DNA from: an uncultured Clostridia bacterium
GTDB taxonomy: Bacteria > Bacillota > Clostridia > Oscillospirales > Ruminococcaceae
Reading direction: 5' to 3'
Length of the DNA stretch: 34,622 nt
Assembly (NCBI GenBank): GCA_947627205.1
Contig: CANQVE010000025.1
Span: 1-34,622 of the forward strand
Below are positions 1 to 34,622 of the stretch, in pieces. The translations under genes and the position numbers were made by a program. Under the pieces are notes generated by a model, which worked only from the letters and a program-made list of their open reading frames with translations, made no database searches and was not told the origin of the DNA. Positions within the stretch are counted from its first letter, which is position 1, and the number at the start of each line of letters is the position of its first letter.

Positions 1-77
1 GTCACTTTATTGTGCTGTGCCAGAAGTACCGCAATTGAAAGTCCCACATATCCCGTACCGGCTATGGCTATGTTCAT
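1..77 (-). CDS. ugd: UDP-glucose 6-dehydrogenase, N-terminal fragment (cut by window edge)
   Basis: Only the first 25 codons are inside the window. They read MNIAIAGTGYVGLSIAVLLA, which is the N-terminal Rossmann fold (GxGYVGL) of the UDP-glucose/GDP-mannose dehydrogenase family. The start follows a GAGGAA ribosome site. The family oxidises UDP-glucose to UDP-glucuronate in the cytoplasm. The gene upstream in the same operon is a UDP-glucuronate 4-epimerase, which would use that product, so UDP-glucose is the likely substrate. A GDP-mannose or UDP-ManNAc dehydrogenase cannot be excluded from 25 residues. Confidence 0.8.
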   Translation of the reverse strand, partial: MNIAIAGTGYVGLSIAVLLAQHNKV

Positions 78-96
78 TTTAAATTCCTCATTTCAG

Positions 97-1137
97 TTAT
101 ACTTTATAAAAATCTTTGTACCACTGCGCAAATTTACGCAATCCCTCACGAAGCTTTATTTTCGGTGTAAAGCCGAAATCGCGCTCCAGCGCGGAAGAAT
201 CAGCGTATGTAACAGGCACATCTCCGGGCTGCATAGGTACAAGTTCCATATATTTTTCAATTTCAAAATCGTTTGGAAGAATTTCCGCGAGAATAAGTTC
301 TTCCGAAAGAATTTTTACAAATTCCAGAAGATCTTCAGGAGTTCCACCGCCGATATTATAAAGCTTATACGGCGGTATGGGCAGACCGTCCTCACCGTTT
401 TTCCTTTCGGGAGCTTTTTCCATTACACGGATAATTCCCTCAACAATGTCGTCTATGTAGGTGAAATCTCGCTTGCAGTTTCCGTAATTGAAGATCTTTA
501 TTTTTTCGCCTTTTACCAGCTTGTCCGTAAATCCAAAATACGCCATATCGGGACGTCCCGCAGGACCGTAGACTGTAAAGAAACGCAACCCTGTTGTGGG
601 AATGTTGTATAATTTACTGTAACAATGCGCCATAAGCTCGTCGCTTTTCTTTGTTGCCGCATACAGCGAAACGGGATTATCTACCATATCGTCTGTACTA
701 AACGGAATTTTTTTATTTCCGCCGTAAACGCTTGATGAACTTGCATAAACCAAATGTTCTACAGGATAATGACGACAGGCTTCAAGTATGTTATAAAATC
801 CGATAATATTTGAGTTTATATATGCGTCGGGATTTTCGATAGAATAACGAACTCCCGCTTGTGCCGCAAGATTTACAACAATGTCAAAATTATATTTTTT
901 AAAAATGTCGGAAATTAAATTTTTATCTGAAATATCTCCCTTGATAAATTCAAAATTATTGTATTTTTGAAGTTCATCAAGACGATATTCCTTTAAGCGA
1001 CCGTCGTAATAATCGTTCATATTATCAATGCCGACAATTTTGATATTGCTGTTTTCATTTAAAAGACGGCTGCACAAGTAATAACCTATAAACCCTGATG
1101 CTCCCGTAACAAAAATTTTTTTTGATAATAATTTCAT
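97..1137 (-). CDS. UDP-glucuronate 4-epimerase (NAD-dependent SDR)
   Basis: This 346-residue extended short-chain dehydrogenase has the NAD motif TGASGFIG at residues 11-18, YASSSSVYGG near 131 and the catalytic Y159-xxx-K163 in SLYAATKKSDE. The stretch LRFFTVYGPAGRPDMAYF is typical of UDP-glucuronate 4-epimerases (LpsL/Cap1J type) rather than GalE. It should interconvert UDP-glucuronate and UDP-galacturonate in the cytoplasm, supplying a uronic acid to the polysaccharide. It lies just upstream of the ugd fragment (19 bp between stop and start) and downstream of the broken acetyltransferase. Length is normal for the family. Substrate assignment rests on the motif and the ugd neighbour; a UDP-glucose epimerase is less likely. 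Confidence 0.85.
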   Translation of the reverse strand: MKLLSKKIFVTGASGFIGYYLCSRLLNENSNIKIVGIDNMNDYYDGRLKEYRLDELQKYNNFEFIKGDISDKNLISDIFKKYNFDIVVNLAAQAGVRYSIENPDAYINSNIIGFYNILEACRHYPVEHLVYASSSSVYGGNKKIPFSTDDMVDNPVSLYAATKKSDELMAHCYSKLYNIPTTGLRFFTVYGPAGRPDMAYFGFTDKLVKGEKIKIFNYGNCKRDFTYIDDIVEGIIRVMEKAPERKNGEDGLPIPPYKLYNIGGGTPEDLLEFVKILSEELILAEILPNDFEIEKYMELVPMQPGDVPVTYADSSALERDFGFTPKIKLREGLRKFAQWYKDFYKV

Positions 1138-1167
1138 ATTTATACCTTTCCACTTTTATTTTTCCTA

Positions 1168-1702
1168 TTACTGTTTAACGTCGATAGGTTTAATATGTTC
1201 AGTTCCCAAATCTCTATAGTACAAAACATTAGCGGGAACATCTTTATTTACAACCGTACCAGCGGCGATAACTGAATTATCCCCGATAGTTACGCCCTTT
1301 AAAATAATTACTCCCGAACCTATCCAGACATTTTTTCCGATAAATACTGGCTTTGTTATAAATTTCTCTCTGGTATTATCCGACTTATAATCATGGTCGT
1401 GATCGTATATCAATACGTCTTGTCCGATTAAACAGCCGTCTGATATTGTAATATGTTCTCTTACATTTATCATTGTTCCGAAATTTATAAAAACCTTTTT
1501 CCCGACATCAAGCACTCCGCTTTCGGAAACATTAAAAATAACATTTTTCCTTACGCCCAAGCCTTTTTCTATGTTTATCTTTGACTTGCGTGTCTTATAA
1601 ACAGAAAGTCCCCAAATATGGTTTCTGCCTATAGAAACGTTTACCCCCCCCCCGGAGTTTTAAGCCGATTTCTCTGAATATCGATAAAATTCTGTCTATC
1701 AT
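1168..1702 (-). pseudogene. Hexapeptide-repeat acetyltransferase, frameshifted at a G10 tract (possibly phase-variable)
   Basis: Translation would start at 1702 after an AGGAG site and run [17 protein letters not shown] into a run of ten G on the coding strand (plus positions 1644-1653). In the present sequence this frame stops after 36 residues. With nine G it stays open: the next residues become [12 protein letters not shown] and continue to the stop at 1168, about 178 residues. The C-terminal part shows left-handed beta-helix hexapeptides ([20 protein letters not shown]) and the HDHD segment of CysE/LacA/NodL-type O-acetyltransferases. An apparent TTG start at 1560 would lack the N-terminal part. 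The likely role is acetylation of a polysaccharide sugar. A sequencing error in the homopolymer is the main alternative. Confidence 0.75.
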
Positions 1703-1711
1703 ATTTTTCTC

Positions 1712-3103
1712 CTATTTTGACTTTAAAAAGTTTTTTATCATCTGTCTGTTTTTTACAAAGATAAATCCGACAAATCCGAGATTTATCGCTAAACACACCA
1801 AAATTAATATTTTGTTTTCAATTATGTATGAAACCCAAGAAAGAATATATATTGCTGCCTGCGGTATCATCAAGCCGATATTTGAATGTAAATCAAAGAA
1901 TTTTTTTACAGCAAACAATCTGTAGAAAAACAGCAATCCGAAAGAAACCAGTGTCGATACCGACGCGGCATATAATCCAAATCTGTTTATCATCAAAAGA
2001 TGAACTAAAACATTACATACTCCCGAAAGGAATGTAGTAAAACTTATTTCCTTTGTTTTTCCGTATGCTATATAAATGCTTCCGATAGTTGCCGCCAATC
2101 CCGAAAAGAACATTGCCAACAAAAGTATCGGCACATGAGCATATGCGTCATTGTAATTTTCATTTACCAAAAAGCCAAACATAAACGGCAATACATTTAT
2201 TATTCCTGTAATTCCGGCAAGATAAATCTGAAAGATAACGAGAAACATTTTGTTTATATATTTATTGCTGTCACTATCATTCATACTTCTTACAACATTT
2301 TCCGTCCATGCAAGATTAAAAACGCCAAAGAATGTATTTATTATATTCGACAGTTTGTTTGCAACAGCATAAATTCCGTTTAATGCAATACCGAGAAAAG
2401 ATACTATTATTATTCTGTCCGAAAAATTTATAGCCCAACTTGATATTTGATTAAACACCAAAGGAGCAGAATAATTCAGCAGGCTTCGACAAGCATTCTT
2501 ATCAAATTCCTTGAACGAAAAATATCTGTATATCTTTGTTCTAAAAAAAAGAAAAACCGCGCACACAAGCTGTGCAATTATTGACGATAAAATTACTCCT
2601 TTTACCTTAAACCCAATAACCGCCACAAAAAATATATTTAATGCGACGGCACTTGATGAACTCAAAAAAGTGCCTATTCCGTATCCTGCGTTATCACCCT
2701 GAGCTCTGCACAATTGAAGAAGATATGTAGAGATCATTATTGAAATATAATAAAAGAAAATCAATATAACGTAATTTAAGTGAACAATATTAGCAATAAC
2801 GAAATATATCAAGCTGACTACAGATGTAACTCCCAAAACCAATATCAATGATGTAGAAACATATTTTTTCTGTTCATCTTTTTTCGCAATTATAAAGAAC
2901 CTGAATAATCCCATTTCGAGCTGGAGCGTCAAAAACGGTATTACTATCATGCTCAGCGACGAATATATGTCTATTTCTCCGTATTCCGCCTCTGAAAGCA
3001 AAGCAGTATACATAGGCAGCAGAAAAAAATTTACAACTTGCGTTGATACTTTCGCCGCCATAAGTATAAGTGTTGCTTTTATCAATTCTTTTTCTTTTCG
3101 CAT
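1712..3103 (-). CDS. Polysaccharide flippase, Wzx-like (MOP superfamily)
   Basis: This is a 463-residue, very hydrophobic protein with about 12-14 predicted membrane segments. The N-terminal pattern (KATLILMAAKVSTQVVNFFL, then TALLSEAEYGEIDIYSS) is typical of PF01943-type polysaccharide exporters. It should flip undecaprenyl-linked repeat units across the membrane for polymerisation by the adjacent Wzy-like protein. Its start overlaps the end of the polymerase gene by 22 bp, which suggests translational coupling. Its stop lies about 10 bp before the start of the frameshifted acetyltransferase. AT-rich composition matches the neighbouring glycosyltransferases. Substrate specificity cannot be read from sequence. 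Confidence 0.85.
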   Translation of the reverse strand: MRKEKELIKATLILMAAKVSTQVVNFFLLPMYTALLSEAEYGEIDIYSSLSMIVIPFLTLQLEMGLFRFFIIAKKDEQKKYVSTSLILVLGVTSVVSLIYFVIANIVHLNYVILIFFYYISIMISTYLLQLCRAQGDNAGYGIGTFLSSSSAVALNIFFVAVIGFKVKGVILSSIIAQLVCAVFLFFRTKIYRYFSFKEFDKNACRSLLNYSAPLVFNQISSWAINFSDRIIIVSFLGIALNGIYAVANKLSNIINTFFGVFNLAWTENVVRSMNDSDSNKYINKMFLVIFQIYLAGITGIINVLPFMFGFLVNENYNDAYAHVPILLLAMFFSGLAATIGSIYIAYGKTKEISFTTFLSGVCNVLVHLLMINRFGLYAASVSTLVSFGLLFFYRLFAVKKFFDLHSNIGLMIPQAAIYILSWVSYIIENKILILVCLAINLGFVGFIFVKNRQMIKNFLKSK

Positions 3104-4278
3104 TCTTCGTCCTTAAATAAATCTGTATTAAGTATATTCATCATCATTAACATTGCATATAATCCAATATAAAAAGGATTTTGTTCAAAAAAATATGCAA
3201 TTAAATATGCTGCTGTCATACAACCAGCAATATAAGACGATTTATCACTGCTTTTCCTAAGTTTGGTAAATGAATAAATTACCAAAACTAAATATATTAT
3301 CAACGATGGAACTCCGCCAAATAATGCAATTTGAAGGAAATTATTATGTGAAGATCTTTTTTGAATTCCAAATCCACTTGACAAATTAGCATCCAGTGTT
3401 CCATGTCCTATAAAAGGATGCTTTGTAATTTCTGAAATAGCATTACTCCAAATTACTCCTCTTTCTACAAAGCTTGAATCCTCGTGAAAATAATTATAAA
3501 CAAAACCTTGAAATAGATCACTTTGCCAACCCTTAAATCCAATCAACCACAAGGCAAAAATTAAAAAAACGGATAACAAAAACTTCCAATGTTTTAAGAT
3601 TTTCTTTATTCCATTTCCAATCGACAACAAACATACTGCAAAACATCCAAGCAAAATTACAAGTCCGTTTGTTGTTCCTCCAATAAACATCGACCATATT
3701 AAAGACAAAACATAAATTATAGAACCCCATGTTACATGTCTTGTTCTGTAATAATCCTCAATTAAAAAAACACCAAATGAAAAAATATAAAAAAGAAAAA
3801 ATGAATTTGCATTAGCACACAAATAATACGGCTGCCAACTTTCTACTGGATTATAATATATGCCATAAGGAAGCATAAGCTGAGAAATCAAATTTCCTGT
3901 CGTAACCAAAACACAATATACCTTTGTGCCTATTAAATATTCATGAAAAGACTTAGTGCTTAACTTCATAATTAAAATATATGAAAGTATCGGCAACGAT
4001 TGTGATATAACTGGGCTAAAATCTACATTCACAAAAATATTTTGAATATTAATTAATACCAGAAACGCAATCAATAATAATTCAAAAGATGAAATTTTAA
4101 TATTTCTTTTAATAATTATTTTACAGAATAATAGTACAACGATTATTATTGGTGCGATTTTTAATATTTCATTTAATGTATCCAATGCCGGCCATACTTT
4201 TATAATTAACGGCGGAAAAAAAATAAAACTGATGAAAAAATATTTTATTATAGTAAAATGTTTTCTTTTGATAATCAT
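3082..4278 (-). CDS. O-antigen polymerase/ligase family membrane protein (Wzy-like)
   Basis: This 398-residue polytopic protein has around 11-12 hydrophobic segments. The signature is the C-terminal periphery loop GHGTLDANLSSGFG followed by SSHNNFLQIALFGGVPSLII, which matches the O-antigen ligase/Wzy_C family (PF04932), where the H-N-x-x-L motif is characteristic. In a Gram-positive capsule or exopolysaccharide locus it is best read as the Wzy polymerase joining repeat units outside the membrane. It lies between a GT4 gene (12 bp upstream) and the flippase (22 bp overlap), the normal Wzx/Wzy arrangement. It is strongly AT-rich. These proteins diverge quickly, so the family is clear but the linkage formed is not. 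Confidence 0.82.
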   Translation of the reverse strand: MIIKRKHFTIIKYFFISFIFFPPLIIKVWPALDTLNEILKIAPIIIVVLLFCKIIIKRNIKISSFELLLIAFLVLINIQNIFVNVDFSPVISQSLPILSYILIMKLSTKSFHEYLIGTKVYCVLVTTGNLISQLMLPYGIYYNPVESWQPYYLCANANSFFLFYIFSFGVFLIEDYYRTRHVTWGSIIYVLSLIWSMFIGGTTNGLVILLGCFAVCLLSIGNGIKKILKHWKFLLSVFLIFALWLIGFKGWQSDLFQGFVYNYFHEDSSFVERGVIWSNAISEITKHPFIGHGTLDANLSSGFGIQKRSSHNNFLQIALFGGVPSLIIYLVLVIYSFTKLRKSSDKSSYIAGCMTAAYLIAYFFEQNPFYIGLYAMLMMMNILNTDLFKDEECEKKKN

Positions 4279-4290
4279 TCTATTACATCC

Positions 4291-5460
4291 CTAATTTTCA
4301 TCACAATTTAAAATAATGGAGCAAATCTTTTTCAAATCATCAGATTGCCGATTTAATATTTTGTTGAACTGTATTAAAACTTTATTCTTGTCAATTTGTT
4401 GATCTACAGCCCACAATATCCTATTTTGTATTTCTCCTAAATCATACGGATTGACATAATATACCGCATCGCCGCACACCTCAGGCAGAGAACAAACAGC
4501 CGAAACAATACAAGTCTTACCATATCTCATTGCTTCAATTGGAGGATAACCAAAGCCTTCGTTCAAAGTGGGATAGAGAAAAACTGAACAATTATAATAT
4601 AGAGAATTTAATTCTTCATCATCTATATATCCTTTTATGTCAAAGCGCTCTTTATTTTTTATCTCTTTTTGAATTTCCGAGCTAAGTCCACCGACAATTA
4701 CCGTCTTTATCCCGTTTAAATGCCCTCTGGAATAAAGAGAGTCTATCGCCTTTATTCCACGATAAGCGTTCTTTATCCACCTGTCTCCGCCTAAAAGCAA
4801 TATGTATTTTTCATCCTCAGGCTTTTCGACCGCTTTGGCATTGCTGTATTTAAACGGAGAATAACACACTTCAATAGTACTATTATTCAAAAAAGGATAG
4901 TATGAAAACAAAGAATATTCCGTATGATTTGAAACGCATACTAGCTTGTCAAAACATCTTATACAGCTTTCATAATTTTCAATTGCTTTTCTTCGACTAC
5001 GTTCATAACCCAAAAAGGTATTTTTGAGCAAATTCCGCAGACGTTCCTTTGCTCTTTTTGAGAATGTATTGGCGTACTTATACTCAAATATATCGTGAGG
5101 ACACTCTGCACCACGCATTCCATGAAATGTACCTATCTTATAAACATTATCCGGAAAATATTCTTTGCGATAATCATATGCCATTCCCGAATAAAATACA
5201 TCGAAGTGTTCTTTTTCAAAGATACTGCATATTTCCGTTATAGACTTAATATCATAGCTTCTAATGTTATATGTCTTGATTAGGTCCAACAGCCATTCAT
5301 CCAAAAACGCATTATAATTATAAAATGCCACAATTTCAACATTATTGGGCTTCGTCATTACAAGCTCTTGAAAAACTCTTTTCATATATTCTCCGCCGCC
5401 GTGGAATTTGGACGTTCCTTGCGGTTGGCTTAGAAGAAGATCAAATAGTATTTTCTTCAT
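4291..5460 (-). CDS. Glycosyltransferase, GT4 family
   Basis: This 389-residue protein ends in a GT-B fold donor domain: LLGGDRWIKNAYRGIKAI, VFLYPTLNEGFGYPPIEAMRYG (the E-x7-E motif of GT4 enzymes) and SSLPEV-like SAVCSLPEVCGDAVYYV. The N-terminal half begins with MKKILFDLLLSQPQGTSKFHGGG and carries the acceptor fold. It should transfer a sugar from a nucleotide donor to the lipid-linked repeat unit on the cytoplasmic face. Its start overlaps the stop of the upstream GT4 gene (5457) in an ATGA arrangement, indicating coupling. The donor may be GDP-mannose, given manC/manA in the operon, but that is inference. Confidence 0.85.
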   Translation of the reverse strand: MKKILFDLLLSQPQGTSKFHGGGEYMKRVFQELVMTKPNNVEIVAFYNYNAFLDEWLLDLIKTYNIRSYDIKSITEICSIFEKEHFDVFYSGMAYDYRKEYFPDNVYKIGTFHGMRGAECPHDIFEYKYANTFSKRAKERLRNLLKNTFLGYERSRRKAIENYESCIRCFDKLVCVSNHTEYSLFSYYPFLNNSTIEVCYSPFKYSNAKAVEKPEDEKYILLLGGDRWIKNAYRGIKAIDSLYSRGHLNGIKTVIVGGLSSEIQKEIKNKERFDIKGYIDDEELNSLYYNCSVFLYPTLNEGFGYPPIEAMRYGKTCIVSAVCSLPEVCGDAVYYVNPYDLGEIQNRILWAVDQQIDKNKVLIQFNKILNRQSDDLKKICSIILNCDEN

Positions 5461-6536
5461 TTTTCACCTTGCCTTAAAAGATTCACATAAGAATCAACCA
5501 TTTTAGATACAGAATGTTCAGAAACTACATATTGGTAGTTTTCATTTAATATCCTGATTTTATCTTCATCTGACAATTGATTCCAAGATTCTATAACACC
5601 TAATAATTGTCTTTCGTCATTAGGATCAAACGAAAAGGTCCTTAGGTTTTTGGTAAAAGTATTCATTTCAATAGAACTTACAAATATAGGAATACCTCTG
5701 AGGAAGCATTCCAATATTACATTAGACGTTCCTTCTTCTAAAGAAGGAAGTATTACTGCATCTATATTTTTATATAGTTTTTCTGAATTGTCACAATATC
5801 CTAAAAAGTCAACTTTTTCTGACAAATGATTATCATTAACATAATTAGTTAGCTCTTCTATGTAATTTTCATCTTCGGAAACACCGGCAAATTTAACTCT
5901 TTTTTCTGATGAATTATCTAAAAAAAGCATTTTTAAAGCTAATAATTGGTTTTTTACACGAGAAATTCGTGCCGGGATTAAAAAGATATTAGCTTTGCCA
6001 AGATGTGGTTTAAAATTATGCCTATCAATTATTCCGTTTTTTATTAGATTAACTTTTAAGTTTGCTTTGGTTTCAAGTGTTTTTGCTGCATATGATGAAT
6101 TTGTGCTAATACAATCGACCATTTTTATAAATGACAGCCATCGTTTGTTTTGGATTAGACCTTCTCCTGAATTTCTTTCGGAATAAATTACAAAAAGTTT
6201 ATGTAATTTTAAGTAAGGGATTAGATTAACTCCAAAAGAATCATATACAATCACGGAAGAAGGATGATATTTTTTTATAGCCTTTGTTATCAAATGACAC
6301 AATTTGATTATTCTCTTTAATTTTCCGCTCTTTTCTAAAACTTGTACTTGAAAAAATAATGTCTTATTATTTTCAGCAATATATTGTCTTTCTATGTCAC
6401 CATAATCACTTTCACGACTATAAGAATGACTTATACAAACAATTATATCTTCTTTGAGTTCAGAAATTAAGTATCTGAACTGTTTTTCTGCCCCTCCCCA
6501 GAACAACTCAGGCATAATTATCAGTGTTCTGTTCAT
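5457..6536 (-). CDS. Glycosyltransferase, GT4 family
   Basis: This 359-residue GT-B glycosyltransferase opens with MNRTLIIMPELFWGGAEKQF, the GGAE-type N-terminal motif of GT4 enzymes, and has the donor-site motif LPSLEEGTSNVILECFLRG (E-x7-E). I chose ATG 6536 over a TTG four codons upstream because the TTG sits inside the GGAGG ribosome site that serves ATG 6536. It overlaps the downstream GT4 gene by 4 bp. It is one of five GT4 genes in the operon, which suggests a repeat unit of about five to six sugars. It is AT-rich like its neighbours. Donor and acceptor are unknown. Confidence 0.85.
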   Translation of the reverse strand: MNRTLIIMPELFWGGAEKQFRYLISELKEDIIVCISHSYSRESDYGDIERQYIAENNKTLFFQVQVLEKSGKLKRIIKLCHLITKAIKKYHPSSVIVYDSFGVNLIPYLKLHKLFVIYSERNSGEGLIQNKRWLSFIKMVDCISTNSSYAAKTLETKANLKVNLIKNGIIDRHNFKPHLGKANIFLIPARISRVKNQLLALKMLFLDNSSEKRVKFAGVSEDENYIEELTNYVNDNHLSEKVDFLGYCDNSEKLYKNIDAVILPSLEEGTSNVILECFLRGIPIFVSSIEMNTFTKNLRTFSFDPNDERQLLGVIESWNQLSDEDKIRILNENYQYVVSEHSVSKMVDSYVNLLRQGEK

Positions 6537-6580
6537 TTTTACCTCCAATACGCTTTAATTGTTTTAGCAGATAATGTCTT

Positions 6581-7660
6581 TTACAAATATTTTTTTAATA
6601 CATCCCACATTTTTTCAGCACTTTTTTCCCAACTATATTTTTTTAGCACATCACTATTGTCTTTTATTTCTTTGGACATAATCTCGTCCATATCAATATG
6701 ATCATAGTCTAACGGATCTATGTACCACACTGAATCCCCATATATTTCAGGCAATGCAGGGGCAGTAGACAAAATACATTTTGTTCCGCAGCTCATTGCT
6801 TCCATGGGAGGTATCCCAAATCCTTCGCATAAAGAAGGCTGTATAAATGCTTTACATTTTATCATCAGTGCTTTAATCTCTTCGTCAGTTAAATACCCTG
6901 TGAAAATGATATTACTTGTTACTTCATCTTCAGTAAAAGGCTCTGTTCCACTAAACTTTTTTTCTCCGGTCACAACAAATGTACTCTGCATATTTTGTTT
7001 AGCTGCTTCGACAATCCATTTTATATTTTTATGATAGAATCTGCTTCCAAGTGCAAAGAAATATTGTTTGCCTGAAAGATTTAATCTTTCTATAACAGCT
7101 AATTCTGGTTTAATACAATCATAGTGTTGCCAACTGTTTGGTATTACATTTATTGCCTTGTCATTTAATCTATATAAATAAATCAAATCTTCTTTTGAAG
7201 AATTGCTCACAGTAATTATCTCTTTTGCTTTTTTTAAATTACATTTAACTCGATATAAATATAGTTTTCTGATTATTTTTCGTTTTATGGAATCTGCATT
7301 TTGCGGAAAACGTTCCTGAATACAATCATGGATCGCAACAATGTCACAGCCACGAAACGGCAAAGACAAAGTCAAATCTACAGAAATGCCTTTTTTCTTA
7401 ACCACATAACCGGCAAAACCATATAGTTCCCACATAAACATTGACATTTTTGAATCACAACTTTTTTGATATAATTCTATTACTATATTATTAAAATGAA
7501 GGGTGCCCTCTTTGCCTTTTGGAATCACCACATAAACTGAATCAGGGGGAACAATTTTATCGAGCTCTTTCAGTATTTCTAACGAATACCTATGAATTCC
7601 AAAAATCTTTTCCTGTACCAAAGAAAAACCGTTGAAATAAATTTTATTCGTGTAAATCAT
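6581..7660 (-). CDS. Glycosyltransferase, GT4 family (mannosyltransferase-like)
   Basis: This 359-residue protein has the N-terminal pattern YFNGFSLVQEKIFGIHRYSLEIL and internal VAIHDCIQERFPQNA, followed by the donor domain FALGSRFYHKNIKWIVEAA and FIQPSLCEGFGIPPMEAMSCG (E-x7-E). This layout matches GT4 enzymes often annotated as mannosyltransferase B-like, which would fit the GDP-mannose genes of the operon. It should act on the lipid-linked intermediate at the cytoplasmic face. It starts 20 bp after the acetyltransferase stop and ends 44 bp before the next start. The mannose assignment is inference from context. Confidence 0.83.
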   Translation of the reverse strand: MIYTNKIYFNGFSLVQEKIFGIHRYSLEILKELDKIVPPDSVYVVIPKGKEGTLHFNNIVIELYQKSCDSKMSMFMWELYGFAGYVVKKKGISVDLTLSLPFRGCDIVAIHDCIQERFPQNADSIKRKIIRKLYLYRVKCNLKKAKEIITVSNSSKEDLIYLYRLNDKAINVIPNSWQHYDCIKPELAVIERLNLSGKQYFFALGSRFYHKNIKWIVEAAKQNMQSTFVVTGEKKFSGTEPFTEDEVTSNIIFTGYLTDEEIKALMIKCKAFIQPSLCEGFGIPPMEAMSCGTKCILSTAPALPEIYGDSVWYIDPLDYDHIDMDEIMSKEIKDNSDVLKKYSWEKSAEKMWDVLKKYL

Positions 7661-7680
7661 CTCTTCCTTATTTCATATAA

Positions 7681-8241
7681 TTAGAACAGTGGCGGCGACA
7701 CCTCGCCAATAAAGTCCGGCTCTGTAATTCTATTCTTAATTATCTTAGCTGGCACACCGCCCACTACAGACATTGCCGGTACATCTTTTGTGACCACCGC
7801 GCCCGCACATACTACAGCGCCGCGTCCTATAGTTACTCCTTGAAGAATAGTTGCACCTGTACAAACCCATGCATAATCTTCAATTACTATAGGTTTAAAT
7901 ACAGCTGTAAAATTATTATCCTCTATATCATGACTGCCTGTTATTAATTTCGAATTACCGGCAACCGTTACATTATTTCCAACAGATACACCCCCCCGAC
8001 CATCTACAAGACAATGAGCTCCTATTGAGCTTCCTTTGCCGATATGTATACCCATTGGCCATAAAACGTCTGCAGTCCTAAAAATAACACTGTTGCTTGC
8101 GATCTCAGTTCCACACAGTCTGTAGAAGAAACGTCGAAAATGTCTACTGGGAACATGGGAAATGCTCATATTCAGTAACAAACCAATTGAATTAAAAAAT
8201 TTTCTTTTTAACCCTTTTGGAACATCATTTATTGTAATCAT
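7681..8241 (-). CDS. Hexapeptide acetyltransferase (WcaF/Maa-like)
   Basis: This 186-residue left-handed beta-helix acyltransferase has imperfect hexapeptides from about residue 55 (IGKGSSIGAHCLVDGRGGVSVGNNVTVAGN), a catalytic-type histidine in GSHDIEDNNF and the C-terminal GAVVTKDVPAMSVVGGVPAK typical of the maltose/galactoside/colanic acid acetyltransferase family. It is likely to O-acetylate a sugar using acetyl-CoA. Codons for GRGGV contain a run of seven G on the coding strand (plus positions 7991-7997). The gene is intact at this length. It lies 4 bp downstream of the GT4 gene at 8246, so it is in the same transcript. Confidence 0.85.
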   Translation of the reverse strand: MITINDVPKGLKRKFFNSIGLLLNMSISHVPSRHFRRFFYRLCGTEIASNSVIFRTADVLWPMGIHIGKGSSIGAHCLVDGRGGVSVGNNVTVAGNSKLITGSHDIEDNNFTAVFKPIVIEDYAWVCTGATILQGVTIGRGAVVCAGAVVTKDVPAMSVVGGVPAKIIKNRITEPDFIGEVSPPLF

Positions 8242-8245
8242 TTAA

Positions 8246-9334
8246 TTACCTCTGTTCATTAACAATATCTTCATATGCCTTTATAAATTCATGAACTACA
8301 TTATCCCATTTAAAGCGTTCTACAACAGCGTCAGCAACTTTTGCCCTAACTTCATAATCATATTCACCGTCTACAATTTTTTTCATTTGCTTTACAAGGC
8401 TTTCTGTGTCATTCAAATCAAAGAACAAGCCATAATCGCCGCTGATTTCTCTGTTAGTAGGTATATCGCTGCATATCAGCGGCAGATGGTGCGCCATACA
8501 TTCAAGCTGAGGAATTCCAAATCCCTCATACACTGAAGGGAAAACATAGGCTGCTGCATTCTCATATAGCCACTCTCGTTCTTCATTTGAAATAAACCCT
8601 GTCGTTATGATATCCTTGCTGCAACACGAGTTGTCAATAAGCTTTTTATAGTCATCATACCCAATTCCCGGACGACCTGCCAGAACGAGTTTATATGATC
8701 CTAAATCATATTTCTCTTTTAATTTAATAAATGCTTCAATAAGAATAGATAGATTTTTCCTTTTTTCTACTGTACCTACAAATAAAAAAATTTTTTTCTT
8801 ATCTATTAAATATTTTTGAGTTAATGCCAAGTTGATATTGTTTGAATGTTTATTTAATTCAATTCCATTAGGTAAAACTATAATATTTTTTGCTTTTGGA
8901 AATAATTTTTCAATTTCCATTTTCACAGAATTAGAAACAGTAGTAACTATATCTGCTTTCTTAATGGAATACTTGATGCAAAATCTATTGTATAATCTAT
9001 ATGCAAAACTCAGCGACTCAGGGTATAAGAAAGCAGCCATGTCATGTATTGTAACTGCATACTTTACTTTTTTTGAGCGTCTGAAAGGAATAGCAAAATT
9101 CGTAAAATGAACTACGTCATATTCTTCACATTTTTTTATATATTTCTTTGAATTGATATATAACAAATAATGAAGTCTTGACAATACTCTCGATTTCTTT
9201 ATTTTATCGAAATCCGATACTGCTACATCTTCTTTTCCCAATACTTTATCTAACAAATTAAACAGATCCAAGCTATACGTTCCTATGCCTGTTCCGACTT
9301 TTATCTGCATGCCATCATCTATTAAAATTTTCAT
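8246..9334 (-). CDS. Glycosyltransferase, GT4 family
   Basis: This protein of about 362 residues has MKILIDDGMQIKVGTGIGTYSL at the N-terminus (glycine-rich acceptor loop), YAVTIHDMAAFLYPESL, then the donor domain FLFVGTVEKRKNLSILIEAF and VFPSVYEGFGIPQLECMAHH (E-x7-E). The ATG at 9334 is preferred. An in-frame ATG at 9349 directly abuts the AAAAAGG sequence and so has no room for a ribosome site. The stop of the upstream gene is at 9358. Family members with this layout are commonly mannosyl- or rhamnosyltransferases. Here only the family is supported. Confidence 0.84.
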   Translation of the reverse strand: MKILIDDGMQIKVGTGIGTYSLDLFNLLDKVLGKEDVAVSDFDKIKKSRVLSRLHYLLYINSKKYIKKCEEYDVVHFTNFAIPFRRSKKVKYAVTIHDMAAFLYPESLSFAYRLYNRFCIKYSIKKADIVTTVSNSVKMEIEKLFPKAKNIIVLPNGIELNKHSNNINLALTQKYLIDKKKIFLFVGTVEKRKNLSILIEAFIKLKEKYDLGSYKLVLAGRPGIGYDDYKKLIDNSCCSKDIITTGFISNEEREWLYENAAAYVFPSVYEGFGIPQLECMAHHLPLICSDIPTNREISGDYGLFFDLNDTESLVKQMKKIVDGEYDYEVRAKVADAVVERFKWDNVVHEFIKAYEDIVNEQR

Positions 9335-9357
9335 CACAATTTTCAGCATCCTTTTTA

Positions 9358-10608
9358 CTACAGTCCCAACTTTTTAAACTGCTCAAATATAATATCCCAT
9401 TGGAAGTTTTCTTCGATAAACTTCTTGGCATTTTGACCTATTTCATCACATTTTGCCTGAGAATTCATAAGCTCATCAACGCTCTTCGCAATTTCTGCCG
9501 GATCATCACTGACGATCCAGTGTTTGCCATTTCCCGCCCAAATTCCTTCTGCACCAATACTGTTTGTTACAACGGGCAGTCCCATTGCCATTGCTTCAAG
9601 TATCTTTGTCTTAATACCCGTACCATAGGCAAGAGGAGCCAAGAACACTATTCCTTCTTCAACATATGGTCTTAAATCATCAACCTTACCGGTAAACTGT
9701 ATTTTTTCGTTATTTTTAAATTCCTCAATCAATTCATCGGGACAATTTCCGATACATATAAAACTATTTACATTTTTACATAACGGCAAAATATCCTTTG
9801 CAATCATTCTTACGGAATCAGCATTTGCAGGCGTTACAAAATTTCCTATAAAAACAGCCGTATTTGGTTTCTTTTTAACATTTAAATTTTCCGAATAATA
9901 CTTAAAATCAACGCCTAAACTTACAGTTACAGCTTTATCCGAATTGTTATTTTTATTAAATTCTTCTGTTTCAATCTCCGAAACAAAAATTACTTTATCA
10001 TATAACTCAGAGTAATATTTTTCAGCTTTCTTCATTCTAGGGATTTCGGTTTTTAAAACAAATCTCTTTATTGCTTTGCTTTTCAAAACTCTTTGGATCA
10101 ATCCCGGCAATTTATGATGATAGTTTCCTGCAATATTCGTTTTCAATGAAAGTGAATTTAACTGTCGAGAATACCTTTTTGATAACATATCATCAATATC
10201 AAGGATCTTTTTGCAAGATAAATTTTCAAACGCTGAATAATATGGGGCAAGGCGGATCATATCAACTATTACAACATCATAATTATTCTCCGTTATAATA
10301 CTTGATATTTTATTTACATTATTTTTACTAAAATATAGTGAACACTGTAAAGGCCATTTTAAAGATGAAAAAAACGATTTAAATACTATATTTTTTATTT
10401 TTTCCAATTGACCAATATTTAATGCCAATTCGACCTTATTAATAAATTCCGGCGGTTCAGTTAAAGAATCCCTATTATCAAAAGCATAAACATCAATATC
10501 ATATCCATACTTCTTATGTAGTCCACGACAATAATGATACATCTCGACTTTATGGCCATCTACAGGCGGCCAAAAAACTCTACTGCTTATGTACAAGATA
10601 TTTTTCAT
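9358..10608 (-). CDS. Glycosyltransferase, GT4 family (EpsD/RfaG-like, divergent E-x7-E)
   Basis: This protein of about 416 residues starts MKNILYISSRVFWPPVDGHK and ends with the donor domain VFIGNFVTPANADSVRMIAK and LAPLAYGTGIKTKILEAMAMG. The first acidic residue of the usual E-x7-E motif is replaced by G (GTGIKTKILEAMAMG), which is common in the subgroup annotated as sugar transferase, PEP-CTERM/EpsH1 or XrtA-like. The start is uncertain. ATG 10608 has a GAGG 12 nt upstream, while ATG 10626 (six codons longer) overlaps the TGA of a short upstream reading frame. It acts in the cytoplasm on the lipid-linked unit. Confidence 0.82.
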   Translation of the reverse strand: MKNILYISSRVFWPPVDGHKVEMYHYCRGLHKKYGYDIDVYAFDNRDSLTEPPEFINKVELALNIGQLEKIKNIVFKSFFSSLKWPLQCSLYFSKNNVNKISSIITENNYDVVIVDMIRLAPYYSAFENLSCKKILDIDDMLSKRYSRQLNSLSLKTNIAGNYHHKLPGLIQRVLKSKAIKRFVLKTEIPRMKKAEKYYSELYDKVIFVSEIETEEFNKNNNSDKAVTVSLGVDFKYYSENLNVKKKPNTAVFIGNFVTPANADSVRMIAKDILPLCKNVNSFICIGNCPDELIEEFKNNEKIQFTGKVDDLRPYVEEGIVFLAPLAYGTGIKTKILEAMAMGLPVVTNSIGAEGIWAGNGKHWIVSDDPAEIAKSVDELMNSQAKCDEIGQNAKKFIEENFQWDIIFEQFKKLGL

Positions 10609-10797
10609 TCTATTTTTAAACCTCATTTGTTTAAGCTAAGTTCCTCTTCCACCATATCCCTCAACACATCAAACACTGGGGGTTCGGAGTTGTTTAAATT
10701 TTATTTTATACGGCATAAGCCTTTATGATTGAACTGCAAGTCAAATCAGTTTTTTAATTTCTAACAGAAAATATACTCAGCATCTTTTATCAAATCT
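10609..10797 (-). other. Gap between acyltransferase and GT4 genes with a possible C-terminal gene remnant
   Basis: This short gap interrupts an otherwise tightly packed operon. On the minus strand it contains an open frame reading SEPPVFDVLRDMVEEELSLN, then K and a TGA. The frame has no start codon and its TGA overlaps the ATG at 10626. Such a stop/start overlap is what a real preceding gene would give, so this may be the last codons of a deleted or exchanged gene. It could also be chance; 25 codons is too short to decide. Confidence 0.3.
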
Positions 10798-11895
10798 TTA
10801 TTTTTCTTCTCCTATATTTATTTGGTTGAAAATATTATCAATTTTCTTTTCAGCCCATTTAAAAGGCTTGCTTTTTGCAACAGCAGGTTCAATAAATTTC
10901 CGCCTTGGAATATCTATCAAGCTGCAAGCGGTAAATACGATCACAGTAACTATTAAAGCATATATCACGCTGTGTTCGGGAAGCCATTTTTCCGCCATAA
11001 AAATATTCGCCCACAAAAAGGGATAGAAAACGGGAACTTGGTGTATTATGTACACGGAAAAAGTTGATACCGACATAAAATTTATTATCTTGCTGTGCCG
11101 TTCGCGAAGATTTATTACCCAATAAAATATGCAAAACGCTATTAAAAAATTGGGAAGGGATTTTATGTCACTACAATATACTTCGGTTATGCGCCTGAGA
11201 GCTTTGTATATTATATCGTCGTTTTGAGCTACAGCAATATAATAGTTTGTAATAGCAAGCATTAAATACCCCCCCAGACCAATAAAAAACAAATAATTTT
11301 TGTTTATCTTTAACTTTGGAGGATATTTTTTTATAAATCCTATAAACACATATACAGCACCGAACCATATCGTGTCGCACAAAAAACCATTTGCAGCATT
11401 TGAAAGAGTAGTACCTAAATAAGACATAAGAGCCATAAACGCTACTACAAAAGCAAAAACTTCTCTTTTACTCCAGCTTAATATTTTGTCAAGAAAAGGT
11501 TTAAAAATCAACAGAATAAGATATGAAGAAGCAAACCACAAACATCTTCCCCAAAATGGCAAAAATCCGTAAATTGTTTCTTTTATCGGCAAATTGCCTT
11601 TATTTACAACAAGCATAATTATTGTAATAATTGATGTATAAAAATACAGTTGGGTATACATTTTCAAAATTCTCTTGCTGTTGAATTTTGAATCAACCAT
11701 ATACCATACACCGATAAGCAGAAAAACATTAACTGAAATCCGCGAGCCTGAACTGATAAAAATCAACAAAAAATCATTTACGGAATTGTTATATGTAAAG
11801 TCTCCGCTTTGACCCACAAAATGTCCGCATACTATTGCAAACATTGAAATTATCCTCAACAATTCTACATTTGAGTTGCGTTGTGACTTAGCCAT
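10798..11895 (-). CDS. Acyltransferase family 3 membrane protein (OafA/WecH-like)
   Basis: This is a 365-residue integral membrane protein with about ten hydrophobic segments. Its N-terminus NVELLRIISMFAIVCGHF is the classic Acyltransf_3 (PF01757) opening, with the conserved R and H. The C-terminal part VSTFSVYIIHQVPVF also matches the family. It would acylate (usually acetylate) a sugar of the surface polysaccharide at the membrane. The coding strand contains a run of seven G at plus positions 11269-11275, within codons for GLGGYL, in frame. It follows manA by 37 bp. It is the third acyl-transfer gene in the locus, so acetylation appears to be a major source of glycan diversity here. Confidence 0.87.
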   Translation of the reverse strand: MAKSQRNSNVELLRIISMFAIVCGHFVGQSGDFTYNNSVNDFLLIFISSGSRISVNVFLLIGVWYMVDSKFNSKRILKMYTQLYFYTSIITIIMLVVNKGNLPIKETIYGFLPFWGRCLWFASSYLILLIFKPFLDKILSWSKREVFAFVVAFMALMSYLGTTLSNAANGFLCDTIWFGAVYVFIGFIKKYPPKLKINKNYLFFIGLGGYLMLAITNYYIAVAQNDDIIYKALRRITEVYCSDIKSLPNFLIAFCIFYWVINLRERHSKIINFMSVSTFSVYIIHQVPVFYPFLWANIFMAEKWLPEHSVIYALIVTVIVFTACSLIDIPRRKFIEPAVAKSKPFKWAEKKIDNIFNQINIGEEK

Positions 11896-11932
11896 ATCTA
11901 AACTCCCAAAATTAAAAATTTCTCTGATATTT

Positions 11933-12898
11933 TTAACACCTTATCTTCAAAATCTCCGCCTCCCCTATCACAAGGCATCTCCCTAAGCTTGCGGGGAGGA
12001 ACAGTGTCTCGCCTTTGGAAAAGCGCATCGGTTTTTGCTCGGAGTCCATTGTCTGCACCTCGCCGAAGCCGTCAAGGCACAAAATTATCTGAAACGAGTT
12101 TTCCGTAACCGAAAACGTAAAGCCCTTCGTTACGCATATCCTCTCGGTCTCAAAATACTTGCAGCGGCTTATTATCTCCCGCGAGCAGCCCGTATAATAC
12201 TTTACCATTCGCGGCTTTTGCCTTATGTCGGGCGCGGCGTTCATGTCCATTACCTCTATCGCCTTGTCAAAATGCAGCTCTCGCTTTTTCCCGTCCTTAT
12301 CTACTCGGTCATAGTCATAAACCCTGTATGTCACATTCGAGCTTTCCTGTATCTCGGCTATAAGAATGCCTTTTCCTATGCCGTGGACGGTTCCCGCAGG
12401 AACGAAATAAATGTCGCCCTTGTGTACTAAGACTTTCTGAAGATGTTTGTCCAGCTTCCCAGTTTCAACAGCATTTCGCAGTATCTTCGGCGTGACCTTG
12501 TGCCTGAAGCCGTAAATAAGGCTTGCACCCTCGTCCGCGTCTATTACATACCACATCTCGGTCTTTCCGTTGTCACCCTCATATTCTTCGGCATATTTAT
12601 CGTCAGGATGCACCTGTACGGACAGATCATTTTTTGCGTCAATTAGCTTTACCAATACGGGCAGCTTTCCGTCGTCGACCTTTGTGCCTATGTATTCGGG
12701 ATGTTGTTCCAATACCTGCGCCAAAGTCTTTCCTTTAAATTCGCCGTTTGCTATATAGCTCGGTCCGTCGGGATGAACGGAACATTCCCATGTTTCCGCC
12801 AAAGGCGTCATGTCTATCTTTTTTCCGTATTCTTCTCTTAGGCGCGTGCCGCCCCACAGATAGTCCTTGCCTGTAGGCACAAGTTTAAGGATCTCCAT
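11933..12898 (-). CDS. manA: Mannose-6-phosphate isomerase, class I
   Basis: This 321-residue type I phosphomannose isomerase catalyses fructose-6-phosphate to mannose-6-phosphate. Visible motifs are the N-terminal YLWGGTRLREEYGK, the zinc-binding block LSVQVHPDDKYAEEYEG with GKTEMWYVIDADEGA, and FVPAGTVHGIGKGILIAEIQ. ATG 12898 is chosen because it follows a GGAG site with 7-nt spacing and lies 4 bp after the manC stop. An ATG-equivalent start six codons upstream would lie inside manC. Together with manC it makes GDP-mannose for the glycosyltransferases downstream. The GC content is higher than that of the assembly genes, consistent with a conserved supply module. Confidence 0.92.
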   Translation of the reverse strand: MEILKLVPTGKDYLWGGTRLREEYGKKIDMTPLAETWECSVHPDGPSYIANGEFKGKTLAQVLEQHPEYIGTKVDDGKLPVLVKLIDAKNDLSVQVHPDDKYAEEYEGDNGKTEMWYVIDADEGASLIYGFRHKVTPKILRNAVETGKLDKHLQKVLVHKGDIYFVPAGTVHGIGKGILIAEIQESSNVTYRVYDYDRVDKDGKKRELHFDKAIEVMDMNAAPDIRQKPRMVKYYTGCSREIISRCKYFETERICVTKGFTFSVTENSFQIILCLDGFGEVQTMDSEQKPMRFSKGETLFLPASLGRCLVIGEAEILKIRC

Positions 12899-12902
12899 TC
12901 GG

Positions 12903-14216
12903 TCACTCCGGATCAAATTTTATCTTGTCGCTTACGCTTATTTCATCGCCCAGCTGCACTTCTATAATATCCAGCGCCGTTACAGCCTCAACCGTGTGTT
13001 TACAACCTGCCGCTATCGTTATTACATCACCGCTTCTGAGCATTTGCTCCATTCCGTCTACAGTGGCTTTTCCCTTTCCCGAAACCACCGTCCACACTTC
13101 CTCGCGGTAATTATGCATGTGATAGCTCATCTTTTCGCCCGCTTTCATTGACAGCTTTACCGTCATTGAACCCGGCTGGACGTCTATTACCGTATACGAT
13201 CCCCACGACTTTTCGGCATACATAGCCGAGGTTTCGATTTTCTCAACATACGGTTTCATATTCGCGCTGCGCTCTCTGTCGGAAATTAAGATACCGTCGC
13301 CGCTTGCGGCTATGATCATATCCTTACAGCCCATACACAAAATCGGGATATTAAGCTCGTTTACAACATTTGTGTTTTCGCAGGCGTCATCGAGCATGAC
13401 CTTTCCCTTAGTCTTGTCCGCCATTACCTCCGCCATCATATTCCAGGTGCCGACGTCTTTCCAGTCACCTGTATACCTCATGACCTGTATGCTCGGCTCT
13501 TTTTCGACCACTGCATAGTCAAAGCTGATTTTTTGGAGCGATCCATATTTATTGTAAAGGTCGCGATAATCCTCAAACTCGACCATGCCGTGCGCTTTAT
13601 CCAGAAGATAACTGAGCTTAAAAGCAAATATTCCCGCATTCCACAAAGCGTTTTGCGCGATATATTTCTTTGCGGTCTCTATATCGGGCTTTTCCTTGAA
13701 TTCCTTTACTTCGCTTACTTTATCTCTGCTTTCGGGGATTATATAACCGTATTTCTCACTCGGATATGTCGGCTCTATTCCCATAAGCGTAATGCTTCTT
13801 TTCCCCTGCTTTGCAAGCTCGTCAAGTTCCTTTACAGCTTCATAATAGCTGTAATCCACATACGGATCCACGGGGCAAACGACGACAGGTTCGTTTTCAT
13901 CAATGCCAAGTTCGTCATGCAAATATGCGGCAGCAAGGACTATTGCGGGAAATGTATCTCTCCTGCAAGGCTCAACGCATATTGAAACGCTTTCGCCAAG
14001 CTGGTTCTTTATTGCGCTTGCCTGGGATTTACTTGTGGCAATTGTTATCTTTGCGTCGGGATCGACGGTCGTTATCTGTCTGTAAACGCGCTGTACCATG
14101 GACTCGCTGTTTCCATCTTCATCCTTGAACAGCTTTATAAACTGCTTACTTCTGACGTCGTTTGACAACGGCCACAGGCGCTTTCCGCTTCCGCCCGAAA
14201 GTAAAATTATGTTCAT
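12903..14216 (-). CDS. manC: Mannose-1-phosphate guanylyltransferase
   Basis: This 437-residue protein forms GDP-mannose from mannose-1-phosphate and GTP. The nucleotidyltransferase domain begins MNIILLSGGSGKRLWPLSND, the signature loop for NDP-sugar pyrophosphorylases, and includes ICVEPCRRDTFPAIVLAA and VKEFKEKPD. The C-terminal cupin domain of the type II PMI family (KAGEKMSYHMHNYREEVWTV) is present, yet the operon also carries a separate class I ManA. It is about 30-40 residues shorter than typical AlgA/ManC proteins. It ends 4 bp before manA and starts 11 bp after the phosphohexomutase stop, so the three are one transcriptional unit. Confidence 0.92.
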   Translation of the reverse strand: MNIILLSGGSGKRLWPLSNDVRSKQFIKLFKDEDGNSESMVQRVYRQITTVDPDAKITIATSKSQASAIKNQLGESVSICVEPCRRDTFPAIVLAAAYLHDELGIDENEPVVVCPVDPYVDYSYYEAVKELDELAKQGKRSITLMGIEPTYPSEKYGYIIPESRDKVSEVKEFKEKPDIETAKKYIAQNALWNAGIFAFKLSYLLDKAHGMVEFEDYRDLYNKYGSLQKISFDYAVVEKEPSIQVMRYTGDWKDVGTWNMMAEVMADKTKGKVMLDDACENTNVVNELNIPILCMGCKDMIIAASGDGILISDRERSANMKPYVEKIETSAMYAEKSWGSYTVIDVQPGSMTVKLSMKAGEKMSYHMHNYREEVWTVVSGKGKATVDGMEQMLRSGDVITIAAGCKHTVEAVTALDIIEVQLGDEISVSDKIKFDPE

Positions 14217-14226
14217 AGCTTGTCCC

Positions 14227-15918
14227 TCACTTCAGACCAAGTTTTTTGCAGATCGCATTTCTTATCTGTTCGAGCTTTTTTTCTGCGGCAGACTTATCTG
14301 CGGCTTTTATGCTGTAATATATCTTTATCTTCGGCTCGGTGCCCGATGGTCTTACCGCTATCCACGAGCCATCGTTTAATTCATACTTTAAAACATTCGA
14401 GGTCGGCAATTCTCCGAAGCCGTCTTCTGCTTTTACGGGGTTCATATAATCCGTCATTGTTCCGTCAAATGCATTATCCGAATTTCTAAGGCTTGTCATC
14501 ATTGACGAAATTTTTTCAAGACCGTCTTTTCCCTCAAGCGTAAAGCTGTCCAATGCGTCAAGATAATATCCGTACTCGGAATATATCTCGTTTAATTCGT
14601 CTAAAAGCGTTTTGCCTTTTGCCTTTGCGCTTGCCGCCATTTCGCAGATCACCATTCCCGAAACTACAGCGTCTTTGTCGCGGGCGTGCGTTCCGACAAG
14701 ATAGCCGTATGACTCCTCATATCCGAACAGGAAATCGAAGTCGCGTTCTTTTACATTCTCTTTTTTCGCCTGTTCAAACTGCGTTATCTTTTCGCCTATG
14801 AACTTAAAGCCCGTAAGCGTTGAAAAAACACTTATGCCGTGTTTTCTTGCTATTTCAGCGCCAAGCTCGGAGGTTACTATCGTCTTTACTACCGCGGGGT
14901 TTTTAAACTTGCTCATATCCGTATTTTCGAGTATGAACTTCATCAAAAGCGCGCCGACCTGGTTTCCTGTCATAAGCCGATATTCGCCGTCAGAATTTTT
15001 TACGGCAATACCCACGCGGTCGCTGTCGGGATCTGTTCCCAAAACAATGTCCGCATTTATTTCCTTTGCCTTTGCAATTCCCAGCCCAAGCGCGCGTCTG
15101 TCTTCGGGATTTGGAGACACTACCGTTGGAAAATTTCCGTCGGGAGCTTCCTGTTTTTCTACAACCGCAACCTGTTTAAATCCGTCCGCCGATAGCGTTT
15201 TTCTGACGGGAATATTTCCCGTTCCGTGCAAAGGTGTATACACAATGCTTAGATCTGCCTTTGAAGCCGCATCGTTATATCTGCTCTGCTTTAAGACTGC
15301 CTCAACAAAGCTGTCTGTTTCATCAATTTCCGTAACAAGCGAATTATTGCCGCAAAAGTTTATTTTATGGTAATCCGTTATCCCGTCTACAAAGCCGATA
15401 ACGGCTTTTGCCTGTTTTGGCACAAGCTGGCAGCCGTACTCATCGTAGACCTTATATCCGTTATATTCCTTTGGGTTATGCGACGCCGTTATGATAACTC
15501 CCGCAAGCGCTCCGATATGCTTTACCGAATAACTAAGCTGCGGCGTAGGTCTTGGGCAACTATACAGGTAAACTCTTATGCCCATTCCACTCAAAACGTC
15601 TGCAGCGGTACGAGAGAAAAACTCACTGTTATTTCTTGTGTCATAGCCGATAACAACGCCTCTTTTACGGCAATCTTCAGCGCCAAACGTATGGAGCAGA
15701 TATTCCCCGAGGCCCGCTGTGGCTTTTCCCACCGTATATTTATTCATTCGGTTCGTGCCTGCGCCCATTTTCCCGCGCAGACCACCCGTTCCAAACTCAA
15801 GCTCTTTGTAGAACCTGTCCTCTATTTCCTTTTCATCAAGCCCTCTGAGCTCTTTCTTTGTAGCTTCGTCTATCTTTTCATCTTCCAGCCAGGCAGTGTA
15901 TTTTTCTTTATAGTTCAT
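14227..15918 (-). CDS. Phosphoglucomutase/phosphomannomutase (alpha-D-phosphohexomutase)
   Basis: This 563-residue enzyme has the phosphoserine loop TASHNPKEYNGYKVYDEYG near residues 145-163, the metal loop GTDPDSDRVGIA, the sugar loop FGYEESYGYLVG and the phosphate loop RPSGTEPKIKIY near the C-terminus. These four loops in order define the alpha-D-phosphohexomutase superfamily, and the length fits the Firmicutes PgcA group. It interconverts hexose-6- and hexose-1-phosphates. As no other phosphomannomutase is visible, it may supply both mannose-1-phosphate to ManC and glucose-1-phosphate for UDP-glucose. It is the first gene of the long minus-strand operon, with GAGG about 9 nt before the ATG. 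Confidence 0.9.
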   Translation of the reverse strand: MNYKEKYTAWLEDEKIDEATKKELRGLDEKEIEDRFYKELEFGTGGLRGKMGAGTNRMNKYTVGKATAGLGEYLLHTFGAEDCRKRGVVIGYDTRNNSEFFSRTAADVLSGMGIRVYLYSCPRPTPQLSYSVKHIGALAGVIITASHNPKEYNGYKVYDEYGCQLVPKQAKAVIGFVDGITDYHKINFCGNNSLVTEIDETDSFVEAVLKQSRYNDAASKADLSIVYTPLHGTGNIPVRKTLSADGFKQVAVVEKQEAPDGNFPTVVSPNPEDRRALGLGIAKAKEINADIVLGTDPDSDRVGIAVKNSDGEYRLMTGNQVGALLMKFILENTDMSKFKNPAVVKTIVTSELGAEIARKHGISVFSTLTGFKFIGEKITQFEQAKKENVKERDFDFLFGYEESYGYLVGTHARDKDAVVSGMVICEMAASAKAKGKTLLDELNEIYSEYGYYLDALDSFTLEGKDGLEKISSMMTSLRNSDNAFDGTMTDYMNPVKAEDGFGELPTSNVLKYELNDGSWIAVRPSGTEPKIKIYYSIKAADKSAAEKKLEQIRNAICKKLGLK

Positions 15919-16155
15919 TTGAGATACCTCAGATTATTTTTTAAAATTAAAGATAATTTTTTTTACACTCATTTGTTTTTTAAACGTCTGTTATATTGTC
16001 GGTTTTTTGCAAACTCTTTTTAGTTATTTACTTAAATAACAGATGTGCATAATAATGAAATAATTAGTCCAGATGTATTAATTTTACTGTTATAATTTCG
16101 ATCTTTGTGTATAATTGATACTTTAGCATTAAATATTTTAAACTAACATGAAATT
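15919..16155 (-). other. Leader of about 230 nt in front of the phosphohexomutase operon
   Basis: This stretch lies between the minus-strand promoter (16156-16184) and the phosphohexomutase start. It is AT-rich and has no credible small coding frame. The clearest structure is the 18-bp palindrome at 16023-16040. I see no intrinsic terminator and no riboswitch consensus that I recognise. A leader of this length before a long polysaccharide operon could host processive antitermination or regulator binding, but nothing in the sequence proves it. Confidence 0.4.
16023..16040. promoter_or_regulatory. Perfect palindrome GTTATTTA-CT-TAAATAAC (candidate operator or small hairpin)
   Basis: Two 8-bp arms match exactly around a 2-bp centre, inside the transcribed leader of the polysaccharide operon about 100 bp upstream of the phosphohexomutase start. 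The tight centre favours a DNA-binding site over an RNA hairpin. The regulator is unknown. Confidence 0.4.
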
Positions 16156-16184
16156 ATTATAGCACAAGTCTTTTCACTTGTCAA
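16156..16184 (-). promoter_or_regulatory. Sigma-A promoter of the polysaccharide operon
   Basis: On the minus strand the sequence is TTGACA (16184-16179), a 17-bp spacer, then TATAAT (16161-16156): a full consensus match in both boxes. It points toward the phosphohexomutase gene and is the only strong promoter I see for the block of genes down to position 1. The predicted transcript start is near 16149. Confidence 0.85.
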
Positions 16185-16199
16185 TACGTTACCGCAAAT

Positions 16200-16505
16200 A
16201 ATACAGAAATATAATATAAATTTTGTTGATATTTCCCAAATGTATTTATTTTTGAGAAATTTAATTTATGCTTTAGGAATCAGCCTGTACTTAAAGACCG
16301 TATAGCTTCAGACTGTAATTACAAATTGCTGAAAAAATTCAATATGCACACATTATCCGCTGATAACGTATTATACTAATTCGACTTTTCGGCTAAGCTA
16401 TGTGCTTACAAAAGTTTCGTAAATCATGTACTGTGCGTAAAACACTTCAACACAGATGTGGCGTTTTCGACAGGCTGTATATTGAAATGTTTTCGTAAAT
16501 TTAAA
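16200..16505. other. Intergenic stretch with no recognisable gene
   Basis: This is the middle of the divergent region between the polysaccharide operon promoter and the aldo/keto reductase promoter. I find no coding frame, RNA gene, terminator or repeat that I can defend in it. Confidence 0.4.
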
Positions 16506-16511
16506 AAGGTC

Positions 16512-16540
16512 TTGAATTTATGGATAAAATGTTGTATAAT
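16512..16540 (+). promoter_or_regulatory. Sigma-A promoter of the aldo/keto reductase gene
   Basis: The sequence is TTGAAT (16512-16517), 17 bp, then TATAAT (16535-16540). It lies 46 bp before the ATG at 16587 and is followed by a good AAAGGAG ribosome site. Confidence 0.75.
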
Positions 16541-16586
16541 GTATTTGGAATAAATTAACAAACTGTATTGTCACAAAGGAGTAATC

Positions 16587-17708
16587 ATGGACACACATTT
16601 TACCGACGACATCGGCAAGCTCGGGTTCGGGCTTATGAGGCTGCCGAAAAAGGGGCTGAAAATTGACATCGAGCAAACCAAACAAATGGTCGATGAATTT
16701 ATGCAAGCAGGGCTGAATTACTTTGACACTGCGTATGTTTATGACATGGGCGGATCGGAAAAGGCCGCTAAAGCGGCGCTTGTGGACAGATATCCAAGAG
16801 AGAGCTTTAAGCTCGCTTCAAAACTCTGCGCATGGGTTATGCCGACAGAAAAAGCTGCAAAGCAGGAACTTTACACCAGCCTTGAACGCACGGGCGCGGG
16901 ATATTTCGACTTCTATCTTCTCCATGCCTTACAGCAGAACAACTACAAGCTCTATGACAAATATCACCTTTGGGATTTTGTTAAAGAACAAAAGGAAAAA
17001 GGGCTTATAAAGCACTGGGGTTTTTCTTTTCATGCGACGCCGAAGATCCTTGACGAGCTTCTCACGGCTCACCCCGACGCTGAATTTGTTCAGCTTCAGC
17101 TCAACTACGCCGACTGGGAAAACTCAAAAGTCGCTTCAAGAGCAAACTATGAGATCGCAAGAAAGCACAATGTACCTATCATTGTAATGGAACCCGTAAA
17201 GGGCGGTGTTCTTGCAAACCCGCCTAAAAAAGTTCAGGAAGTTTTAAAAGAAGCCGATCCGAACGCTTCGTTCGCTTCGTGGGCAATAAGGTATGTTGCT
17301 TCGCTTGAGGGCATTATTACAGTACTTTCGGGTATGTCGAACACCGAACAGATGAGGGATAATCTCTCGTACATGAAAGACTTTAAACCGCTTAATGATG
17401 CTGAACAAGACACCATAAAAAAGGCTCAGGAGATAATAAACGGCATAAAGTCAATCCCCTGCACCGCGTGCCATTATTGCACGGACGGCTGTCCGAAAAA
17501 AATTCCCATTCCCGAAATATTTGAAGCAAGGAACAAACAGCTTGTATGGGGACAGCTTGAAGAGGGCAAGAAAAAATATGCAAAGGCTGTTGAAAATGCG
17601 GGAAAAGCCTCCGACTGCATTGCATGCGGGCAGTGTGAAAGAGCTTGTCCGCAGCAGATAAACGTTATTGAAAAACTTAAAGAATGTTCGGAAAATTTTG
17701 ATGTATAG
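16587..17708 (+). CDS. Aldo/keto reductase with C-terminal 4Fe-4S ferredoxin-like domain
   Basis: This 373-residue protein has an N-terminal TIM-barrel aldo/keto reductase domain: GKLGFGLMRLPKK, the catalytic region YFDTAYVYDMGGSEKA (Asp, Tyr), LASKL (Lys) and YLLHAL (His). The C-terminus carries two cysteine clusters, CTACHYCTDGCP near residue 292 and CIACGQCERACP near 344, as expected for two 4Fe-4S clusters. This fusion is common in anaerobes; physiological substrates are mostly unknown. It has its own promoter and is followed after 92 bp by the ECF S-component gene with no terminator between, so co-transcription is possible. Confidence 0.9.
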   Translation: MDTHFTDDIGKLGFGLMRLPKKGLKIDIEQTKQMVDEFMQAGLNYFDTAYVYDMGGSEKAAKAALVDRYPRESFKLASKLCAWVMPTEKAAKQELYTSLERTGAGYFDFYLLHALQQNNYKLYDKYHLWDFVKEQKEKGLIKHWGFSFHATPKILDELLTAHPDAEFVQLQLNYADWENSKVASRANYEIARKHNVPIIVMEPVKGGVLANPPKKVQEVLKEADPNASFASWAIRYVASLEGIITVLSGMSNTEQMRDNLSYMKDFKPLNDAEQDTIKKAQEIINGIKSIPCTACHYCTDGCPKKIPIPEIFEARNKQLVWGQLEEGKKKYAKAVENAGKASDCIACGQCERACPQQINVIEKLKECSENFDV

Positions 17709-17800
17709 ATGTATAACAGTTGAACTAATATTTTAACAAGTGAACATATAAAAAGTGAAGATTTAAAATAGAACAACTAAGATTTTTGCGAGGTCAGCTT

Positions 17801-18364
17801 ATGAAAAACAATATCAAAAAACTTACTCTTTCGGCAATGTTTATTGCCATAGGCATAGTGCTTCCGTTTTTCACGGGGCAGATAAAGGAAATTGGAAACA
17901 TGCTGCTGCCGATGCACATTCCCGTGTTTTTGTGCGGGCTTATATGCGGGTGGGAATACGGCGGTGTTGTCGGGTTTATACTTCCGCTGATGAGGTCAAT
18001 GATGTTCGGTATGCCGCCGATTTTTCCGAATGCAATAGCGATGTCGGTCGAGCTTATGACATACGGACTTGTTGCGGGCGCGCTTTATTCCTCCTCGAGA
18101 TGGCAATGCGTCATAGCGCTCTATCGCTCGCTTATAACTGCGATGATATCAGGAAGAATAGTCTGGGGAATGACGGAAGTTATGCTGCTGGGTGTTGGCG
18201 GAAGCGGATTTACATGGAAAGCGTTTTTGTCAGGCGCGCTGTTAAATGCAATTCCCGGCATTATCATTCAACTTATACTTATCCCCGCGATAATGGTAGC
18301 GCTGAACAGAACGGGACTTGTAAAATTTAGAAAAGCCGAACAAAAACGGTCGGCGGATGTATAA
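17801..18364 (+). CDS. ECF transporter S component (substrate-specific membrane subunit)
   Basis: This protein of about 187 residues has five to six hydrophobic segments. Its opening KLTLSAMFIAIGIVLPFFTG and the segment MLLPMHIPVFLCGLICGWEYG are typical of ECF_trnsprt (PF12822) S components, which bind a vitamin or small metabolite and dock to a shared EcfA/A'/T module encoded elsewhere. The start is ATG 17801, 8 nt after GAGGT; an ATG-like codon five codons earlier precedes that site. No energising subunits or vitamin genes are adjacent, so the substrate is unknown. A bidirectional terminator follows at 18391-18421. Confidence 0.82.
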   Translation: MKNNIKKLTLSAMFIAIGIVLPFFTGQIKEIGNMLLPMHIPVFLCGLICGWEYGGVVGFILPLMRSMMFGMPPIFPNAIAMSVELMTYGLVAGALYSSSRWQCVIALYRSLITAMISGRIVWGMTEVMLLGVGGSGFTWKAFLSGALLNAIPGIIIQLILIPAIMVALNRTGLVKFRKAEQKRSADV

Positions 18365-18390
18365 AACGCATAATCAAACTTGATAAAAAA

Positions 18391-18421
18391 TTAAGCGACA
18401 GTACAAATCACTGTCGCTTAA
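18391..18421. terminator. Bidirectional intrinsic terminator
   Basis: A perfect 12-bp stem (TTAAGCGACAGT / ACTGTCGCTTAA) has a 7-nt loop and lies between the convergent ECF S-component gene and the sugar transferase gene. On the minus strand the stem is followed by TTTTTT, and on the plus strand by an AT-rich tail, so it should end transcripts from both sides. Confidence 0.85.
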
Positions 18422-18430
18422 AATTATTAT

Positions 18431-19789
18431 TCAACAATTGCTGCGCTTGAACATTGACGAAAGCGTCATTCCGATTATTTTAAGATCTGTTTTTACCGAG
18501 CGCTCTCTTATGTACTTATAGTCAAGCTCAAGCTGTTCTTCGTTTGTCATCTTTACCGTATCCGCTAACTGCCAATAACATGACAGCCCCGGCTTTATAC
18601 AAAGTCTGTCGCTCGGGAGCTGGTCCTGTTCGGACTTTAAAAACGGACGAGGACCTACTATCGTCATAGATCCCGTCAGAAGATTTAACGCCTGCGGCGT
18701 TTCGTCAAGCGAAGTTCTGCGCAGAAATCTGCCTACCTTAGTAACTCTCGGATCGTCCTGCATCTTAAAATGAACGCTGTCGTATTCATTTTTTATCATA
18801 AGATCCTTTTTCATTTCATCGGCATTTACATACATCGTTCTAAACTTTACCATTTTAAAGATCTTTCCGTTTTTGCCGACACGTTCCTGAATAAAAAAGG
18901 GATTTCCAAAATCATCTATAATTATAACAACCGCGATTATTATGTATATCGGAAGTCCGACTGTAAGACAAATAACCGCGACTATTATATCAAATGCTCT
19001 TTTAACAAAATCGTAAAGCGGTTTTGGCTTTACTTCGCACCTTTGCGGAGAAGTACCGAGCTTACTGTCTTGAACAATATCCTGATATCCAATAGAGGAC
19101 TCATATTGTCTAAGTAGTACAGCTCCATCTTCTGACGCTCGCCGCCCCCCCCCGATTTCATATTTGGCATCATTGCGCGCATAAGCCTGCCAATATCCCG
19201 TAAGTCCCGGTTTGACCGACAAAAGCGCTTCCTGCTGTTTGGGGGTGTAATATTTTTCAAGTTCTTCTCTCAATATAGGTCTGGGACCAACGATCGACAT
19301 ATCCCCTTTTATGAGAATATTAAACGGTATCTGAGGAAGCTCGTCAATAGAAAGCTGTCTGATACGCCCGCCGAAGCACGTTTTCCCGTCGCCCGCTTTC
19401 TTATAACCGATAAGTCTGGGATCGTCATCTAGCTTATATTCTTTTTTGTACTCTTCGAGCTGTTCTGGCGTAAGCATATCCTCAAGCCTATCCGCATTTT
19501 TTCGCATTGAGCGAAATTTTAATATTCTGAGGGGTTTTCCGCCCTTACCAACTCTTGTCTGTATGTAAAACGGGTTCCCGGGATCTTTTATCATAATAAT
19601 TATTGATACAATGATCAGAGGAACTATCAGAATTATGCTTGCAAAAAGCGAAGCAAATATGTCAAATGCCCTTTTGAAGAACAAGAATACAGGTCGTTTT
19701 TTATAGACCTTTTCTTCTTCATACGGCCTGTCAATGACCTCAATTGCCTGAGCCTGTCCGTCACGTTCAATGGTTTCCGGCTGAGCCAC
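18431..19789 (-). CDS. Tandem-domain initiating sugar transferase (two bacterial sugar transferase domains joined across a G9 tract)
   Basis: This frame of about 452 residues contains two complete PF02397-type phosphoglycosyltransferase domains. Domain 1 runs from FFKRAFDIFASLFASIILIV (membrane hairpin) through GGRIRQLSIDELPQ and GDMSIVGPRP to LTGYWQAYARNDAKYE. Domain 2 runs from FVKRAFDIIVAVICL through LRRTSLDETPQALNLL and MTIVGPRPFL to the end. They are joined through a run of nine G on the coding strand (plus 19145-19153). The joining linker is a wrong-frame reading of what is, in the other frame, a normal domain 1 tail (ERQKMELYYLDNMSPLLD, ending at a stop at 19030). With eight G, domain 1 would end there as a normal single enzyme. 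The start is GTG 19789, 8 nt after AGGAG. It initiates the lipid-linked repeat unit. Confidence 0.8.
   Translation of the reverse strand: MAQPETIERDGQAQAIEVIDRPYEEEKVYKKRPVFLFFKRAFDIFASLFASIILIVPLIIVSIIIMIKDPGNPFYIQTRVGKGGKPLRILKFRSMRKNADRLEDMLTPEQLEEYKKEYKLDDDPRLIGYKKAGDGKTCFGGRIRQLSIDELPQIPFNILIKGDMSIVGPRPILREELEKYYTPKQQEALLSVKPGLTGYWQAYARNDAKYEIGGGRRASEDGAVLLRQYESSIGYQDIVQDSKLGTSPQRCEVKPKPLYDFVKRAFDIIVAVICLTVGLPIYIIIAVVIIIDDFGNPFFIQERVGKNGKIFKMVKFRTMYVNADEMKKDLMIKNEYDSVHFKMQDDPRVTKVGRFLRRTSLDETPQALNLLTGSMTIVGPRPFLKSEQDQLPSDRLCIKPGLSCYWQLADTVKMTNEEQLELDYKYIRERSVKTDLKIIGMTLSSMFKRSNC
19145..19153 (-). repeat. G9 homopolymer tract inside the sugar transferase gene
   Basis: Nine consecutive C on the plus strand (G on the coding strand) decide whether domain 1 of the transferase ends with its own tail or continues into domain 2. 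Runs of this length are prone to slipped-strand mispairing. Confidence 0.9.
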
Positions 19790-19982
19790 TTTTTTCACTC
19801 CTAAATAATATATGTTTTAGAAAGACCACGCGTTGTCGTATGCCGTATATTTTACAATATATGCATACAAGAACTAAAGCTGAAACAATAATGTATATAT
19901 TCTGACAACTGCCTGAACGAGAAGTTGTTCTTTCACACAACGGAAAGCTGTCCGAGTGCAGTCAAACCCAACATATAGATAC

Positions 19983-20011
19983 ATTATACCGCAAACTGCA
20001 GCTCGTGTCAA
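19983..20011 (-). promoter_or_regulatory. Sigma-A promoter of the sugar transferase gene
   Basis: On the minus strand this is TTGACA (20011-20006), 17 bp, TATAAT (19988-19983), a full consensus. The predicted start near 19976 gives a leader of about 185 nt. A run of sixteen T on the same strand (20041-20026) ends 14 bp upstream of the -35 box. Confidence 0.85.
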
Positions 20012-20025
20012 TGTTGAAAATATAG

Positions 20026-20041
20026 AAAAAAAAAAAAAAAA
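20026..20041. repeat. A16/T16 homopolymer upstream of a promoter
   Basis: Sixteen A in a row on the plus strand lie just upstream of the minus-strand promoter at 19983-20011, in the position of an UP element. Length variation could alter promoter strength. Confidence 0.85.
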
Positions 20042-20136
20042 GTCGAGTATTTTATGCAAAAAGACGAAGTTTTTTTATAAAACATGTCAATTTGCATAAA
20101 ATTTTGAATATTGTGAAAATTCTCCGAAATTATTTG

Positions 20137-20538
20137 TCAGCAACCGCGCATTTTAAGCTCAATGCTTACAGGAACAGCGATAACTCCAAACCTCCAGAAT
20201 ATCGGATATATGTAGGACACACCGCGGATATTGCCGAGGGATTTCGGACCGGGAATTATTTCGCCCGACATTTCCAATGCGTTTTTAAATGCAAGTACAA
20301 CACTGCTCCACGAAAGCGATTTGCTGTTTTCTCTTCGGTCTATCCATAGTTCTTTGGTAAATTCGCCGTTTCGTCCTACTTTCAATGTATAGCAAAACGG
20401 CAAGCCCGATGATGTAAGGAAGTTCTCGCCGCAAAACGCTACGACCGTTTCCCACAAAGCTGCCTCGCTCTTTTCGATCTTTAATTTTTCAATAGCTTCA
20501 CGCTGTCTCTCGGAACAGCCCATAGAATTTTCGTTCAT
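20137..20538 (-). CDS. Conserved-looking hypothetical protein, 133 aa
   Basis: I do not recognise a named family. The protein is soluble, mixed alpha/beta, with no signal peptide or membrane segment. Its middle reads TSSGLPFCYTLKVGRNGEFT and LWIDRRENSKSLSWSSVVLAF, and the end reads IRGVSYIYPIFWRFGVIAVP. The gene has its own consensus promoter (20593-20621) and an AAAGG site about 10 nt before the ATG, so it looks expressed as a single gene. A later start at MGCSE (20523) is possible. Its upstream side is a long non-coding stretch. No function is proposed. Confidence 0.65.
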   Translation of the reverse strand: MNENSMGCSERQREAIEKLKIEKSEAALWETVVAFCGENFLTSSGLPFCYTLKVGRNGEFTKELWIDRRENSKSLSWSSVVLAFKNALEMSGEIIPGPKSLGNIRGVSYIYPIFWRFGVIAVPVSIELKMRGC

Positions 20539-20592
20539 TCTCTATTGACCTTTTTATTCTTTTTATTTAAACATTTGCTACGATTTAACTTT

Positions 20593-20621
20593 ATTATACA
20601 GCATTTTAGCGAGGATGTCAA
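20593..20621 (-). promoter_or_regulatory. Sigma-A promoter of the 133-aa hypothetical gene
   Basis: Minus strand TTGACA (20621-20616), 17 bp, TATAAT (20598-20593), full consensus, about 55 bp before the start at 20538. Confidence 0.85.
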
Positions 20622-21293
20622 TTACTAATTATAAAAAGACTAAACTCACACTGTAAAGAAGATGTCGGATAAACGCATTATGTTCTCAACTCAAAACGCA
20701 GTTCTGAGAATTGTGCATTTTTACAATTGATTGTTTTCATTTTAAAAGACTCTACCTGCGTTTATTTCTCAATTTGTCCATAAACTCCATTTTTATATGT
20801 ATAATATGCTTAAAGATTTGCCTTTTTATCACTCGGCTTTGCACGATTAGGCCAAAATTATTTTTGTCTATATTCAACAATTGTCCTCTGTTTATTTATC
20901 GTAAAACAATAAAATTTGAGCTTTTTAGTCCGAATTTTAGTATTTAAGGCTAGTCAGGAAAATCGCCATGCCTGTCGTAATACCTTAAAGACATGTGTCA
21001 AATTCAATGATGCCAAGGATAAAAATCAAGCACAAACAGCAAGTCAAACAACAGCCGTTATACCGCATAAATACTGCTATCAGCGGTTTTTGTCAAATGA
21101 ATTTCCGGCTTGTTATGAAAGCCGAAAGTCTTTCTCTTTAAATCAATTGTTTGCAAATGCAAAAAAATCACCAAAAAAGTTGTCGGAAAATTCACAATCA
21201 GGCTAAATTTCGTTTCGTTAAAACTGCACAAAAATACCTCTTATTCCGCATTATAAAAGGAAAAATGCGAAGTTTTGCCCGCGGGTTCCTATA
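20622..21293. other. Long intergenic stretch without a supported gene
   Basis: About 670 bp separate the hypothetical gene and the XRE regulator. A plus-strand open frame (20916-21206) has no ribosome site, low-complexity codons and no family resemblance I can see, so I do not call it. The opposite strand shows no better frame. It may be a decayed gene. Confidence 0.35.
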
Positions 21294-21322
21294 TTGACGG
21301 CTTGTCGAAAAAATGCTATACT
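21294..21322 (+). promoter_or_regulatory. Sigma-A promoter of the XRE regulator
   Basis: TTGACG (21294-21299), 17 bp, TATACT (21317-21322), 31 bp before the start codon at 21354. Confidence 0.7.
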
Positions 21323-21353
21323 TGTCGTAACGCTTTTGAGGAGGTATTTTAAA

Positions 21354-21608
21354 ATGAATAGCGACATGGATAAAAGTCAAATATTGGTGATCAAACACGA
21401 GTTTGCAGTTATAGTTCACGATAACCGCCTAAAAAATCAGATCACCCAAGAAAAACTTTCGGAAACGGTCGGCATAACTCCGACTTATCTTCGGTGTATA
21501 GAAAACGGGAAAAACGCTCCTAACTGGATAATCTGGCTCAAGCTGTGCACGGCGCTGGGAATAGATGTTTCAGAGATACAGAAGAAATATATAGAACCAA
21601 ATCTTTAA
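21354..21608 (+). CDS. XRE-family helix-turn-helix regulator, 84 aa
   Basis: This small cytoplasmic DNA-binding protein has an HTH_3 domain: NRLKNQITQEKLSETVGITPTYL as helices 1-3, then CIENGKNAPNWIIWLKLCTALGIDV as helices 4-5. The core fold fills nearly the whole protein and no ligand or protease domain is attached, as in many Cro/CI-like single-domain repressors. The ATG at 21354 follows GAGGAGGT; an upstream in-frame ATG overlaps the promoter. The next gene (FAH hydrolase) has its own promoter, so a regulatory link is not shown. The target is unknown. Confidence 0.85.
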   Translation: MNSDMDKSQILVIKHEFAVIVHDNRLKNQITQEKLSETVGITPTYLRCIENGKNAPNWIIWLKLCTALGIDVSEIQKKYIEPNL

Positions 21609-21683
21609 AAGCCGTATATTATCGATCTTTTCAACAATACGATTTTTTGTAATTTATATGTTGAAGAATAATAAAATAAATGC

Positions 21684-21712
21684 TTGATTATTCCGTAAAT
21701 TTATAGTATAAT
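21684..21712 (+). promoter_or_regulatory. Sigma-A promoter of the FAH-family gene
   Basis: TTGATT (21684-21689), 17 bp, TATAAT (21707-21712), 28 bp before the ATG at 21741, which has a GAAAGGAGAG ribosome site. Confidence 0.75.
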
Positions 21713-21740
21713 AAAGTCGGATATCGAAAGGAGAGATATT

Positions 21741-22601
21741 ATGAGATTTTATACTGTTGAACACAACGGCGAACGGCTTTGTGCAGTTCTTCACAAGAGC
21801 GGGAAACTTCTTCCGATAAAAGATTTTTCGGATATGAACTCGCTCATTGAACATATAACAGACGAGCAAACAAAAACGCTCAAAGCTATGTGCAATGATG
21901 ATAACGCAGAGGGGTTGCTTTCGTTTGAAGAAGTAAAGGTCTGCTCACCTGTTCCAAACCCGAAGCAGGATATAATATGTCTCGGCGTAAACTACAAAGA
22001 ACACATCGAAGAAACGCAGAACATAGAGAGCTTTGTCGGGAATGAAGCGGCAGTCTACTTTTCAAAGCGCGCTAATTATGCGATAGGCGACGGGGATCTT
22101 ATACCAAACTATGATTTTGTTGACAGTCTGGATTATGAGGTCGAACTTGGCGTTGTTATAGGAAAAGACTGCAGGAATGTTTCCGAACAGGACGCGCTTA
22201 AATATGTTTTCGGTTATACAATTGTAAACGACATAAGCGGCAGGAATATGCAATTTTTACATAAGCAATGGTTTTTCGGAAAAAGTCTTGACGGTTATAC
22301 GGCGATAGGTCCGTGTATTGTCAGTGCGGACGAGATCGGAGATATAAATTCGCTCGCGCTGACTTGCAAGGTAAACGGCGAAATTCGCCAGAGCAGCAAC
22401 ACTTCTCTTATGATAACAAAGATCCCGCAGGCAATAAGCGAGCTTTCGCGCGGGTTTATGCTCAAAGCGGGAACTATCATCTCAACGGGAACTCCCGGAG
22501 GAGTTGCGCTCGGAATGAAACCGCCGCGCTATCTCAAAAGCGGAGATGAGGTCGTTTGCGAGATAGAGAAGATCGGAAAGCTGAGGAATGTGGTTTCATA
22601 A
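21741..22601 (+). CDS. Fumarylacetoacetate hydrolase family protein
   Basis: This 286-residue protein belongs to the FAH superfamily, whose members hydrolyse or decarboxylate 2-oxo acid substrates such as acylpyruvates and oxaloacetate. The metal-binding signature is visible: ICLGVNYKEHIEET, then SLDYEVELGVVIGKDCRNV (E-x-E ligands) and VNDISGRNMQ (Asp ligand). The end has GTIISTGTPGGVALGMKPP. The first 70 residues form the N-terminal domain of the YcgM/HpaG type. It is a single gene between its own promoter and a terminator. Substrate cannot be assigned; acylpyruvase or oxaloacetate decarboxylase activity is plausible. Confidence 0.88.
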   Translation: MRFYTVEHNGERLCAVLHKSGKLLPIKDFSDMNSLIEHITDEQTKTLKAMCNDDNAEGLLSFEEVKVCSPVPNPKQDIICLGVNYKEHIEETQNIESFVGNEAAVYFSKRANYAIGDGDLIPNYDFVDSLDYEVELGVVIGKDCRNVSEQDALKYVFGYTIVNDISGRNMQFLHKQWFFGKSLDGYTAIGPCIVSADEIGDINSLALTCKVNGEIRQSSNTSLMITKIPQAISELSRGFMLKAGTIISTGTPGGVALGMKPPRYLKSGDEVVCEIEKIGKLRNVVS

Positions 22602-22613
22602 AACTATAAACAT

Positions 22614-22644
22614 AAAGAGGCTAGGTTCAAACCATAGCCTCTTT
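22614..22644. terminator. Intrinsic terminator between convergent genes
   Basis: The 10-bp arms AAAGAGGCTA and TAGCCTCTTT enclose an inner GGT/ACC pairing, with a T-rich tail on the plus strand. It lies 13 bp after the FAH stop and could also act on the MATE transcript arriving from the other side. Confidence 0.75.
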
Positions 22645-22681
22645 CTTTACACAGCAAAAAACTTTATCTTCAAAACAATTT

Positions 22682-22719
22682 TTGAATTCTTACCTCTTAT
22701 ACCTTACCTCTAACCTCTA
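22682..22719. repeat. TAGAGGTAAGA-type repeat end overlapping the MATE gene stop
   Basis: On the minus strand this reads TAGAGGT, then degenerate AGAGGTAAG units ending in AATTCAA. It is one of five occurrences of this motif in the window. Here it encodes the last codons (I-R-G) and the TAG stop of the MATE gene. Confidence 0.6.
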
Positions 22720-24116
22720 ATAGGTGCTGTTAATATATCTGTATTAAGCCGTCTGTAAGTCGAAGCGATGATAATTGCCGAGATAATTGCCGTAAGGATA
22801 TCCGAAACGGGCATTGAATACAAAACTCCGTCAAGTCTGAAAAACAACGGCAATACCAGCGCAAGCCCAACGCCGAAAACTATCTCGCGCACCATTGAGA
22901 GCATTGTTGACGCCGCGGCTTTTCCCATTGCCTGCAAAAATATAAACACCGCCTTATTTACGCAGGCGAACACTACCATACAAAGGTAAACTCTGAATGC
23001 CCTCAAAGCAAATTCCGTATAATAAACGCTCTCGTTTTCCGAGCCGAAAATGCCTATAAGCGTATTCGGAAAAACCTCGACTATTACAAGCGCCGCAAAG
23101 CCGACTATTGCTTCGGCGATAATAAGCCTTGTGAACAAGTTTTTGACTCGCGCCTTATTCCCTGTTCCCATGTTATAGCCAACTATGGGAATACAGCCCG
23201 CCGCCATTCCCACAACGACCGATATCACTATCTGGAAAAACTTCATTACTATCCCGACTACAGCCATAGGTATCTGCGCGTATCGTTCCTGCCCGAAAAT
23301 TTCATCAAGCGCGCCGTATTTTCTTATCATGTTGTTTATAGCCGCCATTGCCGCGACAAGCGAAATCTGCGACAGAAAACTGCACAATCCCAGCATAAGC
23401 GTTTTCTTTATGACACGCGCAGAAAGTTTAAAGTCGGTCTTTGCTATTGAAACTGTCTTAGTGTGACACAAATAAACAACTGCTAGCGCCGATGTCACAA
23501 TCTGTCCTAAAACTGTCGCTATCGCCGCGCCTGTCATTCCCCATTTCAGCACAAGAATAAATATCGGATCAAGCACTATATTTACTGACGCTCCCGAAAG
23601 CATTGATATCATCGCGAATTTCGGCGAGCCGTCCGCGCGGATAACGGGGTTCATTGCCTGACCGAACATATAAAACGGTATGCCGAGGCTTATCCATAAA
23701 AAGTATTCTTTTGAATATTCAAATGTTTGTTCATTTACGGTACCGCCGAAAATAACAACGATCTGCTCATTGAAAACAAGATAGACAAGCGTTATTATCA
23801 CCGATGAAATAACGGTCAGCAAAATCGCATTTCCTGAGCTTTTCGAGGCGTCGGCGGATTCTTTTCTGCCGAGCGAAAGGCTGACGAACGCACAGCACCC
23901 GTCCCCTATCATTACAGCAACTGCAAGCGCAATTACAGTAAGCGGGAAAACCACCGTATTCGCGGCGTTTCCGAAAGAGCCTAAATAATCCGCCTGGGCT
24001 ATAAATATCTGGTCTACAATGTTGTAAAGCGCTCCCACAAGCAAAGATATAACGCACGGCACGGCGTATTTCGCCATGAGTTTTCCTATTTTTTCTTCGC
24101 CTAAATAATTGTCCAT
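22710..24116 (-). CDS. MATE family efflux transporter
   Basis: This 468-residue protein has about 12 membrane segments arranged as two MatE domains. The N-terminus EEKIGKLMAKYAVPCVISLL and ALYNIVDQIFIAQADYLGS is typical of the NorM/DinF-related MATE branch in Clostridia. Such proteins export drugs or metabolites using Na+ or H+ gradients. The start ATG follows GGGAGG. Its leader holds a terminator hairpin between the promoter and the ribosome site (24142-24177), which suggests control by attenuation. The last three residues and the stop codon come from a dispersed repeat. Substrate is unknown. Confidence 0.9.
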   Translation of the reverse strand: MDNYLGEEKIGKLMAKYAVPCVISLLVGALYNIVDQIFIAQADYLGSFGNAANTVVFPLTVIALAVAVMIGDGCCAFVSLSLGRKESADASKSSGNAILLTVISSVIITLVYLVFNEQIVVIFGGTVNEQTFEYSKEYFLWISLGIPFYMFGQAMNPVIRADGSPKFAMISMLSGASVNIVLDPIFILVLKWGMTGAAIATVLGQIVTSALAVVYLCHTKTVSIAKTDFKLSARVIKKTLMLGLCSFLSQISLVAAMAAINNMIRKYGALDEIFGQERYAQIPMAVVGIVMKFFQIVISVVVGMAAGCIPIVGYNMGTGNKARVKNLFTRLIIAEAIVGFAALVIVEVFPNTLIGIFGSENESVYYTEFALRAFRVYLCMVVFACVNKAVFIFLQAMGKAAASTMLSMVREIVFGVGLALVLPLFFRLDGVLYSMPVSDILTAIISAIIIASTYRRLNTDILTAPIRG

Positions 24117-24117
24117 T

Positions 24118-24189
24118 TTAAAAACCTCCCGATAAAAATAAAAAAGCGCAAGTCCGTAAAGTTGGACTTACGCTTTTAAAGCTACTCAC
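24118..24189 (-). CDS. Possible 23-aa leader peptide overlapping the MATE attenuator
   Basis: A GTG at 24189 lies where transcription should start, so it would be leaderless. It opens a 23-codon frame (begins MSSFKSVSPTL, ends FLSGGF) that spans the whole terminator hairpin and ends in TAA one nucleotide before the MATE ATG. The placement fits a translated leader controlling the hairpin. It has no ribosome site and may be chance. Confidence 0.3.
   Translation of the reverse strand: MSSFKSVSPTLRTCAFLFLSGGF
24142..24177 (-). terminator. Terminator hairpin in the MATE gene leader (putative attenuator)
   Basis: In the minus-strand RNA the arms AAAAGCGTAAGTCC and GGACTTGCGCTTTT pair over 14 positions with one G-U wobble and an 8-nt loop, followed by a U-rich tail (UUUUUUAUUUUU). 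It sits after the promoter at 24197-24225 and before the GGGAGG site, so it must be bypassed for MATE expression. Confidence 0.75.
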
Positions 24190-24196
24190 TGCTATT

Positions 24197-24225
24197 ATTA
24201 TAGAGCATTTTTTTATTTTTTGCAA
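24197..24225 (-). promoter_or_regulatory. Promoter of the MATE gene
   Basis: Minus strand TTGCAA (24225-24220), 17 bp, TATAAT (24202-24197). The start of transcription is expected at about 24190. Confidence 0.75.
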
Positions 24226-24288
24226 AGGCATTTTTGCACAAAAATTTTCAACAGGCTTTTAATAGCCAAAAATGAAAAATTGCAAAAA

Positions 24289-24336
24289 ATTTCACACCTT
24301 GACCGAAAATAATGTTATAATAAAGGTGTGTGAAAT
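24289..24336. promoter_or_regulatory. Inverted repeat around a TATAAT box, candidate operator for the ABC exporter operon
   Basis: The left arm ATTTCACACCTT (24289-24300) is complementary to the right arm AAGGTGTGTGAAAT (24323-24336) apart from an extra GT. A TATAAT lies at 24316-24321 between the arms, without a good -35 at 17 bp. This looks like a regulated plus-strand promoter, possibly for the ABC genes starting 400 bp downstream. Confidence 0.4.
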
Positions 24337-24472
24337 TATAAATGTGCAGATAGGCGCAGAGACGAAAGGTTGTTCGCTCTTTTATCACTGTTAAAATCCT
24401 AAACGCACTTTCTTCCATGCCCTATTGTAATTTCATTTTTTAGGTTGCTTCCCGCTCAAAACCTCTTTTAGG

Positions 24473-24623
24473 ATTGCCTTTTCAAAGCACGGCTTTGAAA
24501 AGGCAATGCGGGGAAAACTCTTGTTTTCCCCGCACCCCAGGTTCAATGCCGCAGGCATTTAACCTGATGCGCTTTTGAAGCGTTATTGAGGGAAAACTTT
24601 TTTGAAAAAAAGTTTTCCCTCAA
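24473..24623. repeat. Array of consecutive hairpins upstream of the ABC exporter operon
   Basis: Four strong inverted repeats follow one another: a 16-bp perfect stem (24473-24507), a 12-bp perfect stem (24507-24534), a 12-bp stem with one mismatch (24538-24566) and an 18-bp perfect stem (24586-24623). A small CGCTT/AAGCG hairpin lies at 24570-24582. Nothing here is coding. The last stem recurs at 29182-29219. Confidence 0.85.
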
Positions 24624-24733
24624 ACTTCCTTTCAAAAAACTTTCGTGTCGCCGCTCATTAAGTGGTTTGAATGAAAAAGCGCTTCGCCGCTCAAAACAGT
24701 TTCTAGCCTCTTGCTTCCAGCTTCTAACCTCTA
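24583..24733 (-). repeat. 151-bp dispersed repeat, copy A (inverted relative to copy B)
   Basis: Read on the minus strand it starts TAGAGGTTAGAAG and ends with the 18-bp hairpin. It aligns without obvious gaps to 29072-29222. The last 72 bp (24583-24654 against 29151-29222) differ at one position by my reading; the first half is more diverged. It ends 17 bp before the first ABC gene. Confidence 0.8.
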
Positions 24734-24750
24734 AAAAGGAGTAAACATAA

Positions 24751-26484
24751 ATGAAAAAGTATAAAGAACACGTTAAGAAAAACATTGTCTGCTTTATTTT
24801 GGGACCTCTGTTTATGATACTTGAAGCAAGCGGAGAGTTTATACTTCCCTTTATAAACGCAAACATCATAAACAAAGGCGCCGCTAACAGGGATATCCCG
24901 TTTATAATCCAAAACGGCGTTATTATGTTGGTTATTGCAATCGGCATGTTGGCGACGGGCGTTCTGGGCGCATTCTTCGCGATAAGAGGCGCGGCAAGAG
25001 CTGCCGCAGGCGTAAGGCGCGACGTATTTGCCAAAATTCAGACGCTGTCTTTTTCGGACATTGACAGATTTTCCACAGGCTCGCTTATCACCCGCGTCAC
25101 CAATGACATAACCCAGATCCAGACCTTTATGCAGTCGCTTCTCCGCGGTTTTTTCAGAAGCCCCGTTATGCTTATCGGCGCGCTTATTATGTCTTTTGCG
25201 CTGAGTCCCGATATTGCGTGGGTGATTTTTATCGTTATGCCCGTTTTGGCGCTTGCGACTTTTCTTATAATAAAGACCGCTTCCCCGCGCTATACCGTAA
25301 TGCAGGAGCATATTGACTCGCTCAATACGGGCGTTGGCGAATCGGTTACGGGAATTAAAGTTATAAAATCCTTTGTAAGAGAAGATTTTGAAAGAAAAAA
25401 GTTTTCAAAAATAAATAACGCCCTTATGGAAAAAAGCATAAGAGCGCTTAAAGTCATGATACTTATGCAGCCCGTTTCGGCGCTTGCCGTAAATGTAACC
25501 ACCCTCGCTGTCGTATGGACGGCGGGCAGGCAGATAATGATAGGCTCGATGGAAGTCGGCACTCTCACCGCGTTTATTACATACCTTTCGCAGGTGCTTA
25601 CTGCGCTGAACTTTCTTGCGAACATCTTTCTCCAAGGCACAAGAGCCGCGGCTTCGGACAAGAGAATTTCCGAGGTATTAAACACCGTTCCCGACATAAC
25701 GGATGAAAATGCAAAGGACTATAAAATAAAAAGCGGATCGGTTGAGTTTAAAAACGTGACATTCAGGTATTTCAAAGACGCGAAAAAGCCCGTTCTCGAT
25801 AACATCAGCTTTAAGATAAACTCGGGCGAAACCGTGGGAATTATAGGCTCTACGGGTTCGGGAAAAACAACGCTCGTTTCAATGATACCGAGGCTTTATG
25901 ACGCAGACGAGGGAGAAGTTTTCGTTGACGGGGAGAATGTAAAGGGGCTTTTGCTCTCGGAGCTTCGCGAATGCGTTTCGGTTGTATTGCAGAAAAACAC
26001 GCTGTTTTCGGGAACGATAGCGGAAAACCTGCGCTGGGGAAACGAGGACGCGGCGGACGGGGAGCTTGAAAAGGTGTGCAGGATAGCCTGCGCTCACGAT
26101 TTTATAACATCGTTCCCCAACGGCTATAATTCCGAAATAGGACAGGGCGGAACGAACCTTTCGGGCGGACAAAGGCAAAGGCTCTGCATAGCAAGGGCGC
26201 TCTTAAAATCGCCGAAGATCATGATATTCGACGATTCGACCTCCGCGGTTGACACGGCGACAGACGCGGAAATAAGGCGCGGGCTGGGCGAAAAACTTCC
26301 CGACATAACTAAAATTATCATCGCGCAAAGAATTTCCTCCGTCATAGACGCGGACAGGATAATCGTTCTTGATGACGGGAAAATTACGGGTATTGGAACG
26401 CATGCGGAGCTGTTAAAGTCCTGCGAGGCATACCGTGAAATTTATCTCTCACAGACCGACGACAACGACGAGGAGGCGGTATAA
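24751..26484 (+). CDS. Heterodimeric ABC exporter, subunit with degenerate ATP site
   Basis: This 577-residue protein is a type I ABC exporter half-transporter: a six-helix membrane domain (residues ~1-310) with RITNDI-like TRVTNDITQIQTFMQ, then an ATPase domain. Walker A is GSTGSGKTT near 366 and the signature is LSGGQRQR near 470. Walker B reads IMIFDDSTSAVD, with Asp in place of the catalytic Glu, and the switch reads IIAQRIS, with Gln in place of His. These substitutions mark the non-hydrolysing site of asymmetric exporters such as BmrCD, LmrCD and TM287/288. Its stop overlaps the start of the partner by one base. Likely substrates are drugs, lipids or peptides. Confidence 0.92.
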   Translation: MKKYKEHVKKNIVCFILGPLFMILEASGEFILPFINANIINKGAANRDIPFIIQNGVIMLVIAIGMLATGVLGAFFAIRGAARAAAGVRRDVFAKIQTLSFSDIDRFSTGSLITRVTNDITQIQTFMQSLLRGFFRSPVMLIGALIMSFALSPDIAWVIFIVMPVLALATFLIIKTASPRYTVMQEHIDSLNTGVGESVTGIKVIKSFVREDFERKKFSKINNALMEKSIRALKVMILMQPVSALAVNVTTLAVVWTAGRQIMIGSMEVGTLTAFITYLSQVLTALNFLANIFLQGTRAAASDKRISEVLNTVPDITDENAKDYKIKSGSVEFKNVTFRYFKDAKKPVLDNISFKINSGETVGIIGSTGSGKTTLVSMIPRLYDADEGEVFVDGENVKGLLLSELRECVSVVLQKNTLFSGTIAENLRWGNEDAADGELEKVCRIACAHDFITSFPNGYNSEIGQGGTNLSGGQRQRLCIARALLKSPKIMIFDDSTSAVDTATDAEIRRGLGEKLPDITKIIIAQRISSVIDADRIIVLDDGKITGIGTHAELLKSCEAYREIYLSQTDDNDEEAV

Positions 26485-28370
26485 TGAACGAAAAAAGAGC
26501 CGCTCGTATTGAAGAAAAATACAGCAGAATGAAATATTCCTCGGCAAAGAAAAAGCAAATCGACCTCGGCAGAAACGCGGGGCGCGAACGCGCTATGGCT
26601 TCGGGCGGAAAGCCCCGCGACACAAAAGCGGCGGTGATAAGGCTTATAAAATACGTTTCAAAAGAACGCGGGCTTATTATTTCGGCGCTGGTATGCTCAA
26701 TATTAAACACCGTGTCCACCCTTGCGGCGGGTTATCTTCTGCGCCCGATAATAAATAAGTTCATTTATTTTGACGCGGAAAACCCCGATTTTTCGGACAG
26801 ATTAAAAGGGCTCGGGGCGTGGCTTATTTTCCTTGCGGTTATTTACGGGATATCAGTTATAACTCAATGGGCACAGCAACGGCTTATGCTGAGAGCTTCG
26901 CAGAAAACGCTTGTAAGAATGAGGAGAGAGCTTTTCGACAAGCTGCAGACCTTGCCCGTAAGGTATTTTGACGTAAACTCCGCGGGCGATATTATGTCGC
27001 GCTTTACCAACGACACCGATACTGTCGGAGAAATGCTGAACACAACTCTTATACAGATAATTTCGGGAATACTGACTATAACGGGAACGATAATTCTAAT
27101 GCTCATTACAAATCCCATTCTCGGGGTTATAACTATTATAAGCACGCCCGTTCTTATGCTTTTAACAAGGATAATTATGAAAAAAGGGCGCTCCGCATAC
27201 AGCGCGCAGCAGCACAGCCTCGGAATGCTTAACGGATTTTCGGAGGAAGTCATTTCGGGGCAAAAGGTTGTAAAGGTCTTTAACCACGAGAGCATTTCAA
27301 TTGATGAGTTCACCTATCTTAACGACAAGCTGCGCTCTGCACAGGAACAGGCGCAGTTCCGCTCGGGAATTATGGGCCCCGTAACGCACCAGCTCTGCAA
27401 TATGGTTTATGCAATTTCAGCCTGCGTGGGAGGAATTATGGTAGCCCAAGGGGCGTTTGATATAGGCGGGCTTACCGTTTCGCTCAATTACACGCGTCAG
27501 TTCAACCGCCCGATAAACGAAGTCGCTACGCAGATAAACACGGTCTTTGCGGCTCTCGCGGGAGCGGAACGAGTTTTCGAGGTGTTCGATACGCCGCCCG
27601 AAGAAGAGGACAAGGAAACCGTAAAGATGGACAAGATAGAGGGAAATATTGTCCTCGAGCACGTTAATTTCGGTTATACGCCCGATGTTACTGTACTGCA
27701 TGACATAACGCTACATGCAAAACCCGGGCAGAAAATAGCGTTCGTAGGCTCGACGGGCGCGGGTAAAACCACCGTTACAAACCTGCTTTCAAGGTTTTAT
27801 GACATACAGGACGGAAAGATAACGATTGACGGGGTGGATATTGAAAAGATTGACAGAGGATTTTTGCGGTCGAATATTGCGATGGTATTGCAGGACACGC
27901 ACTTATTCACGGGAACAGTGCGCGAAAATATCCGCTACGGCAGGCTTGACGCAACGGACGAGGAAGTTATTGAGGCGGCAAAGACTGCCTCCGCACATTC
28001 GTTTATTGAACAGCTTGAACACGGCTATGACACGGTCCTTGAAAACGACGGAGCTAATCTTTCCCAAGGTCAGCGACAGCTTTTAAACATAGCAAGAGCG
28101 GCAATTTCAAAAGCGCCGATACTTATTCTTGACGAGGCAACAAGCTCGGTAGATACGCGCACCGAACAGCATATTGAAAAAGGAATGGACGCGCTTATGG
28201 AAAACAGAATGACGTTTGTTATTGCGCACAGGCTCTCGACCGTAAGAAAATCGAACGCCATAATGGTGCTTGAACACGGCAGGATAATCGAGCGCGGAAC
28301 TCATGCAGAGCTTCTTAAACTCGGAGGAAGATATGCGGACCTGTGGAGAGGACTGTGTGAGCCCGATTAA
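26484..28370 (+). CDS. Heterodimeric ABC exporter, catalytic subunit
   Basis: This is a 628-residue half-transporter with an N-terminal extension of about 45 basic residues before the membrane domain. The ATPase domain has Walker A GSTGAGKTT near 422, a normal Walker B ILILDEATSSVD with the catalytic Glu, and a normal switch FVIAHRLSTV. Its signature is LSQGQ rather than LSGGQ. That is the expected counterpart, because this signature completes the degenerate site formed with the partner's Walker motifs. The pair therefore has one active and one degenerate ATP site. It is translationally coupled to the upstream gene (TAATG). A 52-residue membrane protein and dUTPase follow. Confidence 0.92.
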   Translation: MNEKRAARIEEKYSRMKYSSAKKKQIDLGRNAGRERAMASGGKPRDTKAAVIRLIKYVSKERGLIISALVCSILNTVSTLAAGYLLRPIINKFIYFDAENPDFSDRLKGLGAWLIFLAVIYGISVITQWAQQRLMLRASQKTLVRMRRELFDKLQTLPVRYFDVNSAGDIMSRFTNDTDTVGEMLNTTLIQIISGILTITGTIILMLITNPILGVITIISTPVLMLLTRIIMKKGRSAYSAQQHSLGMLNGFSEEVISGQKVVKVFNHESISIDEFTYLNDKLRSAQEQAQFRSGIMGPVTHQLCNMVYAISACVGGIMVAQGAFDIGGLTVSLNYTRQFNRPINEVATQINTVFAALAGAERVFEVFDTPPEEEDKETVKMDKIEGNIVLEHVNFGYTPDVTVLHDITLHAKPGQKIAFVGSTGAGKTTVTNLLSRFYDIQDGKITIDGVDIEKIDRGFLRSNIAMVLQDTHLFTGTVRENIRYGRLDATDEEVIEAAKTASAHSFIEQLEHGYDTVLENDGANLSQGQRQLLNIARAAISKAPILILDEATSSVDTRTEQHIEKGMDALMENRMTFVIAHRLSTVRKSNAIMVLEHGRIIERGTHAELLKLGGRYADLWRGLCEPD

Positions 28371-28391
28371 CTTGAAAATTGAGGAAAAACA

Positions 28392-28550
28392 ATGAAGAAA
28401 TTAGCGTTGGTAATGAGCATAATTTTTACGGTACTGACATTTGCCGGCGCGGGATATGTTATTTATAACGGCGGGAATGTCAATGCGGGGTATGCGGTTG
28501 TGCCGATGATATTTGCGCTTGTAAGCATAGTGTTTTATCGTAAAAAATAG
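28392..28550 (+). CDS. Small membrane protein, 52 aa
   Basis: The frame begins MKKLALVMSIIFTVLTFAGA and ends FALVSIVFYRKK. It has two hydrophobic segments separated by a short polar turn (YNGGNVNAG). A GAGGAAAAAC sequence precedes the ATG and the gene starts 21 bp after the ABC stop, so it is probably part of the exporter operon. The family is not recognised. It could be an accessory subunit of the exporter or an unrelated small protein. Confidence 0.65.
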   Translation: MKKLALVMSIIFTVLTFAGAGYVIYNGGNVNAGYAVVPMIFALVSIVFYRKK

Positions 28551-28585
28551 GCAGGGCAAATGAAATTAAAAAGGAGAATGTAAAT

Positions 28586-29074
28586 ATGAAGCGGATCGCC
28601 GAATTTCATAAAGTGAGCTTGGAGCAATTCAAAGCGGACTGTAAAAAGGAAAACGCCGAGGCGATTTACAGCGGGATAAAGCTCCCGGCGCGTGCTACTA
28701 AAGGCTCGGCGGGGTATGACTTTTTCGCTCCGTATGACATTGCACTTAAAGCGGGCGAAACGGCGAAAATCCCGACGGGAATAAGAGCGGAGATAAACGA
28801 GGGCTGGGTGCTTTCGATATATCCGAGGAGCGGTCTTGGGTTTAAATACAGGCTTCAGCTGGACAATACTGTCGGCATTATCGACAGTGATTATTTCTTT
28901 TCGGACAACGAGGGGCATATAATGATTAAGGTCACGAATTGTTCAAATGAGGGGAAAACAGTTTTCATTCCCAAAGGGAGCGGGTTTGCTCAAGGAATTT
29001 TCACAGAGTACGGTATCACTGTTTCCGATAACGCCGAAGCGAAAAGAAACGGCGGGTTTGGGAGCACCGATTAG
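28586..29074 (+). CDS. dut: dUTP diphosphatase (trimeric dUTPase family)
   Basis: This 162-residue protein hydrolyses dUTP to dUMP and pyrophosphate. The five dUTPase motifs appear in order: I SAGYDFFAPYD, II YPRSGLGFKY, III LDNTVGIIDSDYF, IV PKGSGFAQGIF and V NGGFGSTD. The first 25 residues form an unusual N-terminal extension (FHKVSLEQFKADC) seen in some Clostridial dUTPases. The TAG stop is the first three bases of a repeat element (29072). The protein ends just after motif V, so the repeat seems to have cut in at the very end of the gene without loss of a motif. The ribosome site is AAAAAGGAG. Confidence 0.9.
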   Translation: MKRIAEFHKVSLEQFKADCKKENAEAIYSGIKLPARATKGSAGYDFFAPYDIALKAGETAKIPTGIRAEINEGWVLSIYPRSGLGFKYRLQLDNTVGIIDSDYFFSDNEGHIMIKVTNCSNEGKTVFIPKGSGFAQGIFTEYGITVSDNAEAKRNGGFGSTD

Positions 29075-29222
29075 AGGTAAGAAGTAAGAGGTAAGAGGTA
29101 AGAATAAGTTTCGAGCGGCGAACAGCGTTTAAAATCAAAACCAACTACGGGCGGCGACACGAAAGTTTTTTGAAAGGGAGTTTGAGGGAAAACTTTTTTT
29201 CAAAAAAGTTTTCCCTCAATAA
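29072..29222 (+). repeat. 151-bp dispersed repeat, copy B
   Basis: This is the counterpart of copy A at 24583-24733 in opposite orientation. Together the copies bracket the ABC exporter, small membrane protein and dut block. The 72-bp hairpin half is nearly identical between copies. Confidence 0.8.
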
Positions 29223-29255
29223 CAACAAATTCTTATCTCTTATTTCCTACCTCTA
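29072..29255. mobile_element. 184-bp miniature element with imperfect terminal inverted repeats (MITE-like)
   Basis: The left end reads TAGAGGTAAGAAGTAAGAGG, and the right end, read on the other strand, starts TAGAGGTAGGAAATAAGAGA. These are imperfect inverted ends of about 30 bp, both with GAGG after TA. The middle carries an 18-bp perfect hairpin (29182-29219). TA-GAGG...CCTC-TA is the layout expected of TA-targeting miniature elements of the IS630/mariner type, though no transposase is present. The left end gives dut its stop codon and the right end gives the lipoprotein its last codons and stop. Confidence 0.6.
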
Positions 29256-29802
29256 ATGTAACGGTAATATCCCCGCTCCCCAAAACATCTTTCAAGCCGT
29301 CAACGTCAACAATCGCCGCCAGCTTTGTGTAACTCCATTCGTTCGAGCCGTAGAAAACAGTCAGCTTGTCGCCCTGATACAACAGGATATCCCCCGCTTT
29401 TCCCTCGATCCTTTCGTCGCTTTTGGGAAGTGAAAAGCCGAGTTCTCCTACCTTTTCAAACCCGCCGTATTCGCTTAGCGTTACTGTAAGGCTCCCCTCC
29501 GAAAGCCTTTCGCAGAACGCTTTTGCGGCGGCGTTGTCCTCGAATTTTGCCGTAAGGGTTTTTCCGTTTATTGTAAGAATTAGTTCCATTTGTTCATCTC
29601 CGTTCGGTTCGGACGTTGTTTCGGGGGCTGTCGTGCTGTTTACTTGTTCACTGTCCGAATTGTTGCCCATTGGTTCACTGTCAATTGCGGCGGAAAAACT
29701 GCTTTTGACGGAGCTGTTATTTTCGGCGGGAATATCCCCCGAACAGCCCGAAATTGCCGAAAGCAAAAACAATAACGCCGAGATCAAAATAACTTTTTTC
29801 AT
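29233..29802 (-). CDS. Lipoprotein with cyclophilin-like fold domain
   Basis: This 189-residue secreted lipoprotein starts MKKVILISALLFLLSAISGC; the lipobox is ISGC, with lipidation expected at Cys20. A Ser/Asn/Glu-rich linker follows (to about residue 70). The C-terminal domain begins MELILTINGKTLTAKFEDNA and contains GELGFSLPKSD, GDILLYQGDKLTVFYGSNEWSYT and VTLEVGNKR. This matches the bacterial cyclophilin-like family (PF18050-type), whose role is unknown. The start is ATG 29802 after AGGTG; an upstream GTG overlaps that site. The last seven codons and the TAA come from the right end of the MITE-like element, so the native C-terminus has been replaced. Confidence 0.8.
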   Translation of the reverse strand: MKKVILISALLFLLSAISGCSGDIPAENNSSVKSSFSAAIDSEPMGNNSDSEQVNSTTAPETTSEPNGDEQMELILTINGKTLTAKFEDNAAAKAFCERLSEGSLTVTLSEYGGFEKVGELGFSLPKSDERIEGKAGDILLYQGDKLTVFYGSNEWSYTKLAAIVDVDGLKDVLGSGDITVTLEVGNKR

Positions 29803-29885
29803 TTTTATCACCTGTTTAAGTATAGCATATATTTAATTTTTTATCAAGTCTATTCTCCAACTTTTTTGTTTAAAATTACAATACA

Positions 29886-29901
29886 GTTAGCTTATTCTAA
29901 C
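29886..29901. promoter_or_regulatory. GTTAG-N6-CTAAC palindrome 1 (feo locus)
   Basis: Exact 5-bp arms lie with centres 11 bp apart, 62 bp upstream of the feoA -35 box. It matches the three other sites in this locus. Confidence 0.65.
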
Positions 29902-29962
29902 TCTCATTTATGTGTACATTGCCGAAATTCATAAAATTTACGGTAAAAGTTAGTTTCAACTA

Positions 29963-29991
29963 TTGACAATTAAGAGTAATTGAAGTAAAAT
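29963..29991 (+). promoter_or_regulatory. Promoter of feoA
   Basis: TTGACA (29963-29968), 17 bp, TAAAAT (29986-29991). A partial GTTAG half-site pair (29949-29962) touches the -35 box and an exact palindrome covers the expected start site. Confidence 0.8.
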
Positions 29992-29998
29992 AATAGAG

Positions 29999-30014
29999 GT
30001 TAGTGAAAACTAAC
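29999..30014. promoter_or_regulatory. GTTAG-N6-CTAAC palindrome 2, over the feoA transcription start
   Basis: This exact palindrome lies 7 bp after the -10 box, where a bound protein would block transcription. It is the best-placed candidate operator for metal-dependent repression of feoA. Confidence 0.7.
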
Positions 30015-30031
30015 ATTTTTATTGAGAATAA

Positions 30032-30047
30032 GTTAGTCTATTCTAAC
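30032..30047. promoter_or_regulatory. GTTAG-N6-CTAAC palindrome 3, before the feoA ribosome site
   Basis: This exact palindrome ends 3 bp before the AGGAGG site of feoA. Confidence 0.65.
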
Positions 30048-30063
30048 AGCAGGAGGCTGAATT

Positions 30064-30276
30064 ATGATGCCGTTAACACTGGCAAGCGCGGGAGAAGTGA
30101 ACATAATAAAGAAAGTCGGAGGAAAGCCCGAAACCCGAAAATTCCTTGAAGCGCTGGGATTTGTTGCAGGCGGGAACGTTACCGTTATAAGCGAAAACGG
30201 CGGTAATGTTATCGTGAATGTAAAGGGCGCAAGAGTAGCCGTATCGCGCGAGATGGCGATGAAGATCATCGTCTGA
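30064..30276 (+). CDS. feoA: FeoA family protein (first copy)
   Basis: This 70-residue SH3-like FeoA domain reads MPLTLASAGEVNIIKKVGGK, then TRKFLEALGFVAGGNVTVIS and VIVNVKGARVAVSREMAMKI. FeoA is a small cytoplasmic partner of the ferrous iron permease FeoB. The start follows AGGAGG by 7 nt (the ATG three bases later is an alternative). It begins the feo locus under a TTGACA/TAAAAT promoter overlapped by GTTAG-N6-CTAAC palindromes. A second feoA follows 320 bp downstream. Two FeoA genes before FeoB is a common Clostridial arrangement. Confidence 0.9.
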   Translation: MMPLTLASAGEVNIIKKVGGKPETRKFLEALGFVAGGNVTVISENGGNVIVNVKGARVAVSREMAMKIIV

Positions 30277-30595
30277 CGTGGTATATTGTCTAAATGTTGT
30301 TTGGTTGCAAAATGTAATCTTAAATCAGGCGCGATACAGTATACAGTATGCAAGGTACAGTATTCAGTAATGGTATCCGCTTATGCGGATATTATTTGAT
30401 TGTTATCAAACTGAAACGTTTTTGCGCGCAACCGTAAAAGTTTAACTCGTGTGCCTGTTGACTAAAAACAATCTAAATAACGCCCGCAACAGCGGGCACC
30501 GATGCTGTACACTGTCCACTGTACATTGTATACTTGCTTATAAAACACCGTCTCGGTATCCGAGATGTCAATAATTCTAACAGGAGGTTATTTCA
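30277..30595. other. feoA-feoA intergenic region with repeat arms and hairpins
   Basis: This region holds ACAGTA-type short repeats at 30335-30369 and a roughly inverted counterpart at 30505-30535. Between them are perfect hairpins TATCCGC-TTAT-GCGGATA (30374-30391) and GCCCGC-AACA-GCGGGC (30482-30497). A further perfect hairpin TCTCGG-TAT-CCGAGA (30551-30565) lies just before the second feoA ribosome site. No coding frame is supported. The arm-hairpin-hairpin-arm layout resembles a degenerate miniature element. Confidence 0.5.
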
Positions 30596-30817
30596 ATGCC
30601 AACACTTAAAGAAGCAACTGTCGGTCAGACCGTGACCGTAAAGAGGCTCAACGGCGAGGGCGCCGTAAAGCGCAGGATAATGGATATGGGCATTACTAAG
30701 GGCGTAGATATCTACGTCCGCAAAGTCGCGCCCCTCGGCGATCCCGTTGAAGTTACCGTTCGCGGATATGAGCTGTCATTAAGAAAAGCCGACGCGGAAA
30801 TGATTGAAACGGTTTAA
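30596..30817 (+). CDS. feoA: FeoA family protein (second copy)
   Basis: This 73-residue FeoA domain reads PTLKEATVGQTVTVKRLNGE, AVKRRIMDMGITKGVDIYVR and DPVEVTVRGYELSLRKADAE. It matches the common FeoA pattern (RLMDMG and GYELSLR) more closely than the first copy, so it may be the canonical partner of FeoB, with the first a diverged paralogue. The ribosome site AGGAGG is preceded by a CTAAC half-site. It ends 66 bp before feoB, with a GTTAG-N6-CTAAC palindrome in between. Confidence 0.92.
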   Translation: MPTLKEATVGQTVTVKRLNGEGAVKRRIMDMGITKGVDIYVRKVAPLGDPVEVTVRGYELSLRKADAEMIETV

Positions 30818-30832
30818 TTTTTTTGCGATGTA

Positions 30833-30848
30833 GTTAGTTGAACCTAAC
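30833..30848. promoter_or_regulatory. GTTAG-N6-CTAAC palindrome 4, between second feoA and feoB
   Basis: This exact palindrome lies 36 bp before the feoB ATG. No clear promoter accompanies it, so it may give internal control of feoB. Confidence 0.6.
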
Positions 30849-30883
30849 ACAAAGCATAACAACAAAGAAAGGATTTAATTTTT

Positions 30884-33283
30884 ATGGAACTGAAGATCGC
30901 GCTTGCGGGAAATCCGAACGCAGGCAAAACCACGCTTTTTAACTCCCTCACAGGCTCTAATCAGTTTGTTGGAAACTGGCCGGGAGTTACCGTTGAAAAA
31001 AAGGAGGGGCGTCTCAAAGGCTATAAGGACGTTATCATAACCGACCTGCCGGGAATTTACTCGCTCTCGCCCTATACCCTCGAAGAAGTCGTAGCGAGAA
31101 ATTATCTCATAAATGAGCGCCCAAACGCCGTACTGAACATAATCGACGGCACAAACCTTGAACGTAATCTTTATCTCACGACTCAGCTCGTAGAACTCGG
31201 CATACCCGTTGTATGCGCGATAAATATGATGGACGTTGTAGAGAAAAACGGCGATAAAATAAACACCGAACAGCTTTCAAAAGAGCTTGGCTGTAAGATA
31301 GTTGAAATATCCGCGCTTAAAGGAACGAACATAAAAGAAGCCGCCGACGCCGCCGTAGAAGCGGCAAGGTCAAAGGAAAAGACCGTTCCCATGCACAAAT
31401 TCAGCGGTTGTGTTGAACACGCAATTGCGCACATTGAAGAAGCGGTTTTGCACGATCTTCCCGAGGACCGTCAGCGCTGGTATGCAATAAAGCTGTTCGA
31501 GCGCGATGAAAAGGTCTATGAAGCGCTGGGCGTTACTCCCGAAAAGAAAGCGCATATCGAAGCGGACATTGCCGCATGTGAAACCGAAATGGACGATGAC
31601 AGCGAGAGCATAATCACAAACGAACGCTACATATACATCTCCGAAATGCTCAAAGGCTGCCGCAAGACCAAAGCAAAAGGGCTTTCCGTTTCGGACAAGA
31701 TAGACAGAATTGTCACGAACAGAATACTTGCGCTGCCGATTTTCGCAGTTGTTATGTTTATAGTTTATTTCGTTTCGGTAACTACTGTAGGAACATGGGT
31801 GACGGACTGGACGAACGACGGGCTTTTCGGCGACGGATTTCACCTTTTCGGGATAGGCTCGGCGGAATTTGACGAAGCAACTTCTGCTTATGCCGAGGAA
31901 AACATTTTTACAGAAGAACTGCAAAGCCTTGTACAGTCAGCGGCTGACGCAAACGTAGTAGGTGCGGAGGAAATTCTCGGTGCTGTTGAAGAAAAGGATT
32001 TCGGAGCATTTGACGAGGCGCTCGGCTCATACGGTGACAGTCTCGCCGAAAGCGGTTTTGACGTTATGGCGCTCGCAGAAGAGCCTATGGAGGGACTTCC
32101 CGCGCCCGAAGATTTCGGCGTGTGGGTACCCGGAGTGCCCGTGCTTGTAGGAAATGCGCTTAGCGCGGTAAACTGCGCAGAGTGGCTGCAAAGTCTTATC
32201 ATTGACGGCATTATAGCAGGCGTCGGCGCGGTACTCGGATTTGTTCCGCAAATGCTGGTTTTGTTTATATTCCTTGCATTTCTTGAATCGTGCGGATATA
32301 TGGCAAGAATTGCGTTTATTATGGACAGGATATTCAGAAGATTCGGGCTGTCGGGAAAATCGTTTATCCCCATGCTTATAGGCACGGGCTGCGGAGTTCC
32401 GGGAGTAATGGCTTCGCGCACAATTGAAAACGAGCGCGACAGGCGAATGACAATAATGACGACGACCTTTATTCCCTGCGGCGCGAAAATGCCGATAATC
32501 GCGCTTATTGCGGGAGCGCTTTTCAAAAACGCATGGTGGGTAGCTCCGAGCGCTTATTTCATAGGAGTTGCGGCAATTATCGTTTCGGGCATTATCCTCA
32601 AAAAGACAAAGATGTTTGCGGGAGAGCCTGCGCCGTTTGTAATGGAGCTTCCCGCCTATCACCTGCCCACCGTCGGCAACATTCTTCGCTCAATGTGGGA
32701 GCGCGGATGGTCGTTTATAAAGAAAGCGGGAACGATAATTCTTCTCTCGTCCGTACTTATCTGGGCAGGCTCGGTATTCGGAAATCTTCCCGACGGCGGT
32801 TTCGGCTTCAGCACGGAGCTTGAACTTTCGGACAGCGTCCTCGGAATAATAGGAAACGCGATCTGCTTTATATTCGCTCCTTTGGGCTTTGGCGAAGCGA
32901 CGGCGGCTATTGCTACGATAATGGGACTTGTGGCAAAGGAAGAAGTTGTCGGAGTGTTCGGAGTGCTTGACTTTATGGGAATGAGCGCTCTGGCGGGATA
33001 TTCGTTCCTTGTGTTCAACCTGCTTTGCGCTCCCTGCTTTGCGGCAATAGGAGCAATAAAGCGCGAAATGAACAACGCGAAATGGACGGCGTTTGCGGTA
33101 ATATATCAATGTGTATTCGCATACGCGATATCGCTTATGATATACCAATTCGGACTTTTATTCACGGGCGCGGTAAATCCCGTAGGGCTTATATTTGCGG
33201 TCTTAGTGCTGGCGTTTATGATATTTATGCTGGTAAGACCGTATAAGGAGAGCAAAACGCTTACCGAAAAAGTCAAAGTCTAA
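30884..33283 (+). CDS. feoB: Ferrous iron transport protein B with a large extracytoplasmic insert
   Basis: This 799-residue membrane GTPase imports Fe2+. The N-terminal G domain has G1 GNPNAGKTTLFN (8-19), G3 DLPGIYSL, G4 NMMD and SALKG. The membrane part shows the FeoB motifs GTGCGVPGVMASRTIEN, FIPCGAKMPIIALIAG and LCAPCFAAIGAIKREM. After the first membrane helix (near 306) an acidic, Ala/Glu-rich stretch of about 120 residues (EATSAYAEENIFTEELQSL onward) precedes the second helix (DGIIAGVGAVLGFVPQM near 441). Most FeoB proteins have only a short loop there, so about 80 residues are extra. It is preceded by a metal-type palindrome and followed by the FeoB-associated Cys-rich gene. Confidence 0.95.
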   Translation: MELKIALAGNPNAGKTTLFNSLTGSNQFVGNWPGVTVEKKEGRLKGYKDVIITDLPGIYSLSPYTLEEVVARNYLINERPNAVLNIIDGTNLERNLYLTTQLVELGIPVVCAINMMDVVEKNGDKINTEQLSKELGCKIVEISALKGTNIKEAADAAVEAARSKEKTVPMHKFSGCVEHAIAHIEEAVLHDLPEDRQRWYAIKLFERDEKVYEALGVTPEKKAHIEADIAACETEMDDDSESIITNERYIYISEMLKGCRKTKAKGLSVSDKIDRIVTNRILALPIFAVVMFIVYFVSVTTVGTWVTDWTNDGLFGDGFHLFGIGSAEFDEATSAYAEENIFTEELQSLVQSAADANVVGAEEILGAVEEKDFGAFDEALGSYGDSLAESGFDVMALAEEPMEGLPAPEDFGVWVPGVPVLVGNALSAVNCAEWLQSLIIDGIIAGVGAVLGFVPQMLVLFIFLAFLESCGYMARIAFIMDRIFRRFGLSGKSFIPMLIGTGCGVPGVMASRTIENERDRRMTIMTTTFIPCGAKMPIIALIAGALFKNAWWVAPSAYFIGVAAIIVSGIILKKTKMFAGEPAPFVMELPAYHLPTVGNILRSMWERGWSFIKKAGTIILLSSVLIWAGSVFGNLPDGGFGFSTELELSDSVLGIIGNAICFIFAPLGFGEATAAIATIMGLVAKEEVVGVFGVLDFMGMSALAGYSFLVFNLLCAPCFAAIGAIKREMNNAKWTAFAVIYQCVFAYAISLMIYQFGLLFTGAVNPVGLIFAVLVLAFMIFMLVRPYKESKTLTEKVKV

Positions 33284-33297
33284 GACAGGGGTTTAAT

Positions 33298-33471
33298 ATG
33301 TTGGATTTTATTTCGGAAAACTTATCTACAATAATTATCGGCGCGGCAACGGCTATACTACTTTTCCTTTTAGCAAGGAAAATGTTTAAGGACAAGGGCG
33401 GTTGCTCGGGGTGCAGCGGTTGTAAGGGGTGCAACGGCTGTAACTGTTGCCAAGAAGAAAAAAAGCAATAA
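33298..33471 (+). CDS. FeoB-associated Cys-rich membrane protein, 57 aa
   Basis: The frame starts MLDFISENLSTIIIGAATAI, has a single membrane helix (residues ~8-26) and then a cysteine-rich tail KGGCSGCSGCKGCNGCNCC (seven Cys, spaced mostly C-x2-C) followed by a charged end. It matches the FeoB-associated family (PF12669) in size, layout and position, 14 bp after feoB. The tail is probably cytoplasmic and may pass iron to or from FeoB. It has an ACAGGGG-type weak ribosome site. Confidence 0.88.
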   Translation: MLDFISENLSTIIIGAATAILLFLLARKMFKDKGGCSGCSGCKGCNGCNCCQEEKKQ

Positions 33472-33477
33472 CAAATT

Positions 33478-33501
33478 CGGGGAGAAGCTCGCTTCTCCCC
33501 G
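33478..33501 (+). terminator. Hairpin after the feo operon
   Basis: A perfect 11-bp stem (CGGGGAGAAGC / GCTTCTCCCCG) with a 2-nt nominal loop lies 7 bp after the Cys-rich gene. The following T content is low, so termination may be partial. Confidence 0.6.
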
Positions 33502-33561
33502 CAGTCTGTTTATAAAGCCGTTTTCCAAATATCAAAACTCTTTATCTCCCAAAAGCTCCCC

Positions 33562-33597
33562 GAATTTCTTACCTCTTATCTTTAATCTCTTACATCT
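33562..33597. repeat. TAGATG/TAGAGG-type repeat end
   Basis: Read on the minus strand it begins TAGATGTAAGAGATTAAAGA and continues into AAGAGGTAAGAAATTC. It resembles the ends of the MITE-like element at 29072-29255, without a visible partner end. Confidence 0.5.
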
Positions 33598-33635
33598 AAA
33601 AGGGAGAAACGGCGTAAACCGCTTCTCCCCTTTTT
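33598..33635. terminator. Bidirectional terminator between feo operon and rubrerythrin gene
   Basis: The arms AAAAGGGAGAA and TTCTCCCCTTTT pair with one bulged C, with an inner CGG/CCG pairing. T runs follow on both strands. It lies between the convergent feo and rubrerythrin genes. Confidence 0.75.
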
Positions 33636-33661
33636 ATTATCATAAATTAACAGATTGCTTT

Positions 33662-34318
33662 TTAATAATTCTCTGCAGCGAGCTGGAAATAGCTCTGCGC
33701 ATGGTTGCAGACGGGGCAAACCTCGGGCGCGTTTGTGCCGACAACGATATGTCCGCAGTTTCTGCACTCCCAGACCTTGACCTCGCTTTTCTTGAAAACT
33801 TCCTGCATCTCAACATTTTTGAGCAATGCGCGATAACGCTCCTCATGGCGTTTTTCGATCTGTCCGACCATGCGGAATTTCATTGCAAGGTCGTGGAAAC
33901 CCTCCTCGTCGGCGGTCTTTGCGAAATCCTCGTACATTTCCGTCCACTCGTAATTTTCACCCTCCGCGGCTGCCTGCAAATTCTGCGCGGTTGTTCCTAT
34001 TCCGCAAAGTTCCTTGAACCATATCTCCGCGTGTTCTTTTTCGTTGTTGGCGGTTTCGGTGAATATCGCGGCGATCTGCTCAAAGCCCTCTTTCTTTGCT
34101 ACGGAAGAAAAGTAGGTGTACTTGTTGCGAGCCTGTGATTCTCCCGCAAAAGCGGCTTCGAGGTTGCGCTCGGTTTTTGTTCCCGCGTACTTGTTCTGAT
34201 TTCCCGGAGCTATTTCTTCGAGCTTGTCGCCTGTCGCCTTGCATTTCGGGCAGACAGCCTCCGCGCGGTTGGGCGCTTCGAAAACTTCTCCGCATAATTT
34301 GCACTTGAACTTAGCCAT
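33662..34318 (-). CDS. Rubrerythrin with rubredoxin-like sites at both ends
   Basis: This 218-residue non-haem iron peroxidase protects anaerobes against H2O2 and O2. It has an N-terminal rubredoxin-like knuckle pair ([10 protein letters not shown] and AVCPKCKAT; Cys 6, 9, 23, 26). The di-iron ferritin-like domain includes [20 protein letters not shown] and [13 protein letters not shown], then [17 protein letters not shown]-terminal rubredoxin follows ([13 protein letters not shown] with VCPVC; Cys 185, 188, 201, 204). Classical rubrerythrin has only the C-terminal site and reverse rubrerythrin only the N-terminal one; this protein has both. The ribosome site is AAGGAGGAA. It is a single gene. 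Confidence 0.92.
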
Positions 34319-34348
34319 AAAAATTCCTCCTTGTTGTGTTTAATTTTT

Positions 34349-34500
34349 GCGGTATATAATACCGCTGACATTATTATACCTTAAATTCGCAAGAATTTAA
34401 GGTATAATTGTCCATGACCGCACGGAGCAAAATTTTGTAAAAAATTTTGCGGATGTGCGTGGACATAAGCGGTATAATAATCGCTTGCGATTATTATACC
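34349..34500. repeat. Foldback repeat region upstream of the rubrerythrin gene
   Basis: Two imperfect 32-bp direct repeats (34349-34380 and 34469-34500), both GCGGTATA...ATTATTATACC, flank a 57-nt nested foldback (34409-34465). A 15-bp perfect inverted repeat (34374-34407) and a 14-bp one (34471-34500) are also present. ATTATA at 34373-34378 gives a possible -10 box for rubrerythrin on the minus strand with a weak CTTAAA -35. Confidence 0.75.
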
Positions 34501-34622
34501 ATAATGTAATTTAATTGTCAATTATTTTTAAAAAAAAGTTAGAGTAAAATGTTATGTTACAATAGATGTGAGACAAAAGGTATAGAAAAAGTGGTTGAGA
34601 TATGTTAAAATAAAGTTGTCAC
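34501..34622. other. AT-rich window end without a supported feature
   Basis: Several TATAAT-like and TTGA-like words occur, but none pair at 16-18 bp spacing. No coding frame is visible before the window ends. Confidence 0.35.

Follow-up and report, generated by a model that had tools for sequence, protein, structure and literature searches.

A guanine tract proposed to switch an initiating sugar transferase between a single enzyme and a two-domain fusion in an uncultured Clostridia bacterium

We propose that a run of nine guanines (G9) inside a sugar transferase gene of an uncultured Clostridia bacterium is a contingency tract, by which the cell's PF02397-type transferase would be switched between three states, i.e., enzyme 1 at 8 or 11 G, a fusion of two transferase domains at 9 or 12 G, and a truncated chain at 7 or 10 G. 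We consider this reading reasonably probable. With 8 or 11 G, the ribosome would complete enzyme 1 with its native tail and stop, and domain 2, having no start codon of its own, would remain silent. With 9 or 12 G, the former being the present state, the last 37 residues of enzyme 1 would be read in the other frame and lead straight into domain 2, and the resulting fusion would carry an intact domain 2 and a domain 1 minus its conserved tail. With 7 or 10 G, the chain would end after 10 residues and neither enzyme would be intact. The tract length would change by slipped-strand mispairing at replication. The features on which this proposal is based lie in a stretch of 34,622 nucleotides, referred to here as the window, and are listed in Table 1.

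Table 1. Coordinates of the features discussed, as positions in the window.
Feature	Position	Strand	Remarks
Sugar transferase gene, open frame	19798-18431	minus	455 aa counted from GTG 19798
Domain 1 as far as the tract, predicted initiating sugar transferase, PF02397 positions 1-146 of 179	19154..19789	minus	Profile match
G9 tract	19145..19153	minus	Encodes extra Gly residues absent from tract-less homologues; G8 in two relatives
Dual-frame stretch	19034..19144	minus	8-G frame, conserved 37-aa C-terminus of domain 1 (TAA 19032-19030; Pfam 149-178); 9-G frame, open linker to domain 2
Predicted RNA hairpin directly 3' of the tract, possible frameshift stimulator	19049..19133	minus	Columns 21-105 of alignment A4
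Domain 2, predicted second initiating sugar transferase, 200 aa + stop, PF02397 1-179	18431..19033	minus	Without own start before codon 98 past the tract
Intrinsic-terminator-like hairpin, 13 pairs + T run, directly 3' of domain 2	18391..18421	minus	Consensus match only
G10 tract close to the 5' end of a hexapeptide acetyltransferase gene	tract 1644..1653, gene 1168-1702, body 1168-1638	minus	

The gene may begin at either of two GTG codons, of which GTG 19789 is the likelier start (452 aa, vs 455 aa from GTG 19798) because an AGGAG motif sits 8 nt upstream of it. The terminator-like hairpin at the other end of the gene was also called on the plus strand, and may thus also act as terminator of the convergent gene at 17786-18364. 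PF02397 matches twice within the open frame in the Pfam profile search. In the six-frame profile search, domain 2 was matched over all 179 positions at 192.6 bits, above the family cut-off, and domain 1 over positions 1-146 at 138.3 bits before the tract, the rest of the profile (149-178) following after the tract in another frame at 20.3 bits, which is below the family cut-off. The initial annotation, made from the DNA letters, had described the frame as joining two complete transferase domains; two PF02397 domains do share one frame, but in this frame domain 1 ends at Pfam position 146 of 179. PF02397 was found at only one locus of the window's own genome (G000, 99.8% complete), which also encodes, on contig C37, a single protein of the polytopic class PF00953. 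The latter is presumably MraY, but it may instead be a second kind of initiating enzyme.

Both domains carry an Asp-Glu dyad (D149 E150 in domain 1 and D362 E363 in domain 2, numbered from GTG 19789) that is invariant in the alignments and is named as the catalytic dyad in the part of PMC10942596 that we covered. Based on the profile and the dyad, the two domains are predicted PF02397-type polyprenyl-phosphate sugar-1-phosphate transferases. They differ in the stretch between the KFRxM motif and the dyad, which counts 51 residues in domain 1 and 40 in domain 2. Since a loop in this region has been linked to substrate choice in WbaP/PglC (PMC10942596, same part), we infer different sugar substrates for the two domains. 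The fusion would be active mainly or only through domain 2. The monotopic phosphoglycosyl transferases WbaP and PglC (PDB 8t53, 8g1n, 8e37) have a single catalytic domain per chain, unlike the two-domain fusion predicted here, for which the AlphaFold model (pLDDT 46.6) was too poor for use.

The tract, which reads C9 on the plus strand, sits 37 codons upstream of the natural end of domain 1. We computed the reading frames for lengths of 7 to 11 G. A tract of 8 or 11 G is followed by 37 residues that end in RKGAK before the TAA at 19030; with 9 G, 237 residues follow and run through domain 2; with 7 or 10 G there are 10 residues. At 12 G, one triplet longer, the outcome is expected to be that of 9 G. 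Read in its own frame, domain 1 has the tail GERQKMELYYLDNMSPLLDIRILFKTVSSVLLRKGAK and then meets the TAA ending at 19030, which bears out the earlier suggestion that the linker is a wrong-frame reading of this tail. Peptides of the native tail, in the 8-G frame, would come from GERQKMELYYLDNMSPLLD, and those of the linker, in the 9-G frame, would include ASEDGAVLLR and QYESSIGYQDIVQDSK. Here, a homopolymer tract inside a coding frame sets the frame by its length, as in phase variation by simple repeats; judged by the reading frames alone, one of the frames is fused to the coding sequence that lies downstream and the others end in different C-termini, as in C-terminal phase variation with fusion of open reading frames.

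The protein was matched in 27 of the 43 genomes of the genus and two adjacent PF02397 domains were found in three of them (own genome included in both counts), namely G000, G031 (locus L109, CANQFZ010000069.1) and G037 (locus L110, CANRDI010000001.1). The latter two are metagenome-assembled genomes labelled 'uncultured Clostridia bacterium' with 'Lapin' isolate names, which suggest rabbit gut as the probable habitat of the genus, and the three represent three species, with one genome per species. Both relatives have the same junction with G8, vs G9 in the window, so that their domain 1 keeps its tail and their domain 2 is out of frame. The window and G031 proteins are 98% identical in domain 1 and 96% in domain 2. 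The 8-G-frame tail aligns with the Pfam tail and with the tails of 13 tract-less domain-1 homologues, in agreement with the claim that domain 1 ends as a normal enzyme with 8 or 11 G. These 13 homologues are devoid of the added Gly residues at the tract position, and the tract is therefore an insertion tolerated by domain 1 in the 8-G frame. We infer length switching inside one population; the G9/G8 difference itself lies between species, and the assembly being a draft, the ninth G could stem from an error of sequencing or assembly.

Outside these three genomes, a protein search (E 1e-60) over 297 genomes of the family, own genome included, gave matches in 18, with single domains in all but G000, and no other adjacent PF02397 pair appeared among the matches listed from a profile search of 148 family genomes. 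A candidate tandem in G002 was rejected, as its two pieces are halves of one domain flanking a run of N. A pattern scan of viral contigs gave 8 matches and no relative among them. As a separate observation, the end of locus L120 (end of G037 contig C1) and the start of L118 (start of G037 contig C19) share the 5' part of a transferase gene, after which one contig end continues as a domain-1-like catalytic part with one stop and the other as a domain-2-like catalytic part; this may reflect either a strain mixture or exchangeable cassettes. Likewise, in the genus g64 (L031-L034, L048, L049), near-identical N-terminal stretches of about 45 residues are found on catalytic parts of either the domain-1 or the domain-2 type, pointing to putative allele swapping at that boundary.

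In the domain-2 frame, the first ATG, GTG or TTG is codon 98 past the tract in both the window and G031, and in G037 the first start-type codon is a GTG at codon 55, within the first membrane helix. The statement that domain 2 has no start codon ahead of its membrane helix was thus correct, and extends to the relatives. A fixed G8 tract with an independent start for domain 2 in orthologues had been named as the observation that would speak against the switch; G8 was found in both relatives, but an independent start in neither. The missing start codon in the linker was considered as evidence in itself and dropped, since it follows from the residues of the domain 1 tail: with these fixed, no sampled coding had a start codon (P = 1.0).

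Translation of domain 2 might alternatively begin by re-initiation at a GTA that overlaps the TAA of domain 1, with AAAGG/AGGTG just upstream, in which case 8 G would give two separate enzymes and 9 G the fusion. The stretch aaaggtgcgaaGTAAagcc is identical across the three alleles, as such a site would predict, but it also encodes the KGAK end of domain 1, which is common in homologues and explains the identity. Besides, the GTA position is internal in free-standing domain-2 homologues, and the two ATT codons found in the linker of the window are not conserved in the relatives. GTA is not known to be an efficient start codon. Taken together, we regard re-initiation as extremely improbable. 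A variant, in which an ancestral GTGA stop/start overlap had mutated to GTAA, was also dropped, the position being internal in the free-standing homologues.

Domain 2 is under purifying selection, with a dN/dS of about 0.10. Between the window and G031, dS was 0.169 and dN 0.017 (dN/dS 0.101; 8 nonsynonymous and 19 synonymous changes; binomial p 5e-8 vs neutrality), and between the window and G037, over the first 132 codons, dS was 1.24 and dN 0.117 (dN/dS 0.095), next to dN/dS values of 0.03 and 0.09 for domain 1 in the corresponding comparisons. We conclude that domain 2 has been translated. Since the three genomes share the junction, this constraint should postdate the loss of the domain's own N-terminus, an argument that fails if the junction was spread later by recombination. 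Among the 26 domain-2 codons that differ between the window and G031, 7 synonymous and 2 nonsynonymous changes were assigned to the G031 branch, 8 and 1 to the window branch, and 3 and 5 were left unpolarised, with 9 of the 18 polarised codons placed by the distant homologue L029 alone.

All three tract alleles have an open linker frame, vs 2 of the 13 tract-less homologues; the chance of an open linker expected from codon usage is 1.1-2.9% per tail, although these chances do not multiply for three related alleles. Read in the domain-2 frame, the linker has a dN/dS of 0.77 to 1.3, i.e., no amino-acid constraint, which suggests that its openness is kept and not its sequence. The synonymous divergence of the tail from G037 is 0.35 for the window and 0.31 for G031, in both cases below that of every 37-codon segment of domain 1 (0 of 124 as low) and domain 2 (0 of 94; segments overlapping), which also speaks for the switch, although between the window and G031, the closer pair, the tail is not unusual (7 of 126 domain-1 and 31 of 94 domain-2 segments being as low). 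Domain 2 is thus probably reached via the tract, and the frame leading to it has probably been kept open.

The same region could also be a remnant or silent cassette, in which an allele replacement left behind the 3' part of an older transferase. In that case, the frames would be fused by accident, or the ninth G would be an artefact of assembly, and domain 2 would serve at most as a recombination donor. Free-standing domain-2 homologues (e.g., L031-L033, L048, L049) are encoded by single genes and extend further at the N-terminus, by a stretch of roughly 20-50 residues that domain 2 lacks, as expected of a remnant. The joining of one N-terminus to either domain type at the g64 loci is also in line with this reading, as is a frame-broken glycosyltransferase on contig C20 of the same genome, behind which there is likewise another copy of its C-terminal half, truncated at the N-terminus. 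In G037, domain 2 is broken by one TAG and has a different, chimeric 3' part, which both fits a remnant and speaks against the switch proposal, as domain 2 is not always kept. However, the junction-bearing alleles have a dN/dS of about 0.1, which is at odds with a silent remnant, as are the 200 codons of domain 2 that are free of interrupting stops in two species (window and G031) and the linker frame kept open, even though a cassette that is exchanged and occasionally expressed could show a similar constraint. Overall, we judge a remnant to be distinctly unlikely.

A further reading is programmed recoding, in which ribosomes (shifting by -1 at 8 G) or RNA polymerase would slip on the G run, aided by the hairpin, and produce enzyme 1 and the fusion in a set ratio that would shift with the tract length. 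The hairpin, which is long, has z values of -2.73, -2.79 and -2.45 in the three tract alleles, vs -1.97 to +1.35 in the 13 tract-less homologues, and 2 of its 38 pairs show a compensatory change; domain 2 is also constrained in the comparison with a lineage that is now at G8. However, slightly different stretches gave z values of -2.91, -2.26 and -1.78, in three sequences that are related, the covariation score was reached by 60 of 500 shuffles, and 3 of 114 cells are unpaired. Dual coding of the tail/linker stretch, which includes the hairpin, also lowers divergence by itself. Besides, two other G tracts of the genome break glycan genes in the manner of ordinary phase variation. Programmed recoding as the main mechanism is thus doubtful in our view. 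A combined model would be a dual-coding 3' end acting on two time scales, where replication slippage flips the genotype and the hairpin leaks ribosomes, so that each genotype would make a set minor share of the other product and one gene would pick and tune the ratio of two first sugars at the only PF02397 locus; we deem this very unlikely.

The proposed slippage at replication can be viewed against the other G tracts of the genome. GGGGGGG occurs 9 times in the window (both strands, overlaps counted), vs a mean of 1.0 in shuffles, none of which (0 of 100) reached 9. The genome has nine distinct tracts of G8 or longer, five of them in genes: the G9 of the sugar transferase, the G10 of the window's acetyltransferase, a G10 in an acyltransferase and a G9 in a glycosyltransferase on contig C20, and a G8 in a class-V aminotransferase on contig C2. 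Judged by eye, two of the remaining tracts lie in a CRISPR-like array and two outside evident genes. At its present 10 G, the acetyltransferase has its start and body in different frames, which 9 or 12 G would join, and it is likely a phase-off gene of the same glycan locus. No close orthologue for a tract comparison was found in the genus, where 16 of 43 genomes (own included) gave a match at E 1e-15 and the best non-self match was 51% identical over residues 42-139 of 156. The C20 glycosyltransferase (L121 13990-15461, minus strand) is frame-broken, with its Pfam match split at the tract, and the C20 acyltransferase and the C2 aminotransferase have intact frames. Such glycan genes broken at their tracts beside intact ones look like slipped-strand phase variation.

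Some further features were observed in passing. The tract of the C20 glycosyltransferase is followed by two alternatives for the C-terminal half, of which one is joined in a different frame and the other is N-truncated, a layout of an old 3' end left behind, as in domain 2. Runs of G7 at 7991-7997 and 11269-11275 on the minus strand of the window lie in an intact hexapeptide transferase and an intact acyltransferase gene, and are possible young tracts. The CRISPR-like array (L083 900-2900, about 174.2-176.2 kb of contig C2) holds 27 copies of a 34-nt unit within 2 kb, spaced by 64-67 nt with one gap of 248, and runs of G8 occur in some variants of the repeat.

Where surface glycans vary in phase, it is often a single step that is switched on or off. 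In the three-state switch proposed here, the first committed step would be affected, with one initiating enzyme exchanged for a version to which another is attached. If this holds, slippage by a single base could swap the reducing-end sugar of a surface polymer, with consequences for phages, for recognition by the immune system and for linkage, in a genus that is otherwise known here from assemblies of uncultured Clostridia. The locus would also be a natural test case of whether initiating transferases tolerate fusion and the loss of a conserved tail.

The view that this arrangement differs from the usual on/off phase variation was right in kind, but fusion of open reading frames driven by a tract and C-terminal switching have already been published; the following comparisons are based on the parts of the sources that we covered. 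In NgoAV hsdS1/hsdS2 of Neisseria gonorrhoeae, a poly-G at the 3' end of the first open reading frame loses one G to fuse the next one, altering the specificity of the active enzyme (PMC9577141). Both cases are poly-G fusions, but NgoAV concerns specificity subunits of a restriction-modification system, the second being inactive alone, whereas here both partners would be entire membrane enzymes, paralogous to each other and each equipped with a dyad. For pglB2 of N. meningitidis, a simple poly-A repeat is said to fuse the gene with 'the downstream phosphoglycosyltransferase gene' (PMC5320596, citing Viburiene 2013), and PglB2 has been described as an ATP-grasp plus phosphoglycosyltransferase protein (PMC11130364). 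This repeat-mediated fusion of an initiating-transferase gene, by poly-A instead of the poly-G found here, may also join two such enzymes, as far as can be told from the citing sentence, and may thus be the nearest precedent. In the pili of Bifidobacterium breve, likewise a Gram-positive gut commensal, the length of an intragenic G tract fuses two open reading frames and varies in the population (PMC9187656), but pilus genes are concerned and the outcome is on/off. C-terminal phase variation has also been proposed for HCAN_0660/0661 of Helicobacter canadensis and NGK_1211/1212 of N. gonorrhoeae (PMC2823697, PMC5320596), where, as here, the C-terminus changes with a late tract and two coding sequences are merged in one of the frames; unlike here, these are hypothetical or membrane proteins, and the passages covered hold no selection test. 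In the literature searched, which covered the pglB2 study through citations only, we found no description of two initiating transferases being joined by a tract. As far as our searches went, the new elements are a G tract that links two complete, divergent predicted initiating transferases, the proposed three-state outcome at the only PF02397 locus of a genome, and evolutionary evidence suggesting that domain 2 is expressed although it lacks its own start codon.
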